From: Cellvibrio sp. KY-GH-1
GTDB taxonomy: Bacteria > Pseudomonadota > Gammaproteobacteria > Pseudomonadales > Cellvibrionaceae
Assembly (NCBI RefSeq): GCF_008806975.1
Contig: NZ_CP031728.1
Location: 1,860,001-1,924,000 of the forward strand
DNA length: 64,000 bases
Direction of reading: 5' to 3'
A program made the translations under genes and the position numbers. The notes beneath the pieces were generated by a model, which saw nothing but the letters and a program-made list of their open reading frames with translations, made no database searches and was not told the origin of the DNA. Below, piece by piece: positions 1-64,000 of this stretch (positions within the stretch are counted from its first letter, which is position 1; every line of letters begins with the position of its first letter).

Positions 1-288
1 CGCTGAATCTGTTAAAAGCTCAGCTCCCAGACGCAACAGCAAAGAGATTGCTTCTGATTTATTCGACTCTGCAGCACAATGCAATGGAGTATAACCAGAC
101 TCACCTAGCGCATTAATATCTGCACCTGCAGCAACGAGAATAGCAATTGCTTCACAGTCACCCCAATAAGAGACAATATGCAAAGGGGTGTCACCATAAC
201 CATTACGATAACTGACTGAATCGATGATATGGGCTGCAAAGTCCGGCACCTGCTCTATTTCCCTGAATATGGATTCGACACTTCTCAT
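1..288 (-). CDS. Ankyrin-repeat protein, C-terminus beyond the left edge
   Basis: Read on the minus strand from an ATG at 288, 96 codons stay open to the window edge. Two ankyrin units are visible: one around residues 32-64 with the signature GDTPLHIVSYWGD and GADINALGE, the next with GYTPLHCAAESNK and a following LLLRLGAEL helix. Ankyrin repeats bind other proteins, and the sequence does not show the partner. An in-frame TAA (307-309) lies 18 bases upstream of the ATG and ends another reading frame, so the two genes look co-transcribed. The ribosome site is weak (AGG about 9 bases upstream). No signal peptide is seen. Small ankyrin proteins often act as immunity or regulatory partners of a neighbouring gene, but that is only inference here. 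Confidence 0.75.
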   Translation of the reverse strand, partial: MRSVESIFREIEQVPDFAAHIIDSVSYRNGYGDTPLHIVSYWGDCEAIAILVAAGADINALGESGYTPLHCAAESNKSEAISLLLRLGAELLTDSA

Positions 289-306
289 TTTAAGAACCTG
301 GATCGC

Positions 307-409
307 TTAACCAAAAAAACTTATATCGGACGGAAACTGCGTAAATTCTCTTCGCAAATCATCATCCAATTCACCAACGTGATTTCTGGAATTCCAAATA
401 CGATTAAGA
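307..409 (-). pseudogene. 3' fragment of an unrecognised gene cut by IS copy 1
   Basis: About 33 codons on the minus strand run from the IS edge to a TAA at 307-309. The peptide looks protein-like, with LNRIWNSRNHVGELDDD and then LRREFTQFPSDISFFG. The insertion sequence at 410 removes everything upstream. A possible 5' half lies on the far side of IS copy 2 (16133-16257): removing one copy of an AGA repeat joins the two in frame. I do not recognise the family. The acidic ELDDDLRREF segment near the C-terminus is reminiscent of small immunity proteins, but this is weak. Confidence 0.4.
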
Positions 410-471
410 TGATCCCCTCCGCGAATATCGGACACCTTAGAAACTGAGTAAACTTACTCCAGAGGTGATCC

Positions 472-765
472 ATGAGCAAGAAACCAACCCCAAAAGAGAA
501 TAAGAAGTATACAGCCGAGTTCAAAAGTGAGGCCATTAAACTGGCCGAACGATTGAGCGTAGCGGAAGCCGCCGAAAAACTGGGCATATATGCCAGTCAA
601 ATTTACAGTTGGCGTAGCGCACTCAACAATAGCCGTACTGATGTTGAAAGAGAATCGCTCCTCGCCGCTGAAAATGCACGCCTCAAGCGTCAGCTCGCCG
701 AGCAAGCAGAGGAGCTTGAAATCCTAAAAAAGGCGGCTACCTACTTCGCGAAGCATCAAAAATAA
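472..765 (+). CDS. IS3-family OrfA (helix-turn-helix, copy 1)
   Basis: A 97-residue protein with the usual OrfA layout: an N-terminal helix-turn-helix of the transposase_8 type (YTAEFKSEAIKLAERLSVAE, then AAEKLGIYASQIYSWRSAL) and a C-terminal leucine-zipper-like coiled coil (LLAAENARLKRQLAEQAEEL). It binds the terminal repeats and multimerises. The start ATG at 472 has an AGAGGTG ribosome site just upstream. An A6G slippery run at 726-732 near the 3' end allows a -1 shift into OrfB, giving the active OrfAB transposase. Confidence 0.92.
   Translation: MSKKPTPKENKKYTAEFKSEAIKLAERLSVAEAAEKLGIYASQIYSWRSALNNSRTDVERESLLAAENARLKRQLAEQAEELEILKKAATYFAKHQK
726..732 (+). other. A6G slippery site for -1 frameshift, IS copy 1
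   Basis: The run AAAAAAG lies in the last codons of OrfA. The -1 frame is open from here without a stop into OrfB (GGYLLREASKIKRYEFM and on), so a slip produces OrfAB. A6G is the standard frameshift motif of IS3-family elements. Copy 2 has the same site at 15196-15202. Confidence 0.8.
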
Positions 766-779
766 AACGCTACGAATTT

Positions 780-1631
780 ATGCTGACAAATAGCGCGCTA
801 TATTCAATCGCGATGATGGCGCGCGTTCTGTTGGTTTCGCGAAGTGGGTATTACAGCTGGCTTGATAATCGTGAAATGGTTAGTTGGCGCATGCAGCAAA
901 GAGAAGCGATTGATGCGTTGGTAAAGGCAGCATTTGAGGCTGGAAAAGGCCGGCATGGCGCGGATCGGATTTTTTATGATTTGGCGGAGCAAGATAATCC
1001 GCTCGACATAAAAACCATTCGGAAAAGCCTGAAACGGCAGGGGTTAATTGCAAAAGCGGCCAAGCTGTTCAAGGTGACTACGGACAGCAATCATACACTA
1101 CCTGTTGCGCCCAACCTGTTGGCTAGAGATTTTTCTGCGCAACAACCTAATGAAAAATGGGTGACCGATATTACTTATATTCAAACTACAGAAGGTTGGT
1201 TGTATCTGGCCGTGATGATTGATTTATATTCTCGAAAAGTTGTTGGTTGGTCGATGAGCAAACATATTGATGCGCAATTGGTTTGTGATTCATTGATGAT
1301 GGCGTTGTGGCGACGAAAATTCCCAAAAAGCGTTATTGTTCACAGTGACCGTGGCAGCCAATATGTATCGCATGCGTTTAGGGATTTACTGGAAAAATAT
1401 TCGCTAATACAGAGTATGAGTCGCAAGGGTGATTGCTGGGACAATGCGTGTGCGGAAAGCTTCTTTCATTCACTTAAGGTTGAGCTGGTTCACGGCGAGC
1501 CATTGCTAGATGGAAAGCACACGCGCGAATCTATTTTTGAATATATCGAAGTGGATTACAATCGCTACCGCCGTCACAGCGCTATTGGCTTTGTTAGCCC
1601 CGAGCGCTTTGAGGCAAAAAATGTATGTTAG
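780..1631 (+). CDS. IS3-family OrfB transposase (copy 1)
   Basis: A 283-residue catalytic part. It has an N-terminal HTH_21 region (SRSGYYSWLDNREM) and an rve integrase core with the DDE triad: first Asp in WVTDITYIQTTEGWLYLAV, second in VHSDRGSQYVSHAF, Glu in DNACAESFFHSLKVE. The C-terminus (YNRYRRHSAIGFVSPERFE) is typical of IS3. The frame is open upstream to the slippery site at 726, so the working protein is probably the OrfAB fusion rather than a separate product from 780. It differs from copy 2 by His/Tyr at the codon containing base 954. Confidence 0.93.
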   Translation: MLTNSALYSIAMMARVLLVSRSGYYSWLDNREMVSWRMQQREAIDALVKAAFEAGKGRHGADRIFYDLAEQDNPLDIKTIRKSLKRQGLIAKAAKLFKVTTDSNHTLPVAPNLLARDFSAQQPNEKWVTDITYIQTTEGWLYLAVMIDLYSRKVVGWSMSKHIDAQLVCDSLMMALWRRKFPKSVIVHSDRGSQYVSHAFRDLLEKYSLIQSMSRKGDCWDNACAESFFHSLKVELVHGEPLLDGKHTRESIFEYIEVDYNRYRRHSAIGFVSPERFEAKNVC

Positions 1632-1661
1632 TTAACTGTCCGAAGTTGGCGGTAGGGATCA

Positions 1662-2282
1662 TCGAAGACCGTAATACCCAACTTGGACATTATTTTAAAT
1701 GACGATAAGGGGAGCGAGGGAAAAATACCCAACTTTTTACGAGAATCTATTCTCCACTTCCAGCACCTCCGCCATGCTTTAGAGCAGCTATCTGAATATG
1801 ACTATATTTTCATCGACACCCAAGGGGCGAGCGGCATAATCCAGGAATCGGTGATCATGGCCGCTGATGTACTTCTGTCCCCGATCAAGCCCCAAATATT
1901 AGATTCCCGTGAATTCATTCACGGCACCATTGAATTGGTGAATAAATTTAAGCCAAAACCGGGCTTTCACAGTATAACCGGACGGCCAATGCCTCCAGTG
2001 AAAGTGCTAATTAATCTGTGGGACCGCACAACCACAGCAACCGAAGTATCCAACCATTTACGTTGCACTTTCGATAAGGAAACTGACGGCCATGTCACGG
2101 TGCTGAACACCGTCATACCCACCCTCAAAGCGTATTCAGAAGCAGCGGGGTTAGGTATTCCCGCCCATCGTCATGAGCCCTCTCGTGAAGGCCCCACCCG
2201 TTCTGCATTGGATACCTTACTGGAGCTGGTGTACGAATTAGAACCGAAACTCTATGGCATCAAGCCCGAATGGAATGCGTGA
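1662..2282 (+). pseudogene. parA: parA, ATPase lacking its N-terminal Walker A
   Basis: Partition ATPase of the PFGI-1 ICE type, truncated. Reading continues in frame out of the IS edge (SKTVIPNLDIILNDD...), and 199 residues follow a TTG at 1683. Present are the Walker A'/B region (YDYIFIDTQGASGII), the switch-like ADVLLSPIKPQILDSREF, and a C-terminus (GPTRSALDTLLELVYELEP). The first part, which would carry the KGGVGKS nucleotide-binding loop, is missing because IS copy 1 replaced it, so ATP-driven partition by this protein should be lost. If translated from the TTG it could still bind ParB. It is followed by a short gene and then parB, the usual order in this class. Confidence 0.85.
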
Positions 2283-2291
2283 GGTTGAGCC

Positions 2292-2492
2292 ATGGAAACT
2301 ACAAATATCGTTAACCTCGGTAAACGTTCCGAGGAGCAATTGGATTGGGTGGGCGATTTAACGCCGCCCCACCTGAGCATTACACCCGACACTCCGGAAA
2401 TTGCAACAAGACTGCTTGAGGCCGGATATACAGCTGTCGCCACATATGTGCAACCACTTAGCGAACTGCAGCAAAAGCAAGGAGAGGCGTGA
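2292..2492 (+). CDS. Small unrecognised protein between parA and parB
   Basis: A 66-residue acidic protein (METTNIVNLGKRSEEQLDWV at the N-terminus) starting 10 bases after the parA stop and ending in a TGA that shares bases with the ATG of parB (TGATG). That overlap suggests translational coupling and supports a real gene. It has no membrane segment, signal peptide or recognised domain. Its place in the partition operon suggests a replication or partition accessory role, but the sequence does not show which. Confidence 0.6.
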   Translation: METTNIVNLGKRSEEQLDWVGDLTPPHLSITPDTPEIATRLLEAGYTAVATYVQPLSELQQKQGEA

Positions 2493-4075
2493 TGAATAAG
2501 CCCTCTATCGCAGATCGTCTTAACAAACCGCATTTAGGTGAGTCCTCGTCCGCAGATTTAATTCTGCCCGATCCTGTTATTAAAACTCGCGTGCCCGTAA
2601 CACTGGACATTCTGATTGCGTATAACCGCAACCCTAGAAGAACCCGAAACCCGTTGTATGACGAAATTAAGGAGTCTATTCGCAACAAAGGTTTAGACCA
2701 TCCGCCCATTGTTACGAGAAAAAAACCTGCCGACCCGTACATGATCAAAAAGGGGGGGAACACTCGCCTGCAAATTTTGAATGAGCTGTGGAAGGAAACC
2801 GGCGACGAGAAATTTTTTAAATTTGATTGTGATTTCGAGCCATGGACAAGTGATCGAGACAATCTAGTTAGTCACATGGTTGAGAATGAAATGAAAGGGA
2901 ATACCCTTTTCATTGAACGCGCTCTTGCTGCCTATGACCTGAAGGTTGAATTGGAAGCTGAGAAAGGTGAGCTATCGACCCGAGAGCTAGCACGGTTAAT
3001 TACAGCTGAAGGCTGGACATTAAATCAAGCGAATCTTGGGCAAATGCTATACGCACATGGAACGCTTTTTCCAATCATTCCGGAAGCCTTTTGGTCGGGG
3101 GTCGGAATAGATCGTGTAAAAAAGATCCGGAAGCTGCTCGAAACCTGTAAAACATTTTGGGAATCTGTTGCGCAAAAAAATGAAGGAAGCTTTGATGAAA
3201 TTTGGAAACCTGTTTTCACATCATTGGATGGTGATGGATTTGATATAGACAAAGCGGAGTATGAGCTGTGTTCAGCGATGTCCGCAAAACTCAACTCACC
3301 GGTATTGCAATTACGTGCGGAAGTACAGGCCATTAGTGAGGGCTTATCCAAAGGTGGTAATCGTCCGAAGGATATTATTGCTGAGGCAAATGCCCATGCA
3401 CAGTTGGATAAACAATCGGGTACCGGTGCAGCCAAGCCACCGGTACAGCCCAAGCGCCCACCTGTGGAAAGCCCTCCGGACACTGGTAGCAATCAGGAAA
3501 CTGATCCATCCCCTGAAAACGAGAATGTACAGGACAGTCGGGAAGCTGCGAATAAATCAGCCCCTGTAGTTCGTCATGTCTACGGTGATCTCAGTTCGAT
3601 GCAATACCTTTTAGATTATGAGGTTTCCTCACTCAAAGAACTCGCGTACCAAGCAGCAGTGGATTATGCCGATACGATAGGGCTCTCGGAGTATGTTGAT
3701 TATCTTGAGGAGGATGGCTGGCACACCGGTTACCGGATGTTGCCGCCCACCCAACTTGATTCTGACCTGATTCTGTATTGGGTTACCTTGTGGTCGTACT
3801 CACACGCATTAACCCCGCCTATTTCATTGTTGACTGCAATGAATGAGCTGCTGGAGATATGCCCTACTCTTACCAAAGACAACCTCTTAACGTTGCTCGC
3901 ACTTGGTACCGCTTTTAAAGGCCGACTGATGGGCCGTCAAATCAGTGATCCTGATGCTAACCCAATTCAATGGCAATCACTCACTGAACTGGAAGCCATT
4001 GTTAGTTTGCTGGTGGACTACCGCACACATGCACCTCACAAACTCAACGAAAACGTTGAAGCAGGAGGTGAATGA
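2492..4075 (+). CDS. parB: ParB-family protein of PFGI-1-type ICE
   Basis: A 527-residue protein matching the ICE-specific long ParB family (TIGR03764). The N-terminal third has the ParB nuclease-like fold motifs: YNRNPRRTRNPLYDEIKESI (box I) followed by KGGNTRLQILNELW. A helical DNA-binding middle follows (LSTRELARLITAEGWTLNQ). A Pro/Ser-rich linker lies at about residues 300-360, and then a C-terminal domain with no family I recognise. The ATG at 2492 is preferred over the GTG one codon upstream because GGAGAGG sits at 2481-2487. It would bind a centromere-like site and load on DNA together with ParA, but the parA here is truncated. Confidence 0.9.
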   Translation: MNKPSIADRLNKPHLGESSSADLILPDPVIKTRVPVTLDILIAYNRNPRRTRNPLYDEIKESIRNKGLDHPPIVTRKKPADPYMIKKGGNTRLQILNELWKETGDEKFFKFDCDFEPWTSDRDNLVSHMVENEMKGNTLFIERALAAYDLKVELEAEKGELSTRELARLITAEGWTLNQANLGQMLYAHGTLFPIIPEAFWSGVGIDRVKKIRKLLETCKTFWESVAQKNEGSFDEIWKPVFTSLDGDGFDIDKAEYELCSAMSAKLNSPVLQLRAEVQAISEGLSKGGNRPKDIIAEANAHAQLDKQSGTGAAKPPVQPKRPPVESPPDTGSNQETDPSPENENVQDSREAANKSAPVVRHVYGDLSSMQYLLDYEVSSLKELAYQAAVDYADTIGLSEYVDYLEEDGWHTGYRMLPPTQLDSDLILYWVTLWSYSHALTPPISLLTAMNELLEICPTLTKDNLLTLLALGTAFKGRLMGRQISDPDANPIQWQSLTELEAIVSLLVDYRTHAPHKLNENVEAGGE

Positions 4076-4076
4076 T

Positions 4077-4622
4077 ATGCAGAACTACTACATCACCTCT
4101 TTAAATCACCAAGCATTACTTGCGGTTGCGGAAGCATTGCGCAACGGCGACAGCCAACTACTCAATCAATTGGGGCTGGGTGCTATCGACCAAAGCGTTG
4201 CCTCTCAACTGAAAGCTTTATCGGCTGACCGCATTGCCTGTCTACCGAACTTCAAAGGCTCATTGTTCCAACTACGTATTGATCCACACACGCTACGCCT
4301 CTACCTCGGCTTTGCTGATAGCAAGGTCACTGAGGACGACTTAGTTAATCGCGCGATACGAGCGGGATTACGTCAGCCAATGCTCGAAGAACTTAAAGGC
4401 ATTTCTCGCCGGGACTTTGCTGCGCGACGCTCGCGGATGAGTTTGCCCGAGCATAGTCGCGGCCGTATCGAAGTATTAAGTGAGGAGGAAGAACTTACCG
4501 TTTTGCGAGCCTGGGAAAAACTTCGGGATATCGAAGATCCACTAGAGAGACTGATAGCACTTCATCAGGAAACTGATATTGCATTGGATCAGGCCTACAT
4601 AACGATAAAGCAATTGCAATAA
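4077..4622 (+). CDS. DUF2857-domain protein of ICE maintenance module
   Basis: A 181-residue protein of the DUF2857 type, a family nearly always found between parB and the replication gene in PFGI-1-class elements. The body begins MQNYYITSLNHQALLAVAEA and includes a CLPNFKGSLFQLRIDPHTL segment. The C-terminus looks like a helical DNA-binding or regulatory region (LSEEEELTVLRAWEKLRDIE). The start at 4077 is chosen for the strong AGGAGG at 4063-4068; the parB stop lies one base upstream, so the genes are coupled. The function is not established; transcriptional control is a common guess. Confidence 0.82.
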   Translation: MQNYYITSLNHQALLAVAEALRNGDSQLLNQLGLGAIDQSVASQLKALSADRIACLPNFKGSLFQLRIDPHTLRLYLGFADSKVTEDDLVNRAIRAGLRQPMLEELKGISRRDFAARRSRMSLPEHSRGRIEVLSEEEELTVLRAWEKLRDIEDPLERLIALHQETDIALDQAYITIKQLQ

Positions 4623-4632
4623 GGCAACGAGC

Positions 4633-5961
4633 ATGAGCAAAGAACTCGACATTATTGCGCGACAGATCGACAAGGCAGAGCGTGACCTCATTAGTCAACG
4701 CTCCTATGGCGACGATGACGATGGTATGGCGGTGTTATTTACCGGCAACCATCATGATTCATTCCCGCGCTATTTGATCCTTAATCGCGATCTGAATGCC
4801 ATCGACAAAGTGACGTGGCAGGTCATTCGATTAACGATCAATGATCCCACGCGTCCAGGATCGACACCGAGACGGAATGAGTTATCGGCAATGATCGGCT
4901 GTTCGGCACCGACGCTGACCGCTAGCCGCAATATGTTGCGGATTTCACGCTGGATGACTTTATGCAAAACCGTACGTAAGCAAGGTCGTTTCGTTGGTGA
5001 CATTTACCTGCTTAATGACGAACCTCTCTCGCTGATTAGCACATTAGATTTTGACCCTACTTATGTCCGGTTTTTGGAAAGCCAGTGTCAGTCAGGAAAT
5101 AAACGCCTGAGGGAAGCCGCGGCAAAAGCACTGGAGGAAATTGGCGCACTGGAGACTTCCAACCCGCCGACTGAAAGTGATGTGTTTTTAAATCGCTTGA
5201 ATCGTATGTTTGTAATGGACGGGGACGCGACAGCCGAACCCCCAGTGCCAGATGGTCACCAGAGAAAGAATCTTTCTCCGGTGAATGACAGCGCGGAAAC
5301 TGGTCAAAATAGCGAAACCTATACGGAATCAATACTTACGAATCACCAGAGTAAGAATTCTTCTCCGGTGGAAACCCACCAGAGAAAGAATCTTTCTCCG
5401 GCTGAAAACGACCAGAGCAAAATTTTTACTTCGGCTGAGAAAAAAATTTCTTTCTCCGGCGGTAGTAGTAGTAGTAGTTTTAATAATAATAAAAATATAT
5501 CTACTGCGCGCGCGATAGAGAACGATCAGGATCAACAGAGTCTGGCGAATTACCTTGAAATCACCCGTCGAGGTCGCTGGGGAACAAATTCGGATCACGA
5601 AAATGCCTGGACGAATCGCTACTTGCCATGGCTTAACCACGCCGTGTTCGAGCGATACACAATGATTCTCACTGCTGGCCGCGACAGCTGTTTGCCAGCG
5701 ATCTACCGAAAAATTAAAAAACTTCCACCCCATGGCCAAGAGCTGGTGCTCATGCAATTGCTGGGACACACAGCAGCTGCATCTCACGGTTGGCGTGAAC
5801 ATATCCGTGACCCCATCGCCTACACCCACAAACTTGTTTCGTTGCAAATGGCCAACGAGCTTGTGCCTGACGAATGGGCTCTGGAATTGATTCGCTGTTA
5901 TTACGATAAGGCTAGTTCTCAGCCACCCGCGTTTACTGATAATCCAAACAGGGTTTGGTAA
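4633..5961 (+). CDS. STY4528-type replication protein
   Basis: A 442-residue protein of the pathogenicity-island replication protein family (STY4528-like). The N-terminal half resembles a winged-helix initiator: PRYLILNRDLNAIDKVTWQV, then RNELSAMIGCSAPTLTASRN and a RWMTLCKTVRKQGRFVGDIY wing. The middle (about residues 205-285) is a low-complexity linker with repeats HQRKNLSP, HQSKNSSP, HQRKNLSP and DQSKIFTS, encoded by near-palindromic DNA repeats. An AT-rich tract encoding SSSSSFNNNKN follows. The C-terminal domain (WGTNSDHENAWTNRYLPWLN onward) is conserved in the family. It probably starts replication of the excised element. The linker DNA may itself be the origin. Confidence 0.83.
   Translation: MSKELDIIARQIDKAERDLISQRSYGDDDDGMAVLFTGNHHDSFPRYLILNRDLNAIDKVTWQVIRLTINDPTRPGSTPRRNELSAMIGCSAPTLTASRNMLRISRWMTLCKTVRKQGRFVGDIYLLNDEPLSLISTLDFDPTYVRFLESQCQSGNKRLREAAAKALEEIGALETSNPPTESDVFLNRLNRMFVMDGDATAEPPVPDGHQRKNLSPVNDSAETGQNSETYTESILTNHQSKNSSPVETHQRKNLSPAENDQSKIFTSAEKKISFSGGSSSSSFNNNKNISTARAIENDQDQQSLANYLEITRRGRWGTNSDHENAWTNRYLPWLNHAVFERYTMILTAGRDSCLPAIYRKIKKLPPHGQELVLMQLLGHTAAASHGWREHIRDPIAYTHKLVSLQMANELVPDEWALELIRCYYDKASSQPPAFTDNPNRVW
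5257..5460. repeat. Iteron-like palindromic repeats inside the rep gene
   Basis: Four 27-bp units lie at 5257-5283, 5344-5370, 5377-5403 and 5410-5436, with a partial fifth unit ending at 5460. Units 1 and 3 share 25 bases; units 2, 3 and 4 sit on an exact 33-bp period, about three helical turns. The core GAGAAAGAATCTTTCTC is a perfect dyad with one centre base, flanked by CACC and GGTG. Unit 4 is the most degenerate. The same DNA codes for the protein repeats in the rep linker, so both levels may be under selection. Confidence 0.75.
5461..5513. other. AT-rich tract beside the iteron-like repeats
   Basis: After the repeats come five GTA-type triplets, then TTTTAATAATAATAAAAATA, then an alternating GCGCGCGCG run. 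The AT-rich part is the kind of easily melted DNA found next to initiator-binding repeats in replication origins. It stays in frame and codes for a Ser/Asn linker. No box matching DnaA consensus was confirmed nearby. Confidence 0.45.
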
Positions 5962-5962
5962 T

Positions 5963-6206
5963 GCAATAGGCTATTGCGCTTTGAAGAGGCACAGAACAGG
6001 TACCGGAGTGAAGTAGCCTACTTCACTTTGAAGAGGCACAAAGCAGGTGCCAGAGTGAAGTAGCCTACTTCATTTATGAATAAATCTGAGTTTGGCAGTT
6101 CGACAGGCTATCGAACATTTGCGGTAAGCAAAAGCAAAGTTAGAAAGGCTATCTGACTTTTAGGGCAGCACAGATAGTGGGATTGAGTTCGGTAGCCTAC
6201 CGAACT
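5963..6206. repeat. Six hairpins with a conserved TAGGCTA core
   Basis: Six dyads directly downstream of the rep stop, centred at 5970, 6017, 6064, 6107, 6148 and 6196 (spacing 47, 47, 43, 41, 48). Examples: GCAATAGGCTATTGC, GTGAAGTAGCCTACTTCAC (at 6008 and nearly again at 6055), GTTCGACAGGCTATCGAAC and GTTCGGTAGCCTACCGAAC. The 7-base centre is conserved while the arms change on both sides together, so pairing is kept; only the fourth and fifth have a central mismatch. The spacers share loose GCACAAAG-like words, and 5979-6025 and 6026-6072 are close direct repeats. No reading frame spans the array. Confidence 0.85.
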
Positions 6207-6482
6207 TTCAAGTGAGCAAAGAATTGGGAAGGTAGTCCGGAAATAGTGGAGGCCGATTTCGACGGCCGGGCGACCTAGCAAGATATGCACGTCTTGTTTT
6301 GGAAAAAGGCTTGTGAATTTTAACGACCGCGCACAAACGCTGCCGCGATTGTTCAGTTGTCACTTTGTGCGTTACTGGCTGAACAATCTTTAAGATTCCG
6401 AACTATCCACTAACGAGGGTTTTGGCTGTGTTCAGTACAACCGAACCTGCCGGACTACCTTCCCACCTATTTTAGTTAAGCA
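6207..6482. other. Noncoding structured region upstream of the HTH gene
   Basis: No convincing gene is seen. GGGAAGGTAGTCCGG at 6226-6240 recurs as a perfect inverted copy at 6450-6464, about 210 bases away. Between them GATTGTTCAG (6347-6356) pairs perfectly with CTGAACAATC (6379-6388), and GCGCACAAA (near 6330) can pair with TTTGTGCG (near 6364), so two stems compete. This may be a leader, a replication-control RNA region or part of the origin. Confidence 0.5.
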
Positions 6483-6497
6483 ATGAGGATATGCGCA

Positions 6498-6776
6498 ATG
6501 AACATATCAAACGCACAGGCGAGCGAAGTGTTAGCTGTGTTGCAAAAAAATAATATTCCTTTGCATCTGGGAGTGACGCTGCTCTGTAAGGCTAAAGGAA
6601 TCAATGTTAATGATTTGGCTGATGGAGGTGGAAGAAATCGCAGTTACCTTCGCCAAACACTGACTGGTGTTTTCAGTCCAGCAGAGGACTTTCGTAAATA
6701 TGTTGCTCGCAAACTCGGTGTGGATCCTTGGCTCTATATACCTACTGATATTTTCGATGAAGCTGAGCATTCGTAA
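6498..6776 (+). CDS. Small helix-turn-helix regulator candidate
   Basis: A 92-residue protein beginning MNISNAQASEVLAVLQKNNI. Residues of about 30-75 (GINVNDLADGGGRNRSYLRQ and then ARKLGVDPWLYIP) follow the pattern of Cro/C1- or Ner-like helix-turn-helix proteins. I choose the ATG at 6498 because GAGG lies 9 bases upstream; an in-frame ATG at 6483 has no good ribosome site. A 16-bp palindrome starts 12 bases after the stop, and two more copies occur downstream, so this protein is a candidate for the repressor of the module. That link is inference. Confidence 0.6.
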   Translation: MNISNAQASEVLAVLQKNNIPLHLGVTLLCKAKGINVNDLADGGGRNRSYLRQTLTGVFSPAEDFRKYVARKLGVDPWLYIPTDIFDEAEHS

Positions 6777-6788
6777 TTGCAGGTAATT

Positions 6789-6804
6789 CGTGTCCCGAGA
6801 CACG
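6789..6804. promoter_or_regulatory. 16-bp palindrome, copy 1 (operator candidate)
   Basis: CGTGTCCCGAGACACG, a dyad with arms CGTGTC and GACACG. It lies between the HTH gene and the TIGR03761 gene. The exact reverse complement occurs at 8883 and 9408. Repetition only upstream of genes of this module suggests a repressor or regulator site. Confidence 0.65.
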
Positions 6805-6871
6805 CTTTTAAGTAAATACAAAACGTTTTTAAACCACATTAACTTTTTCACTCAACACTGATGGAGTTTTT

Positions 6872-7834
6872 ATGACAACCAATGAATCACATGTTGTGGA
6901 TGCGGAAGGAGCGAACGCCACCACACAAGACACCAACTTGCTAAACAATCTTGATCGGATGTTTTCACCGACCGCACAAAAAGAAACACCCAAAGGGCGT
7001 GCAGCGCGTCGTAACCAGCCAGGGCTTTCTGGTGAGCCTTCCGAGCGCTCAGTGAGCTTGCCACCATCGATGCAAATGGGAGCCACGCTGAAACTTCATA
7101 CGCACCTTGCGATTAATTTATTTCGCGGTCGTCGCGGTGATCGTTCCAAGAATATTCGTCAAATTGTGGGCATGTCGCTCTTCGCACGTCAGGCGGGTTT
7201 AATTTGGACAGCAGCGAAGAATGACGATCCTTATGCGGATCAATGCCTGATTGAAATTGAAGAAGCCCATAAAAGAACTAAAACCTTGCTCGATGAACGC
7301 GAGAAAGCGTTAAGCGAATTGATTGAAGGCTTGGAAGGTTTTGAAGTGGACGTGCAGACCTGTGCTGAGCCGCTGGAGATCCCCCTCAACTTTCATTCGC
7401 CCTGGGCTTACCGTTCAGTGTTGCTCTTGTTGCAATACGACAAGATCGTGAGGCTGGGATTAACAGCTCACCACGTGGGATTTATCGGTGACGCTGAATG
7501 GAATGATGTGATTACGGATTCCGGGCGCGCCATGCGGAATTTGTTTGAAGAAGTAAACCGCTGGGTATTCACCAATGTCACACGCGACGATATCCGTAAA
7601 AATACTAAAGTAGCCAAACGTGCCCAAGGCCAGTACCTGGAAAAGAAAAATAATCGCTTGGTAATTGAGGATGAGGTGATGGAAGGCACCAAGCGCGCAT
7701 CCATCGCGCCGCGTAATCCTGATTTGGAAAAATATCTCTCAACGAAACGCACACAGCATTCAGTTCCATCCAAGCACCACCCCTCACAGCCAGAAGCGCA
7801 GCAAGATGCACCTGAAAACACTTCATCAAATTGA
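6872..7834 (+). CDS. TIGR03761 (PFL_4669-type) ICE protein
   Basis: A 320-residue protein matching the TIGR03761 family, a marker of PFGI-1-class integrating elements with no assigned biochemical role. Recognised parts are LKLHTHLAINLFRGRRGD, then GMSLFARQAGLIWTAAKNDD (about residues 95-115) and SPWAYRSVLLLLQYDKIVRL (about 170-190), and a long C-terminal region with TRDDIRKNTKVAKRAQGQ. The tail is polar and low-complexity. No transmembrane segment is seen. GGAG lies 5 bases before the ATG, and the palindrome at 6789 is in the upstream region. Elsewhere the family sits beside DUF3158, as here. Confidence 0.88.
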   Translation: MTTNESHVVDAEGANATTQDTNLLNNLDRMFSPTAQKETPKGRAARRNQPGLSGEPSERSVSLPPSMQMGATLKLHTHLAINLFRGRRGDRSKNIRQIVGMSLFARQAGLIWTAAKNDDPYADQCLIEIEEAHKRTKTLLDEREKALSELIEGLEGFEVDVQTCAEPLEIPLNFHSPWAYRSVLLLLQYDKIVRLGLTAHHVGFIGDAEWNDVITDSGRAMRNLFEEVNRWVFTNVTRDDIRKNTKVAKRAQGQYLEKKNNRLVIEDEVMEGTKRASIAPRNPDLEKYLSTKRTQHSVPSKHHPSQPEAQQDAPENTSSN

Positions 7835-7916
7835 GCAATTTTTACAATATTAAAATGCTGATTTTATGAAAGCCTGTAATGACAATGAATCCTTTAAAAC
7901 GCAGCAAGGTGTGAAT

Positions 7917-8576
7917 ATGGCTTCTTCGCAACATGTGAATAATCTAGTGGCGGCCGATGCTTTAAAAGGCCTTTTAATGGGTAAGGGGGCGGCGGGACTC
8001 TCTGACAAGATTCGCACAGTGCTGCGCAAAATGCAGCTGGTGCAAAACGCCATGAAAGATTTGGAAACCCAACAACGACTCAGTCGGGAAACCGCCGGGT
8101 CTGAATGCATTGAATTGTATTTGGCTACTAACTTACGCACGAAAATTCTGAACATTGAAATTGATAACGTTAAGCAACTGCCAGCCGGTGAATTATCGTT
8201 TGAACACACCAAGCGCCCTATGGTGTTGGAATGGCGAGCCAGACGGGATTTTGCGGTAGCGCACGGTTACGGAAACACAGCACGTATTCATGCCTTCAAT
8301 CCGCAGCATGATCACTATTCCACTGTGCGGGAGTATGTAAATAAGCAAACCCCTGAATATTACGAAGTGCTTGCTGGCTACGATGTTGTCCGGGTGACGT
8401 TGAACAATTCGGTGAAGTCACTCCGTAAAACGATTCTGGATCTGAACTTGGTGAATGAGGAATCTCGCTATCCGGATGATGTTGCTAAAGAAGCCGATAA
8501 ACTGTCACGCCGATTGTTTAGAGCATTGCCGGACAGTCAAGAATTAACTGATGTGTTGAACCAGTTGTACTCATGA
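7917..8576 (+). CDS. DUF3158-family ICE protein
   Basis: A 219-residue protein of the DUF3158 type, normally the next gene after TIGR03761 in this class of ICE. Visible landmarks are VAADALKGLLMGKGAAGLSD at the N-terminus, a helical segment, and KRPMVLEWRARRDFAVAHGY in the middle. I take the ATG at 7917 for its AAGGTG ribosome site 6 bases upstream; an in-frame ATG at 7866 would add 17 residues but lacks a good site. No membrane segment is seen. Its role is unknown; context suggests plasmid-like maintenance or DNA processing. Confidence 0.78.
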   Translation: MASSQHVNNLVAADALKGLLMGKGAAGLSDKIRTVLRKMQLVQNAMKDLETQQRLSRETAGSECIELYLATNLRTKILNIEIDNVKQLPAGELSFEHTKRPMVLEWRARRDFAVAHGYGNTARIHAFNPQHDHYSTVREYVNKQTPEYYEVLAGYDVVRVTLNNSVKSLRKTILDLNLVNEESRYPDDVAKEADKLSRRLFRALPDSQELTDVLNQLYS

Positions 8577-8615
8577 TTCTTGAAAACTCTTTTTGAATCT
8601 GTCACCGAGGTAGTT

Positions 8616-8873
8616 ATGGCAACGACTGTTGAGATACATCCTGAAGTACTTAGGGAATTGGAATACATGGTGGCCTTATACAAGGAGCATGGTGCACCAA
8701 GTCCGATGGAATCCGTGGAGGATTTGGTGGGCTTTGTGCTGGCGTCTGTTGCTGACGGTAGCCGTAGACCTGGAGCTTGGGAACGTCAATTGCTCACCAT
8801 GATGGGATTGGTCGCCGATTGCGCGGAGCATGAGCAATACCGTTCACATTATGGACCTTCCGAAGTGAAATAG
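8616..8873 (+). CDS. Small acidic protein of the ICE module
   Basis: An 85-residue protein (MATTVEIHPEVLRELEYMVA start) from the ATG at 8616, which has CGAGG 5 bases upstream; a longer frame from a TTG at 8580 has no ribosome site. It is mostly helical with many Glu residues and no recognised domain. It lies 39 bases after the DUF3158 gene and just before the second 16-bp palindrome, so it probably ends that transcription unit. Confidence 0.6.
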   Translation: MATTVEIHPEVLRELEYMVALYKEHGAPSPMESVEDLVGFVLASVADGSRRPGAWERQLLTMMGLVADCAEHEQYRSHYGPSEVK

Positions 8874-8882
8874 CCGGTGATA

Positions 8883-8898
8883 CGTGTCTCGGGACACG
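8883..8898. promoter_or_regulatory. 16-bp palindrome, copy 2 (operator candidate)
   Basis: CGTGTCTCGGGACACG, the exact reverse complement of the site at 6789. It lies 36-51 bases upstream of the ATG at 8934, where it could overlap a promoter. Confidence 0.65.
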
Positions 8899-8933
8899 GT
8901 TATTAGGGTGATGCTGAGAATGGGAGATGAGTG

Positions 8934-9212
8934 ATGAATATTGATCCGTTTTGGATAGCGATGGGAATGATAATAGGTGTAGTGGTTATCGGGCCAATAA
9001 TCGCAGGCTTACTGTTTAAGTTTTTCAGCACCGTGATAACAGCAATGAATGATCACAATCCCCAGATGGCCGAAGCATTAGCAATAAACCATGTGCAACA
9101 TGATCGATATGAACCTCAGCTGTTAACGTATTTCAATCGCAAAATTTATAAACGTGTATGGCAACAGGAAATGTCAGCACGTACACCTACCGAGTTGGTA
9201 TCCAAAGAATGA
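8934..9212 (+). CDS. Small single-pass membrane protein
   Basis: A 92-residue protein with one N-terminal membrane segment (WIAMGMIIGVVVIGPIIAGL) followed by a polar, basic C-terminal half that should face the cytoplasm or be loosely associated. GGGAG at 8922-8926 supports the ATG at 8934 (a GTG precedes it by one codon). Its stop overlaps the next start as ATGA. I do not recognise a family. Confidence 0.6.
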   Translation: MNIDPFWIAMGMIIGVVVIGPIIAGLLFKFFSTVITAMNDHNPQMAEALAINHVQHDRYEPQLLTYFNRKIYKRVWQQEMSARTPTELVSKE

Positions 9213-9457
9213 GTCGGGTTATTTGTGTTACAGGCTGGTTTGATATTTACAACCGCCAGGGAATGAAGACAGGAGAAAAGGACTTCACTGTATCTCATGG
9301 AATCAATGAAGACACCGGCGATGCCGTGATACTGCCGTGTGAACATCCAAACGCATTGAGTGCGGTATGGGATAAAGATATCCGGGAGTATGTACTTGAC
9401 GATAAAACGTGTCTCGGGACACGAATTAACCCTGTCAAAAATACATGGCGAGGATAA
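9209..9457 (+). CDS. Small unrecognised protein, coupled to the upstream gene
   Basis: An 82-residue protein (MSRVICVTGWFDIYNRQGMK start). The ATG at 9209 shares the ATGA overlap with the preceding stop, which points to translational coupling and is why I prefer it to an in-frame ATG 51 bases upstream. The N-terminal half looks like a small beta-rich domain. The third 16-bp palindrome (9408-9423) lies inside its last codons, so that site must serve the downstream gene. Confidence 0.55.
   Translation: MSRVICVTGWFDIYNRQGMKTGEKDFTVSHGINEDTGDAVILPCEHPNALSAVWDKDIREYVLDDKTCLGTRINPVKNTWRG
9408..9423. promoter_or_regulatory. 16-bp palindrome, copy 3 (operator candidate)
   Basis: CGTGTCTCGGGACACG, identical to copy 2. 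It sits in the 3' end of the 9209 gene and about 108 bases before the DnaT-like gene. Keeping a perfect palindrome in coding DNA argues for function. Confidence 0.65.
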
Positions 9458-9530
9458 AAATTACCACTCGCTAATTAACAACCCTGGAAGACCGCGAATA
9501 ATCGCTACAGATAATTGCAGGCAGTTACGA

Positions 9531-10316
9531 ATGAATTCTCCTCTCATTAAATGGCAACCTGACAATGACTTAATACAACGCATTTGCTCATTTGCTATTC
9601 CTGAAAACTACATCAAGGAACAAATTCAATCATTCAACGAAGAGTTCCATCAGCTTTCTGCAAATCAGCATACCGCTTTCTTGAAATTTGTATTGGCTCG
9701 CTGGCGATGCCGAGCCGTTGCAGTAAATCCAGCTGTAACCAGTGAATCATGGCCAACGGCCACCCTACCCCAACAAACCCGGATGACCAATACATGGCGT
9801 CCCAGCGAAGACACAATGATCCTGGTTACAACCATGTTAGGAATCAATCAGGCATTTGCAGAAGATGCGGTACCGGAGTTTGTGATTTATTGGATCGAGC
9901 GAGGTGTTTCGGAAGCATCCTGGAATGGAAAATTTATCCAACATGTCAAGAATCAGTGGAGCAGATTTAACAACCTTCCCCAGTCGGGAGTAACTGCAAC
10001 ACCGATTACTAGCGATTGGCAACCATGCAACGAAGCGGTAGAAATATTACGGCATGCAAACATGGACGATGCATTTATCAATAAGCTGGTGCCGGAATTT
10101 ATTTTGTACTGGAAGGAAACACAACGCTGTTATCCCTCCTGGAATACCAAATTTATTCAGCATGCAAAATTCAAATGGGCCAAACAATTTGATGCTGCCA
10201 GAATCAAAAGGTGCAACGTGCATTCGATACGTCCGCGCAGTACTCGGGATATACCATTACTGGAAAATTTGCTCGATAGAAGCTGGGCGGATTCTCCGAT
10301 CTTCAAACATACATGA
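9531..10316 (+). CDS. DnaT-like protein with three tandem DnaT domains
   Basis: A 261-residue protein built of three similar units of about 60 residues. Unit 1 begins SPLIKWQPDNDLIQR. Units 2 (NTWRPSEDTMILVTTML) and 3 (SDWQPCNEAVEILRHANM) both end in W-N-x-K-F-I-Q-H followed by KxxW. The pattern of a W-x-P start, VPEFVIYW in the centre and a WNGKFIQHV end is that of the DnaT single-strand DNA-binding domain (DnaT_2). E. coli DnaT has one copy and helps load the replicative helicase in the PriA primosome. Three copies in a row suggest a dedicated ssDNA-coating or helicase-loading factor for this element. The ribosome site is weak. A 16-bp palindrome lies upstream. Confidence 0.75.
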   Translation: MNSPLIKWQPDNDLIQRICSFAIPENYIKEQIQSFNEEFHQLSANQHTAFLKFVLARWRCRAVAVNPAVTSESWPTATLPQQTRMTNTWRPSEDTMILVTTMLGINQAFAEDAVPEFVIYWIERGVSEASWNGKFIQHVKNQWSRFNNLPQSGVTATPITSDWQPCNEAVEILRHANMDDAFINKLVPEFILYWKETQRCYPSWNTKFIQHAKFKWAKQFDAARIKRCNVHSIRPRSTRDIPLLENLLDRSWADSPIFKHT

Positions 10317-10328
10317 TGAGGAATAATA

Positions 10329-10820
10329 ATGAACAACCGACTCACCAAGGCCGATCTAATTCATTTACCGGAAGCGGATCAAAACATCTTATTCAACTAC
10401 ATGCAGGATCTTTCAGCGCGCAGAGAATCCCTGCTTGGAATTCTGTTTATTTTTGTATACCTATCAATGGCGGTGCTGCTTTACCTTGTATCGCTAACAA
10501 CACCAGATAATGCACCCTATTCCACTGTCACCGAATTGATATGGCCATTTGCTGCTGTCATTTTCACCCTCGCCACTGCCTATCTAATCTGTTTACGTAA
10601 GCCTTGGAACTTATCCAAACATAATCGCCGCGTGCAAACCGCCCGTCAGTTTTTTTTGGAGAATTTCAATATGGATATTGGCGGATTAACGCCAAGCGAC
10701 ATATGGCAAGGTGTAGTTGTAGAACGCGCACATAAATCACAGGAAACTGGTGAATACCTAACCTTTGTACAAGTGAACCCTGGGGAGAAAAACAATTCAG
10801 AAACACCAACTAATTTGTGA
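10329..10820 (+). CDS. Two-pass membrane protein, unrecognised
   Basis: A 163-residue protein with two membrane segments (LLGILFIFVYLSMAVLLYLV and LIWPFAAVIFTLATAYLICL) flanked by charged ends. GAGGA lies just upstream of the ATG at 10329, and the DnaT-like gene ends 12 bases before, so both are probably on one transcript. I do not recognise a domain. The C-terminal polar region (about residues 100-163) should be cytoplasmic. Confidence 0.6.
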   Translation: MNNRLTKADLIHLPEADQNILFNYMQDLSARRESLLGILFIFVYLSMAVLLYLVSLTTPDNAPYSTVTELIWPFAAVIFTLATAYLICLRKPWNLSKHNRRVQTARQFFLENFNMDIGGLTPSDIWQGVVVERAHKSQETGEYLTFVQVNPGEKNNSETPTNL

Positions 10821-10881
10821 GCCATTATAAAATTCATATCCACTCTAATTGCTGAAAAAAATTACTTAATTCATCTGCTCT

Positions 10882-11406
10882 ATGCAAACACAAGCCTGGT
10901 TAATTCAGCTCAAACAAAGTAACGACTGCCGAGTGAAAGTAAACCTCATCGGTCAGCTGGCTGATGCCGGGATTAAAAACACAATAATCTCAAAGGAAAC
11001 AGAAATACGTGATTACCAGGTACGGCATTACCTTCGAGTATATCGCAACTTGGTACCGGAGGTGATGAGCCTATTCCAAGCGGGAAGAATTACATTTTCG
11101 ATGGCTAGGGCTATTGCCTCACTGGACGAAAAAAAACAGGAGAAGGCCGCTAGAGATACGATTGCCAAAGGCACAAGCGTTAACGGCTTTCGTAATAAAT
11201 TGAAAGATAGCACTGACAAAAAATTAACAGCCGAATTGGAAAGGCAAAGCGAACTCTACTCAGGCATATCGGGTTTGGATATCACCATCAAGCCTGATAA
11301 ACATAATCCGAAAGCCGGTGTATGGCTGATTCGTTATGCCGATTTGGATATGTACGACGTGATCGCCGATAGAATTGGCAATGGCAAAACACTAGACGAT
11401 TTTTAG
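10882..11406 (+). CDS. ParB/KorB-like DNA-binding protein
   Basis: A 174-residue protein with the helical HTH core seen in ParB/KorB proteins: EIRDYQVRHYLRVYRNLVPE then AGRITFSMARAIASLDEKKQ and EKAARDTIAKGTSVNGFRNK. It lacks the N-terminal ParB nuclease-like fold, so it is probably a site-specific regulator and not a partition clamp. It could be the protein that binds one of the palindrome families in this module. No strong ribosome site is visible. The downstream gap holds a terminator. Confidence 0.6.
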   Translation: MQTQAWLIQLKQSNDCRVKVNLIGQLADAGIKNTIISKETEIRDYQVRHYLRVYRNLVPEVMSLFQAGRITFSMARAIASLDEKKQEKAARDTIAKGTSVNGFRNKLKDSTDKKLTAELERQSELYSGISGLDITIKPDKHNPKAGVWLIRYADLDMYDVIADRIGNGKTLDDF

Positions 11407-11701
11407 ATTTTAAGGAAAAGTTAAACCGCATTAACAATCGCCCACAAAATTTAAATATTGCTGCACAACCTGCATACAATTTGATTGCGGATTTCATTTA
11501 AATCTCTTCATACAATATCTGTGTTGCTGGAACCTTCAACGTCTCTCATGCAACACACGAAACATCATACTTTGGCGCTCGTTGAGCGCCTTTTTTATTT
11601 GCACAGGCGGAGCTCATTTTCTGACTGTTCTACTGTTTTCATTTAAGGAATGATGCAGCCGCTTTTCAGTCACGAATTCACTGATCAACGAGGCATACCC
11701 T
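11407..11701 (+). other. Leader region upstream of ssb, no gene
   Basis: No open frame of note. A -10-like TACAAT lies at 11511-11516, but no good -35 is at the right distance. A clear intrinsic terminator follows at 11574, well before the ssb start at 11702. This layout could mark a short terminated RNA or simply the end of the upstream operon. Confidence 0.4.
11574..11596 (+). terminator. Rho-independent terminator before ssb
   Basis: GGCGCTC and GAGCGCC form a perfect 7-bp stem with a GTT loop, followed at once by six T. It should stop transcription coming from the 9531-11406 genes, so ssb and topoisomerase need their own promoter between about 11597 and 11680. Confidence 0.85.
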
Positions 11702-12178
11702 ATGGGAAATTATTTTGCGGGCGAAGGTAATTTGGGAAGTGCACCAACACTTTCTTATGTACCAATAAAAAATGGCACAGAACAGAAACCGGTATTGAAA
11801 TTTTCAGTGCGATTCAACGTCGATAAATTAAATCAACAAACCAACCAATACGAAGATTCAGGTGGTTTTTGGGGAAAGGTAGAAATTTGGGGGAAGCGCG
11901 CGGAAATTTTTAATGATCATTTAGTTAAAGGCGCTCGCGTATATGTTGCAGGCTCTCAGAGCCAAGAAACGTTTACCGCCACCAAAGGTGAATACGCGGG
12001 CCAAGAGCGCACCACTACCGTGATCTCAGCTGATGTAGTCGCGATTGTGCCCTTGGGCATTGAAAAAATTATTTATGCCGAGCGCAAAGGTAACGCTAAC
12101 GGAAATTCTGGTGGTGATAGTTATGACTATGCGAATCAACAAATACCGCATGACTATGCTGACGACATACCAGAATAA
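11702..12178 (+). CDS. ssb: Single-stranded DNA-binding protein
   Basis: A 158-residue SSB of the ICE type. The OB-fold part spans about residues 1-118, with MGNYFAGEGNLGSAPTLSYV at the start, FSVRFNVDKLNQQTNQYEDS, and a WGKVEIWGKRAEIFNDHLVK strand. The C-terminus is a Gly/Asn/Asp-rich tail ending DDIPE, similar to the acidic tip by which SSBs recruit partners, though not the classic DDDIPF. It should coat ssDNA during transfer or replication. GAGG stands 10 bases upstream. The topoisomerase gene follows after 22 bases. Confidence 0.9.
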   Translation: MGNYFAGEGNLGSAPTLSYVPIKNGTEQKPVLKFSVRFNVDKLNQQTNQYEDSGGFWGKVEIWGKRAEIFNDHLVKGARVYVAGSQSQETFTATKGEYAGQERTTTVISADVVAIVPLGIEKIIYAERKGNANGNSGGDSYDYANQQIPHDYADDIPE

Positions 12179-12200
12179 TCAAGAATAAGGACGCCCTTGG

Positions 12201-14192
12201 ATGCCTAACTTACTGATCGTTGAAAGCCCGGCAAAAGCAAAGAAAATGCGGGGATATTTCCCCGACTTTATCATTGAAGCAACCCTCGGACATTTTAAAG
12301 ATCTACCGAAGGATTCCATGGGCGTGGAACCGCCCAACCACAAACCGCAATGGGAAACCATTGCGGACAAACGCAAGATTGTCACACAGTTAAATAATGC
12401 CGCTAAAAAAGCCACTACGATCTATGTGGCCACAGACCTGGATCGCGAAGGCGAAGCAATAGCAGGCCATGTGGTCAACCTGCTAGGTACCGCGCATAAA
12501 TCCAAAATATCTCGCATCACCTTTGATGAAATTTCAAAGAAAGCCCTGCAGGCGGCAATTGCCTATAAACGCCAAGTTGATTGGGCATTGGTAAGAGCAC
12601 AGGAAGCGCGACGGGTATTGGATCGGTACGTTGGGTACTTGATCACCCGCGAACTCAACGCCAAATTCAAATCCCTCGGGATTAATTATTTTTTTACCGG
12701 TGGACGTGTCCAATCGGTTGTACTCCGCCTGATTGTCGAGCGTGATCATGCGATCAAGACCTTTGTACCTGTGGAACACTATGGCGTTACCGCATCATTG
12801 CGGCACGCCGATATAGCATTCACTGCGACCTGGGTGAATGGTTTGCCGTCAGGGCAATTGATGACGGATCGCTCTCGCGCTGAAACGGTGAAGAATCGCA
12901 CCCAGCATTTAATTGTGGATTCAGTCACTCATAAGCCCAAACAGATATCACCGCCCGCTCCATTGACCTCCAGCGCCTTTGTGCAGCTGATGGCAACAAA
13001 GCTTAAACTCACCACAAAACAATCAATGGCAGCCGCACAGACGCTGTTTGAAGCCGGTCTAATCACGTACCACAGAACCGATAGCCCAAACATATCAAAA
13101 GACTTTATCGATGAGATACGGTCGTTTGCCAAGAGCAAGCACTTGCCATTACCTGCTCACCCGCCCATCCATAAAGCAAAAGACAGCGCCCAACAGGCGC
13201 ACGAATGTATCCGCGTAACCGATATTAAATTGCTATCGCCTGGGCCTGAAATCACGGATGCCAGGCTTCGCGAGGTGTATGCCTGGATATGGAAAGTTAC
13301 CCTGGAATCACAATTGGTTGCAGGTGAAGATACGTTGACTACTGTGCAATTTCATAACGCGGCGATGGATTTTTTCAAAACTAATTCCACGCGGGTGAAA
13401 TCGACTGGTTGGCGAAATGCAGCTGAAAAATGCATTGCCATCAAATCGCTTTCCACGAGCGACAATGAAGATGAAGAACCAACAACAGCACTCCCGGATT
13501 TGAAAGTCGGCGCTACTATTCCGTGCGTCTCAGTCAAGCTTGATATTAAACATACCGAACCGCCTTTGGTGTACACCGAAAAAACCCTGGTGAAGGAATT
13601 GGATCGTCTGGCGATTGGCAGACCATCAACTTACGCTACCGTCATTGAACGCATAGTGACGCTGAACTATGTCACACGCCATGCCAGTTTGAAATTCGAA
13701 CCGACAACCAAGGGCATGGCGGTTGTTTATTTGCTGAAAAATTATTTCTCATTTATGGAGTATCAATACACCGCTGATATTGAAGAATCATTCGACAAAA
13801 TCGCTACCCGTAAAGCGGACTATTTACCAATCATCAGCCATGCCTACGATGCATTGTTACAGGAAATTCAAAAATTTCGTGCAGCAGAAATTCCACAAGA
13901 AGTGAAAGCGCTAATAAGCCAATTTGAAGGCGATAAGACACCTACACCAAAAGCATCAGCGAAAAAAATACCTGCAAAAAAAGAGACCACTACCTGTGGT
14001 AAGTCAGACTCAAAAAGCACTACATCACATACACCAGCAAAAATTGGCGATAAATGCCCTGATTGTCAAAAAGGCACATTGGTGCTGCGCAATATTACTA
14101 GCGGCAAAAATGCCGGTAAGCAATTTAAAGGTTGCACAGGCTTTCCTGATTGCCGTTTTTTTGCCTGGCCTCAAGTGAGCCGCCACGCATGA
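12201..14192 (+). CDS. Type IA DNA topoisomerase of ICE
   Basis: A 663-residue type IA topoisomerase, often annotated as topoisomerase III in this position. The Toprim domain opens with LLIVESPAKAKKMRGYF, which resembles TopA more than E. coli TopB, and carries the acidic metal motif ATDLDREGEAIAGH (residues 77-90). The catalytic tyrosine is Tyr290 in GLITYHRTDS. A C-terminal four-cysteine zinc finger (CPDCQKGTLVLRN to GCTGFPDCRFF, about residues 618-650) follows a Lys-rich linker. It should relax or decatenate element DNA during replication or transfer. AAGGA precedes the ATG by about 9 bases. It overlaps the next gene by 4 bases. Confidence 0.92.
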   Translation: MPNLLIVESPAKAKKMRGYFPDFIIEATLGHFKDLPKDSMGVEPPNHKPQWETIADKRKIVTQLNNAAKKATTIYVATDLDREGEAIAGHVVNLLGTAHKSKISRITFDEISKKALQAAIAYKRQVDWALVRAQEARRVLDRYVGYLITRELNAKFKSLGINYFFTGGRVQSVVLRLIVERDHAIKTFVPVEHYGVTASLRHADIAFTATWVNGLPSGQLMTDRSRAETVKNRTQHLIVDSVTHKPKQISPPAPLTSSAFVQLMATKLKLTTKQSMAAAQTLFEAGLITYHRTDSPNISKDFIDEIRSFAKSKHLPLPAHPPIHKAKDSAQQAHECIRVTDIKLLSPGPEITDARLREVYAWIWKVTLESQLVAGEDTLTTVQFHNAAMDFFKTNSTRVKSTGWRNAAEKCIAIKSLSTSDNEDEEPTTALPDLKVGATIPCVSVKLDIKHTEPPLVYTEKTLVKELDRLAIGRPSTYATVIERIVTLNYVTRHASLKFEPTTKGMAVVYLLKNYFSFMEYQYTADIEESFDKIATRKADYLPIISHAYDALLQEIQKFRAAEIPQEVKALISQFEGDKTPTPKASAKKIPAKKETTTCGKSDSKSTTSHTPAKIGDKCPDCQKGTLVLRNITSGKNAGKQFKGCTGFPDCRFFAWPQVSRHA

Positions 14193-14584
14193 ATGCGCAA
14201 ATCACACGCGAGGTTATTGCCCACGCAATGACTCAATTGTCAGAGCGAGCGAACAGCATCAAAGACATTATCTATTCGCATCCTGCCGCTGAACTCCAAT
14301 CGCTCCATCAAGAAGTTCGTGATCGCATGGCCAAGGCCGAAGGCGACATAAACAATCTTGATCTGTGTGAATTTCTAAAGATTGCGGTTGATCAAGAGCG
14401 TGACTTGAAAAAACGTATTTCCAAACAGCGCCGCACAGCCGCGCTCAGTCTCGAATTACTCAGCATTGAACAGCAGCTAGACACTCTCAACCAGGAGTTA
14501 CTTCTGGTTGAGGAAACCCATTCATCAACAACACAGGAAACATTCATCCAGGAGATAAGGCCATGCAAGTCCATTGGAAAATAG
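14189..14584 (+). CDS. Coiled-coil protein after the topoisomerase
   Basis: A 131-residue protein starting at the ATGA overlap with the topoisomerase stop. It is almost all helical and charged, with heptad-like stretches (LSLELLSIEQQLDTLNQELL), so it probably forms a coiled coil. No membrane or signal segment is seen. Its last 22 bases overlap the pilL start. I do not recognise a named family; the tight packing supports a real gene. Confidence 0.6.
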   Translation: MNAQITREVIAHAMTQLSERANSIKDIIYSHPAAELQSLHQEVRDRMAKAEGDINNLDLCEFLKIAVDQERDLKKRISKQRRTAALSLELLSIEQQLDTLNQELLLVEETHSSTTQETFIQEIRPCKSIGK

Positions 14585-14880
14585 CCCTCATTGCAATGTT
14601 ATGCAGCAATACAGTCGTGCAAGCAGAACAGGGTGAAAACAAAGTGCGGACAGACCGTTACACGCTGGTAACGGCAGAAGCACGTGATGACCAAAAAGCC
14701 CCCCTGAAATCCATCGTAAACATGTCCCTGGGCAAAGATGTGTTTTCTGTGGGCGATGCGCTGCGAGAAGTATTGAAAGGCTCTGGCTACCGCTGGCAAA
14801 GCCCGGATGGCCAAGATCAATTACTCAATACATTACCCCTGCCCTCTGTGATCCGGGAGTTAGGCCCTGTCTCGTTAGGT
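14563..14880 (+). pseudogene. pilL: pilL N-terminal part, cut by IS copy 2
   Basis: Start of a PFGI-1-type PilL lipoprotein-like protein (TIGR03748 N-terminal region). A signal peptide (MQVHWKIALIAMLCSNTVVQ) is followed by RTDRYTLVTAEARDDQKAPL and a domain with VGDALREVLKGSGYRW and LPLPSVIRELGPVSLGD. GGAGATAAGG lies before the ATG. The gene runs into IS copy 2 at 14880 and stops at a frame end at 14910 after a few IS-coded residues, leaving about 106 native residues. In related elements pilL opens a type IV pilus operon used to stabilise mating; no other pil gene is found to the right of the IS. Confidence 0.8.
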
Positions 14881-14941
14881 GATCCCCTCCGCGAATATCG
14901 GACACCTTAGAAACTGAGTAAACTTACTCCAGAGGTGATCC

Positions 14942-15235
14942 ATGAGCAAGAAACCAACCCCAAAAGAGAATAAGAAGTATACAGCCGAGTTCAAAAGTGA
15001 GGCCATTAAACTGGCCGAACGATTGAGCGTAGCGGAAGCCGCCGAAAAACTGGGCATATATGCCAGTCAAATTTACAGTTGGCGTAGCGCACTCAACAAT
15101 AGCCGTACTGATGTTGAAAGAGAATCGCTCCTCGCCGCTGAAAATGCACGCCTCAAGCGTCAGCTCGCCGAGCAAGCAGAGGAGCTTGAAATCCTAAAAA
15201 AGGCGGCTACCTACTTCGCGAAGCATCAAAAATAA
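14942..15235 (+). CDS. IS3-family OrfA (copy 2)
   Basis: Identical in protein sequence to the OrfA at 472-765: a 97-residue helix-turn-helix protein with a coiled-coil C-terminus, AGAGGTG ribosome site before the ATG, and an A6G frameshift run at 15196-15202 leading into OrfB. Because both copies are intact, either could supply transposase for the whole bounded segment. Confidence 0.92.
   Translation: MSKKPTPKENKKYTAEFKSEAIKLAERLSVAEAAEKLGIYASQIYSWRSALNNSRTDVERESLLAAENARLKRQLAEQAEELEILKKAATYFAKHQK
15196..15202 (+). other. A6G slippery site for -1 frameshift, IS copy 2
   Basis: AAAAAAG in the last codons of OrfA of the second copy, in the same context as 726-732; the -1 frame is open into OrfB. 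Confidence 0.8.
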
Positions 15236-15249
15236 AACGCTACGAATTT

Positions 15250-16101
15250 ATGCTGACAAATAGCGCGCTATATTCAATCGCGATGATGGCGCGCGTTCTG
15301 TTGGTTTCGCGAAGTGGGTATTACAGCTGGCTTGATAATCGTGAAATGGTTAGTTGGCGCATGCAGCAAAGAGAAGCGATTGATGCGTTGGTAAAGGCAG
15401 CATTTGAGGCTGGAAAAGGCCGGTATGGCGCGGATCGGATTTTTTATGATTTGGCGGAGCAAGATAATCCGCTCGACATAAAAACCATTCGGAAAAGCCT
15501 GAAACGGCAGGGGTTAATTGCAAAAGCGGCCAAGCTGTTCAAGGTGACTACGGACAGCAATCATACACTGCCTGTTGCGCCCAACCTGTTGGCTAGAGAT
15601 TTTTCTGCGCAACAACCTAATGAAAAATGGGTGACCGATATTACTTATATTCAAACTACAGAAGGTTGGTTGTATCTGGCCGTGATGATTGATTTATATT
15701 CTCGAAAAGTTGTTGGTTGGTCGATGAGCAAACATATTGATGCGCAATTGGTTTGTGATTCATTGATGATGGCGTTGTGGCGACGAAAATTCCCAAAAAG
15801 CGTTATTGTTCACAGTGACCGTGGCAGCCAATATGTATCGCATGCGTTTAGGGATTTACTGGAAAAATATTCGCTAATACAGAGTATGAGTCGCAAGGGT
15901 GATTGCTGGGACAATGCGTGTGCGGAAAGCTTCTTTCATTCACTTAAGGTTGAGCTGGTTCACGGCGAGCCATTGCTAGATGGAAAGCACACGCGCGAGT
16001 CTATTTTTGAATATATCGAAGTGGATTACAATCGCTACCGCCGTCACAGCGCTATTGGCTTTGTTAGCCCCGAGCGCTTTGAGGCAAAAAATGTATGTTA
16101 G
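15250..16101 (+). CDS. IS3-family OrfB transposase (copy 2)
   Basis: A 283-residue DDE transposase part, the same as copy 1 except Tyr for His in GKGRYGADRIF. All three catalytic residues are in place (VTDITY, HSDRGSQY, NACAESFFHSL). The frame is open upstream to the slippery site at 15196, so OrfAB is the likely active form. Most IS3 relatives have Tyr or His at this site, so both copies are probably functional. Confidence 0.93.
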   Translation: MLTNSALYSIAMMARVLLVSRSGYYSWLDNREMVSWRMQQREAIDALVKAAFEAGKGRYGADRIFYDLAEQDNPLDIKTIRKSLKRQGLIAKAAKLFKVTTDSNHTLPVAPNLLARDFSAQQPNEKWVTDITYIQTTEGWLYLAVMIDLYSRKVVGWSMSKHIDAQLVCDSLMMALWRRKFPKSVIVHSDRGSQYVSHAFRDLLEKYSLIQSMSRKGDCWDNACAESFFHSLKVELVHGEPLLDGKHTRESIFEYIEVDYNRYRRHSAIGFVSPERFEAKNVC

Positions 16102-16132
16102 TTAACTGTCCGAAGTTGGCGGTAGGGATCAT

Positions 16133-16257
16133 AGAGCTACCGCTGTGGGGAAATGGTCAGTTAAGTAAGCAATCAGCTGATACGTATTTTTAGCAATTGC
16201 TCAAATTTGATCAAAATATAGTTCCTTATTGACAGACCTGTCAATAAGGAACTCCAT
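16133..16257 (-). pseudogene. Possible 5' half of the gene cut by the composite unit
   Basis: On the minus strand an ATG at 16257 opens MEFLIDRSVNKELYFDQI, then a TGA (16201-16203), then a further open stretch in the same frame (AIAKNTYQLIAYLTDHF and PTAVA) up to the IS edge. If one AGA is removed, this frame continues into LNRIWNSRNHVGELDDD at 408-307. The in-frame TGA means that either the gene was already broken, the true start is elsewhere, or the match is chance. The ribosome site was not evident. Confidence 0.3.
16221..16252. repeat. 32-bp near-perfect palindrome
   Basis: GTTCCTTATTGACAG, a two-base AC centre, then its exact complement CTGTCAATAAGGAAC: a perfect 15-bp dyad. It lies 125 bases upstream of the resolvase ATG. 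No T run follows on either strand, so it is not an ordinary terminator. A regulator site or a recombination subsite is more likely. Confidence 0.7.
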
Positions 16258-16295
16258 CAATTACCTAATGGCATTTATGTTCCATAAGGTACACA

Positions 16296-16327
16296 TTTTG
16301 GGACACTCTCTATTGACCGTCCCAAAA
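16296..16327. other. Candidate res subsite upstream of the resolvase
   Basis: TTTTGGGAC (16296-16304) and GTCCCAAAA (16319-16327) form an inverted repeat with a 14-base centre, total 32 bases. Serine resolvases bind imperfect dyads of about 28-34 bases just upstream of their own gene. The location fits, but the sequence does not match a res site I know. Confidence 0.35.
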
Positions 16328-16376
16328 GTAGTGCCATAATTGGTTTTCCATAAACTATTGGCGACTTTTGGAACAT

Positions 16377-16928
16377 ATGGCGAAAATCGGGTACGCACGC
16401 GTCAGCTCTATTGGACAAAGCCTGGAGATCCAGCTGGACAAATTGACGGCCGCTGGTTGCGAACGCATTTATCGGGAGAAGCTTAGCGGTACCAAAAAAG
16501 CACGACCGGAATACAAGGCCTGTATGAATTATCTCCGGGAGGGAGATACATTGGTGATTACTCGCCTGGATCGATTAGCCAGGTCAGTACATGAACTGGT
16601 CAACATATCCGAACGATTTGAAGTGGAAGGTATTCACTTACACGTGTTGGATCAGCATATTGATACCTCAACACCTACCGGAAAACTTACCTTTACCCTA
16701 CTCGCAGCCATCGCCGAATTTGAAACACAACTGAGTGCAGAGCGGCAAAGAGAAGGTATCGAGAAAGCCACGTGTAATGGCGTGAAATTTGGAAGGCCGA
16801 AACTGTCTGACTATGCTAAGGAGGAACTTATTCGACTTGAGCGCGCCCAGGGGAAGACAATCGGAGAATTGGTGAAAACGCATAAATTAGGGCGTACTAC
16901 CATCTACCGTATACTGAAAACCTCCTAG
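16377..16928 (+). CDS. Serine recombinase / Tn3-type resolvase
   Basis: A 183-residue small serine recombinase. The catalytic domain begins MAKIGYARVSSIGQSLEIQL with nucleophile Ser10. The conserved Arg cluster is in VITRLDRLARSVHELV, and the E-helix region is TLLAAIAEFETQLSAERQRE. A C-terminal helix-turn-helix (GKTIGELVKTHKLGRTTIYR) binds the DNA. The protein is close in length and layout to TnpR/Pin-type enzymes, which resolve cointegrates or invert segments. No Tn3 transposase or 38-bp ends are seen here, so it may be a leftover of a transposon or a multimer-resolution enzyme of the element. The ATG at 16377 is preferred over a TTG three codons earlier. Confidence 0.9.
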   Translation: MAKIGYARVSSIGQSLEIQLDKLTAAGCERIYREKLSGTKKARPEYKACMNYLREGDTLVITRLDRLARSVHELVNISERFEVEGIHLHVLDQHIDTSTPTGKLTFTLLAAIAEFETQLSAERQREGIEKATCNGVKFGRPKLSDYAKEELIRLERAQGKTIGELVKTHKLGRTTIYRILKTS

Positions 16929-16976
16929 GACGCCACAGCTGCTGAATAAGACTAAGGTATCCGAGGGAGCAGAACA

Positions 16977-17156
16977 GTGTCTGTGTTAAATGTGTTTAAC
17001 AACCAGGAAATAACGCTTTTATTTTTTCTGGCTATGATCGTCATTATCTGGATTGTTATGGTGGGCGCCTATATTCAATTGGTTAGGCAGGACAATGGCA
17101 ATCCATATAAACGACTGCAGGTTGAGGATAATAAATTATGCCGTACAGACCTTTGA
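16977..17156 (+). CDS. 59-residue membrane protein with GTG start
   Basis: A short gene not obvious from long-frame searches. The GTG at 16977 has an excellent GAGGGAG ribosome site 7 bases upstream (16963-16969). It encodes one strong membrane helix (ITLLFFLAMIVIIWIVMVGA) and then a polar tail, and ends in a TGA at 17154-17156, overlapping the next gene by 19 bases. The overlap, ribosome site and hydrophobic pattern support a real product. The family is not recognised. Confidence 0.6.
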   Translation: MSVLNVFNNQEITLLFFLAMIVIIWIVMVGAYIQLVRQDNGNPYKRLQVEDNKLCRTDL

Positions 17157-17851
17157 CCCATAACGAATACATGATTGTGAAGCGAACACTGTATGAGGTT
17201 CGCGGCTTGAATGAAGGCTTTGCAGAAAGCCTGTTTATGGCTTACAAAGCCAAAGCCCTACACGACGATGTACCAGAGTTTGATATCTTCACTATAAGTG
17301 AACGTGAGCGACTTGAGTCAAAGGGGATCGATGCTTCAAAATTAAAAGATCTTGAAGGTAAAGATTTTTTTGATGCACTCATTGATGAAGTTTCAGAGCG
17401 TGAGCATTCAGAGAAAATTCCGGATAACACTTTTACATGGCTTTTTGGCGACGAGTCGCTACTAGACTCAAAGCACAAGCGGTTGCGCGTTTTATTTTTC
17501 AATAGCGCTCGATACAGACAGCAGGTGCTCCATTACTATACTGAGGAAAACATCATTACAGACAGTAATGATATGGAACATATCCGCAACCAGCTGGAAA
17601 AATTCGCAAAAACTTACCCAGGCAAACGCCAGGGCGTTATTAGTAATTACGAACTTTACTTTGGAGATGCTTCACAGTTTTCGTATGAACAAGTAAAGCG
17701 CCGGACGGAGTTTCTAACAAGCAATGAAGCTCGTCATACTTTTTTAAAATACTACAACCTACCAATGCACTGGAGTCTTCCTGAAATCAAAGATTATCTA
17801 CGTAGTGCAGCAATTGAATCCAACTCGATCATATCGATAAATGGGAAGTAA
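17138..17851 (+). CDS. Unrecognised 237-residue protein
   Basis: A soluble, charged protein beginning MPYRPLTHNEYMIVKRTLYE. It has no signal peptide, membrane segment or catalytic motif that I can name. A helix-rich C-terminal half includes KFAKTYPGKRQGVISNYELY and RRTEFLTSNEARHTFLKYYN. GAGG lies 10 bases upstream of the ATG. Its start overlaps the small membrane protein, so the two probably work together. It sits between the resolvase and the convergent arsenic operon. I cannot assign a function. Confidence 0.65.
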   Translation: MPYRPLTHNEYMIVKRTLYEVRGLNEGFAESLFMAYKAKALHDDVPEFDIFTISERERLESKGIDASKLKDLEGKDFFDALIDEVSEREHSEKIPDNTFTWLFGDESLLDSKHKRLRVLFFNSARYRQQVLHYYTEENIITDSNDMEHIRNQLEKFAKTYPGKRQGVISNYELYFGDASQFSYEQVKRRTEFLTSNEARHTFLKYYNLPMHWSLPEIKDYLRSAAIESNSIISINGK

Positions 17852-17911
17852 AAATTTGCTCTTCAAACACTAAATTTAATATATTCGAATGCACTCTTTT
17901 GATAGCTCTTA

Positions 17912-19201
17912 TCACAATATAAAAACCGGCGCAAAACCACCGCCACGCGTGCGAAAATTTGTTGTTTGCCCTTGATATAAACGTGCTGCTAACAATTGAA
18001 TTCTTCCATCATAGCTGTACGCGCGAATATCCATTTTTAACGCACTCTCCACACCATCCAATAAAATAGCACGCTCACTCGGCCACACTGACGTTTGCGC
18101 AACGTAATTGCCAGCAACAATATCTCTCCACACTTTTGTTGTGAGTTTATCTCCGCGATATGTGGCTTTACTGCCGTAGCCGCAAGCAGGCTTGAAAAAT
18201 AATCCTTTTCGCCCAGACCATAATTCCGAGGCATTTTCTGTTGTCACTGATATGGTGGAGGGAATGCTGTCGATCAATGTCCTGGCATCATCCGCATTGC
18301 AACCCAATGCATCCAATGTTGATCTATCGCTTAAGATGATCAGATGGCGTTTGTCTGCGTAAAGTGCGTGATGATATGGATTGGGTGTGACGACTACACC
18401 CCCTGATAGATACGCATTGAGCAAAGCAATATTGATTGGATCAGTGAGATAAAAATCGGTTAATCGGTTATACACTAAATCAATGGGCTGCCCAAGATGG
18501 GACAGCACCTGATTTTCGTATGCGAGTTCTTGCGGATCAACAATTATGGCGTCGATTCCATGACTATTGAATAAACGCTGTGCGACTACAAATTCGGGAT
18601 AAAGGAACTGTGCCTCCGGATTATGATCGATGATAGCAATTCGGCGTAGTTGCTTATCTCCACGCTGCAATTGCCACTCATTCCGGAACATTGAAACGAA
18701 GTCGTCGAATAGTTTTTGCGTTTGGCTGTGCAGTGCATCGTCCATGGGAGGACAGCATGCTTTCTGTGCGCCTAATAATATTGCATTTAAAAATGCGCCG
18801 CCAGCATTGGTATTAATTTCGATGAGTCTGGCACCATCGGTAGACAAATGGAAATCATAACCCATGAAGGCACCCTTGGGGCCATGGTTAACACGGGCAT
18901 GAGAATGTGCTTCGCGCATTACAGAATCATTAAATGCCGGAAGAGCAATCGTACGTTCAATCGCTTCTATGGCGTTTTTAATTGACGTAAATTGTGTGTG
19001 GGAAACAAACGTGGCAATGTTGGAAAACAATTGCGGGTGCTGCGCCAGCACATCTCCTTGTAGCTGATCATGCCTAAGAACATAGTCCAGGCGTTCCCGG
19101 TCTAACGTTTGGCAAAAACAATCTTCATTCAAGCGAGTCGCAATCATACTGCTTAGCGATTCGCACCCCGGAATTTCACAGCTTGCATCGTTGTTTGTCA
19201 T
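17912..19201 (-). CDS. ATP-grasp enzyme in the arsJ operon
   Basis: A 429-residue ATP-grasp-like protein, last gene of the arsenic operon and 13 bases after arsJ. The C-terminal part carries ATP-grasp features: LFFKPACGYGSKATYRGDKL (Lys and Gly-rich loop), then DIRAYSYDGRIQLLAARLYQ and a terminal TRGGGFAPVF metal/phosphate loop. The N-terminal part has GYDFHLSTDGARLIEINTNA, recalling glutathione-synthetase-like enzymes. A CFCQ and a CCPP motif give extra cysteines. ATP-grasp enzymes ligate a carboxylate to an amine or thiol. A role in making a thiol or peptide conjugate, or in handling 1-arseno-3-phosphoglycerate, would fit the operon, but neither is shown. Confidence 0.7.
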   Translation of the reverse strand: MTNNDASCEIPGCESLSSMIATRLNEDCFCQTLDRERLDYVLRHDQLQGDVLAQHPQLFSNIATFVSHTQFTSIKNAIEAIERTIALPAFNDSVMREAHSHARVNHGPKGAFMGYDFHLSTDGARLIEINTNAGGAFLNAILLGAQKACCPPMDDALHSQTQKLFDDFVSMFRNEWQLQRGDKQLRRIAIIDHNPEAQFLYPEFVVAQRLFNSHGIDAIIVDPQELAYENQVLSHLGQPIDLVYNRLTDFYLTDPINIALLNAYLSGGVVVTPNPYHHALYADKRHLIILSDRSTLDALGCNADDARTLIDSIPSTISVTTENASELWSGRKGLFFKPACGYGSKATYRGDKLTTKVWRDIVAGNYVAQTSVWPSERAILLDGVESALKMDIRAYSYDGRIQLLAARLYQGQTTNFRTRGGGFAPVFIL

Positions 19202-19214
19202 ATTTTTAACCCGC

Positions 19215-20444
19215 TCAATTATTACTGACGGTACGCAGCAACCCCAACGAGATCAATGCCGCTAATCCAATAAACGCACTTGATACCCACAAGCACGCGA
19301 CTAATCCCTCGGTTTGGTAAATCCAGCCAGACAACAATGTTCCTACTAATCGGCCCAGTGCATTCGCCATGTAATAAAACCCTACATCCAGGGAAACACC
19401 ATCGTTTTTTGCGTAATTCACAATCAGGTAGCTATGCAATGAGGAATTGATTGCAAACAAAGCGCCGAAAATTAAAAGGCCGCCAATCAGCACCGCTTCG
19501 ATTGGAAGTGATGAATTGAATCCCACCGCAATGGCAGCAGGAATACCCGTCAGCATCAATGCCCAGACAAATACATGTAATCCACCTGGCGCACTATTTT
19601 CACCTTGATTAATTAATACCGGGGCAATGGATTGGACAATACCGTAACCGATAATCCAGATAGCGAGAAAACCGCCAACCCACCAGAAGCTCCACCCCAA
19701 TTGACTGCTCAAAAAGACTGGTAATGCAACAACAAACCAGACGTCTCGTGCACCAAATAAAAATAAACGCGCAGCCGATAAAATATTAATCGCACGACTT
19801 TTGGAAAATAATTCGCGGAACTTCGGTTTCTGTTTTGCTTTGCCCAAGTCCTTTTTCAAGAACAATAAGCTTGCTATCCAGATAACACCCAATACCGCCG
19901 CCATGGCCACAACAGCACCAACAAACCCCAACAGCGCCAGCAACGCGCCGCCGAGAAAGAAGCCCACACCTTTGAGCGCATTTTTAGATCCGGTAAGCAA
20001 TGCAACCCATTTGAACAATTGTCCCTGCTGATCGCCTGGCACGAGCAATTTGATCGTGCTTTTAGCGCTCATCTTATTCAGATCTTTCGCGATGCCGGAA
20101 AGAGCTTGCGCGCCCATCACCCACAGCGGAGTTAACATCACTGTGGGTACAGCGAGCATTAATAGCGCGATTACTTGTAAGCCCAAACCAATGTTCATGG
20201 TGCTGTTTAGCCCGATACGAGCGCCCAGATAACCACCCACGAGGTTGGTGATCACACCGAAGATTTCATAAAACAAAAACAGCGCAGCAATTTGTAAGGG
20301 GGTGTAGCCAAGTTGATGGAAATGCAATACCACCAACATGCGTAATGCACCATCGGTTAAGGTGAATGCCCAGTAATTACCGGTCACAACCAGATATTGT
20401 TTTACTTCCGCACTTAACTTTTTTCCTGCGCCTGTTATTGTCAT
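19215..20444 (-). CDS. arsJ: ArsJ, organoarsenical efflux permease
   Basis: A 409-residue major-facilitator transporter with about 12 membrane helices, starting VKQYLVVTGNYWAFTLTDGA. Sequence and context match ArsJ, which exports 1-arseno-3-phosphoglycerate made by a partner GAPDH; once outside, the ester breaks down to arsenate and 3-phosphoglycerate, which gives arsenate resistance. Landmarks are LRMLVVLHFHQLGYTPLQIA, GVITNLVGGYLGARIGLNST and a C-terminal YYMANALGRLVGTLLSGWIY. The partner gap gene is 12 bases upstream, as usual. The ATP-grasp gene follows. Confidence 0.93.
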   Translation of the reverse strand: MTITGAGKKLSAEVKQYLVVTGNYWAFTLTDGALRMLVVLHFHQLGYTPLQIAALFLFYEIFGVITNLVGGYLGARIGLNSTMNIGLGLQVIALLMLAVPTVMLTPLWVMGAQALSGIAKDLNKMSAKSTIKLLVPGDQQGQLFKWVALLTGSKNALKGVGFFLGGALLALLGFVGAVVAMAAVLGVIWIASLLFLKKDLGKAKQKPKFRELFSKSRAINILSAARLFLFGARDVWFVVALPVFLSSQLGWSFWWVGGFLAIWIIGYGIVQSIAPVLINQGENSAPGGLHVFVWALMLTGIPAAIAVGFNSSLPIEAVLIGGLLIFGALFAINSSLHSYLIVNYAKNDGVSLDVGFYYMANALGRLVGTLLSGWIYQTEGLVACLWVSSAFIGLAALISLGLLRTVSNN

Positions 20445-20456
20445 GAGCTGATCTCC

Positions 20457-21464
20457 TTAGTTGGCAAGTCCAACTAATTTTGCCAACTCCGCTGTACGAT
20501 TTGCGTAACCCCACTCGTTGTCATACCAGGCATAAATCTTCACTTGGGTACCATTCACTACCATCGTTGATAAGGCATCAACAATCGATGAGCGTGAATC
20601 ACCGCAATAATCATTGGAAACTAACGGGCGCTCTTCATAACCCAGAATATTTTTTAATTCATTTCCGCTGGCCGCTTTCAATAAGCCGTTGACTTCTTCT
20701 ACTGTGGTAGCTCGTTCAACCTCAAATACACAATCCGTTAACGAGGCATTTGCCAATGGAACTCTTACCGCGTGGCCATTCAAACGACCGCGTAATTCCG
20801 GAAATATTTCGGCTATGGCAGTTGCTGATCCGGTTGTAGTAGGAATTAAATTGGAACCCGAGGAACGCGCGCGGCGTAGATCCTTATGAGACTGGTCCAG
20901 AATTGATTGGGTATTTGTTAAATTATGAATTGTGGTGATAGAGCCATGGCGAATACCAAGCTTCTCATGAATTACTTTTACTACCGGTGCAAGGCAATTC
21001 GTGGTACAAGATGCTGCTGTCACAATACGATTTTCCGCCACATTAAATAAATGGTGATTCACGCCCATCACAATATTCAATGCTCCTGGTTCTTTGACCG
21101 GTGCACTGACCACAACCTGCTTGACGCCTTGATCAAGATAAGCTTGCAGAGTAGCCACCGATTTCATTTTGCCACTGGCTTCAATCACGACATCACATTC
21201 TGACCAATCCGTTTCAGCAATAGCTTTGTTCGTGGTAACGCGAATTGCTTTTCCATTAATGATTATCTTGCCGTAATCAGCAGAAACATCCTCTGGCCAA
21301 GTGCCCTGTATTGAGTCGAACTTCAATAAATGTGCGTAGGTTTCCGTATCAGCAGCAGGATCATTAATTTGCAGAAATTCAAATTCCGGCCAATTCCAGG
21401 AGGCGCGCAATGCCAACCGACCAATGCGCCCAAACCCGTTAATACCAACTTTAATTTTTTTCAT
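20457..21464 (-). CDS. gap: Glyceraldehyde-3-phosphate dehydrogenase of the arsJ pair
   Basis: A 335-residue GAPDH. The N-terminal Rossmann fold has [16 protein letters not shown], and the catalytic Cys is in [12 protein letters not shown] (about residues 149-160). The phosphate site is [10 protein letters not shown] and the C-terminal [11 protein letters not shown] is conserved. In the ars setting the enzyme uses arsenate in place of phosphate with glyceraldehyde 3-phosphate and NAD+, giving the unstable 1-arseno-3-phosphoglycerate that ArsJ exports. Its position directly before arsJ and after a phosphatase gene in one operon supports this over a housekeeping role. It acts in the cytoplasm. 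Confidence 0.93.
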
Positions 21465-21486
21465 GGATTAATCCTTCAACGAATTT

Positions 21487-22008
21487 TCAATTTAAGGGTT
21501 CGGATGCTATTTGGTTGGCAAGTTTATTGATGTATTCCTGATGCGCGGGAATCTGCAATGCGCTGGGGCGAATTGCACGTACTCGATCAATCACTTCATC
21601 CAGTGGCAATCCTCGCTCCAATAAAATTTGCGCCGCAACTAGCCCTGTACGACCAGAGCCGCCCTTACAGTGGATGGCAATTGTTTTTCCTTGGGCTACC
21701 AGCGCATGGATTTTTTCTTTCGATAACAGCCAAGCGTCCTGAAATAGCTGTTCGGGCGCATGGTCATCCTCGATGGGCAAATGAAACCATTGCAAACCTA
21801 ACTGCGCGCATAGCTCTGGCAAATCAGTAACGGCATTACGCTGTATTTCCTCTTTTGGCATAAGGGTAAGCACAGCAGCAGCTCCGGCCTCGGCCAGTTG
21901 CTCAAGAGACAATTGCAGACCAACCTCTTTGGTGCCGGGGCACGGAGTGAAAAGAATTTGGCCCGCACCTTCGAGGTTAAGCGAAGTGAAGGGATGTACT
22001 AACGGCAT
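21487..22008 (-). CDS. Dual-specificity-type protein phosphatase in ars operon
   Basis: A 173-residue protein with the cysteine phosphatase signature HCX5R as IHCKGGSGRTGLVA (about residues 113-126) and an upstream general-acid Asp candidate in LPIEDDHAPEQLF. The fold resembles CDKN3/KAP-type dual-specificity phosphatases, and it lacks the CX5R-at-N-terminus layout of ArsC. Such genes occur in some arsenic clusters, but the substrate is not settled. A phosphatase acting on a phospho- or arseno-ester, or on a regulator, would fit. It lies between acr3 and gap with short gaps, so it belongs to the operon. Confidence 0.8.
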   Translation of the reverse strand: MPLVHPFTSLNLEGAGQILFTPCPGTKEVGLQLSLEQLAEAGAAAVLTLMPKEEIQRNAVTDLPELCAQLGLQWFHLPIEDDHAPEQLFQDAWLLSKEKIHALVAQGKTIAIHCKGGSGRTGLVAAQILLERGLPLDEVIDRVRAIRPSALQIPAHQEYINKLANQIASEPLN

Positions 22009-22031
22009 GGAATTTCCTTAGAAATATGTTT

Positions 22032-23060
22032 TTACGTTCGATTAAATAAGTGTTGGCTTCGATTGCAAAAAGCAACGAGAGAAAGCATCACAGGGACTTC
22101 AACTAGAACACCCACAACAGTGGCCAGCGCGGCGCCTGAGTGAAGCCCAAATAACGAAATAGCAACGGCAACTGCCAGCTCGAAAAAGTTTGATCCACCA
22201 ATCAAACAGGCGGGAGCAGCGACACTATACGGAAGCCGAATTGCCCGAGCGGCAATAAACGTTATGGCAAACACACCATAGGATTGGATCACCAAAGGAA
22301 TTGCAATGAGAACGATGGCGATGGTTTGGTCAAAAATAGTTTTGGCTTGAAACCCGAATAACAAAACGACCGTTCCCAATAAACCGAGAATTGACCAAGG
22401 CTTAAACGAGGCAGAAAAGCGTTGTAATGAAACTTGATCACCAAAAGATTTCTTTTCTAAATAATAACGAGTCAACACACCTGCAATTAGCGGCAGTAGA
22501 ACATATAGCCCAACTGAAACTAGTAGGGTTTCCCAAGGTACAATAATGTCAGTAACACCCAACAGGAATGCCGCCAGTGGTGCGAATGCGAAAATCATAA
22601 TCACATCGTTCAACGACACTTGAACCAGCGTGTAATTTGCATCCCCTTTTGTTAATTGACTCCAAACAAACACCATCGCGGTGCAAGGAGCAACACCGAG
22701 CAATATCATTCCTGCGATATATTCTTGAGCAGTTTGTGGATCCACCCAGTCGACAAAGAGAACTTTAAAAAACAACCATCCCAATGCAGCCATAGTAAAT
22801 GGCTTGATTAACCAATTCACAATCAATGTCAGGATAATTCCTTGTGGGCGGGTCCCAATATGCTTAAGTGAACTGAAGTCCACTTGCACCATCATTGGGT
22901 AAATCATTATCCAAATAAGTAATGCAATAACGATATTCACGTGAGCATATTCAAGCCCTGCAACAAATGAAAAAAAAGCTGGGAAGACATTGCCAAGAAC
23001 AGCCCCAATTACAATTGCAATTGCTACCCACAATGATAAATACCGTTCAAACAAGCCCAT
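22032..23060 (-). CDS. acr3: ACR3-family arsenite efflux permease
   Basis: A 342-residue membrane protein with about 10 helices, of the ACR3 type and not ArsB. Family marks are [20 protein letters not shown] near residue 55-75 and the conserved cysteine in [20 protein letters not shown], where arsenite thiolate chemistry takes place. It exports As(III) using the proton gradient. AGGATAA is upstream of the ATG. It stands between arsH and the phosphatase gene. With the two ArsC reductases it completes the classic arsenate-reduction route. Confidence 0.95.
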
Positions 23061-23090
23061 GGATATTATCCTGATACAAAAATCAATTAA

Positions 23091-23810
23091 TTAAATGGAC
23101 GATAGATTGACACGTTGCATCAATTGCTCAGCTGTTTCTACGCGCTCCGAATAACGATCAACCAAAAAATCTTTTTGATCACGTAGTAGTAATGTAAATT
23201 TCACCAACTCTTCCATCACATCAACAACCCGGTTGTAGTATGACGAAGGCTTCATCCGATCATTATCATCAAACTCCTGAAATGCCTTGGCGACCGATGA
23301 TTGATTAGGGATGGTGAACATACGCATCCACCGCCCGAGAATGCGCATCTGATTCACCGCATTGAATGATTGCGAACCACCACTCACTTGCATCAATGCC
23401 AACGTCTTGCCCTGCGTTAAACGCGATGCACCGGCTGATAAGGGAATCCAATCAATTTGTGATTTGAATACTCCCGTCATCGCGCCATGACGTTCGGGGG
23501 AACACCACACTTGGCCCTCAGACCATTGCGCAAGTTCGCGAAGTTCCTGCACTTTTGGATGAGTATCAGGAGCGTCATCAGGAAGGGGTAAACCTTCCGG
23601 GTGAAATATCTGCGTTTCAGCACCGAGATACTGCAATATGCGTTCGGCTTCTAATACGAGTAACCGGCTAAATGAACGAGGCCGATTGGAGCCGTAAAGC
23701 AACAAAATGCGCGGCTTGTGATTAGCGGTCTGCGTGAGCGGCGAAAGTGGATTGCTCTGCGCGGCCAACAAATCGCTGTTGAGGTTGGGCATGGAGTCAT
23801 TAGTCATCAT
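23091..23810 (-). CDS. arsH: ArsH, NADPH-dependent FMN reductase
   Basis: A 239-residue flavoprotein with the ArsH motifs [20 protein letters not shown] (FMN phosphate loop), [20 protein letters not shown] and [20 protein letters not shown]. ArsH oxidises trivalent organoarsenicals such as methylarsenite to the less toxic pentavalent forms and can act against oxidative stress. The ATG at 23810 follows a TTG one codon upstream; a further ATG is at 23807. It is cytoplasmic. It comes after arsC in the operon and before acr3. Confidence 0.92.
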
Positions 23811-23849
23811 CAATTACCGAATTCATAGGAAAGTTCTTTTGCATCACCG

Positions 23850-24338
23850 TCATAATTCTCCAATTCCATCCAGAGCAACTTGCAGCTGCACTTTATCGAG
23901 GAAAAGTGCATTAAGTGGTAATGCCAGCAATGCGGAAATACGTTGTTGAATTTTTGCAACACACGCATCAAATGCAGCGTTTATATATTCTTCACCCAAA
24001 GTGTTATCACACGCTAATTCCGAAGGATCACTCAGCCCCCAGTGTGTACGGATTGCGCTCCCTAAATACAACGGGCAGGCCTCACCAGCAGCTTTGTCGC
24101 ACACAGTAATAACGATGTCCGGGGCCAATTGCTCAAACACATCGGATGATTTGCTGTGTAATCCAACCGCTGAAACACCGGCGCGAGCAAGGGCTTGTAG
24201 ACTCAGTGGATTGACTTGGCCACTGGGGAAACTGCCCGCGCTGTAGCCCGTAAATCCCTCGGGAGCCACATGGTTAAACAGTGCTTCGCTGAGAATGCTG
24301 CGACAGCTGTTATGCGTACATAAAAACAGGATTTTCAT
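23850..24338 (-). CDS. arsC: Arsenate reductase, second ArsC (LMW-PTP type)
   Basis: A 162-residue protein of the low-molecular-weight phosphatase/ArsC family. The CX5R loop is CTHNSCRSIL at residues 7-16. The catalytic Asp is in LSDPSEL. Further cysteines in VCDKAAGEACPLY could take part in a disulfide relay as in thioredoxin-coupled reductases. It reduces arsenate to arsenite for ACR3. The C-terminal helix is longer than usual (to about residue 162). It lies 15 bases after arsR and 40 before arsH. Confidence 0.92.
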   Translation of the reverse strand: MKILFLCTHNSCRSILSEALFNHVAPEGFTGYSAGSFPSGQVNPLSLQALARAGVSAVGLHSKSSDVFEQLAPDIVITVCDKAAGEACPLYLGSAIRTHWGLSDPSELACDNTLGEEYINAAFDACVAKIQQRISALLALPLNALFLDKVQLQVALDGIGEL

Positions 24339-24353
24339 CAGGAGCGGTCTCTG

Positions 24354-24695
24354 TTAGCAGCAACGTTGAGGGCGATCATCCATCGCACACAGACGACTGA
24401 CATTATCGGCAAGCCACTCTTTGTGGGACTTACGCATCACTTTCAAAATCTCGACAGCCCACTCAGGCAGGTCCGGGTGCAGCCGGTAGTAAATCCATTG
24501 GCCCTGGCGGCGATCAGCCAATACGCCAGAGGAACGCAGTTGCGCTAAATGGCGGGATATTTTGGGCTGAATTTCATCCAGGGCGCAGGTCAGTTCGCAG
24601 ACGCAAAGCTCCTGTTCGCCAGCAACTAACAACGCAATTCGTGCACGGGTTTCATCAGCCAAACTTTTACAAAACTGATCGGGGGTCAGGGACAT
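24354..24695 (-). CDS. arsR: ArsR-family As(III)-responsive repressor
   Basis: A 113-residue winged-helix repressor. The recognition helix region is CELTCALDEIQPKISRHLAQ, with the arsenite-binding cysteines in ELCVCELT and the wing in RRQGQWIYYRLHP. A further CC sits at the C-terminus (RPQRCC). The ATG at 24695 is chosen because it sits just after the end of the upstream arsC and has AAGGTAA nearby; a longer frame would run through arsC. Its gene is second in the operon it should control, binding the AT-rich dyad upstream of the first arsC until As(III) or Sb(III) binds. Confidence 0.93.
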   Translation of the reverse strand: MSLTPDQFCKSLADETRARIALLVAGEQELCVCELTCALDEIQPKISRHLAQLRSSGVLADRRQGQWIYYRLHPDLPEWAVEILKVMRKSHKEWLADNVSRLCAMDDRPQRCC

Positions 24696-24699
24696 GAAA

Positions 24700-25113
24700 T
24701 TACCTTTTGGTTTTGACCAGAACAAACAGCTTGATACGGTCATGGATAGCCTGAAGGGTGTGCTCAAAAGCACGAGGATCTTTGCTGGTGGCCGGGTCTT
24801 CGAAGCTCCAGGCCAGTACCTCGCTATTTTGTGGAAGGCGTTTACACTCTTGCGCAGCCTTGTCACACAGCGTTATCACCACATCAAATTCACTACTCTC
24901 CAAGTCAGGTAGCGACTTGCTATACAAGCCTTCAACTGACACCCCCGCACGCTCTAACACGCTAAGCGCTGAAGGATTGATGGGCACAAGATCAGTTCCC
25001 GCGCTGTACACCTCAAAATGCTCGTTATCTGCATGACGTAAAAGGGCTTCAGCCATCTGTGATCGTGCAGAGTTGCCCGTACAAAGAAATAACACCCGGA
25101 TTTTAGAGCTCAT
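24700..25113 (-). CDS. arsC: Arsenate reductase, first ArsC (LMW-PTP type)
   Basis: A 137-residue protein with the CX5R phosphate loop CTGNSARSQMAEALL at about residues 11-25, close to the thioredoxin-coupled ArsC and LMW-PTP group. Further features are LYSKSLPDLESSEFDVVITL and the Asp in FEDPATS. It opens the operon and is followed by arsR after 4 bases. Having two ArsC genes of different length (137 and 162 residues) suggests different reductants or substrates. The promoter lies between its start and the divergent copper-block gene at 25311. Confidence 0.93.
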   Translation of the reverse strand: MSSKIRVLFLCTGNSARSQMAEALLRHADNEHFEVYSAGTDLVPINPSALSVLERAGVSVEGLYSKSLPDLESSEFDVVITLCDKAAQECKRLPQNSEVLAWSFEDPATSKDPRAFEHTLQAIHDRIKLFVLVKTKR

Positions 25114-25124
25114 GATGAGATGTT

Positions 25125-25155
25125 AATATATATGAATATTTGAATATACGGATAT
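25125..25155. promoter_or_regulatory. ArsR operator candidate upstream of the ars operon
   Basis: An AT-rich stretch with ATATGAATATTTGAATAT at its core lies 12-42 bases upstream of the first arsC. It contains imperfect dyads of the ATTnnnnAAT type seen at ArsR sites. No other operator-like dyad is seen in the divergent region, so this is the best candidate. Confidence 0.45.
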
Positions 25156-25310
25156 TGATACATATTGGCAACCCATTCCATCATATTGGACCGATGAATG
25201 CAGATATATATAATTTCTTACTCGGCGGGTCATCGGTTATTGCAATTGACGTAGACGGTAATCGAGTTATTGGATTATGCTTTCCTTAACTCTCAGGTTA
25301 TTCAATTACT

Positions 25311-25703
25311 ATGATCAGTAAACAACGTCATTCTATGTGGTTAATCGCACTGCTTACCTTGGTCTTTTTAGGCCAATCGTTGGCGGTTGTGGCTATGCCA
25401 TGTCAGTTGATGGACGTTGCTCCCATGAGCCATAACATGGAATCCATGGATCATTCGATGATGGGTATGCATCACGATATGAGCCAAATGGATGCCCAGG
25501 ATAACGCCATGAATATGAAAACCACCCACGATTGTTGCAAAACCATGGGGCATTGTTCTTCCAGTAGTTGTTCAGCACCGGCGTTGAGCTACAGCGTCGC
25601 GTTTGCAATCCAATCTGACACCTCCGTGAATACCAACTCGTATCACCAACACATCCCCAGCTCGCCCGTTTCATCTCTCTATCGTCCCCCCATTTTCCGC
25701 TGA
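25311..25703 (+). CDS. Met/His-rich secreted protein heading the copper block
   Basis: A 130-residue protein with an N-terminal signal peptide (MWLIALLTLVFLGQSLAVVA) and a body packed with Met, His and Asp (MSHNMESMDHSMMGMHHDMS), then a Cys cluster (DCCKTMGHCSSSSC). This composition binds Cu(I)/Cu(II) in the periplasm. It is first on the + strand of the copper block, divergent from the ars operon. Domain unrecognised; similar small proteins precede cop operons. It could be a sensor, buffer or chaperone. Confidence 0.75.
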   Translation: MISKQRHSMWLIALLTLVFLGQSLAVVAMPCQLMDVAPMSHNMESMDHSMMGMHHDMSQMDAQDNAMNMKTTHDCCKTMGHCSSSSCSAPALSYSVAFAIQSDTSVNTNSYHQHIPSSPVSSLYRPPIFR

Positions 25704-25817
25704 TACAGGACAGTTACGCCTGAAATTTGGCGTATAGATCTTCCAATTGTATTCGCGGGAGTGACATTAGCTCCCTCCGTAGATGTTTAACAACCTTCGC
25801 GTTGTTTTGGAGCTTTT

Positions 25818-26330
25818 ATGGTTTTCCAGCGTTTTATAGGCGCTATCGGTAGCCTGGCGATCACGTTTTTATTGATAAGCCACACAGCACACTCCTCATC
25901 CATCCCATCGCTAGCTGCGGCTGCCGATAAACCCGTTCAGTTAGCGGTATACAAAAGCCCGACTTGCGGCTGTTGTGAAGAATGGATTTCCCACCTGCAA
26001 TCCCATGGACTGAAATCCACTATCCATCATCCCGATGATCTGAATGCGATCAAAAACCGCTATCGGATCAGCCCCCAATACCAGTCCTGCCACACCGCTG
26101 TCTCCCCCGAGGGGTATGTGTTTGAGGGGCATATTCCGGCTCCGGTCATTACCCGTTTCCTCGCCGAAAAACCTCAAGGGGCCATAGGACTGGCCGTTCC
26201 CGGTATGCCTGTGGGCAGCCCCGGTATGGAAATGGGCGAACGCTTCACACCCTACGATGTGCTCTTGCTGAAAAGCGATGGCAGCAGCGAGGTATACATC
26301 CGTATCACCAGTTTGACGCAAACCTTCTAA
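25818..26330 (+). CDS. DUF411 copper-associated periplasmic protein
   Basis: A 170-residue protein with a signal peptide (about residues 1-26) and the DUF411 domain, marked by VYKSPTCGCCEEWISHLQSH with the CGCC metal-binding motif, then HPDDLNAIKNRYRISP and SCHTAVSPEGYVFEGHIP. DUF411 proteins bind copper and occur next to CopA multicopper oxidases. The gene ends just before copA. It is exported and would act in the periplasm, possibly delivering or sequestering copper. Confidence 0.88.
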   Translation: MVFQRFIGAIGSLAITFLLISHTAHSSSIPSLAAAADKPVQLAVYKSPTCGCCEEWISHLQSHGLKSTIHHPDDLNAIKNRYRISPQYQSCHTAVSPEGYVFEGHIPAPVITRFLAEKPQGAIGLAVPGMPVGSPGMEMGERFTPYDVLLLKSDGSSEVYIRITSLTQTF

Positions 26331-26342
26331 GGAGAAATGGGC

Positions 26343-28412
26343 ATGAAAATTCCCGATACCCGCACAGCGGGGATACACACAACAACGGAGTTGGTTGCCG
26401 CAATGGATCGCTATCCGGCGAACCCTGACGTGTTGTCACCCGACCAGTCACGCCGTCGGTTTGTACTCGGTGCTTCCTCCTTGGTAGCACTGAGTGCATT
26501 ACCGTTATCCAGCCAGGTATTTGCCGACGCGCCTCGGCCAACCAATGGTCCTCAAACCCTGTCTGGAAACCAGTTTGACCTGTCGATTGGCTTCCAGAAG
26601 GTTAACTTTACCGGCAAACAACGGATCGCCACCACGGTTAACCAAAGTTTGCCTGCGCCCATCCTTCGCTGGAAAGAAGGAGAACGCGTGACCTTGCGAG
26701 TCACCAATACGCTAGATCACGACAGCTCCATCCACTGGCACGGCATCATTTTGCCCTCGGAAATGGATGGTGTGCCGGGTATGAGCTTCGACGGTATCAA
26801 ACCGGGCGAGACCTTCGTGTACGAATTCGATGTGAATCAAAACGGGACTTATTGGTACCACAGCCATTCCGGATTTCAGGAGCAAACCGGGTTGATGGGC
26901 GCCATCGTCATTGATCCCAAAGATCCTGACCCGGTTGCCTACGACCGCGACATGGTTGTGCTGCTGTCTGACTGGACGGACACCGCGCCGGAAAAAGTGT
27001 ATAGCACCCTGAAAAAAATGAGCCACTACTACAACTTCCGCGAGCGGACGGTTGGCGATCTGGTCCGCGATCTCAAAACCAAAGGGCTATCGGCTACCTG
27101 GAATGATCGCTCAATGTGGAACCAGATGCGCATGAGCGAAACCGATATTTCGGATGTGACCGGTTATACCTACACCTACCTGATGAATGGCGTTACACCC
27201 GCTCAGGGATGGCTGGGGCTGTGTAAACCCGGTGAAAAGGTTCGCCTGCGGTTTATTAACGGTGCAGCGATGGGTATTTTCGACGTGCGCATCCCGGGAT
27301 TGAAAATGACTGTCGTGGCGGCCGATGGTCAGAACATCCAGCCAGTGATAGTGGACGAATTCCGCATCGCGGTTGCGGAAACCTACGACGTCATAGTGGA
27401 GCTGGCCGAAAACACGGCGTACACCATTTTTGCCCAGAGTAATGATCGCACAGGTTATGCACGTGGCACGCTGACGACCGATATTGCTTTGCATGCCGAG
27501 ATACCGGCGATGGATCCGGCTCCCACGTTGGGTCACCGCGAAATGGGGATGGATATGTCCGGCATGGATCACAGTGGTCACGATATGGGCGGTATGGATC
27601 ATAGCAGTCATGATATGTCGGCGATGAAAGCTATGGATCACGGCAAGCAGGGTGAAAAAACGATGGACCACAGTGGTCATGACATGTCAGGCGCGATGCC
27701 GGGTATGAACCACAGCCAACATTCGAAGCCCGCAATGGAAGGCATGGATCATTCCGGCCATAACATGGGCGCGATGGACCATAGCGGGCACGATATGTCA
27801 GCCATGAAAATGGATCATAGTCAGCACACTGGTAAATCGCGGTTGGCCAAAGCGGGTTTTGGCAGCAATTTCGATCCCCTTGCCAAAATCAAACATCCCG
27901 ATACGGAATTCGGCCCTCATGTAGATAGCCACTCCGAAGCCCCCCAAAGCGGATTGGCCGATCCAGGAATTGGTTTGCGCGACCATATGAAACTGTATGG
28001 CCGACGCGTGTTGACCTACGCCGACATCCGCGGACTGCACCCCACTTATGACAAGCGCGAACCCTCACGGGAAATTGAGCTGCACCTGACCGGAAATATG
28101 CGTCGTTACATGTGGTCGATTAACGGTCTCAATTTTGCCGATGCCGAGCCACTGGAATTGGCGTTTGGTGAGCGTGTCCGAATTATCCTGGTCAACGACA
28201 CCATGATGACCCATCCCATCCATTTGCATGGGTTATGGAGCGAGTTGGAAACGGGTGATCCTGAGTACATCCCTCGCAAGCACACCATCATCGTCCAGCC
28301 TGGATCCCGTATCAGCTACCTCGTCACCGCCGATGCCAAAGGCCGTTGGGCTTATCACTGCCATTTGCTTTACCACATGCTCGGCATGATGCGTGAAGTC
28401 AGGGTCGTTTAG
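26343..28412 (+). CDS. copA: CopA, multicopper oxidase for copper resistance
   Basis: A 689-residue multicopper oxidase with a twin-arginine signal (RRRFVLGASSLVALSALP). Copper ligands are visible as HWHG (about residue 131), HSH after WY (about 173), and in the C-terminal cupredoxin HPIHLHG and HCHLLYHMLGM. Between domains is a Met/His-rich stretch of repeated MDHSGHDM-type units (about residues 400-500), the mark of PcoA/CopA proteins that bind extra Cu(I). It oxidises Cu(I) to Cu(II) in the periplasm. I choose the ATG at 26343 (8 bases from GGAG) over 26337, which is too close. CopB follows 9 bases after the stop. Confidence 0.95.
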   Translation: MKIPDTRTAGIHTTTELVAAMDRYPANPDVLSPDQSRRRFVLGASSLVALSALPLSSQVFADAPRPTNGPQTLSGNQFDLSIGFQKVNFTGKQRIATTVNQSLPAPILRWKEGERVTLRVTNTLDHDSSIHWHGIILPSEMDGVPGMSFDGIKPGETFVYEFDVNQNGTYWYHSHSGFQEQTGLMGAIVIDPKDPDPVAYDRDMVVLLSDWTDTAPEKVYSTLKKMSHYYNFRERTVGDLVRDLKTKGLSATWNDRSMWNQMRMSETDISDVTGYTYTYLMNGVTPAQGWLGLCKPGEKVRLRFINGAAMGIFDVRIPGLKMTVVAADGQNIQPVIVDEFRIAVAETYDVIVELAENTAYTIFAQSNDRTGYARGTLTTDIALHAEIPAMDPAPTLGHREMGMDMSGMDHSGHDMGGMDHSSHDMSAMKAMDHGKQGEKTMDHSGHDMSGAMPGMNHSQHSKPAMEGMDHSGHNMGAMDHSGHDMSAMKMDHSQHTGKSRLAKAGFGSNFDPLAKIKHPDTEFGPHVDSHSEAPQSGLADPGIGLRDHMKLYGRRVLTYADIRGLHPTYDKREPSREIELHLTGNMRRYMWSINGLNFADAEPLELAFGERVRIILVNDTMMTHPIHLHGLWSELETGDPEYIPRKHTIIVQPGSRISYLVTADAKGRWAYHCHLLYHMLGMMREVRVV

Positions 28413-28421
28413 GAGAACACC

Positions 28422-29138
28422 ATGAAAAACCTATCAACAAAACTTACCCTGACACTGTGGGCAGCCGCATTTTCCAGTCTGCCGGTATTGGCCCATGAGG
28501 GGGATGACCCTTTACTGGCGCGCGTCATGATCGACCAATTCGAGTGGCGCGACGGTGGGGATGAAGCTGATCCTTACGTCCTGGAGGCGCAAGCCTGGAT
28601 CGGTAAAGACCTGCACAAACTCTGGATTAAAACCGATGTGGAACGTGTGAATGGTGAAACTGAGGAAGCTGAAATACAAGCGCTATACAGCCATGCCATT
28701 GCCCCTTTTTGGGACGTACAAGTCGGTGTGCGCAAAGACTTGAAGCCCACACCTGATCGCGAATGGGGTGTCATTGGTATCCAGGGACTAGCGCCGTATT
28801 TCTTTGAAATTGATGCGGCATTGTTTGTCGGGGATTCCGGGGATACGGCCGCGCGTCTGTCGGCAGAATATGAATGGATGTTTACCCAAAAAGTAGTTTT
28901 ATCCCCGGAAATCTCGGTGAACTTTTATGGCCAGAACGATATGCACCGGCTGACGGGTTCAGGTCTCTCGGATGCCCAGGCAGGCTTACGGTTGCGTTAC
29001 GAAATTCGTCGTGAATTTGCACCCTATATTGGTGTGAACTGGACGAGAAGCTTCGGCAATACCGCCGATTTTGTAAGAGACCATGGCGAATCAACCAGTG
29101 ATACCCAATGGGTAGCTGGCGTTCGGGCCTGGTTTTAA
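28422..29138 (+). CDS. copB: CopB, outer-membrane copper resistance protein
   Basis: A 238-residue CopB. Signal peptide at residues 1-24 (ALPVLAHEG type end), then GGDEADPYVLEAQAWIGKDL and beta-strand-rich segments such as GVRKDLKPTPDREWGVIGIQ and LRYEIRREFAPYIGVNW, ending in a final aromatic strand WVAGVRAWF typical of beta-barrels. It lacks the long Met-rich N-terminal repeat of some CopBs. It probably sequesters or conducts copper at the outer membrane. Operon with copA. Confidence 0.92.
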   Translation: MKNLSTKLTLTLWAAAFSSLPVLAHEGDDPLLARVMIDQFEWRDGGDEADPYVLEAQAWIGKDLHKLWIKTDVERVNGETEEAEIQALYSHAIAPFWDVQVGVRKDLKPTPDREWGVIGIQGLAPYFFEIDAALFVGDSGDTAARLSAEYEWMFTQKVVLSPEISVNFYGQNDMHRLTGSGLSDAQAGLRLRYEIRREFAPYIGVNWTRSFGNTADFVRDHGESTSDTQWVAGVRAWF

Positions 29139-29177
29139 ATAGCTGTTTATCCAACGTTAACTAACGAGGACTTAATG

Positions 29178-29480
29178 ATGAAAAAAATACTGATGAATGC
29201 TGCTCTGATCTTGTCCAGCACACTACTGATCGCTCCAGCGTTTGCGCATGATCCGGCAGAACACGCCAAAACGGCGGAAGCACCCGATTGTGAAGCCATG
29301 AAAAAAATGGATCATTCCAAGATGGATATGAACGATCCGGTCATGCAAGCGCTGATGAAAAAATGCAGCGCTGCACACAGCGAGCATGGCGATCAACACC
29401 AGGGAATGGACCATGGTAAGACAACTACCACCAGTAAAGCGGCATCCAGTACAAACCACGAAGGTCATGGCGGCCATTAA
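29178..29480 (+). CDS. Small periplasmic Met/His-rich protein
   Basis: A 100-residue exported protein with signal MKKILMNAALILSSTLLIAP and a mature part rich in His and Met (KKMDHSKMDMNDPVMQALMK, EHGDQHQGMDHGK, NHEGHGGH). The two ATGs at 29175 and 29178 are both possible; AACGAGGA lies upstream. It resembles copper-binding chaperone-like proteins in cop clusters. Family not named. Confidence 0.7.
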   Translation: MKKILMNAALILSSTLLIAPAFAHDPAEHAKTAEAPDCEAMKKMDHSKMDMNDPVMQALMKKCSAAHSEHGDQHQGMDHGKTTTTSKAASSTNHEGHGGH

Positions 29481-29537
29481 CAAATTGATGGGAGTGCGAC
29501 GGTCGTCGCCCTCCCATCTCTATGAGGAGAAGACTGT

Positions 29538-30092
29538 ATGACGTTGATCAAAGTGATACTGCTAACAGCCATTATTATGCTGCTCGCAGGGCTGGGTTTT
29601 ATTTATTCCGGCGTTTACCCGATGGGTGCCGATGTCCCGCATAACCGGCTGACTTATAGGGCATTGGAAACCTTGCGGGAACAATCGATTGCACGTGCTG
29701 CCGCCGATATTCAGGTACCGGATCTTTCGGATGCTGAATTGCTGTTGGCGGGTGGACCTGACTATAACGACATGTGCGCCCAATGCCATTTGAAACCGGG
29801 CGTGAAGCGCAGTGATATGAGTATCGGGCTTTATCCCAGCCCACCTAATTTGTCTCTAGCGCTGGATGATCACGAGCACACCCATGCAGGTGGTAACGCA
29901 GCCAGTGCGAAGCGCCAATTCTGGATCATCAAGCACGGCATCAAAGCTAGCGGTATGCCAGCTTGGGGGCTGACCCATGACGACCAACGGATTTGGGGCA
30001 TGGTGGCGTTTATCCAGAAATTGCCGACCTTGACTCCAGAGCAATACCAGATCCTGACCGCACGCGAGCCAGCTGAAACCAGCCACCACTAA
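29538..30092 (+). CDS. Membrane-anchored c-type cytochrome
   Basis: A 184-residue protein with one N-terminal anchor (LTAIIMLLAGLGFIYSGVYP) and a haem c motif CAQCH near residue 80 with a distal Met likely in GMPAWGLTHDDQR. The region between contains LKPGVKRSDMSIGLYPSPPN. It is exported to the periplasm. Cytochromes of this kind are common beside cop genes and may accept electrons during copper oxidation or repair. Short gap to the ATPase. GGAG precedes the ATG. Confidence 0.85.
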   Translation: MTLIKVILLTAIIMLLAGLGFIYSGVYPMGADVPHNRLTYRALETLREQSIARAAADIQVPDLSDAELLLAGGPDYNDMCAQCHLKPGVKRSDMSIGLYPSPPNLSLALDDHEHTHAGGNAASAKRQFWIIKHGIKASGMPAWGLTHDDQRIWGMVAFIQKLPTLTPEQYQILTAREPAETSHH

Positions 30093-30189
30093 GCGCCCGA
30101 TAAATAGGGATCGGTTTGATACATCTCAAACAAGCACTATCAGTGACCCCTATGATTACTGAATAACTCAACTGCCAAGAGGTTTACTG

Positions 30190-32535
30190 ATGGAACACAC
30201 ACACGCACATTCTCACCATGAACAAAAGGCGAACCTTACATTGAAAGATCCGGTTTGCGGTATGGCGGTCACCCCTGCATCGCCCCATCACATTGAGCAT
30301 CAGGCGAAAACCTATCATTTCTGTAGCGCGAGCTGTCAGGCAAAGTTCAAAGCTGATCCCGGCAAGTATCTGAGGACACCAAGTAACGGCAATGTTGGCG
30401 ATACAGCACCGGCAATATCTGGGTCCGGAGCCGTTTATACCTGCCCAATGCACCCCGAGATTCGTCAAGATCATCCCGGCAGTTGCCCAAAGTGTGGAAT
30501 GGCTCTGGAGCCACTAATTCCCGAATTAGAAGAGGAGGAAAATCCTGAGTTGCGGGATTTCCAACACCGGTTTTGGTGGACATTGCCACTAACCATTATC
30601 GTTACTGTTCTGGCGATGTTTGGTCATCAGCTTCATCTATTTTCTGTGTCTACCCAAACCTGGATCGAATTGATCCTGACGTTACCCATTGTCCTCTGGG
30701 CGGGAACGCCTTTTTTTGTGCGCGGCTGGCAATCAATTATCAATCTCACACCTAACATGTGGACGCTGATTGGCTTGGGGACAGGTGCGGCCTTCGTTTA
30801 CAGCCTGGTAGCGACAGTGGCGCCCGGTATATTCCCTGATTCCTTCGTATCCATGGGACGGGTTTCCGTTTATTTCGAAGCGGCCGCCGTCATTATTTCG
30901 TTGACGCTTTTAGGGCAACTGTTGGAATTAAAGGCGCGCTCGCAAACCTCGGCGGCGATCAAATCCTTACTCGGTTTAGCTCCAAAAACAGCGCGACGCA
31001 TTCGCGATGATGGGAGTGAAGAGGATGTGCCACTGACGCATGTCCATGTCGGCGATAAGTTGCGTGTTCGCCCCGGCGAAAAAGTGCCGGTGGATGGTGT
31101 CATTGTGGAAGGTAGCAGCGCAGTGGATGAATCCATGCTGACCGGTGAACCGCTGCCAGTGATGAAACGCGTGGGTGATAAGGTGATCGGTGCAACACTC
31201 AATACTAATGGAGCACTCACCATTCAATCTGAGCGCGTTGGATCGTCTACCGTCTTGGCGCAGATTGTTCAGATGGTCGCGCAAGCGCAGCGGTCCAAAG
31301 CACCAATGCAACGCATGGCGGATTCTGTTGCCGGTTATTTTGTCGTTGCGGTGGTCGCGGTTGCCGTGCTGACCTTTTTTGCCTGGGGGCTGTTCGGCCC
31401 GGAACCGCGTTGGATATTTGGATTAATTAACGCGGTAGCGGTACTGATTATCGCCTGTCCTTGCGCGCTAGGGCTGGCTACGCCCATGTCAATTATGGTT
31501 GCTACCGGACGCGGCGCGACTCAGGGTGTGCTCTTTCGGGATGCCGCTGCCATCGAGAACTTCCGCCGGATAGATACCCTCATTATCGACAAAACAGGAA
31601 CTCTCACCGAGGGTCGGCCAGCGTTCGACCGCGCGGTGCCTGCCGATGGATTCAGTGAAGAAGATGTGTTGCGCCTGTCCGCAAGCCTTGATCAAGGCAG
31701 TGAGCATCCGCTGGCCGATGCCATTGTCCAGGCAGCACGTGGGCGCAATCTCACACTGGAAAAAGTTGAACAATTTGAGTCTGGTTCTGGCATCGGAGTT
31801 AATGGAAACGTTTCGGGCCGCAAGTTGGCCTTGGGCAACACGGTGCTGATGGAGCAACAGGGTGTCGTTGTCGCGCCGCTGATGTCCACAGCCGAAGCCC
31901 TGCGCGGTGAAGGTGCCAGTGTTATGTACCTGGCGGTGGATGGCCAACTAGCGGGTTTGCTGGCGGTATCTGACCCCGTTAAACCCAGCACCCCGGAAGC
32001 CTTGGCAACGCTAAAAGCGGCTGGTTTGCGCATCATCATGGCAACAGGAGATGGGCTCACAACGGCCAAGGCTGTGGCGGCACGCTTGGGTATCGATGAG
32101 GTCTATGGTGAGGTGAAACCGGAGGACAAATTGCGTTTGGTTGAGCGCTTGCAAGCAGAGGGCAAGATGGTCGCCATGGCGGGAGATGGGATCAATGATG
32201 CACCCGCCCTGGCCAAAGCCGATGTGGGAATTGCCATGGGGACAGGCACTGACGTAGCCATGAATAGCGCGCAAGTTACTTTAGTAAAAGGTGATTTACG
32301 CGGCATTGCATTAGCGCGTTTTTTATCGGATGGCACAGTGCGCAATATGAAGCAGAACCTAATGTTTGCATTCTTGTATAACGGTTTGGGGATTCCGATT
32401 GCCGCTGGGGTACTGTATCCCTGGACGGGTTGGTTACTCTCGCCCATGATTGCCGCCCTGGCGATGAGTTTAAGTTCAGCATCGGTGATTGCAAATGCGT
32501 TGCGATTGCGGCGGACCGGCGTAATGCTCAAATAA
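30190..32535 (+). CDS. Copper-type P1B ATPase with YHS and HMBD domains
   Basis: A 781-residue CopA/CopB-type metal ATPase. The N-terminus has a His stretch (HTHAHSHHE), then a YHS domain ([32 protein letters not shown]) and a heavy-metal-binding domain ([20 protein letters not shown]). The P-type core follows: CPC in [11 protein letters not shown], phosphorylation DKTGTLTEG, and [10 protein letters not shown]. The membrane signature ACPCALG belongs to Cu(I)/Ag(I) pumps. YHS replaces the usual HMA domains. It exports copper from the cytoplasm and sits downstream of the cop genes. Confidence 0.95.
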
Positions 32536-32576
32536 TGCTGAACCCTTACCTTGCCATTTGAGGCTAGAATAGGAAC

Positions 32577-32933
32577 ATGGCCCGATACACACTGCTCGTT
32601 GTATTACTGCTCAGCATCCTGATGCCCCTGCAAGTGGCGGCAGAAGCTATGTTGTCAGCATCGCCATGCCCGGAGGAAATGGCCATGGGGATGGATGATA
32701 CCGACAGCGGTGAATCCATGCCGTGCTGTCCGGACAAGGATGAAACTACCAATGCTACACCCTGCAAAACCACCCAATCCTGCCATCTCTGTAAAACACC
32801 GGGCCAGGTTTATCTGCCAGTACCAACGGTTTTTACATCATTTGCGGATCTTTCCGTATCACTTAAGCCACCGTTGCCACGCATCACGGCATTAAATCCC
32901 GCCAGTATCTGGCGACCTCCAAGCGTTTCCTGA
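32577..32933 (+). CDS. Cys-rich secreted protein before the cus genes
   Basis: A 118-residue protein with signal peptide (TLLVVLLLSILMPLQVAAEA) and a cysteine-rich mature part (ASPCPEEMAMGMDD, MPCCPDKDETTNATPCKTTQ, SCHLCKTPGQ) that could bind Cu(I). Remaining residues are proline-rich and end RPPSVS. The gene lies between the copper ATPase and the CusB gene. It is similar in style to CopL/CzcE-like accessory proteins but not assignable. Confidence 0.65.
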   Translation: MARYTLLVVLLLSILMPLQVAAEAMLSASPCPEEMAMGMDDTDSGESMPCCPDKDETTNATPCKTTQSCHLCKTPGQVYLPVPTVFTSFADLSVSLKPPLPRITALNPASIWRPPSVS

Positions 32934-33029
32934 TTGACCTTGATAATTCCCGCCTGACGCGGTGATGGGCTCTGCTCTGAACCCCTGTTTTCGGGCGGAA
33001 TGGTTTTTATCGTCTGTCAGGAATTTTGT

Positions 33030-34265
33030 ATGAAACCTCATTCACCACGCCTGTGGGTGCCCGTTGCAATAGGCGCCCTCGTACTGGGTATCGCCATAGG
33101 TGCGAACTTGCATCTTGTGGCAGATACCGCCACCTCGGTACCCGATCCAGTCAAGCAGGAACCCAAGGTACTTTATTGGTATGACCCTATGGTACCCGAC
33201 CAGCATTTTGATAAGCCGGGCAAGTCGCCCTTTATGGATATGGAACTGGTGCCTAAATATGCCGAGGCGGGCAAGCAGGAATCTGCCATGAGCCTGTCGC
33301 CGTCGCTAGTCCAGAATCTCGGTCTGCGTACGGCCAAAGTCGAACGCTTGCCGGTCAAACAAGTGCTGGATGTTACCGGGCAGCTGCAATTCAATGAGCG
33401 TCGTCAAGCCATTTTGCAGTTGCGGGCTGCCGGGTTTATCGAAAAAGTCTGGCCACTTGCTATGGGTGATCGAGTCATCTCAGGTCAACCCATTGCGGAG
33501 TTACACATACCAGAATGGCTTGATGCGCAAAATGAATTGCTGTCTCAACCGGTAGCCAGCAACACCCAACGGTTAAAGACCCTGCGTACACGGCTCTTGT
33601 TACTGGGGATGCCTGAATCCTTAATTAAACAGGTTGAAAAAACACGTCAACCGGAAACACGGATCACGCTCACGTCGCCCATCGACGGAGTGATCACGCT
33701 ACTGGGTGTCAAAAACGGTATGGCGTTGGATAGCGGCGCAACACTCGCGCAAATCAATGGCACCGAGACCTTGTGGTTAGAAGCGGCAATTCCTGAAGGA
33801 CTATCCGGCGCATTGCGGACTGGTGATTCCGCCAGATTCAGGTCAGCCAATCCTGAAGATCCAGCACTTACAGGACACATCGACCAGGTATTGCCAACCC
33901 TCAATTCCACCACGCGTGCACGCATCGCCCGGATAGTGCTGGATAATCCCGAGGGGATCCTCACTTCGGGTACAACTGGACAAGTCACCATTCAATCCGG
34001 AGGCAAGGAAACGGCGCTTTTTATACCGACCGAAGCGGTTATTCGCACCGGTAAACGCACGCTGGTTATGGTTGTCGAGGCGGAGGGACAGTTTCGGCCA
34101 GTCGCTGTCACTCCCGGTCAGGAAATGGGCGATCAAACCCTTATTGGCAAGGGATTAGAGGAAGGTCAAACAGTCGTGGCCAGCGGTCAATTTTTGCTGG
34201 ATTCCGAAGCGTCGTTTCTTGGGCTAACACCGGAACCAGCCAAAGGGGAGCACGACCATGATTAG
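33030..34265 (+). CDS. cusB: CusB-type RND periplasmic adaptor
   Basis: A 411-residue membrane-fusion protein. It has a single N-terminal anchor ([20 protein letters not shown]), a copper-binding [20 protein letters not shown] segment and MDMELVPKY, then the usual hairpin, lipoyl and beta-barrel pattern ([37 protein letters not shown]). These M-rich elements match CusB-type adaptors of Cu(I)/Ag(I) efflux. The ATG at 33030 is chosen over an upstream in-frame start because AGGAA is 8 bases before it. It overlaps cusA by 8 bases. Confidence 0.93.
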
Positions 34266-37200
34266 CCGTGTTATTCATTGGTCCATCGCCCACCGGGTGC
34301 TGGTATTGCTGGTGTCATTGCTGCTAACCGGTTGGGGCATCTGGGCCGTGAAAACCACGCCGGTTGACGCCTTGCCAGATCTCTCCGATGTGCAAGTAAT
34401 TATCCGTACATCCTTTCCAGGGCAAGCACCGGAGTTGGTGGAAAACCAAGTGACTTACCCGCTAGCCAGCAAAATGCTCTCGGTGCCGGGTGCCAGCAAC
34501 GTGCGGGGCTATTCGCTGTATGGAGATAGTTTTGTCTATGTCCTGTTTGAGGATGGTACAGACCTTTATTGGGCGCGCTCACGTGTCCTTGAATCATTGA
34601 GCCAAGTGCAGGCCCAATTACCACGCGGAGCAATACCGTCGCTGGGGCCTGATGCCACTGGTGTGGGATGGATCTTCCAATACGCCTTGATTGACAAAAC
34701 CGGTGGGCATGATATCGCCCAATTACGCGCACTTCAGGACTGGTTCCTCCGCTTTGAATTGGCACCGTTGCCGGATGTTTCGGAAGTCGCCGCCATTGGT
34801 GGCATGGTCAATCAATACCAAGTAATACTGGATCCGGTTCGGCTCGCCGCCTACAACGTCTCGCACGGTACCGTAATTGCGGCTATCCAGCAGGCCAACC
34901 AGGAAACCGGTGGTGGCGTGGTGGTCGCTGGCGAGGCGGAACTGATGGTGCGTGCCCGTGGTTACCTGCATACGGCAGAGGACTTCAAGGCAATTCCTAT
35001 TGCGCTGGTTAATAACATCCCGGTGACACTGGGGGATGTTGCAACAATCCAGCGGGGGCCGGAAATGCGCCGAGGCATCGCTGAACTGGACGGTGAAGGT
35101 GAAGTCACCGGCGGTGTGGTAGTCATGCGTTCAGGCGGGAATGCTCGTGCAACTATCGCCGCTGTTAAGGAAAAATTGGCGCAATTGCAAAGCAGCTTGC
35201 CAACGGGTGTTGAGATACTCACCACCTATGACCGCAGCAGCCTGATTGATCGCGCAGTAACAAATCTCAGCCACAAATTACTGGAGGAGTTTCTAGTAGT
35301 GGCGCTGGTGTGCGCTGTTTTTCTTTGGCACTGGCGCTCTGCGTTGGTGGCGATTGTGGCCCTACCGCTTGGGGTGTTGGTGGCCTTCATCGTCATGCGC
35401 TACCAGGGCATCAATGCCAACATTATGTCGCTGGGTGGTATCGCCATTGCCATCGGCGCCATGGTAGATGCAGCCATTGTGATGATTGAAAATGCGCATA
35501 AGCACCTGGAGCGCTGGCAACACGAACATCCCGCACAAGATTTGGAAGATGGACCTCGCTGGCAGGTACTGGCTCAGGCAGCCGCCGAAGTTGGAGCAGC
35601 GTTGTTTTTCTCCCTGCTGATTGTGACTCTATCATTCATCCCGGTGTTCACATTGGAGGCGCAGGAAGGACGCCTATTCGGTCCGCTGGCCTTCACTAAA
35701 ACCTATGCGATGGCTGCTGCGGCTGGGTTATCCATTACCCTGATTCCGGTACTAATGGGCTATTGGATTCGTGGCCGTATTCCAGAAGAGAATAGTAATC
35801 CACTCAATCGCTGGCTGATTCGGGTGTATCAACCCTTGCTGGCAGGAGTACTGGGTTATCCGCGTATCACGCTTGTAATGGCCGGGATTATCCTGTTGAC
35901 CACAGCATGGCCGCTATACCGGTTGGGCAGTGAGTTCCTGCCGCCACTTGATGAGGGTGATTTGCTCTACATGCCCAGTGCCTTGCCAGGACTCAGCGCG
36001 CAACAAGCTAGCCAATTGCTGCAACAAACTGATCGTCTTATTAAATCCGTGCCGGAAGTCGCCCGCGTGTTTGGCAAGGCAGGCCGCAGCAATAGTGCGA
36101 CGGATCCCGCACCGATGGAAATGTTTGAAACTACCATCCAGTTCAAACCTCTTGACCAGTGGCGCCCCGGCATGACACCGGAAAAACTCATGGCCGAGCT
36201 GGATGCAAAGGTCAAAGTACCGGGTCTTGCGAACTTGTGGATACCTCCTATCCGCAACCGCATCGACATGCTTGCCACCGGCATCAAAAGCCCAATCGGG
36301 GTCAAAATAGCAGGCCAATCTCTGGCGGATATCGATCAGATAGCAAATCAAGTGGAGCAAGTTGCCAAAACCATTCCGGGAGTTTCCTCGGCGGTAGCGG
36401 AGCGAACCGGCGGTGGCCGCTATCTCGACATTACTTTTAATCGACCGACACTGGCGCGTTATGGGCTCAGTATGGCCCAGGCACAGTCCGTGGTGAGCAG
36501 CTTGATTGGCGGCGAGAACATCGGTGAAGTAATTGATGGCCGGGCGCGCTTTCCCATCAATGTCCGTTATCCCCGTGACTGGCGGGACAGTATTGGCAAA
36601 TTGCAGAATCTGCCAGTAATTACACCGATGGGCATGCAGATCACATTGGGAGCCATCGCGACCATTACAGTGACCGATGGACCCAGTATGGTCAAAAGCG
36701 AAAATGCCCGTCCAATCGGTATCGTGTATATCGATGTGCGCGACCGGGACTTGGGATCGACAGTGGAGGCATTACAAAAGGCTATTCAAAAAAACGTTAC
36801 GCTCTCGCCCGGAACCAGTATCAGCTATGCAGGGCAATTTGAATTTATGGAGCGGGCCAATGCTCGATTGCAATGGATAATTCCAGCAACGCTCGCCATT
36901 GTCCTGGTGCTGCTATTTCTAACCTTTTCCCGATTGGATGAAGCCTTGTTGATCATGGGAACCCTGCCATTCGCGTTGACTGGCGGTATCTGGCTGTTGT
37001 ATCTGATGGACTACAATCTTTCGGTTGCCACCGCCGTCGGTTTTATCGCTCTTGCCGGGGTATCTGCTGAATTTGGTGTCATTATGTTGCTGTACCTGAA
37101 ACAGGCTTGGCAGCGACGCATCGAGGTAGGAACAACCAGTGAGCAGGATTTGGTGGATGCTATTCAGGAAGGTGCCGTGTTGCGGGTGCGTCCCAAGATG

Positions 37201-37377
37201 ATGACTGTGACGGTCATTGTTGCGGGTTTGCTGCCGATCTTTCTGGGTAGCGGTACTGGCTCGGAAATCATGGGACGCATTGCCGCCCCCATGGTCGGCG
37301 GTATGCTGACTGCGCCCTTATTGTCACTCTTTGTCTTGCCTGCGGCTTATTGGCTATTGCGCAGCAGAAGTCGGTAA
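34258..37377 (+). CDS. cusA: CusA-type heavy-metal RND efflux pump
   Basis: A 1039-residue RND pump of the HME class with 12 membrane helices and two large periplasmic loops. The motif [18 protein letters not shown] lies in helix 4, as in Cu/Ag pumps. Other landmarks are the N-terminal [20 protein letters not shown] and Met residues in the periplasmic part. It pumps Cu(I)/Ag(I) from periplasm or cytoplasm together with CusB and an outer-membrane factor. No CusC-like gene follows; the nearest such protein is CzcC at 39158. The gene overlaps cusB. Confidence 0.94.
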
Positions 37378-37476
37378 TTGTGCTGGCCATAACCCATTGA
37401 GAGTAACAACATCAACTTATCGGGAACACAATAATGATAGCGCGGGGTTAGGCATGAATGGTACTGATACCTCGTG

Positions 37477-37872
37477 CTAACCCTGCTCAAGCAGGTTTCG
37501 CAAGATACCGCAATCTTTAACCGACCGTTCACTATCACATTGTCTGCGCAACCCCACCAATTGTTCACGCAATACTGTTAATTCAGTGATTCGCGCATCG
37601 ACTTCTTGCACGTGCGCATCAACAATATGGTTGATCTCTTTGCAGGCTTCTTCTGGTGTAGCCTGATATTTAATTAATTCCCGTATTTCATCAAGCTTAA
37701 GACCCAGGTTACGGCATTGTTTGATAAATCCTAATTGTCGTAACGATTCGATATCGTAAAGCCGATAGTTGCCTTCCGTACGTTGTGGAATTGGCACCAA
37801 CCCTTCCTGTTCATAGAACCGGATTGTTTGAACTGACAAACCTGTTTGTTTTGCCAAGGCTCCAATTTTCAT
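37477..37872 (-). CDS. cadR: CadR/PbrR-type MerR regulator
   Basis: A 131-residue MerR-family regulator: MKIGALAKQTGLSVQTIRFY helix-turn-helix, then EQEGLVPIPQRTEGNYRLYD wing. The metal-site cysteines are in PEEACKEINHIV (about residue 77) and QCDSERSVKDCGIL (about 113-122), the arrangement of CadR/PbrR proteins sensing Cd(II), Pb(II) or Zn(II). It is divergent from the cation-diffusion gene at 37954. A MerR-type promoter with a 19-bp spacer lies between them. Confidence 0.93.
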   Translation of the reverse strand: MKIGALAKQTGLSVQTIRFYEQEGLVPIPQRTEGNYRLYDIESLRQLGFIKQCRNLGLKLDEIRELIKYQATPEEACKEINHIVDAHVQEVDARITELTVLREQLVGLRRQCDSERSVKDCGILRNLLEQG

Positions 37873-37886
37873 AAAACGACTCTCTC

Positions 37887-37917
37887 TTGACCCTCTAGTG
37901 GCTATAGAGTTTATAGT
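37887..37917 (+). promoter_or_regulatory. MerR-type promoter for the CDF gene
   Basis: -35 TTGACC (37887-37892) and -10 TATAGT (37912-37917) have a 19-bp spacer, which is longer than usual and is the mark of MerR-activated promoters. The dyad CTCTA...TAGAG (about 37893-37909) in the spacer is the expected operator. It should fire rightward into the gene at 37954 when CadR binds metal. Confidence 0.82.
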
Positions 37918-37953
37918 GATTACGTATATCCGGGCTATCAGGAGATTTTTTTC

Positions 37954-38616
37954 ATGAGTGATTGCGACTGCGAAGTTGAGTTAAAGGACGGTGAACAAAG
38001 GACTGTTCTCTATTGGTTGCTGAGCATCAATGCCGTTATGTTTATATTGGAGCTAGGGGTTGGCTGGTTTGCCCAATCTACCGGTTTGATTGCAGACTCA
38101 CTGGATATGCTGGCGGACGCCATCGTATATGGCATTGCACTGTACGCAGTGGGTCGGGCCATTACTGACAAAGCAAAAGCGGCACTGGTGAGCGGGTATT
38201 TTCAGTTGTTGCTGGCAGCAATCATCCTGATCGACATTGTCCGGCGCGTTGTGTTTGGCAGTGAACCTGCATCGCAACTCATGATAGGTATGGGACTGGT
38301 TGCACTGGCCGCCAACGTCACCTGCCTGTTATTAATTCAGAAGCATCGTCATGGCGAAGTGCACATGCGAGCAAGCTGGATTTTTTCCACCAACGATGTG
38401 CTGGCAAATCTTGGGGTGATTATCAGTGGCGCGCTAGTGGCTTGGGTGGGTTCACGCTGGCCGGACATCATCATTGGCAGTCTAATTGTCATCCTGATTT
38501 TGCGCGGGGCCTGGCTGATTTTGAGCGATGCCAAACGAGAGTTGAAAGAGCACCGTGCTCCGGCACCATGCTGCGATAAACCTTGTGGATCCTCACAAAA
38601 TAGTGGACACGAATGA
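37954..38616 (+). CDS. CDF-family cation transporter, short form
   Basis: A 220-residue cation-diffusion facilitator with about six membrane helices. The transmembrane metal motif is LIADSLDMLADAIVYGIALY, and a second one is SWIFSTNDVLANLGVIISGA. It starts with a Cys pair (MSDCDCEVEL) and ends with a Cys-rich tail (APAPCCDKPCGSSQNSGHE) in place of the usual cytoplasmic domain. It exports Cd(II)/Zn(II) or related ions by proton antiport. Divergent CadR and the MerR promoter point to metal induction. Confidence 0.88.
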   Translation: MSDCDCEVELKDGEQRTVLYWLLSINAVMFILELGVGWFAQSTGLIADSLDMLADAIVYGIALYAVGRAITDKAKAALVSGYFQLLLAAIILIDIVRRVVFGSEPASQLMIGMGLVALAANVTCLLLIQKHRHGEVHMRASWIFSTNDVLANLGVIISGALVAWVGSRWPDIIIGSLIVILILRGAWLILSDAKRELKEHRAPAPCCDKPCGSSQNSGHE

Positions 38617-38698
38617 TTCTTATGTGCAAATTCCTGATAGGCTTTAACCAATCCGCCCATGCGGTTTGGTTAAACGTCGCCTACAGGACACTGATTCG

Positions 38699-39076
38699 GT
38701 GAAATCCATTTTACGCCACCGGCTTTATGCGTTGATTGCACTGTCATTCTGGCTAATGATTAGCTGGAGCGGTGTGCATGGGCATTTTTGTCTCGATGGC
38801 AATGAACCACCCGTATCCTTTCACATTGATGTAATGGATGGTCACCCGGTGAGTAAAGCTGGAGACGCAGACCAGGATATCGATATAAACCAGTCACAAT
38901 CGCTCTCCACCAAACCCTATCAGTGGGATGTGTTAGGGCCATTGCTCACTGTCTTCCTGATTGTACTTTCTGTAGGTTTGCCTGCATTATCCGCGCTACC
39001 AATTCCTCATCCCCCCATTCGTCATCAGCCGGGCTTGCGCCCACCGCTGCGTGCTCCGCCATCTATCCACGCCTGA
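38699..39076 (+). CDS. CzcI-like secreted protein preceding czcCBA
   Basis: A 125-residue protein with an N-terminal signal or anchor (LYALIALSFWLMISWSGVHG), a short polar mature part, then a second hydrophobic segment (LLTVFLIVLSVGLPALSAL) and a Pro/His tail. The GTG at 38699 has AGGA 10 bases upstream; a longer frame from a TTG at 38666 is also possible. Proteins of similar size and layout (CzcI and relatives) precede czc operons, but the sequence is not diagnostic. Confidence 0.55.
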   Translation: MKSILRHRLYALIALSFWLMISWSGVHGHFCLDGNEPPVSFHIDVMDGHPVSKAGDADQDIDINQSQSLSTKPYQWDVLGPLLTVFLIVLSVGLPALSALPIPHPPIRHQPGLRPPLRAPPSIHA

Positions 39077-39157
39077 TTGTTTCCTTGTTTGGAAATCCTT
39101 ACACACTCCAATAAGCATCGCTTATTGAGTTAATGTCATTGAGGCTGGAGTAACACC

Positions 39158-40432
39158 ATGCGTTTTTTTTCTACCGTGATCGCACGTCTGGCGATCACAA
39201 TCCTGTGCTATTCCCCTTGGGTAACGGCAGCACCCACGGAGTCGATCCGACTGGACGATGCGCTTAAGGCAACACTCCAATACAACCCCGAGCTATCCGG
39301 ATACCGATTCAAGGAAGACGCCCTGAAAGGCGAACAACAAACAGCCGCATTGCGTCCGGAATATCGGCTCGCGGCTGAACTCGAAAATGTTGCCGGTTCC
39401 GGAGAGCTGCGCGGTACACAAGCCAGCGAATTGACTATCGCCGTCTCCTCGGTGATCGAGTTGGGCGATAAGCGTGATGCCCGTTTGGGCGTGGTCACGG
39501 CGCGGCAGCAACAATTGCAATCTGAACAACGGCTACTCACGCTGGATTTGCTATCGGATGTAACCCGGCAATTTTTGCAACTGATCGCCGCGCAAGAGCA
39601 GTTGGCAATACGCACCGAAGCCGACCAACTTGCCCGCAATACCATGGACTCCCTTCGCAAATTGGTACAAGCCGGGCGCATTCCGGAAGCAGAGCTGCTA
39701 CGCGCTGAAGCAGGACTTGCTCGCACCTCGATTGCCTTACAACAAGCAAGACAGCAAGTTCGCGGTGAACGCCTCCGGTTGTCGGGCTATTGGGCAGACC
39801 CCACCCCTGATTTTCAGACTGCTCAAGGTGATTTGTACGCGTTACCCCCATCCATCTCCTTACCCGAACTTGAGTCGCGTCTGGATGCAAACCCTGATTT
39901 AACCATGCTGGCCACCGAGATTGACTTGCGGGCAGCAGAGCTGCGCGAAGCCCGTTCGAACCGGCGGGGAGATCTGGAATGGAGTGCAGGTATCCGGCGG
40001 CTTGAAGAAACCGGTGACTCAGCGGCTGTAGTTGGCCTGAGTATGCCGCTGGGTACAACAAAACGCGCTACGGGTGTCATCGCCACAGCGACAGCGCAGC
40101 AAGCCGGTGCCGAGCAAGCCCACCGCAGTACCCGTATTCGCCTTCAGGCTGAATTAGCTGGCCTTTTTGAAGAGCAACAGCAAGCAGTGAGCGAACTTGA
40201 AATGCTTCGTACCCGCGTGGTACCGGCATTAAAACGTGCACTGCAGGAGACCGCCCAAGGATTTGATCTGGGCCGGTACAGCTATCTGGAATTGACCCTC
40301 GCCCAAGGGGAGCTGCTGGATGCACAACTCGCCGTAATCGATGCTGCACAACGTGTGCAGTACACCCGGATTGAACTGGAGCGGCTGACAGGTGCCGCAT
40401 TTACCGAACAACACACCGAGGTTGCACCATGA
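39158..40432 (+). CDS. czcC: CzcC outer-membrane factor
   Basis: A 424-residue TolC-type outer-membrane efflux protein. It has a signal peptide (ITILCYSPWVTAAPTES) and two OEP repeats beginning ALKATLQYNPELSGYRFKED and ANPDLTMLATEIDLRAAELR, with long coiled-coil helices. The C-terminus matches CzcC (YSYLELTLAQGELLDAQLAV). It forms the exit duct for CzcBA and could also serve CusBA, which lacks its own factor here. It overlaps czcB by 4 bases. Confidence 0.92.
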   Translation: MRFFSTVIARLAITILCYSPWVTAAPTESIRLDDALKATLQYNPELSGYRFKEDALKGEQQTAALRPEYRLAAELENVAGSGELRGTQASELTIAVSSVIELGDKRDARLGVVTARQQQLQSEQRLLTLDLLSDVTRQFLQLIAAQEQLAIRTEADQLARNTMDSLRKLVQAGRIPEAELLRAEAGLARTSIALQQARQQVRGERLRLSGYWADPTPDFQTAQGDLYALPPSISLPELESRLDANPDLTMLATEIDLRAAELREARSNRRGDLEWSAGIRRLEETGDSAAVVGLSMPLGTTKRATGVIATATAQQAGAEQAHRSTRIRLQAELAGLFEEQQQAVSELEMLRTRVVPALKRALQETAQGFDLGRYSYLELTLAQGELLDAQLAVIDAAQRVQYTRIELERLTGAAFTEQHTEVAP

Positions 40433-41448
40433 ATTTATCCAATCTGAACTGGCTGACCAGGACGCCAGCCATGGCTTGCGTTCTGGCATTGGCCTGTATT
40501 GTAAGCAGTCTCCCTGTAGCTCACGCGGCGGATAAGGACGACGAGAAACATACGGAACATGAAGGAGCCAAGAAATCGCCCAAACAGGTCGATAAAGATG
40601 AAAAATCCGAAGAGGATGAAGAGCATGAGGCGGATGGAAAAATCAAATTGACTGCCGAGCAATTACGCAAGGCCGGTATTCAAATCGTCAAAGCAGGACC
40701 GGTTTCCGTTCGTCAAACATTGCCGCTGTACGGTGTCGTAACGCCCAATGCCGAGGGCTTCCAACATATCGCAGCACGCTTTCCCGGTGTTATCAGACAG
40801 TTGGCCCGCAAACCAGGAGACAATGTTTCTGCGGGTGAAGTGCTGGCGACCATTGAAAGCAACGAAAGCCTCAAGGTGTACAACGTGACTGCTACGGTCT
40901 CCGGTGTAATTACCAACCGTCAGGGTGCCGTAGGTGAACAAACCACAGACACACCTTTGTTTACCATCATGAATGCTGCGACCGTCTCCGTAGATTTGAA
41001 TGTTTTCCCCCGGGCTGTTGGTCAGGTCAAGTCAGGCCAGCCAGTCCTTATCCAGCAACCACAACGCCAGTTGGAAGCAGAAGGCCGATTGGAGTATGTG
41101 AGTGGAATCGCCAACCCGGTTAACCAGTCCATCATTGCCCGTGCCTCATTAAAAAATACCGAAGGCCATTGGATACCAGGGCATTTTGTGAATGCAGAGG
41201 TCATTCTTTCGGAAACCCCGGCCGCCGTGGCAGTACGCAATGAAGCCCTGCAAACCCTAGATGGAGAGACGGTTGTATTTGTTAAAGAAGCTGACGGCTT
41301 TGAAGCTCGGCCAATTCAAACCGGGCGTACCGATCACCGTTACACCGAAATTGTCAGCGGTCTGGTGGCAGGTGAATCCTATGTCGCAGTTAACAGCTTT
41401 ATCCTGAAAGCAGATCTGGGCAAGGAGAGCATTGAAGATGACGATTAA
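40429..41448 (+). CDS. czcB: CzcB periplasmic adaptor
   Basis: A 339-residue adaptor with an N-terminal anchor (MACVLALACIVSSLPVAHA), an acidic/His/Lys-rich segment at about residues 33-70 (KHTEHEGAKKSPKQVDKDEK; EDEEHEADGKIK), which could bind Zn(II), and adaptor domains (PGVIRQLARKPGDNVSAGEV; LATIESNESLKVYNVTATV). The ends match CzcB/CzcE-class fusion proteins. It bridges CzcA and CzcC. Confidence 0.92.
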   Translation: MNLSNLNWLTRTPAMACVLALACIVSSLPVAHAADKDDEKHTEHEGAKKSPKQVDKDEKSEEDEEHEADGKIKLTAEQLRKAGIQIVKAGPVSVRQTLPLYGVVTPNAEGFQHIAARFPGVIRQLARKPGDNVSAGEVLATIESNESLKVYNVTATVSGVITNRQGAVGEQTTDTPLFTIMNAATVSVDLNVFPRAVGQVKSGQPVLIQQPQRQLEAEGRLEYVSGIANPVNQSIIARASLKNTEGHWIPGHFVNAEVILSETPAAVAVRNEALQTLDGETVVFVKEADGFEARPIQTGRTDHRYTEIVSGLVAGESYVAVNSFILKADLGKESIEDDD

Positions 41449-41498
41449 TAACAATAACGGCGGCATTGTGTCCTCCTGCCTGACAGGAGTAACACGCA

Positions 41499-44400
41499 AT
41501 GGTTGATGCACTGATCCAATTTTCTATCGCGCGCCGATGGCTGATTTTGTTTTTCGTAGTGGTCATTGCGGTAGCCGGAATCTGGAATTACCAGCGCCTG
41601 CCTATCGATGCGGTGCCGGACATTACCAATGTCCAGGTCCAGATCAATACTCAGGCTCCAGGCTATTCACCCCTGGAAGTCGAGCAGCGAATCACTTACC
41701 TAGTTGAGGTGGCCATTGCCGGACTGCCCCATGTAGAAAGTACCCGATCTATCTCCCGGTATGCGCTGTCCCAAGTGACTGTTGTGTTTGAAGACGGCAC
41801 GGATATTTACTTTGCGCGCAATATCCTCAACGAACGCCTGCAACAGGTAAAAAGTCAATTGCCGTCCAGCATTGAACCGGAGATGGGGCCAGTAGCAACG
41901 GGGCTGGGTGAGATTTTTCACTATTCAGTACACGCCGATCCCAAAGCACGTCAACCCAATGGCGAACCTTACGATGCCATGGCGCTACGCACCTTGCAGG
42001 ACTGGATAATACGCCCGCAATTACGCCTGGTGCCGGGGGTTACCGAGATCAACACCATCGGCGGTTTCGAAAAGCAGCTTCATATCACCCCGGATCCAGC
42101 ACTAATGCTGGCTTATGGTGTGGTATTTGATGATCTCGTTGATGCACTCAAAAATAACAACACCAACATCGGGGCTGGTTATATCGAAAAAAACGGCGAG
42201 CAATACCTGATTCGGGCACCGGGTCAGCTCGCCGATATTGCAGCGATTAAAACCGTGATTATCGGGCGTCGTGACGGGGTTCCAGTGACGATTGGCGATC
42301 TGGCACAGGTGGGGCTGGGTAACGAATTGCGTACCGGCGCTGCTACTCGCGATGGTGAGGAAACCGTGCTCGGTACGGCTGTCATGCTGGTCGGTGAAAA
42401 CAGCCGAATCGTATCTCGCGCTGTGGCCGCCAAGCTTGACGACATCAACCGCACCTTACCAAATGGAGTGACGGCAGAAGCCGTATATGACCGCACCGCA
42501 TTAGTGGAAAAGACCATCTCTACAGTACAAAAGAATCTGCTGGAAGGTGCAATTTTGGTCGTCGTTGTGCTGTTGGTCATGCTTGGCAATGTCCGCGCCG
42601 CACTGCTCACCGCCCTGGTGATTCCTCTGTCCATGCTCATTCTCATGACCGGGATGGTACAGACCAAAGTCAGTGCAAACCTGATGAGTCTCGGTGCACT
42701 GGATTTTGGCCTTATCGTGGATGGTGCCGTGATCATTGTTGAGAACTGCCTGCTGCGACTTGCCCAACGCCAACACCATGTGGGCCAGCTTCTGAGTCTG
42801 GAGGAACGGTTGGAAACAGTGTTCAGGGCAACCCGTGAAGTGTTCACGCCTAGTCTTATCAGTGTGCTGGTGGTGATCCTGGTGAATATTCCCATCCTCG
42901 CGCTAACCGGCGTGGAAGGCAAAATGTTCATCCCGATGGCGCTCACAGTGATCATGGCTTTACTCGGTGCGCTAGTACTGTCCTTGACCTTCGTTCCAGC
43001 GGCACTGGCACTGTGTATGACGGGCAGGATCGAGGAAAAGGAAAGCCGGATAATCGCCAAATCTCGCGCTGCTTACGGACCGACACTCGACATGGCACTT
43101 CACCGCCGTGTACCCATCCTGATCAGCGCGGTGGTATTGGTGATTGGATCCGGCTGGCTGGCGTCCCGCATGGGTACCGAGTTTATTCCAGAACTGGATG
43201 AACACGATATTGCAGTGCAAGCCTTACGGATTCCCGGTACGAGCCTCAGCCAGTCTGTGGAGATGCAATTCCAGGTGGAGCATGCATTGAAAGCGGTACC
43301 CGAGGTAAATACCGTTTTTGCCCGGGTCGGTACCGCCGAAGTGGCAAGTGACCCTATGGGACCCAATGTTTCCGATGGGTATGTCATGTTGAAAGATAAC
43401 GCGGACTGGCCGGATCCGGACAAGCCCAAGGCGGAGGTACTTGAAGCCATTGAAGAAGCCTTGGAAAAAGTCCCTGGCAATGCCTACGAAATCAGCCAAC
43501 CCATCCAGATGCGGGTTAATGAATTGATCTCCGGTGTCCGCTCCGATCTGGGTGTGAAAATCTATGGCGACGATTTGGAACAGTTGCGCACAGCCGGAAA
43601 CCGTATTGCTGCCGTGCTTAACCGCATTGAGGGCGCTGAAGAGGTGAAGATCGAACAGACAGAGGGTTTACCCATCCTCTCTGTGGAAGCTGATCGGGAT
43701 ATCTTGTTGCGTTACGGCCTGAACATTTCCGAGGTCCAGGACACGCTGGCTGCCGCGACGGGCGGTGAAGAGGCAGGACAGATGTTTGATGGCGACCAGC
43801 GCTTTGAACTGGTGGTCCGGCTTCCAGAAATTCTGCGCAATGACCTGAAGGCACTCTCCAATTTACCCATTCCCCTCCCGGACGGCGGTTATGTCCCCTT
43901 GGGTGAAGTTGCCCGTATCACCCTGGCTCCCGGTGCCAACCAAATCAGCCGTGAGAACGGCAAGCGACGGCTGGTGGTGACAGCCAACGTAAGTGATCGG
44001 GATCTGGGCGGGTTTGTGGCCGAAGCACAAGAAAAAATCGCGCAGCAGGTCAAGCTGCCACCAGGCTACTGGCTCGATTACGGTGGAACCTTCGAACAGT
44101 TACAGTCCGCATCTGCGCGCCTAACACTACTGGTGCCTTTGACCTTACTGATGATTTTCGCATTGCTATTGATGACTTTTGGTTCGGCCAGGGATGCGCT
44201 GCTTGTGTTCAGTGGTGTTCCACTGGCGCTTACGGGCGGAGTCATTTTCCTGTGGCTACGGGACATTCCGTTGTCGATTACAGCAGGTGTAGGTTTTATC
44301 ACCCTATCCGGTGTCGCGGTATTGACCGGGGTGATGATGGTGTCGGCATTCCGCGATGGGTTGAAGAGCGGCTTACCATTGGAAGTTGCCATTCGCGAGG

Positions 44401-44615
44401 GCGCCATGCTGCGGTTACGGCCGATATTGATGGTAGCGCTGGTAGCGGCATTGGGCTTCCTGCCTATGGCATTAAATACTGGTACCGGCGCAGAAGTGCA
44501 ACGGCCATTAGCTACGGTGGTCATTGGCGGGATTATTTCATCCACCATATTGACCCTGCTGGTCTTGCCGGGCTTATACCGTATGGCTTATCGCGAAACA
44601 CTAAAAGGTCAATAA
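41499..44615 (+). CDS. czcA: CzcA heavy-metal RND pump
   Basis: A 1038-residue RND pump. The helix-4 signature DFGLIVDGAVIIVENCLLRL identifies the HME1 group for Co(II)/Zn(II)/Cd(II), in contrast to [12 protein letters not shown] of the cusA here. Typical segments are LPIDAVPDITNVQVQINTQA near the N-terminus and GVAVLTGVMMVSAFRDGLKS. The pump exports divalent ions from the cell by the proton gradient with CzcB and CzcC. The start at 41499 has CAGGAG upstream. A hairpin follows the stop. Confidence 0.95.
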   Translation: MVDALIQFSIARRWLILFFVVVIAVAGIWNYQRLPIDAVPDITNVQVQINTQAPGYSPLEVEQRITYLVEVAIAGLPHVESTRSISRYALSQVTVVFEDGTDIYFARNILNERLQQVKSQLPSSIEPEMGPVATGLGEIFHYSVHADPKARQPNGEPYDAMALRTLQDWIIRPQLRLVPGVTEINTIGGFEKQLHITPDPALMLAYGVVFDDLVDALKNNNTNIGAGYIEKNGEQYLIRAPGQLADIAAIKTVIIGRRDGVPVTIGDLAQVGLGNELRTGAATRDGEETVLGTAVMLVGENSRIVSRAVAAKLDDINRTLPNGVTAEAVYDRTALVEKTISTVQKNLLEGAILVVVVLLVMLGNVRAALLTALVIPLSMLILMTGMVQTKVSANLMSLGALDFGLIVDGAVIIVENCLLRLAQRQHHVGQLLSLEERLETVFRATREVFTPSLISVLVVILVNIPILALTGVEGKMFIPMALTVIMALLGALVLSLTFVPAALALCMTGRIEEKESRIIAKSRAAYGPTLDMALHRRVPILISAVVLVIGSGWLASRMGTEFIPELDEHDIAVQALRIPGTSLSQSVEMQFQVEHALKAVPEVNTVFARVGTAEVASDPMGPNVSDGYVMLKDNADWPDPDKPKAEVLEAIEEALEKVPGNAYEISQPIQMRVNELISGVRSDLGVKIYGDDLEQLRTAGNRIAAVLNRIEGAEEVKIEQTEGLPILSVEADRDILLRYGLNISEVQDTLAAATGGEEAGQMFDGDQRFELVVRLPEILRNDLKALSNLPIPLPDGGYVPLGEVARITLAPGANQISRENGKRRLVVTANVSDRDLGGFVAEAQEKIAQQVKLPPGYWLDYGGTFEQLQSASARLTLLVPLTLLMIFALLLMTFGSARDALLVFSGVPLALTGGVIFLWLRDIPLSITAGVGFITLSGVAVLTGVMMVSAFRDGLKSGLPLEVAIREGAMLRLRPILMVALVAALGFLPMALNTGTGAEVQRPLATVVIGGIISSTILTLLVLPGLYRMAYRETLKGQ

Positions 44616-44622
44616 CCTGAGC

Positions 44623-44647
44623 TGTCACCAGCCCTGCGCTGGTGACA
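44623..44647. other. Hairpin after czcA
   Basis: TGTCACCAG and CTGGTGACA form a perfect 9-bp stem around a 7-base centre directly after the czcA stop. No T run follows, so it is more likely an RNA-end stabiliser or a partial terminator than a full intrinsic terminator. It may lower read-through into the P-II-like gene. Confidence 0.5.
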
Positions 44648-44703
44648 ACCCAATTCTGGCGCGTTGAAAACCTGAGGCGCGCCTTTGTCAGGAGACTGGA
44701 ACT

Positions 44704-45018
44704 ATGAAACTGATCACTGCTCTCTTACACCACGTGCGGGTAACTGCTGTTATTGATGCGCTGAATGATGCTGGTTATCGCAATCTCAATTTGCAAGATG
44801 TCAAAGGCACACTTAAACCGTTGGGTGATTTTGAATTGACCTATTCGTCAGAAGCCCGGCTAGTTATTTCTGAGGTGCAATTGTCACTCCCCTGTGAAGA
44901 CGGGGAAGTGGAATCGATTACCAGCATTATCCGCGAGACTGGTCGTATCGGCACCGATGTATCCGGATGGGTTTATGTGAGTGCTATTGAACAGGCGTGG
45001 CCCATCGGGGGTTCCTAA
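44704..45018 (+). CDS. P-II/CutA-like regulatory protein after czcA
   Basis: A 104-residue protein of the P-II-like fold family found after czc operons. It begins MKLITALLHHVRVTAVIDAL, with the pattern of beta-alpha-beta P-II proteins, and has GYRNLNLQDVKGTLKPLGDF and ESITSIIRETGRIGTDVSGW. It lacks the Tyr-51 T-loop of the nitrogen-signalling P-II protein. Such proteins bind metals or nucleotides and may tune the efflux pump. GGAG is near the ATG. Confidence 0.78.
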   Translation: MKLITALLHHVRVTAVIDALNDAGYRNLNLQDVKGTLKPLGDFELTYSSEARLVISEVQLSLPCEDGEVESITSIIRETGRIGTDVSGWVYVSAIEQAWPIGGS

Positions 45019-45091
45019 GTGTAGGCACTGAAAAATGTGCGACGGGAAAGTTTTTCCCCGTCGCCTTTCAATTCACTACAGGAAAATTTTT

Positions 45092-45508
45092 ATGCTCACT
45101 CTTTCCCGGATACTCATTGCAATCGTCGTTGCCTTATTTCTTAGCGCTTGCCAAACAACAGTACCCAATACCTCCGGTATTGTGTTTGAAGAGGATGCGT
45201 TGCGTCAGCACAACCTTGAATTAAGCAATGCGACAGCCAACTTTAACGACGGCACGTTGACCATAAGCGGTGGCATTGGCCCAACACAAAAAAGACCGCA
45301 TATCGCTTGCGGACAATTGCAGCTTCGCATACTTGATACCCAAGGTGTTTTATTAAAAACTCTCAATACAGATTATTCACCCTGTCACCTGCATTACGGC
45401 CCCAATACCCGACGTACAGGATCTTTTTCGGTAGTGATCAATGACATTCACCAACAGGCATTGATCATTAAAGCCAGTTATCAAAAAAAGCCGCATGAGG
45501 CTCACTGA
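45092..45508 (+). CDS. Lipoprotein of unknown function
   Basis: A 138-residue lipoprotein with a clear lipobox (IAIVVALFLSACQTT) and a mature domain with no recognised fold (TISGGIGPTQKRPHIACGQL; TGSFSVVINDIHQQALIIK). The ATG at 45092 has AGGA 9 bases upstream. It lies between the czc genes and the ATPase. Its role in metal handling is only suggested by place. Confidence 0.65.
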   Translation: MLTLSRILIAIVVALFLSACQTTVPNTSGIVFEEDALRQHNLELSNATANFNDGTLTISGGIGPTQKRPHIACGQLQLRILDTQGVLLKTLNTDYSPCHLHYGPNTRRTGSFSVVINDIHQQALIIKASYQKKPHEAH

Positions 45509-45609
45509 TCGTCTTTCATGCCCACGTTACTTACTGTGAGCTGGTGCTGGGTCAGCACTATTAATGACGCCCATTTTTATCGCAATTTTTCGAGTCAAGG
45601 AAAAACGCT

Positions 45610-47652
45610 ATGGAACATACACACAGCTACGATGCACAGGGAAAACAACTGTGCTGCACAGAAGAAGGAAAAATAAATGTCCAGGCTGATGCGCTAATAA
45701 AAAACAAATCCGTGAAAAATTGTTGTTGTGCGGCTGACGATCACGAACAGCATACCGATGATGATGACCATAATCATGCCAGCAGTAGCGACCGTAACTT
45801 CGAACTGTTTCTACCCGCTGCGATTAGTTTAATTGCATTGCTAATTGCGATAATTCTGGATAATTATGTTCCGCAAACTTGGTTTACTGGCTGGCTGCGC
45901 ATTGGTTGGTACGTTGCTGCCTACTTACCTGTTGGTCTACCTGTGTTAAAAGAAGCGGTTGAGAACATTGTCAAAGGTGAAGTATTTTCTGAATTTTTAT
46001 TGATGAGCATTGCAACTCTTGGCGCCTTTGCTATTGGCGAATACCCTGAAGGTGTTGCCGTGATGTTGTTTTACTCCGTAGGTGAAGTATTTCAGACTCT
46101 TGCAGTCAAAAGAGCGAAAACCAATATTAAAACACTGCTTGACCAACGCCCCGATGAAGTAACTGTATTACGAAATAATCAAGCAATTATGCTGAAAGCA
46201 GAAACAGTCAGCATTGGGGATATTATCCAGCTTAGAGCAGGTGAAAAATTAGGTTTGGATGGTGCGCTTTTATCCGAAACCGCTTCCTTCAATACAGCAG
46301 CACTGACAGGTGAAAGTAATCCTGACACCAAAACCAAAGGTGAGACTGTTTTAGCAGGCATGATTAATCTAAATGTGGTATCGCAAGTCAAAGTGACCGC
46401 CGCCTATAGCGACAGCAAGCTGTCCAGAATTTTAGAACTAGTGCAAAACGCTTCTGCACAAAAAGCTCCCACCGAATTGTTCATCCGTAAATTCGCCAAA
46501 ATATACACTCCGATTGTGGTTGTATTAGGTGTTGTGATTTGTCTGTTGCCGTACTTTTTTGTTGAGACTTATGTGTTCAGCCAATGGTTGTATCGCGCAC
46601 TGATTTTCCTGGTGATCTCATGCCCTTGTGCTTTGGTAATCAGTATTCCGCTCGGCTATTTTGGGGGCATAGGCGCTGCAAGTAAAAATGGAATTTTATT
46701 CAAAGGCAGCAACTTCCTGGACACCATGTCAACTATTAAAAACGTGGTGATGGATAAAACTGGCACCATGACGGAGGGCGTATTCAAAGTACAAGAAGTA
46801 AATCTCAAGCCTGACTTCAATCGAGATGAAATCCTCAACATGGTCAATGCACTGGAAAGTCAAAGTACGCATCCAGTAGCCACCGCCATCAGTCAATTTG
46901 TTGGTGCTATTGATACCGATATTACATTGAACAATGTGGAAGAAATCTCTGGCCACGGACTTAAAGCTGAAATCAACGGTAAAGAATTGCTAGTTGGAAA
47001 TTTTCGATTGCTCAACAAATTTTCTGTTCAATACGATGTAGATCCTGCCAGCATTGTGCATACGGTTATTGCCATCAGTTACGACCGTAAATTCGCAGGC
47101 TATTTGACCATTGCTGATAGCATAAAGGAGGACGCGCAATTAACAATAGATACGCTTAAACAACTCGGCGTTAACATCACAATGCTAAGTGGTGATAAAA
47201 GCTCTGTGGTGCAATTTGTTGCGCAAAAATTAGGTATCAAAAACGCGTTTGGCGATTTGTTACCCGAGGATAAAGTTAACAAGGTAAAAGAAATCAAAGC
47301 GCAAAACGAAACCGTTGCTTTCGTAGGGGATGGTGTTAATGACGCACCCGTAGTTGCATTGAGCGATGTCGGTATAGCGATGGGCGGCTTAGGCAGCGAT
47401 GCAACTATCGAAACAGCCGATGTCGTCATTCAAGATGACAGACCCAGCAAAATTCCCACTGCCATTGCTATCGGCAAGCAAACTAAACGCATCGTTTGGC
47501 AAAATATTTCCCTCGCCTTCGGTGTAAAGGTGGTGGTATTGATATTGGGTGCAGGTGGTTTGGCAACGATGTGGGAAGCTGTTTTTGCCGATGTTGGTGT
47601 GGCATTACTGGCCATTTTAAATGCGGTGCGAATTCAGCGGATGAAATTTTGA
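45610..47652 (+). CDS. Zn/Cd/Pb-type P1B ATPase
   Basis: A 680-residue metal-exporting ATPase. The membrane motif SCPCALVIS is as in CadA/ZntA pumps for Zn(II), Cd(II) and Pb(II). Phosphorylation site DKTGTMTEG, and GDGVNDAPVVALSDVGIAM. It lacks a folded HMA domain; instead the N-terminus has cysteine clusters (QLCCTEEG, KNCCCAADD) and an Asp/His stretch (DHEQHTDDDDHNHASSSD). Sequence AT-content is higher than in the copper block, which suggests a different source. The neighbouring FTR1-type permease recalls lead-resistance (pbr) clusters. Confidence 0.93.
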   Translation: MEHTHSYDAQGKQLCCTEEGKINVQADALIKNKSVKNCCCAADDHEQHTDDDDHNHASSSDRNFELFLPAAISLIALLIAIILDNYVPQTWFTGWLRIGWYVAAYLPVGLPVLKEAVENIVKGEVFSEFLLMSIATLGAFAIGEYPEGVAVMLFYSVGEVFQTLAVKRAKTNIKTLLDQRPDEVTVLRNNQAIMLKAETVSIGDIIQLRAGEKLGLDGALLSETASFNTAALTGESNPDTKTKGETVLAGMINLNVVSQVKVTAAYSDSKLSRILELVQNASAQKAPTELFIRKFAKIYTPIVVVLGVVICLLPYFFVETYVFSQWLYRALIFLVISCPCALVISIPLGYFGGIGAASKNGILFKGSNFLDTMSTIKNVVMDKTGTMTEGVFKVQEVNLKPDFNRDEILNMVNALESQSTHPVATAISQFVGAIDTDITLNNVEEISGHGLKAEINGKELLVGNFRLLNKFSVQYDVDPASIVHTVIAISYDRKFAGYLTIADSIKEDAQLTIDTLKQLGVNITMLSGDKSSVVQFVAQKLGIKNAFGDLLPEDKVNKVKEIKAQNETVAFVGDGVNDAPVVALSDVGIAMGGLGSDATIETADVVIQDDRPSKIPTAIAIGKQTKRIVWQNISLAFGVKVVVLILGAGGLATMWEAVFADVGVALLAILNAVRIQRMKF

Positions 47653-47700
47653 TACTGATTTATATCTGCCCACTCCCTAAGCTCGAAGGTAAAAATAAAG

Positions 47701-49653
47701 GTGAATGATTTGAAACGTTTCCATATGTGTATCGTCAGTGTTGTTGTAACCTGGTTTCTTATTGCAGGTTCTGCATTTGCACAAAGTGTTGCTCCCGGAG
47801 ATTCGAAGCAGTTATGGCAGCTGCTTGATTACGTCGCGGTTGACTACAGTGGAGCGGTTGCAGACGGCGTCATCATCAGCGAAGCCGAATATGCTGAAAT
47901 GTTGGATTTCACGGAGAACGCAGGCGCGCAATTACAGTTGTTACCCGAGCATGAATCTAAACAAAATATTGCCGACAAGATAGCTGAACTGCGAGCAGCT
48001 GTTCTGCGGAAGGAAGCGAGTAAAAACGTCGCCCCACTAGCGCAACAAGCAAACGCACTCTTGATAACCGCCTATCCCTTTCCGGTAGCGCCAAGAACTG
48101 TTCCCGATCTTGTTCGTGGTCAATCTCTGTATGCAGCGCAATGCGCTTCATGCCATGGAGCAGAAGGAAAAGGCGATGGTTTGCTTGCAAAAAACCTGGA
48201 ACCTAAACCGATTGCGTTTACGGATGCGGAGCGTGCTCGTACAAGGAGTCTGATGGCTCTCTACCAAGTAATTTCCCAAGGTGTGGAAGGCACTTCGATG
48301 GTGAGTTTTAATTCACTATCGGAAGAAGATCGATGGTCGCTCGCATTTTATATCGGAACACTTTCCCACGATGAGACCATGCGCGAACACGGTAAACAAC
48401 TGTGGGCTAACAACCATGATCAGATAAAGGGCCGCTTCGTCGATTTAACCGCGCTTACAACGATCACCGAGGCAGGTCTGGCCGAGACAGTAAAAGAAAG
48501 TACAGCTCATACTATAACGGCATACCTCAGGGCCAATCCCACTGTAGTAGAAGCAAATAAACCCATAGGCTTGGCGTTATCGCGGTTGCGTCTTGCAGAA
48601 AGTCTCGCCGCTGTGCGAGCCGGAGATCGAAATCTTGCTACCCGTTTGAGCTTGTCGGCCTATCTGGATGGTTTCGAACCACTTGAGCCCATAGTCGCCA
48701 CTCGCGACAGCACACTGATGATTGCTGTTGAAACAGCGATGCTCGACTATCGCTCAGCGGTTGCCAAAGGAACAATCGAGGATGCTGAAGCGGCGGCCAT
48801 CCAATTGGAGCTGCTTTTTTCGCAAGTTGATGGCGTATTACAAGAAGCAAAAGCAGACCCTGCGACTACTTTCATCGGGGCGCTCACCATTCTTTTGCGC
48901 GAAGGTGTTGAGGCATTGTTAATTGTTATCGGCATGATCACATTCCTGAAAAAGACTGATAAACCCGATGCGCTCCGCCACGTTCACAGGGGATGGATAA
49001 GCGCCTTGATAGCGGGAGTCCTGACGTGGGTGGTAGCAACTTATTTGATAGGAATCAGTGGTGCTAACCGCGAGGTGACCGAGGGTGTTGGGTCATTACT
49101 CGCCGCTGTCGTTTTGCTGAGTGTTGGGCTATGGATGCATCAAAAAAGCAGTGCGGGTAAGTGGCAAGATTATCTGAAAGGAAAATTATCAGCGGCGGTT
49201 TCGAGTCGATCAGCATGGGCGCTATTTGCGCTGGCGTTCATCGCGGTGTATCGAGAAGTTTTTGAAACTGTGCTGTTCTATTCCGCTCTGGCAGCAGATG
49301 GAAATAGTGAAGCACTTATAGCCGGTTTTTTCACAGCAGTATTATTATTGGCTGTGATTGCATGGATATTGTTACGCACCACCGCACGCATGCCGTTAGA
49401 GAAGTTCTTCTCTTTCACTTCCATTCTGGTAATGATCCTAGCAGTAATATTGACTGGCAAAGGTGTGTCAGCGTTGCAAGAAGCTGGATGGATTAGTGTA
49501 AGTTTAATTGCTACTCCGCGCGTAGAATGGCTCGGACTTTATCCGACGCTGGAAACATTGACCGCACAGATGTTGGTTGCCTTGATAGTATTGGGATACA
49601 TCAGTGTTAACTGGCTTAAGACCCGCAATAGGGAGATCAAAATTGATATTTAG
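47701..49653 (+). CDS. Cytochrome c-FTR1 fusion permease (PbrT-like)
   Basis: A 650-residue protein read from a GTG. It has a signal peptide (VVTWFLIAGSAFA), a periplasmic region, a haem c motif CASCHGAEGKGDG at residues 148-160, and a C-terminal FTR1-type permease with about seven helices and the metal motifs REGVEALLIVIGM (about residue 400) and REVFETVLFY. This fusion is the layout of PbrT-like lead/iron uptake proteins. Uptake followed by export by the neighbouring ATPase is the proposed use in pbr clusters. A ferrous or ferric iron role is also possible. Confidence 0.85.
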   Translation: MNDLKRFHMCIVSVVVTWFLIAGSAFAQSVAPGDSKQLWQLLDYVAVDYSGAVADGVIISEAEYAEMLDFTENAGAQLQLLPEHESKQNIADKIAELRAAVLRKEASKNVAPLAQQANALLITAYPFPVAPRTVPDLVRGQSLYAAQCASCHGAEGKGDGLLAKNLEPKPIAFTDAERARTRSLMALYQVISQGVEGTSMVSFNSLSEEDRWSLAFYIGTLSHDETMREHGKQLWANNHDQIKGRFVDLTALTTITEAGLAETVKESTAHTITAYLRANPTVVEANKPIGLALSRLRLAESLAAVRAGDRNLATRLSLSAYLDGFEPLEPIVATRDSTLMIAVETAMLDYRSAVAKGTIEDAEAAAIQLELLFSQVDGVLQEAKADPATTFIGALTILLREGVEALLIVIGMITFLKKTDKPDALRHVHRGWISALIAGVLTWVVATYLIGISGANREVTEGVGSLLAAVVLLSVGLWMHQKSSAGKWQDYLKGKLSAAVSSRSAWALFALAFIAVYREVFETVLFYSALAADGNSEALIAGFFTAVLLLAVIAWILLRTTARMPLEKFFSFTSILVMILAVILTGKGVSALQEAGWISVSLIATPRVEWLGLYPTLETLTAQMLVALIVLGYISVNWLKTRNREIKIDI

Positions 49654-50143
49654 GAAATATATTTGGGCGATGGAAAGCACAGAAGACGATTTGAAGCTGT
49701 TTGAAAACGTAGAGTAAAATCACAATTAAAAAAGCCCGGCCATATTTTAAATCGTCGGTTTTTTTAACGTATCGCGCCAAGACTACTTTTGTCGGAAAGG
49801 CCGATGAAACCAGTGGGTATCCTTAACAAAAAAATCTAATATTGCGAGCTAGTACCCATGCTGAACATGTATCAAAAACACATTTTCACGTTTGGAATCA
49901 AGACCAGTTTTTTGCATTAACTTTTTACAAGTCCTATAAAAGACATGCTTGATTTTGTAGCTAATCGATTGTCAGAGTAAAAGACAGTCGGTGAACATTC
50001 GATGTAAGCATTTTACAATTTTGACTAAGGAATGACACTCAAAGATTTGTGCGCCAAAAAGTACTTCCACTATGTTGTTCACTTTCCATTTACCCTGGAT
50101 CTGCTATATATTGAAAATCTACCTATGCCTTGAGGAATGAGCC
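49654..50143. other. 490-bp gap between cargo and transfer genes
   Basis: No open frame of note, RNA gene or repeat is seen. A loose complementarity between AAAAAGCCCGGC (49733 region) and GTCGGTTTTTTT (49754 region) could act as a weak two-way terminator. The gap marks the join between the heavy-metal cargo and the minus-strand conjugation block and may hold an old insertion end, but none is evident. Confidence 0.45.
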
Positions 50144-50446
50144 ATGATCACTAAAGACACACATCGCGTCGATTGGAATAAGACCGCCAAGGTTGCTGGT
50201 GTGGTGTTGTTGACATTGGCCAAAGCGACTTGGTGGTTAGGCAAACATGCTGGCTTGATCTTAGTGGCGATTTTGACTGTCATGGCTAAGGTGTTTGTAG
50301 CGGTTCTTTCAGCTTGGGCTTCTACGACCAACACATCTGACTCTAATGATGAGAGTGACAGCATTTATACCAAGCCAGGTGAATATGGTTACAACGCTGA
50401 AGGAGAGCTGGGATATGGCGGTGAGCATTGCTATAAGAAGCAATAG
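50144..50446 (+). CDS. Small membrane protein facing the T4SS block
   Basis: A 100-residue protein with two adjoining hydrophobic stretches (VAGVVLLTLAKATWWLGKHA; AGLILVAILTVMAKVFVAVL) and a polar tail rich in Gly/Tyr/Glu (GEYGYNAEGELGYGGEHCY). GAGGAATGAGCC precedes the ATG. It is convergent with traG, with 17 bases between stops. No family recognised. Confidence 0.55.
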   Translation: MITKDTHRVDWNKTAKVAGVVLLTLAKATWWLGKHAGLILVAILTVMAKVFVAVLSAWASTTNTSDSNDESDSIYTKPGEYGYNAEGELGYGGEHCYKKQ

Positions 50447-50463
50447 GCATCACCGCCTAACTA

Positions 50464-52134
50464 TTATTTTTTTCCCTTTGTAATTACCTTTTGTGCAAGG
50501 TCCGCCCCCTTTCCTCCAGCTCCACCTACTGATGATGAGTCTTGATTTATCAAGGTAGATATCTGATTTCCCGCACGAATCCCCAATACTCCTAAGCAAT
50601 AAGTGAATACAAGGGGAGCCAAGGTGTAGAGCATCCAGGTAACCCAACTGATTGCAAGAATTTGAGTACCTACACCGCTGGTATTAGGCATTAATGTATC
50701 CATAAGCATATTGGCATTTTTGTCGGCGCCAGACCAAAGCCCGGACAATAGGAAGTTATCCAGCCAAGCTGCCAGCGCAAATAAGAATCCCCAGAAAATA
50801 ATGCTAAATTGCAGCAGCGTTAATGCAATCATGTTTTTCAGAGAAAAAGAACCAATCGCTAGTAGCAATGGTAAACCAACCGTAAAGATCAGAAGAACCA
50901 TGGATTGCACCATAGGTGCAACCTGGCGAACCATTTCAACCTCTACAGCCTTTTTGGCACCACCAATTAATAATCCTGCACCTCCAATCAGCGATCGCAT
51001 TCCTCGCAAAACATGATCTGTGGTTGAGCCCATCACGCCACCATATTCCGAGGCGCCGTTAGTCAGCTCCAGTTGAATTTCTTCACTTTCCGCATTAAGC
51101 GTAGTTTTGATAAGGGCATCATCCGCATCTCCAGCGGTGGCAAACTTGTCCTCTGCCCAGAACTTCCACCAGGCGCCGGTACTGTCTTCGGAGTCGTCAG
51201 GTATGGCGTCGTTCTTGATATACGTCAGCATGCGTTCCCGGAGGCCTTTATCGCTGTCAAAACTAACGCCATCTGCAGGATACCCTAACCACCACTCATG
51301 ACACGTCGGATAACCGCCTGTATCGACGCCTGTGGGCGGTTCAGGAGCTTTGACACTGTCTCTCAAGGATTCATAAGGGAACGCCGGTACAGCAGCTGTA
51401 GCCCGGAGGGTGTCGTAATACCCTGAGCGGTTAATAAAGAATTCGCTACCTGGCCAAGTGATATCGTCATACACTGCCCCACCCTTAAATTTCGTTGGCA
51501 GGTCATCTTCCGGAATACGTTCTCGGGCGAATTGGTTAGCTGCTGGTTGCCAGCAATCTTTATAGAAATCCTTCAACTCATCTTTAAGTGCTTTGTCGGC
51601 AATATTCAGTTTGGACAGCCCTGCCCCCATCGTGCGCAGATCTGCCTGGCAAGGTAATTCCTGTCGGGCAGTCTGAGTAATCGCATGATTTAACTTGGTA
51701 ACCAGATACCACCAAATCGGCGCTCGGGGTGTGCGTCCATCGAGCATGACAGCAAAGGTTCCCGTCGATTTATCCAAGGTACTTTTACTATCCCCATAAG
51801 CCAATTCAGTCATGGTTTTAGTCAAGCTTTTCGATGAGGTCACCCCACATCGATATTGGGTGTAGGTTGTCTTTGACGGATTAACATTGATCAGCGGCTG
51901 TGCGGCAAACAAGACTACACCGATCATGACGTAAATCCGGGTTTCCAGGATACGGATCAAACCCTCTGCCGAAATCTCCTGAGCGGAATCCCGAGTTTCA
52001 ATAACTACATTAATGATAGTGATAATAAACGGAACGAGAACAAGGCCCGTGTAGGCCAATATCCCCCAAATGGCGTCATACAAAATCCAGCCGAGTATCG
52101 TGGTGTATAGTTCGATTGTACTTCCGACAGGCAT
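50464..52134 (-). CDS. traG: TraG-type conjugal transfer protein
   Basis: A 556-residue protein with the TraG N-terminal layout of PFGI-1 elements: a multi-helix N-terminal part (IELYTTILGWILYDAIWGIL; LEIRDSAQ region), a long periplasmic-like region with cysteines (RQELPCQADLRTMGAGLSKL), and three C-terminal helices (LLIFTVGLPLLLAIGSFSL). It is involved in mating-pair stabilisation and channel assembly. It is the distal gene of the minus-strand operon. C-terminus is Lys-rich. Confidence 0.85.
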   Translation of the reverse strand: MPVGSTIELYTTILGWILYDAIWGILAYTGLVLVPFIITIINVVIETRDSAQEISAEGLIRILETRIYVMIGVVLFAAQPLINVNPSKTTYTQYRCGVTSSKSLTKTMTELAYGDSKSTLDKSTGTFAVMLDGRTPRAPIWWYLVTKLNHAITQTARQELPCQADLRTMGAGLSKLNIADKALKDELKDFYKDCWQPAANQFARERIPEDDLPTKFKGGAVYDDITWPGSEFFINRSGYYDTLRATAAVPAFPYESLRDSVKAPEPPTGVDTGGYPTCHEWWLGYPADGVSFDSDKGLRERMLTYIKNDAIPDDSEDSTGAWWKFWAEDKFATAGDADDALIKTTLNAESEEIQLELTNGASEYGGVMGSTTDHVLRGMRSLIGGAGLLIGGAKKAVEVEMVRQVAPMVQSMVLLIFTVGLPLLLAIGSFSLKNMIALTLLQFSIIFWGFLFALAAWLDNFLLSGLWSGADKNANMLMDTLMPNTSGVGTQILAISWVTWMLYTLAPLVFTYCLGVLGIRAGNQISTLINQDSSSVGGAGGKGADLAQKVITKGKK

Positions 52135-52143
52135 ACGTCCTCC

Positions 52144-52494
52144 CTACGATATCCAACTTGAAATTAACCGCGGTAAATCTCTCGCGATAAAAATTTCATA
52201 CAGCACAATGAGCGCAATCAATGGTCGACGGCTCGCTTTGATCATTGCATCGGACAATTCTTTGTTAAATTGCCGCAATAGTGGCCCCCATCCAAACCAA
52301 AGGACTGCGTATATCGCATAACGTATCCAGATGAGCCATCCTGAATCTCTCCAGCGATTAAGCATTTCAATTTGTTCTGCTTCAGTACCAATGAGCCCCA
52401 ATCCAATTTTCACAATAATGATTAACAGAACGAAGCTTAAAAAAAGCCACATCACATGTTTGAAGCCACGCTTGGCCAATGAAGATTTATTCAT
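52144..52494 (-). CDS. ICE membrane protein upstream of traG
   Basis: A 116-residue protein with three hydrophobic stretches (VMWLFLSFVLLIIIVKIGL; IWIRYAIYAVLWFGWGPLL; RRPLIALIVLYEIFIA). The ATG at 52494 is chosen for GGAG 8 bases upstream and its 8-base overlap with the preceding stop; a longer frame from 52509 is less supported. Its place between the TIGR03755 gene and traG is usual in this class. No named domain. Confidence 0.65.
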   Translation of the reverse strand: MNKSSLAKRGFKHVMWLFLSFVLLIIIVKIGLGLIGTEAEQIEMLNRWRDSGWLIWIRYAIYAVLWFGWGPLLRQFNKELSDAMIKASRRPLIALIVLYEIFIARDLPRLISSWIS

Positions 52495-53860
52495 CACTGA
52501 TTGCTCCATCAATCATGCGTGGCTCTTTAGTTTTGGTGCGCATGTAATCTGTAGCACCGGCATCTCTATTTCGTTTTGTGCCCCGTTGCGCAATAGTACC
52601 GGCCGCATTAGTAATTACTTTTTGGCGAACTTCTGTTTCAAATAAAATATTGTCAATTTCGGCCTGTAAGCGTTGACGTGAATAATCAATTTCTGTCGAC
52701 GCCGCATCACCAACTGATGCAATGTTTGGCTCTTGCGCACCGGCATTTAATAAATCTCGAACAATGAGTGCTTTTTCCATTGCGCGAGCCAGCGCAATTT
52801 CTCCAGTAAGTTTGTTAGCGAGAATGGCCTGCTCATCTAACGGCGCACGTTTCAAATCCTGAATTGTCAAATCATTAATAACCAGGCCCATTCCTGGAAC
52901 AGATAATTTATCCAGTTCAGCAGCCGACATTTTGTAGTTCAGCGGTTTACTCATTAACGTTTTTAAATCAGCGCTCACAACCTCACGCTCTTTGCGATAT
53001 TGGAAACGCAAACCTTGACCCATTTTTGTTTTTAATTTGTCACAACTTGCGCAAGTCCTTACTTCACGTTCACCCACTACTGCAGTTGCCCAGGATGTAG
53101 CACTGGTTGCAGTTGGAAAGACGCGCGCAATATTGCTATCACCCGTAACATCATCCGGATCCTCGGGTGCGAGAGAACCTACCTGGTGTTCGTAACCCGC
53201 ACCGATGGTGTCTTCAACAATCCTGATAGGTGGTTGCCCAAGGCCCCCTTTCTTAAAACCACCAGCAAACGTAACACCGCTGTTCCCTGCTGTAGCTTCA
53301 ATGTTTTCTTCTGCAGTAACCGGATTCTCCCCAGCCTTCGATGCTTTGTCCCAGGAGCTTTTGCGGGTAACCGCAATCCACCCCTCAACGGGATCCCTAC
53401 CCGCACGTAGATCAGCCTTTGCATCACGACATGTTTTTAAAGACAGCGTGTAAGTTTCCTTGGCGTCTTTCAGGCCTTTCGTCAACGTGTCATACAACCC
53501 CGGCCAGTTCTCCTGGATCTTTGATAAGCCCCATGCACTAAACACCGCAGTAGCCGCGCCCAGAACATCGTCCGACAAGCCATAAACATTGTGTTTCATA
53601 TCAGAGAATGTTTCGGCAATACCAAAACTCGGATCAAAACTGCATCCGCGAAACATATTCCATTCCGCACCGGCAGAAAGGTTGAGCGTGGTTTTATTGG
53701 ATTGGTGGTAATACATCATGGGATCACCTCCACCGATAGCGTAATACCAGGAACCATCACCAGTGGGGCGAACAATGTCACCAGCCATCGTCGAATGAGT
53801 GATGACAACCAAAAATCCCAGCATGATTTTTTTTGCAATTGATAATGTGAATGTACTCAT
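52487..53860 (-). CDS. TIGR03755 (PFL_4711-type) ICE protein
   Basis: A 457-residue exported protein. It has a signal peptide (AKKIMLGFLVVITHSTMAGD), an N-terminal domain with GDGSWYYAIGGGDPMMYYHQ and GAEWNMFRGCSFDPSFGIAE, and a long helical C-terminal part. It matches the TIGR03755 family, a conserved but uncharacterised channel component (TraH-like position). I use the ATG at 53860 because the frame upstream overlaps the TIGR03756 gene. Confidence 0.88.
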   Translation of the reverse strand: MSTFTLSIAKKIMLGFLVVITHSTMAGDIVRPTGDGSWYYAIGGGDPMMYYHQSNKTTLNLSAGAEWNMFRGCSFDPSFGIAETFSDMKHNVYGLSDDVLGAATAVFSAWGLSKIQENWPGLYDTLTKGLKDAKETYTLSLKTCRDAKADLRAGRDPVEGWIAVTRKSSWDKASKAGENPVTAEENIEATAGNSGVTFAGGFKKGGLGQPPIRIVEDTIGAGYEHQVGSLAPEDPDDVTGDSNIARVFPTATSATSWATAVVGEREVRTCASCDKLKTKMGQGLRFQYRKEREVVSADLKTLMSKPLNYKMSAAELDKLSVPGMGLVINDLTIQDLKRAPLDEQAILANKLTGEIALARAMEKALIVRDLLNAGAQEPNIASVGDAASTEIDYSRQRLQAEIDNILFETEVRQKVITNAAGTIAQRGTKRNRDAGATDYMRTKTKEPRMIDGAISDE

Positions 53861-53864
53861 AGGA

Positions 53865-54833
53865 TTAACTCTTGAAATCAATTTTGAAGAGGAATGCTTG
53901 CCCCTTTTTTTCACAGCAGGAATAGCGTCGCCACAACGTCCACATGTAACTTTCACGCGTGATGTTTTTTCCATTTGCCCAGGTAGCTGGGCCATTTAAA
54001 ATGCGCGTGGAGTCTTCAACCCAAGGCACCAGCATTTGAAAGCGATTGTCACCGCCTTCGTTGACATTGACGGGCCCCGGTTTCCAACACCGGTTATCGC
54101 AGTCACCAGTTAGAGGTAGATAAATATGTGGCTGTGCATTACGCGTAACAATTTCTGTTGCACGGTGCGCCGCTACGGCAGCATTGATAGGATCGTATGG
54201 ATGTGCGCCCCATCCGCAACGTGGATACAACGGTGCCCATGAGCCTTCCAATAATCCGGAGAGCCAGGAACCGGTGCCCGTCTTGAAGCGCGGCAAACCT
54301 AAAATTGATTGTGGGTACAATTGCTCGATGCCAGGTTCATTCCATGAGGGATCATGACTGCTAAGAAAATACGGCATCATCGGAATATCAAGCATTGATT
54401 CGCAGAAATATTCCTCACCACCCAAGCTGTTATAAATGGGTAGCGCCGGGTGGGAAATCACATCGACACTTTTAAAATCCAATGCAGTTGCTTGATCCTG
54501 AATACTCTCGCTTTGGCCGATTGCACCACTCGGATTGTGGTTCCAATCTTTGGTGTCCTCCCACTCAGATTGGTAGGTGTAGCTGGACACAACCAGGTCA
54601 GGAATGTAATGCCGAACACGCATCGACGTTTCGACGCTGCACGAAAATAATTTGCACTTCAACCAGAAGCACATCCCTATTAGTTCCCAATCAAAACAGT
54701 CGGTACACTCAACAGCGGATTCCACAATATCCATCGTCCCAAACTTCCCGTTCTTTTTCCCTGTCTTCACAGTTTGAGCAGCGGCCGATAATGACAATAC
54801 AGCAATCAGCATTGATGCTATCCATCGTTTCAT
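53865..54833 (-). CDS. TIGR03756 (PFL_4710-type) TraU-like ICE protein
   Basis: A 322-residue exported protein with signal (WIASMLIAVLSLSAAAQTV) and many cysteines in the TraU-like pattern: VECTDCFDWELIGMCFWLKC and LFSCSVETSMRVRHYIPDLV near the N-terminus, DCDNRCWKPGPVNV near the C-terminus. TraU-like proteins are periplasmic disulfide-rich parts of the F-type-like transfer machinery. It overlaps the preceding gene by 4 bases. Confidence 0.88.
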   Translation of the reverse strand: MKRWIASMLIAVLSLSAAAQTVKTGKKNGKFGTMDIVESAVECTDCFDWELIGMCFWLKCKLFSCSVETSMRVRHYIPDLVVSSYTYQSEWEDTKDWNHNPSGAIGQSESIQDQATALDFKSVDVISHPALPIYNSLGGEEYFCESMLDIPMMPYFLSSHDPSWNEPGIEQLYPQSILGLPRFKTGTGSWLSGLLEGSWAPLYPRCGWGAHPYDPINAAVAAHRATEIVTRNAQPHIYLPLTGDCDNRCWKPGPVNVNEGGDNRFQMLVPWVEDSTRILNGPATWANGKNITRESYMWTLWRRYSCCEKKGQAFLFKIDFKS

Positions 54834-55270
54834 GGCGCTTCCTCCAGGTTGCGATGTGATTTATACAGCGCGAGCGCTCTTTGAATATCAGTGATGCCAT
54901 ACACCACGTATTGACCCTGGTTAAAAACTACCGCTGGAATCTTCTCTAATTGGTACTGCACCATTTTTTCATGGCCACGGTAGGCTTCACGTATCGCCTT
55001 CTGAAATTCCATTCCTTGCGCAGAGGCTAAATAGGTCTTCATGATTTGTTTGGCTCGATCAATATCGCCTGGAAGCGCCGGTAAATATTTCTCTTTTACC
55101 CTTTCTGGAACGCTCAGATCATAGTGAATCACTTCAATACCAGGTACATTGCCCAATGCCGTCGGAGTATCGGTAAACACTTCGATTTGTGTTTGCGCGT
55201 GGCCAATGTTTGAAATACTGAAAAGCAGCAGCAACGTGAATTGGAAAAGTGCATTACGCGTGAATTTCAT
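54830..55270 (-). CDS. TIGR03757 (PFL_4709-type) ICE protein
   Basis: A 146-residue exported protein with signal (ALFQFTLLLLFSISNIGHAQ) and a thioredoxin-like body (IEVFTDTPTALGNVPGIEVI; KIPAVVFNQGQYVVYGITDI), with no CXXC pair, so it is probably not a redox enzyme. It matches TIGR03757, a conserved ICE family. The ATG at 55270 fits the frame after the small gene at 55254; the two overlap by 17 bases. Confidence 0.85.
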   Translation of the reverse strand: MKFTRNALFQFTLLLLFSISNIGHAQTQIEVFTDTPTALGNVPGIEVIHYDLSVPERVKEKYLPALPGDIDRAKQIMKTYLASAQGMEFQKAIREAYRGHEKMVQYQLEKIPAVVFNQGQYVVYGITDIQRALALYKSHRNLEEAP

Positions 55271-55457
55271 GAGGTACACTCCATATTGTTTGACCATTAA
55301 CATCCGATTGAAACGCATCATCCGTTGCGATAAGCAATTTACTTTTTTTGCTAGCCTGCACCAGATAAAAAAGATCATCTCTTTTCAACTCACTCAGATG
55401 ACACGGAATTTCTTCATCACCCGTAATTTTTAATGCGTAACTTATAGACTCGCTCAT
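55254..55457 (-). CDS. Small protein between VirB4 and TIGR03757
   Basis: A 67-residue cytoplasmic protein (MSESISYALKITGDEEIPCH) with a very good ribosome site GAGGAAATAGAT before its ATG at 55457. It overlaps the TIGR03757 start by 17 bases and starts 15 bases after the VirB4-type stop. No family is recognised. Tight packing and the ribosome site support a real gene. Confidence 0.6.
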   Translation of the reverse strand: MSESISYALKITGDEEIPCHLSELKRDDLFYLVQASKKSKLLIATDDAFQSDVNGQTIWSVPHEIHA

Positions 55458-55472
55458 ATCTATTTCCTCGAC

Positions 55473-58304
55473 TTACGCCGCTTTACGTCGCCCGCTAGCG
55501 ATCATTTCCCCAATCATCGTTGCAGCTTCAAGCTCTGTGATATTGTGTTGATCCATCAATTTCGCTCGCGCCGTTTTTTCCTCTTTCTCCGATTGTCCCA
55601 ATGCCAGGCATAAACCAGGAGGAACAATCCGGAATAGACCTTGAACGGTATCGCTCATGATTACGCCCTCGGTGTATTTGCGAGGCGCTTTGGTTGTGGA
55701 AAGCAACATGGTTCTTTGATCCGGAGTAAGCGCCTTAAAACGTTCGATATTGGCGAGTTCACCTTGATCAACGAACAAACACATCCACCACTCAAACATC
55801 GCGAGCATTTTTTCTGCATCGTCGGGATAATCTTTCATATTTTGCGTGGCTTGCCAGAGCCACAACCCCATACGTCGGCCAAGCAATTTGGAAAGCACTA
55901 CCAGATATGCAGCAAGTAATTTATCGGTGGTAATAACGTGAGCTTCGTCGGTGAGATTGATGGTCGGCCGTCCATCGCGCTGCGTACGTTGCGCTCGTGC
56001 AACGACTTGATTCACTATGGAGATATAAGCAACGGATAGTTTGTCTTTATTGGATCCACCCGATGCCAGCGCACCCATCTCAATCCTGATGTAATCAGCA
56101 TCGGGTAATTCATCGCCGGGACGATTGAATAATTCGCCAGCAAAGCCATCAATAAATAAACCCATCGCCTCAACCATCTCATCGATACGTCCAGCACGTT
56201 CAGGTTTATTTGTTTTCAAATCCGCGAGCGCATTAATCACATCCTCTGTGAGCAAATCTTTTTTCTTGGCAAGTTTTGCTGCTCTCGCCGAATTTAAAAT
56301 GGCGGTCTTAATCAATCCCACATCCGAGCGACTCATTCGCGCTTCTTCCATGACCTCACCACCGGTTACCATTAAGCGACCGATAATAAGCATTTCACCC
56401 AGGATATCGCGTTGCGAATTGTCTAATTCATCAGCCTCTTTTGCAGCAGACTGGAGCTCTGCAGAACCATCCATTACCTCTTCAATGACAGAATGACTCT
56501 GTTTTAAATTTCCATCCTCATCAAAGAGATCAAGTGCAGGTTTAAACGGAGGGATGGACGGGGCTTGTCCAGGTCGAAGAACAATATCAACAACGCTCTT
56601 ACCCCACAGTTTGAAAAACTCGGAGAGGAGGTTAAAACTGTTACCCGCTTCAATCACCACCCATCGAGGATTGTGTACGGCGGTGATCAACATTTGCAGC
56701 CATACCAACGTGGCGGACTTACCCGCACCAGTAGGCCCAAATAAAAATAAATGTCCGTTCTTCGTGCGATCACCCTGGAATAATGGGTCGCACGTAAATG
56801 CCTCACCACCGCGATTAAAACCAAGAATGCCTGGATTGCCGGTACCCACACTGCGACCGTATACCGGTAATAAATTTGCCAGGTGGTGTGCATAAACAAG
56901 GCGCTGGCGAATCTCGACTTGCGCTAGTGCAGGATCATAAGCACCGGGAATAAATCGAATGTAGCGATCCAATCGTACTTCGTCGTATTCAGGATCAATC
57001 AGCTGTAATCCATTTGCACTGAGCTTGGTATCGACCTGCATAATGATGTTATCCATTTCATCATCATCTACCGCACGCACAGCAATTCCGATGCTGTAAG
57101 GATAAAGTTTATTGCCTCGGGCAATTTGCGCCCGAGCATGTGCAACATCGTCTCGTGTTGCCTGGGCTTCCGGCGTATCACCCTTTGAATTTTTCGCGAG
57201 TTTTTCCAAATGTTTGCGCACAGCGCTTTGCGGCTTCACGACAAAATTAGTGATAACCATGGAGCCTTCCGGAAGCTCATCAATCAAACATGTGATGCGT
57301 GCATTTGCACCGCTCACCTCTTCCTCACTGATATAACGCTCCGCTGATAGCTGTCCAATTTTGGGAACCTGACTCATTTGCTCAACAGACAATACCGTGT
57401 GCGGCATGCCATCAAAATACCAACAGTTGGTAGATTTATCAGAGCGTACATCGCGAGTCATAATATCGTTGGATAAATCGTATTCAGCGGTTTTCTCATC
57501 CTCCGTATGCGCGTACGGATTCATTTTCAACCAGGATTCAACATCGCCTTTCGTTTGTTTTGGATTTGGATTGAACCATCGAAACAACCAGTCACGAATG
57601 GCTTTGCCCTTTAAACGCCGCCCATTTAATCCCGCTGCGCGCAGCATTTGATGAACACGCTCGCACTGCGTATCCAATTCTTTTTCTGGGGTCATGCCTT
57701 TACGCCGGGTACTGGCGCCGGTATGTCGACGATAAAACACCACATAGGATTTTCGTTTTGAACCGCCCCATGGACGGTCATTTGCCAATGGATCTGTAAA
57801 CAAACCACCTTTGCGTGACATATCGGCAACATGGGGTCGTAAAATATTTTCGATGAAGTGATCGGTGTATTTATCTACTACGGTATCGCGTTGTGCATGC
57901 ACATTAATCGCATGCGCTTTTACCGCATCAGCAAGTGACGTAAATGCGGCCGCATCCAACCAGGAATAGGTTGATACAACCCAGGGACATACCGTGTGCT
58001 CTTCAAAAGCCCCCGTAATAAAATCGCGAATCTGATTGCGTTGCTGTAATAGAAACTCTTTTGAACGTGCCTCGGTGGGTACTGGTTGCAATTCAAAAAC
58101 AGCCGCAACACTGCGTCCATCCTCCAATAGCAACTTATCGTCATCAATAATATCCAGCCACGGCAAATAGCCCGCAATGGGGGATCGATAGGTGTAAGCG
58201 CGTTTGACATCCGTTGCGGTAACCGGTTTGCCATTTAAAGGCGATCCACGTAACAGAAAATCGCGGATGCCTTCAGATACTTTCATAAATGGATCTGACG
58301 TCAT
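55473..58304 (-). CDS. TIGR03744 (PFL_4706-type) VirB4/TraC ATPase
   Basis: A 943-residue conjugative ATPase. The N-terminal part has VTATDVKRAYTYRSPIAGYL and LFTDPLANDRPWGGSKRKSY; the Walker A loop is LFLFGPTGAGKSATLV at about residue 520, and the C-terminal RecA-like part carries ITTDKLLAAYLVVLSKLLGR and WLWQATQNMKDYPDDAEKML. It drives assembly of the secretion channel. A 4-base overlap couples it to the lipoprotein gene before it. Confidence 0.93.
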   Translation of the reverse strand: MTSDPFMKVSEGIRDFLLRGSPLNGKPVTATDVKRAYTYRSPIAGYLPWLDIIDDDKLLLEDGRSVAAVFELQPVPTEARSKEFLLQQRNQIRDFITGAFEEHTVCPWVVSTYSWLDAAAFTSLADAVKAHAINVHAQRDTVVDKYTDHFIENILRPHVADMSRKGGLFTDPLANDRPWGGSKRKSYVVFYRRHTGASTRRKGMTPEKELDTQCERVHQMLRAAGLNGRRLKGKAIRDWLFRWFNPNPKQTKGDVESWLKMNPYAHTEDEKTAEYDLSNDIMTRDVRSDKSTNCWYFDGMPHTVLSVEQMSQVPKIGQLSAERYISEEEVSGANARITCLIDELPEGSMVITNFVVKPQSAVRKHLEKLAKNSKGDTPEAQATRDDVAHARAQIARGNKLYPYSIGIAVRAVDDDEMDNIIMQVDTKLSANGLQLIDPEYDEVRLDRYIRFIPGAYDPALAQVEIRQRLVYAHHLANLLPVYGRSVGTGNPGILGFNRGGEAFTCDPLFQGDRTKNGHLFLFGPTGAGKSATLVWLQMLITAVHNPRWVVIEAGNSFNLLSEFFKLWGKSVVDIVLRPGQAPSIPPFKPALDLFDEDGNLKQSHSVIEEVMDGSAELQSAAKEADELDNSQRDILGEMLIIGRLMVTGGEVMEEARMSRSDVGLIKTAILNSARAAKLAKKKDLLTEDVINALADLKTNKPERAGRIDEMVEAMGLFIDGFAGELFNRPGDELPDADYIRIEMGALASGGSNKDKLSVAYISIVNQVVARAQRTQRDGRPTINLTDEAHVITTDKLLAAYLVVLSKLLGRRMGLWLWQATQNMKDYPDDAEKMLAMFEWWMCLFVDQGELANIERFKALTPDQRTMLLSTTKAPRKYTEGVIMSDTVQGLFRIVPPGLCLALGQSEKEEKTARAKLMDQHNITELEAATMIGEMIASGRRKAA

Positions 58305-58801
58305 TCGTGAAATAACTCCCGTGGTTGTGATTTATTGGCTTCTTTTTTCTGTGCGTCTTCACGCTCTTTTATTTTTTTTACACGGTGATCAGTCACAATT
58401 TTTGCCGCATCCAAGGTTTCACCCGGCAATGCATAGGGCTGGCGTTCGTACATGGAAAAGCGTGTGATGTACGCCGGAATGGGTGCACCGGTTAACCCTA
58501 CGGCATGCGGACGCACGTACATAAACAAATCAGGATTGGGTAACCGTGGATACAAATGATCCAGACGCGCAGGATATGGCGGCAATTCCAATTGCAAATC
58601 GTCATCATGCAATGCAGGACGCTGGAGTAATTCAGCCTGACGTTTATCGAGCTGCTCGGTGTTGGTACCGGTGTAATCCTCATAAACCTGCTTCATATTC
58701 GGTGCATCAGGATTTGTTACACCTTCCAAGGACGACGCGCACCCGGTGCAAAGCACGATAATGAAAATTGCGATAATGCGATTAATCCATGCGATTAACA
58801 T
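58301..58801 (-). CDS. TIGR03751 lipoprotein of the ICE T4SS
   Basis: A 166-residue lipoprotein: signal with lipobox (IIAIFIIVLCTGCASS), then GVTNPDAPNMKQVYEDYTGT and a proline-rich part (LPPYPARLDHLYPRLPNPD). It is the VirB7-like lipoprotein of this class (TIGR03751). AGGAGGCAATC precedes the ATG at 58801. The gene overlaps the TIGR03752 gene by 20 bases and the VirB4 gene by 4. Confidence 0.85.
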   Translation of the reverse strand: MLIAWINRIIAIFIIVLCTGCASSLEGVTNPDAPNMKQVYEDYTGTNTEQLDKRQAELLQRPALHDDDLQLELPPYPARLDHLYPRLPNPDLFMYVRPHAVGLTGAPIPAYITRFSMYERQPYALPGETLDAAKIVTDHRVKKIKEREDAQKKEANKSQPRELFHE

Positions 58802-60296
58802 GATTGCCTCCTGTGGAATAAGCGAGCTTGCGCGCATCGCTGTGATAGTCGATGTACAAATCCTGGGTAATGTTGAGAGACACTTTGGCCGATGGGTCGA
58901 CGTAGATTGCGTCGAAAGAGTCACGCATCCGCTTGCTGTAAAAGTCAGTTGCTGCTGCGATGGTGTCGGAATAGGTTTGGTTATTGATAAAGGCTGATTT
59001 ATTGCCTGTAACTGAGGTCGAGCCACCACCTAACGGATTGTCAGTGGTCGTAGTCTCTGCAGCAGCTTTAGCTTCAAAATGACTGGCAGCTGCACCGAGC
59101 AGCCCCATAGTGAACATTTGCTTGTGCGCATCGGTAACCCGCTTCCCAGGGATGCAGGGAATACCTTGCGGATTGGTCACATAACCAATACTTGCCGACG
59201 CCTCACCTTCGGCAAAAGGAGATTGGGATTTACCCGCTTTGGATCCTGAACCACCTTGCTCTTGTTCATAACCCATATGGTGAACACGGCCATCAGTAAA
59301 TGTGTAGGTGGCCTTGGTTAAGCTCACCGCCGCGCACGACAAGCTCCAGTTACCACGTACAATGCCTTCAAAAATAATTCCTTTTAAACCTGGAATGCGC
59401 AAACCGTTGGTCGCCAGGTTTTCTTCACCGACAATGAATTTTGCGGGAAATGGATCATTGACCTTTCCACCCAGCGGTACAGTACCGATTAATGCGGTCA
59501 TTGCCACCGCTTCGAAAATAGTGGCACGAGCGGGGATCGTGTAATACGGTTTAACGTCTGCCAGTACTTTGCCGCCGGATTTTTTTAACGTATTGGTTAA
59601 TTCAGTTTTTTCCGCTTGTTGTGTTACCGCACCTGCGGCAGATTTCACATCCCCCAAACCGTTACCCAATTTTTCACGCAACATTTTTTCCGCTAATTTC
59701 GGATCAGTGGTAAGCAACTGGGTGCGCGTCATCGGACGAACAACGACATATCCGGGTAACGCTTGCGGCTCCAATGAATACCCTTTTTTATTTTTACTGC
59801 TTCCACCTGAACCATCCGAATAACCTAAATCGATCGTAGTGACTTCATACCCATTATTTTCAGCCGTAGAGTCGTCATTCTGTTTCACCACATTTTTAGT
59901 AAGCGTATCTACAGCAGTTTGCATTGACGAAAATTGTTCAAGAACTTGACTCACCCGTGGGTCTGTTACGCTGGTAGATCCCCCACTGTTTCCCTTGTTC
60001 TGCAGCGCATTCAATTGACGTCTCATCTCATCCATGTCTTTATTCAATTTTTCATTTTTTGCTTCGGATTCGACAAAGCGAGCCTGAACTTCACGAATAG
60101 TCTCCGCAACCGTATCGCCATCTTCAGTTTTGGGAGCATTCCCTTTCTTTTTGCCTGTATCCTTTTCAGATTGAACAGTTTCGGTTTTCTTCCCCGGTTC
60201 CTCACTGTCAGAATTCACGTAGGCAACAATCACAATGGCCGCCAATGCAGCGACGCATACCCACACCAACTTATTGCTGCTCATACTAGTAGCCAT
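58782..60296 (-). CDS. TIGR03752 (PFL_4705-type) TraB/VirB10-like protein
   Basis: A 504-residue protein with an N-terminal anchor (LVWVCVAALAAIVIVAYVNS), an acidic and coiled-coil periplasmic part (EVQARFVESEAKNEKLNKDM) and a C-terminal TrbI/VirB10-like region with TIFEAVAMTALIGTVPLGGK and GNWSLSCAAVSLTKATYTFT. It is the core-complex scaffold linking inner and outer membranes. Start at 60296 supported by GGAGGACGG 5 bases upstream. Confidence 0.88.
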   Translation of the reverse strand: MATSMSSNKLVWVCVAALAAIVIVAYVNSDSEEPGKKTETVQSEKDTGKKKGNAPKTEDGDTVAETIREVQARFVESEAKNEKLNKDMDEMRRQLNALQNKGNSGGSTSVTDPRVSQVLEQFSSMQTAVDTLTKNVVKQNDDSTAENNGYEVTTIDLGYSDGSGGSSKNKKGYSLEPQALPGYVVVRPMTRTQLLTTDPKLAEKMLREKLGNGLGDVKSAAGAVTQQAEKTELTNTLKKSGGKVLADVKPYYTIPARATIFEAVAMTALIGTVPLGGKVNDPFPAKFIVGEENLATNGLRIPGLKGIIFEGIVRGNWSLSCAAVSLTKATYTFTDGRVHHMGYEQEQGGSGSKAGKSQSPFAEGEASASIGYVTNPQGIPCIPGKRVTDAHKQMFTMGLLGAAASHFEAKAAAETTTTDNPLGGGSTSVTGNKSAFINNQTYSDTIAAATDFYSKRMRDSFDAIYVDPSAKVSLNITQDLYIDYHSDARKLAYSTGGNHVNRMD

Positions 60297-61092
60297 AACC
60301 GTCCTCCTGGATTGCCGCATTGAAGGGAACGGAAGAAATCAGATATAACGTTTTCCGGTCTTCAAGACTTCCCTTAGGACCTAGCTGGAGATGTTGCGGT
60401 GTGATGTGAGAAAAATTGCCCTGTACTAATCCTGGATTAACCGCGAGATTCAATTCGCTTTGGTTAATCAGTAATACGGCGGTGATATGCAAACCATAAC
60501 CTGACCAGGCACTCACTACACTGAGACGGTATTGTTCACCTTTCTGGCTACGCATTAATGGAAAATTGGCAGGAATTTGAACCAATGGCATAGTTGCAAT
60601 ATCCGGATTAACCGGCATCAATCGACGCGGTGCGTATAGCGACTGCGAAGCGAAACGTGTGAGCACAATCTCTGGTGGATCTAATAGATCCTGAACACCT
60701 TCCAACAAATCCCTGGGCGGTTCATCATTGTGTTGTGCAATAACACGATCCGGATCTTCGATTACAAGGGATTCCGCTAATGCATTTTCCTGCGTAACCA
60801 GGTCAATTAAATACACTGTTTGGTTATCTGCGCTCGGGGCGACGACTCTAGCTTTATCGAACGGCTGGGTCGCTTTCCAATAAACAATTTGCTGATTGGG
60901 TGCAAGTGACTCAAGCGAACTAATCAATGACTTGGGTATCTGCAAACTGACATCAGTTGGAAACGTCACGCGTACTTCTTCACCAACTGGCAAAATAATC
61001 GTAATAGGATTCTTATCCCACACCAGCATACGGTCTGCATAAGCAAGCAATGGAAAACTACACAGAAGGATTATCAACAATGATTTCTTCAT
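60286..61092 (-). CDS. TIGR03749 (PFL_4704-type) TraK/VirB9-like protein
   Basis: A 268-residue exported protein: signal (KSLLIILLCSFPLLAYADR), a beta-rich N-terminal half (DKNPITIILPVGEEVRVTFP), and a C-terminal domain with IPANFPLMRSQKGEQYRLSV. It belongs to TIGR03749, a secretin/VirB9-like core part. Overlaps the next gene by 11 bases and the previous by 4. Confidence 0.87.
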   Translation of the reverse strand: MKKSLLIILLCSFPLLAYADRMLVWDKNPITIILPVGEEVRVTFPTDVSLQIPKSLISSLESLAPNQQIVYWKATQPFDKARVVAPSADNQTVYLIDLVTQENALAESLVIEDPDRVIAQHNDEPPRDLLEGVQDLLDPPEIVLTRFASQSLYAPRRLMPVNPDIATMPLVQIPANFPLMRSQKGEQYRLSVVSAWSGYGLHITAVLLINQSELNLAVNPGLVQGNFSHITPQHLQLGPKGSLEDRKTLYLISSVPFNAAIQEDGYGY

Positions 61093-61766
61093 GACTTATT
61101 CGCCCTCTCTTTTTTGCTTTTTTCTTCGGCCTCTTTCTCCGCGCGAGTCGGGTCTACCATGAAGCCGTCCACCGCCATACCCATTTCGTTACAGTTGCGG
61201 AAATCAGGCACAACACGGAGCGAATAATTCATAGCAACATTCTTGATGACCATTCCCCCTACGCGCTCCTGGAGCTTCATGACCATGGCCACACTAAAAA
61301 CATTTACGCCCACATCGCTGACAAAACCCTCTTGGTAAAAAAGCTCTTCCGTTAACACACGGGTTCGATCCAGTTCACCTGCCCGACTTTTCTCAGCCAT
61401 GTTTTTCTTAAGCCACGCCTCAAACTCCGGCGTGATCAAGCATTTGTATTTTTCAATTGCTTTTTTGTAATCCGCCTTTCCTGACTCCGGCCAATCATTG
61501 AGCCCACGCCATACATAATGCGCAAATGAATAGGTGTTAGGCTTTTGAAGCATCCCTGGTTTTAATGTGGCACCTCGGGATAAATCCGGCGGTACATGTA
61601 CCGTAATTTCACTTTGCCGCTGGTAATTTACATATGCCTGGAAAAACGCCAGGCCGAATGCAAAAACTAAAGCAATGCGTAATGTCCAAATGTGAGAGTC
61701 GCGCGAATGAAGCGCGTTGCGTGCATCACCCACGGCGTGCTCCTTTTCCAAAACGTTTGGATTCAC
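61089..61766 (-). CDS. TIGR03746 (PFL_4703-type) VirB8-like protein
   Basis: A 225-residue protein with an N-terminal membrane anchor (IWTLRIALVFAFGLAFFQAY) and a VirB8-like periplasmic fold (KADYKKAIEKYKCLITPEFE; FVSDVGVNVFSVAMVMKLQE). It is an assembly factor for the channel. The start is a GTG at 61766. It overlaps the TIGR03750 gene by 41 bases. Confidence 0.87.
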   Translation of the reverse strand: MNPNVLEKEHAVGDARNALHSRDSHIWTLRIALVFAFGLAFFQAYVNYQRQSEITVHVPPDLSRGATLKPGMLQKPNTYSFAHYVWRGLNDWPESGKADYKKAIEKYKCLITPEFEAWLKKNMAEKSRAGELDRTRVLTEELFYQEGFVSDVGVNVFSVAMVMKLQERVGGMVIKNVAMNYSLRVVPDFRNCNEMGMAVDGFMVDPTRAEKEAEEKSKKERANKS

Positions 61767-62082
61767 CGATGTATTTGGTGTTTACCAAACCGAAATTTAT
61801 CTTCATCAACAGCACCTTTTCTTTAAACCAGGTGAGGTAATATTTCTGGCGAATGTACTTCAGCCATTCCAACAAACCCCACGTAATACCAAGACCGATA
61901 ATCAAACCAATCACAATGCCGAACATGATGATTCCGATAGCGACGCCGATCATTACGCCGATAATTAATCCAGCAACAGCGCCAACCAAAATTGATGTCA
62001 TCAATTCGGTTTGCGTGCAGTCGTAATACACGATGGGTTCCTGATTGACCGCGTCCGCCAAGGGATCATCATGCTCTGACAT
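61726..62082 (-). CDS. TIGR03750 ICE membrane protein
   Basis: A 118-residue protein with two strongly hydrophobic, Gly/Ile-rich helices (ILVGAVAGLIIGVMIGVAIG; GIIMFGIVIGLIIGLGITWG) between polar ends. It matches TIGR03750 in the usual place before TIGR03746; a VirB3/TraL-like role is likely. ATG at 62082; GGAGGCCAC upstream. Confidence 0.85.
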   Translation of the reverse strand: MSEHDDPLADAVNQEPIVYYDCTQTELMTSILVGAVAGLIIGVMIGVAIGIIMFGIVIGLIIGLGITWGLLEWLKYIRQKYYLTWFKEKVLLMKINFGLVNTKYIGESKRFGKGARRG

Positions 62083-62096
62083 AGTGGCCTCCTGAC

Positions 62097-62513
62097 TTAA
62101 CTCATGAAACGTAAAACCCAAGTGCCAACGGCGATCACAAAAATCACCATCACCACGCTACCCAGGGAGTCACCGATCACAGCACCCCAACGGCCTTGGT
62201 CATTCGATTTTTGTTCGTTCCAGGATTTCAAAATGGTTTTGAGTGCAACGAAACCGGCGTACAACATTGCACCCCAAATAGCGATTTTTCCGAGAAATTT
62301 GAGAATGATGATAAGAATGTCTGCTCCGTCGGAATCTTCATCAATGCCGTCAATATCAATTTCTGGCATGGTGATATCCTGGGCGTATGCAGCATTAATG
62401 CTGAACAGACCCACGAGCAGTAATAAGGGGAGATTGAACAGAGAGACCCAACGTTGAAATTGAGCGCGCAGGCGAGCCATCACCATCCGTGAAGGCGGAA
62501 CTAGTTGTAACAT
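62097..62513 (-). CDS. TIGR03745 (PFL_4702-type) VirB2-like membrane protein
   Basis: A 138-residue protein with a signal (LFNLPLLLLVGLFSINAAYA), then an acidic loop (EIDIDGIDEDSDGADILIII) and two further helices. It fits TIGR03745, which may be the pilin or a pilin-like subunit. Ribosome site GGAG 7 bases from ATG. Overlap is absent; gap to the next gene 16 bases. Confidence 0.83.
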   Translation of the reverse strand: MLQLVPPSRMVMARLRAQFQRWVSLFNLPLLLLVGLFSINAAYAQDITMPEIDIDGIDEDSDGADILIIILKFLGKIAIWGAMLYAGFVALKTILKSWNEQKSNDQGRWGAVIGDSLGSVVMVIFVIAVGTWVLRFMS

Positions 62514-62529
62514 AATTAACTCCGATGAT

Positions 62530-62766
62530 TTAAGAGAACATAAAAATGGCTACCAGAAACAGCAGCATCACCAGTCCTCTCAACACCACCATGAACACAC
62601 TCATATCATCTTTGTTTTTCTCTTCGCTTCTATCCTTGAAAGCTTTAATAGTTATATAAATCAAAACCAGCGCTGCCAACACAAATAACGTGACTGCCAA
62701 ACCTAAATACAATCGATCAACCGCACCGAAATAATTTAGAAATACCTCTTTCGCATCAGAATTCAT
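62530..62766 (-). CDS. TIGR03758 (PFL_4701-type) small membrane protein
   Basis: A 78-residue protein with two membrane helices (LYLGLAVTLFVLAALVLIYI; FMVVLRGLVMLLFLVAIFMF), of the DUF3262/TIGR03758 family found next to TIGR03745 in ICE transfer blocks. Four-base overlap with the RAQPRD gene. Role unknown. Confidence 0.85.
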   Translation of the reverse strand: MNSDAKEVFLNYFGAVDRLYLGLAVTLFVLAALVLIYITIKAFKDRSEEKNKDDMSVFMVVLRGLVMLLFLVAIFMFS

Positions 62767-63077
62767 TGCGGGGTATTACCTGCAAATGCCAATTCATTAA
62801 TTTTTCTTGGGCTGCGCGATGGCTTTTGCAAATGCGCCTCCAGCGCTCTACGCATTTCCTGTAAATCATTTCGCAATGCCACATAATCCAATGTAACACG
62901 TGCATCTGGATCTGCATTAGTCGCTGCTTTCGCAGCTAACTCATCAAGATGCTTTAGTTCTTGCGCAACCTTTATTAAATAACGTTTTTCTGCCTCCGTA
63001 GTGGTATCTACTTCTGCAATTACTGCTTGGCTGAACATGAGTGCACAACCCATCAACCTCGCTAACATATTTTTCAT
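62763..63077 (-). CDS. RAQPRD-family ICE protein
   Basis: A 104-residue exported protein with signal (LARLMGCALMFSQAVIAEV) and the RAQPRD-type body (DPDARVTLDYVALRNDLQEM and RRALEAHL). It belongs to TIGR01690 (integrative conjugative element protein, RAQPRD family). It overlaps both neighbours by 4 bases. In most related elements traD and a TIGR03747 gene stand between it and TIGR03765; here they are absent. Confidence 0.87.
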   Translation of the reverse strand: MKNMLARLMGCALMFSQAVIAEVDTTTEAEKRYLIKVAQELKHLDELAAKAATNADPDARVTLDYVALRNDLQEMRRALEAHLQKPSRSPRKINELAFAGNTPQ

Positions 63078-63574
63078 TGTTTGATATCCTCTTTATCAAT
63101 CAATACGGGGTAATGATGTATGCCGTAACTACTGGCAATGTCATCAATAGGGACTGCACTTAGCGTTAAACCGGGCGCACGCGCTCTTAGAAAATCCATG
63201 TTTTCCTGCGACGACACATTGATAACAATGCCCTGTGCACCAATTGCCTTTAAGTGGGCTTTATTGGCGATTAACCATTCGATAGATAAACTGTCGACAC
63301 CAATGATGAACATCGGCTTGGTGACCTGGTACGAATGTTTAGTCTGCTCAACAATCCCAACCGTCAATTCCGAGCGAATAGGAAAATGATCAGGTGCTGT
63401 TGCAGGCACGATATTTTCTGCGAGTGATTTGCGATCAAGGAGTTGCTGTTTAATGTGTTTCCTTTTTGGAAACTCAGTGTCGCGCCCACCAAAATCAGCA
63501 ATGACCTCGGGCTGCGCAAAGGACCAGGAAGACGACACCAGCAGTAAGAACACAGAAAATAATTTGCGAATCAT
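63074..63574 (-). CDS. TIGR03765 (PFL_4695-type) ICE protein
   Basis: A 166-residue exported protein: signal (LFSVFLLLVSSSWSFAQP), then VIADFGGRDTEFPKRKHIKQ and ELTVGIVEQTKHSYQVTKPM and a C-terminal GVDSLSIEWLIANKAHLKAI. It fits TIGR03765, found beside the lytic transglycosylase in PFGI-1 elements. Its stop overlaps the RAQPRD start by 4 bases and its start overlaps the transglycosylase stop by 4. Confidence 0.88.
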   Translation of the reverse strand: MIRKLFSVFLLLVSSSWSFAQPEVIADFGGRDTEFPKRKHIKQQLLDRKSLAENIVPATAPDHFPIRSELTVGIVEQTKHSYQVTKPMFIIGVDSLSIEWLIANKAHLKAIGAQGIVINVSSQENMDFLRARAPGLTLSAVPIDDIASSYGIHHYPVLIDKEDIKQ

Positions 63575-63999
63575 CCTGCCCCCCCTTCCTGGCGAGGCGC
63601 CATTGATTGACCGTATTCGTAACAGCGCTCACTAAATCGCAAGCAGCGGTTAAATACCATTTGCCGATAGGACGCTGCCTGTGCCCTTCCCTTGGGCCCA
63701 TCACCGGGACTGTAGTACTTTCCGACTGCCACCCACCAATCAGGAGAACCTTGTTCAACCGTAGAGAGATAATGTTTAACCAGCAGGTTAGCCGCGTAAT
63801 TTAAATTGATCGTTGGATCGAGTGCTTGCAGTGGTGATTTAAAATTGTCTACATGCGCAGGCATATAAATTTGCCCTAAGCCCACCGCAACTTTTCCGAT
63901 GCGTCCCTGACGCGCAGCGTCAGTCATTGCATTAATCAATGCAGCTTCGGCTTCCTCACGTGTTTCAAAAAAGAATGGCTTTTCATCAATATTTAGCGT
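63571..63999 (-). CDS. Lytic transglycosylase of ICE, 5' part beyond the right edge
   Basis: A minus-strand gene that enters from the right edge; 142 codons are visible, without a start. Reading is open from the edge (TLNIDEKPFFFETREEAEAA). It contains an SLT-type core: RIGKVAVGLGQIYMPAHVDN (catalytic-domain region), LDPTINLNYAANLLVKHYLS and WWVAVGKYYSPGDGPKG. It should open the peptidoglycan for the transfer channel. Overlap of 4 bases with TIGR03765. Confidence 0.88.
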   Translation of the reverse strand, partial: TLNIDEKPFFFETREEAEAALINAMTDAARQGRIGKVAVGLGQIYMPAHVDNFKSPLQALDPTINLNYAANLLVKHYLSTVEQGSPDWWVAVGKYYSPGDGPKGRAQAASYRQMVFNRCLRFSERCYEYGQSMAPRQEGGAG

Positions 64000-64000
64000 C

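Follow-up and report, generated by a model that had tools for sequence, protein, structure and literature searches.

Palindromes with co-varying arms behind the rep gene of a PFGI-1/pKLC102-type ICE as putative duplex sites for an ICE-encoded homodimer

The 64,000-nucleotide stretch of Cellvibrio sp. KY-GH-1 analysed here (the window; NZ_CP031728.1, positions 1,860,001 to 1,924,000) carries at 5963..6206, as read directly from its sequence, six odd-centred palindromes between an STY4528-type rep gene and an AcaB/PFL_4669 gene. The arms of these palindromes co-vary, both between and within related elements. We propose that the array probably consists of duplex, two-fold-symmetric recognition sites for a putative homodimer encoded by the ICE. 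It would be a row of double-stranded sites of about 17 bp, each with one central base pair, the predicted reader being a homodimeric DNA-binding protein of the ICE; the row, which directly follows rep in the plasmid-like region for replication and maintenance, would seed a nucleoprotein complex. The symmetry of the units, their odd centre, the reach of pairing to that centre, the recurrence at one place and the confinement to the array in the scanned stretches are properties of the sequence; that a dimer binds, and what the complex would do, we infer.

Results

The array and its setting

The six centres lie at 5970, 6017, 6064, 6107, 6148 and 6196, with steps of 47, 47, 43, 41 and 48 bp, which bears out the preliminary description, where six dyads had been placed behind rep with centres 41-48 bp apart. 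No strand is assigned to the units. In order, they are unit 1 (5960..5980, GCAATAG-G-CTATTGC, 7/9 pairs about its centre), unit 2 (6007..6027, AGTGAAGTAG-C-CTACTTCACT, 10/10), unit 3 (6056..6072, TGAAGTAG-C-CTACTTCA, 8/8), unit 4 (6098..6116, GTTCGACAG-G-CTATCGAAC, 8/9), unit 5 (6139..6157, GTTAGAAAG-G-CTATCTGAC, 7/9) and unit 6 (6186..6206, AGTTCGGTAG-C-CTACCGAACT, 10/10). When pairs are counted outward from the 1-nt centre, k=1 being the innermost pair adjoining it, four of the six units pair fully to k=7 or beyond and the other two have one or two mismatches. The TAGSCTA centre, said earlier to be kept, is exact in four units, the others having CAGGCTA and AAGGCTA. It had also been said that the arms differ and still pair: they differ strongly and are palindromic, but units 4 and 5 carry one and two mismatches in nine pairs. 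Against a null of 1000 dinucleotide shuffles of 5900-6480, the real stretch holds six non-overlapping odd-centre dyads with at least 7/9 pairs (shuffles: mean 0.79, maximum 5) and four with at least 8/9 (mean 0.07, maximum 2).

Profile matches to ParB (TIGR03764), DUF2857, STY4528 (NF040582), AcaB/PFL_4669, SSB and topoisomerase place the array in an ICE of the PFGI-1/pKLC102 type. The STY4528-family replication protein gene, rep (4633..5961, + strand), scores 132.7 bits against NF040582 (cut-off 130), and the AlphaFold2 model of its product, compared with the PDB, has a winged-helix-like domain, a low-confidence stretch and a C-terminal helical domain (mean pLDDT 69.5, pTM 0.42). Candidate readers of the array are encoded on the + strand by an ICE_PFGI_1 ParB-family gene (2489..4075; TIGR03764, 243.5 bits, cut-off 143.75) and by an AcaB/PFL_4669-family gene (6872..7834; TIGR03761, 175 bits; PF08900, 186.3 bits). 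In the 5.76-Mb host genome, a single contig, another AcaB-Rep-ParB set accompanied by 15 units follows after 71 kb. Two near-identical transposase-like gene pairs, which we read as IS3-type, are found at 472-1631 and 14942-16101. A ParA-like ORF (1683-2282, 199 aa) starts right after the first pair and matches ParA_partition from profile position 64 onward only; considering this start and this partial match, the parA beside the IS may be interrupted and the ICE of the window may be damaged.

We also compared the region with described elements. An excerpt of the 2009 description of PFGI-1 from Pseudomonas fluorescens Pf-5 (PMC2647930) locates a putative oriV directly upstream of PFL_4669. In the A+T-rich half of this region a perfect 23-bp palindrome is directly repeated four times, and four direct repeats of 46 bp follow, each containing an imperfect 21-bp inverted repeat; the excerpt also states that PFGI-1 encodes no Rep protein, and within it neither co-variation nor a choice between duplex and hairpin is analysed. 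Like PFGI-1, the window has four palindromes inside rep, followed by six repeats spaced 41-48 bp apart, whose odd-centre palindromes measure 15-21 bp, although the arm sequences differ. The place between rep and the PFL_4669/AcaB gene, the repeats of about 40-60 bp with odd-centre inverted repeats of about 17-21 bp, and a second, upstream set of four palindromes beside A+T-rich DNA (two of them with 8/12 pairs) are all found in the window. As the same two kinds of palindromic repeat were described for PFGI-1 in 2009, the array belongs to a kind already in print. The array of pKLC102 likewise lies between the STY4528 and PFL_4669 genes, with more units, other spacers and other arms. The earlier suggestion of a new hairpin repeat family is not borne out, since PFGI-1 and pKLC102 carry the same architecture, while its placing of the array in the putative replication region of this ICE family agrees with the putative oriV of PFGI-1 and with pKLC102. 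Part of a review calls the oriV of pKLC102 postulated, and an excerpt of PMC7685784 gives up to 30 copies of this element per chromosome in one strain.

The second set of palindromes lies within rep itself. Four 25-bp odd-centre palindromes on the + strand at 5258..5435, candidate Rep iterons, have their centres at 5270, 5357, 5390 and 5423, with 11, 8, 10 and 8 of 12 pairs, respectively, and (TAG)5 followed by AT-rich DNA at 5463..5502 (+) is a candidate unwinding element. These palindromes are the counterpart of the four 23-bp palindromes of PFGI-1 and of the TGAGTTCGGAATCCGAACTCA-type palindromes in several Pseudomonadaceae elements. Replication more likely starts at the four palindromes and the AT-rich stretch inside rep than at the array, and 5258-5502 is a candidate for an origin embedded in the initiator gene, an arrangement known for RepA_N initiators and lambda O. 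For IncU RA3, a source excerpt puts oriV at the 3' end of repB.

Recurrence in related elements

A search of the same place in related ICEs had been proposed as a check. From 147 distinct TIGR03761 places, listed in the class, the window's own order, two further families and its own genus, 101 loci were examined (the window and 100 others), weak or partial matches and some near-duplicates being excluded. Of these, 60 have one or more units in which k=2-8 all pair, 35 have at least two such units and 18 at least three; shuffled sequences gave a mean of 4.35 loci with one fully paired unit and none with two. In the stretch examined, 41 of the 101 loci had no unit with k=2-8 all paired, and at least six loci (L044, L045, L047, L050, L051 and L129) have ParB, Rep and AcaB together with no fully paired unit between. 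In the arrays displayed, neighbouring units are mostly 31-58 bp apart (77 bp in L126). pKLC102 (NC_019202.1) has 16 units at 57-bp steps between its STY4528 gene and its PFL_4669 gene; eight are distinct, and six of these are perfect palindromes, each of a different sequence. Its first description reportedly calls the 57-bp repeat array oriV.

Some arrays have features of their own. In L178 and L188, units occur both behind rep and ahead of acaB, and the array appears split by the several kb of other DNA in between. About 1641 bp before acaB in L038 lies a chimeric unit, joining the left arm of one unit type to the right arm of the next, which suggests recombination between units. The 77-bp repeats of L126, at about -938 to -168 relative to acaB, have a second dyad, TTTCGC-TAG-GCGAAA, between the main ones; its k=1 bases are non-complementary, and here, in contrast to the main units, a hairpin with a loop of 3 nt is conceivable.

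Co-variation of the arms

Units were re-detected in each element by a half-site matrix, which avoids picking them by their own symmetry, and right halves were permuted between units. Left and right arms match at 0.889 in the window compared with 0.682 after permutation (P = 0.0045), so the claim that a change on one arm is matched on the other stands, and it holds across related ICEs too. Within single elements, P was below 0.05 in 8 of 18, the window among them. In a pooled set of 107 distinct units from 20 elements (pKLC102, L081, L112 and 17 of the 18 above), matches were above permutation at each of the positions k=1 to k=7, with P no higher than 0.0008, and not above it at k=8 and k=9, the excess of symmetric variation being largest at k=4 and k=6. 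The innermost pair, k=1, also co-varies inside elements (P = 0.0002). Among the 69 unique 17-mers, those that are complementary at k=1 comprise 52 distinct 8-nt arms.

Duplex sites or hairpins

As a hairpin loop needs about three bases, k=1 is unpairable in a hairpin and expected to be free there; this position played no part in unit detection. Results showed that k=1 is complementary in 66 of the 69 unique 17-mers and in 98% of 173 units. For background, we used stems from 80 kb of pKLC102 and from the window, found by the same detection outside the array and in-gene repeats, of which 5/22 were complementary at k=1, as were 15/69 slightly shorter stems from the same DNA. A first control does not fit: in 304 kb of upstream DNA preceding the intergenic stretches of these loci, k=1 was complementary in 0.74 of 145 units, far above chance. 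We ascribe this to palindromes inside genes and to some arrays that fell outside the intergenic limits, both still in that count. Stems of 7 numbered 191 with a gap of 1, 6 with a gap of 2, 170 with a gap of 3 and 10 with a gap of 4, even-centred stems therefore being rare, and in the pooled arrays pairing declines from k=9 outward. All 35 units, distinct per element, of seven Cellvibrio-genus elements have C or G at the centre (C 22, G 13; intergenic GC 42-52%): C or G either way round is a strand-neutral C:G pair, as expected for duplex sites. In the CTATCCCC units of other elements the centre is mostly A or T (14 and 15), without strand preference. Mismatches in the units of 17 elements were G·T 12, A·C 10, A·G 9, C·T 7 and others 5, with no clear G·T wobble preference over A·C in these 43 mismatched cells, which are small numbers.

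The preliminary description had taken co-variation as a sign of single-stranded DNA hairpins or RNA stems, and this step is not supported. Hairpins or cruciforms might be selected as priming sites, single-strand promoters or protein-bound hairpins in conjugative transfer or strand-displacement replication; the arms are complementary and co-vary between and within elements, SSB and topoisomerase genes lie near the array, and the predicted DNA folds of 126 distinct units have energies of -2.9 to -8.6 kcal/mol (the 15 structures displayed have a 3-nt loop). As the units would fold stably, the case against hairpins is not about stability. It is that k=1, which would lie in the loop, is under a pairing constraint and co-varies within elements, that even-centred stems are rare although they would make equally good hairpins, that the centre is restricted to C or G with either base allowed, and that G·T is about as frequent as A·C. 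Hence, we consider selected hairpins distinctly unlikely. An array that is transcribed and acts as a row of RNA hairpins is very improbable: the flanking genes are co-directional, making read-through possible, and the arms pair, but the k=1, parity, centre and wobble evidence counts against RNA as it does against DNA hairpins, G·U is not tolerated above A·C, and no Rfam family reaches threshold (best 26.8 bits vs 79).

Downstream of the array, window 6215-6480 is a strongly folding RNA candidate (MFE -95.4 kcal/mol, z -4.9) with a long closing stem, 6225-6240/6450-6465, and is directly followed by a 97-aa ORF (6483-6776) with an HTH-like look and a weak SlrR match (E 0.0022). In L038 this module is 75% identical along 480 bp, and 6 of the 67 pairs predicted show two-sided compensation between the two sequences; in L034 and L035 blastn finds only its last 25-26 bp, and Rfam has no match to it.

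Discussion

We asked which role and which reader the proposed duplex sites might have. Scanning with matrices built from the arrays' own units placed all 16 sites of at least 18.4 bits in pKLC102 (about 95 kb) inside the array, the next site having 14.7 bits, and all six sites of at least 19 bits in the 64-kb window inside the array, the next having 14.0. This confinement speaks for a centromere, an origin or copy-control array, or local operators, and not for a dispersed regulon. The role that we consider most likely is that of a plasmid-type centromere, with putative parS/sopC-like sites for the ParB of the ICE; a copy-control or iteron array read by Rep and operators read by AcaB are close alternatives. 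In the F plasmid, the sopC locus, close to genes of parA-parB type, repeats a unit of about 43 bp in tandem, and every copy contains an inverted repeat. As in sopC and other parS arrays, the window has tandem inverted-repeat sites (5960-6206) near a parB gene (2489-4075), whereas the sopC repeats share one inverted-repeat sequence and the window arms differ within the array, the binding of ParB being putative. We favour ParB for this sopC-like layout and for a weak resemblance of some half-sites (TGTTTC.., TTTAG..) to parS and KorB half-sites.

Comparison across elements singles out no one of the three proteins. Over 35 elements, half-site distance correlates with protein distance at rho 0.484 for ParB, 0.483 for AcaB and 0.463 for Rep (partial correlations 0.124, 0.133 and 0.019), and site-associated protein columns do not distinguish among ParB, AcaB and Rep. 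ParB is over the cut-off in 71 of 80 genomes, and some elements have ParB and no site. Each candidate has a case against it: G779 has sites and no TIGR03764 match, although its element may be damaged; G521 has sites and no NF040582 match; and L180 (G596, contig C30) has sites, ParB and Rep, AcaB not being found.

This last element also speaks against the idea, in itself compatible with duplex sites, that the array arose by multiplication of operators which AcaB or another regulator reads at the acaB promoter. In favour of this idea, the acaB frame has in many elements a unit some 60-210 bp ahead of its first ATG/GTG, often near -130, and acaB has kept the sites beside it in G856 and G262, whose full ParB and Rep genes are about 110 and 70 kb away, respectively. 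In G262, however, a broken rep fragment adjoins acaB, and the linkage of sites and acaB may merely mark where the element broke. Excerpts of PMC9927553 and PMC11493245 describe AcaB of IncC plasmids as a transfer regulator. Up to 16 units exceed what an operator needs, and the scanned pKLC102 and window stretches hold no other strong sites; multiplied operators are, in our judgement, rather unlikely.

Symmetric drift inside one element fits neither a plain half-site reading, in which the halves should vary independently, nor hairpins, in which k=1 should be free and yet co-varies. Three processes could each contribute: reading by a symmetry-coupled dimer, template switching from arm to arm, and the mixing of units that come from different elements. 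Template switching is known to correct quasi-palindromes, and dimer sites with degenerate positions might owe their symmetry to it: one arm would be copied onto the other, and positions that are not read would drift in step, which is again compatible with duplex sites. The symmetric variation at k=4 and k=6, the occurrence of single-mismatch units (43 mismatched cells over 17 elements) and the chimeric unit of L038 are in line with this. Against it, k=1 is beyond the reach of fold-back switching, and the drop in pairing at k=9 and beyond needs selection as well, so that symmetry made by mutation appears quite unlikely as the explanation. Somewhat bolder than plain duplex sites, and offered tentatively as a possibility, is a reading in which the sites conserve two-fold symmetry rather than sequence, in an ICE centromere or copy-control array: each element would use many half-sites, each usually mirrored up to the central C:G pair, either through a symmetry-coupled dimer, with both subunits forced into the same one of several reading states, or through a dedicated copying process. 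We judge the symmetric drift within one element to be the novel part of these results; in the open-licence literature, searched by element terms rather than by property, we found no paper on it.

In conclusion, co-varying arms need not imply a hairpin, and the innermost pair can discriminate. ICEs like pKLC102, PFGI-1 and ICEclc disseminate genes for metabolism, virulence and resistance, while their replication and extrachromosomal upkeep are poorly worked out. Our comparison splits the single oriV of 2009 into two palindrome sets, candidate Rep iterons within rep and a separate array of putative duplex sites, each of which now carries testable predictions.
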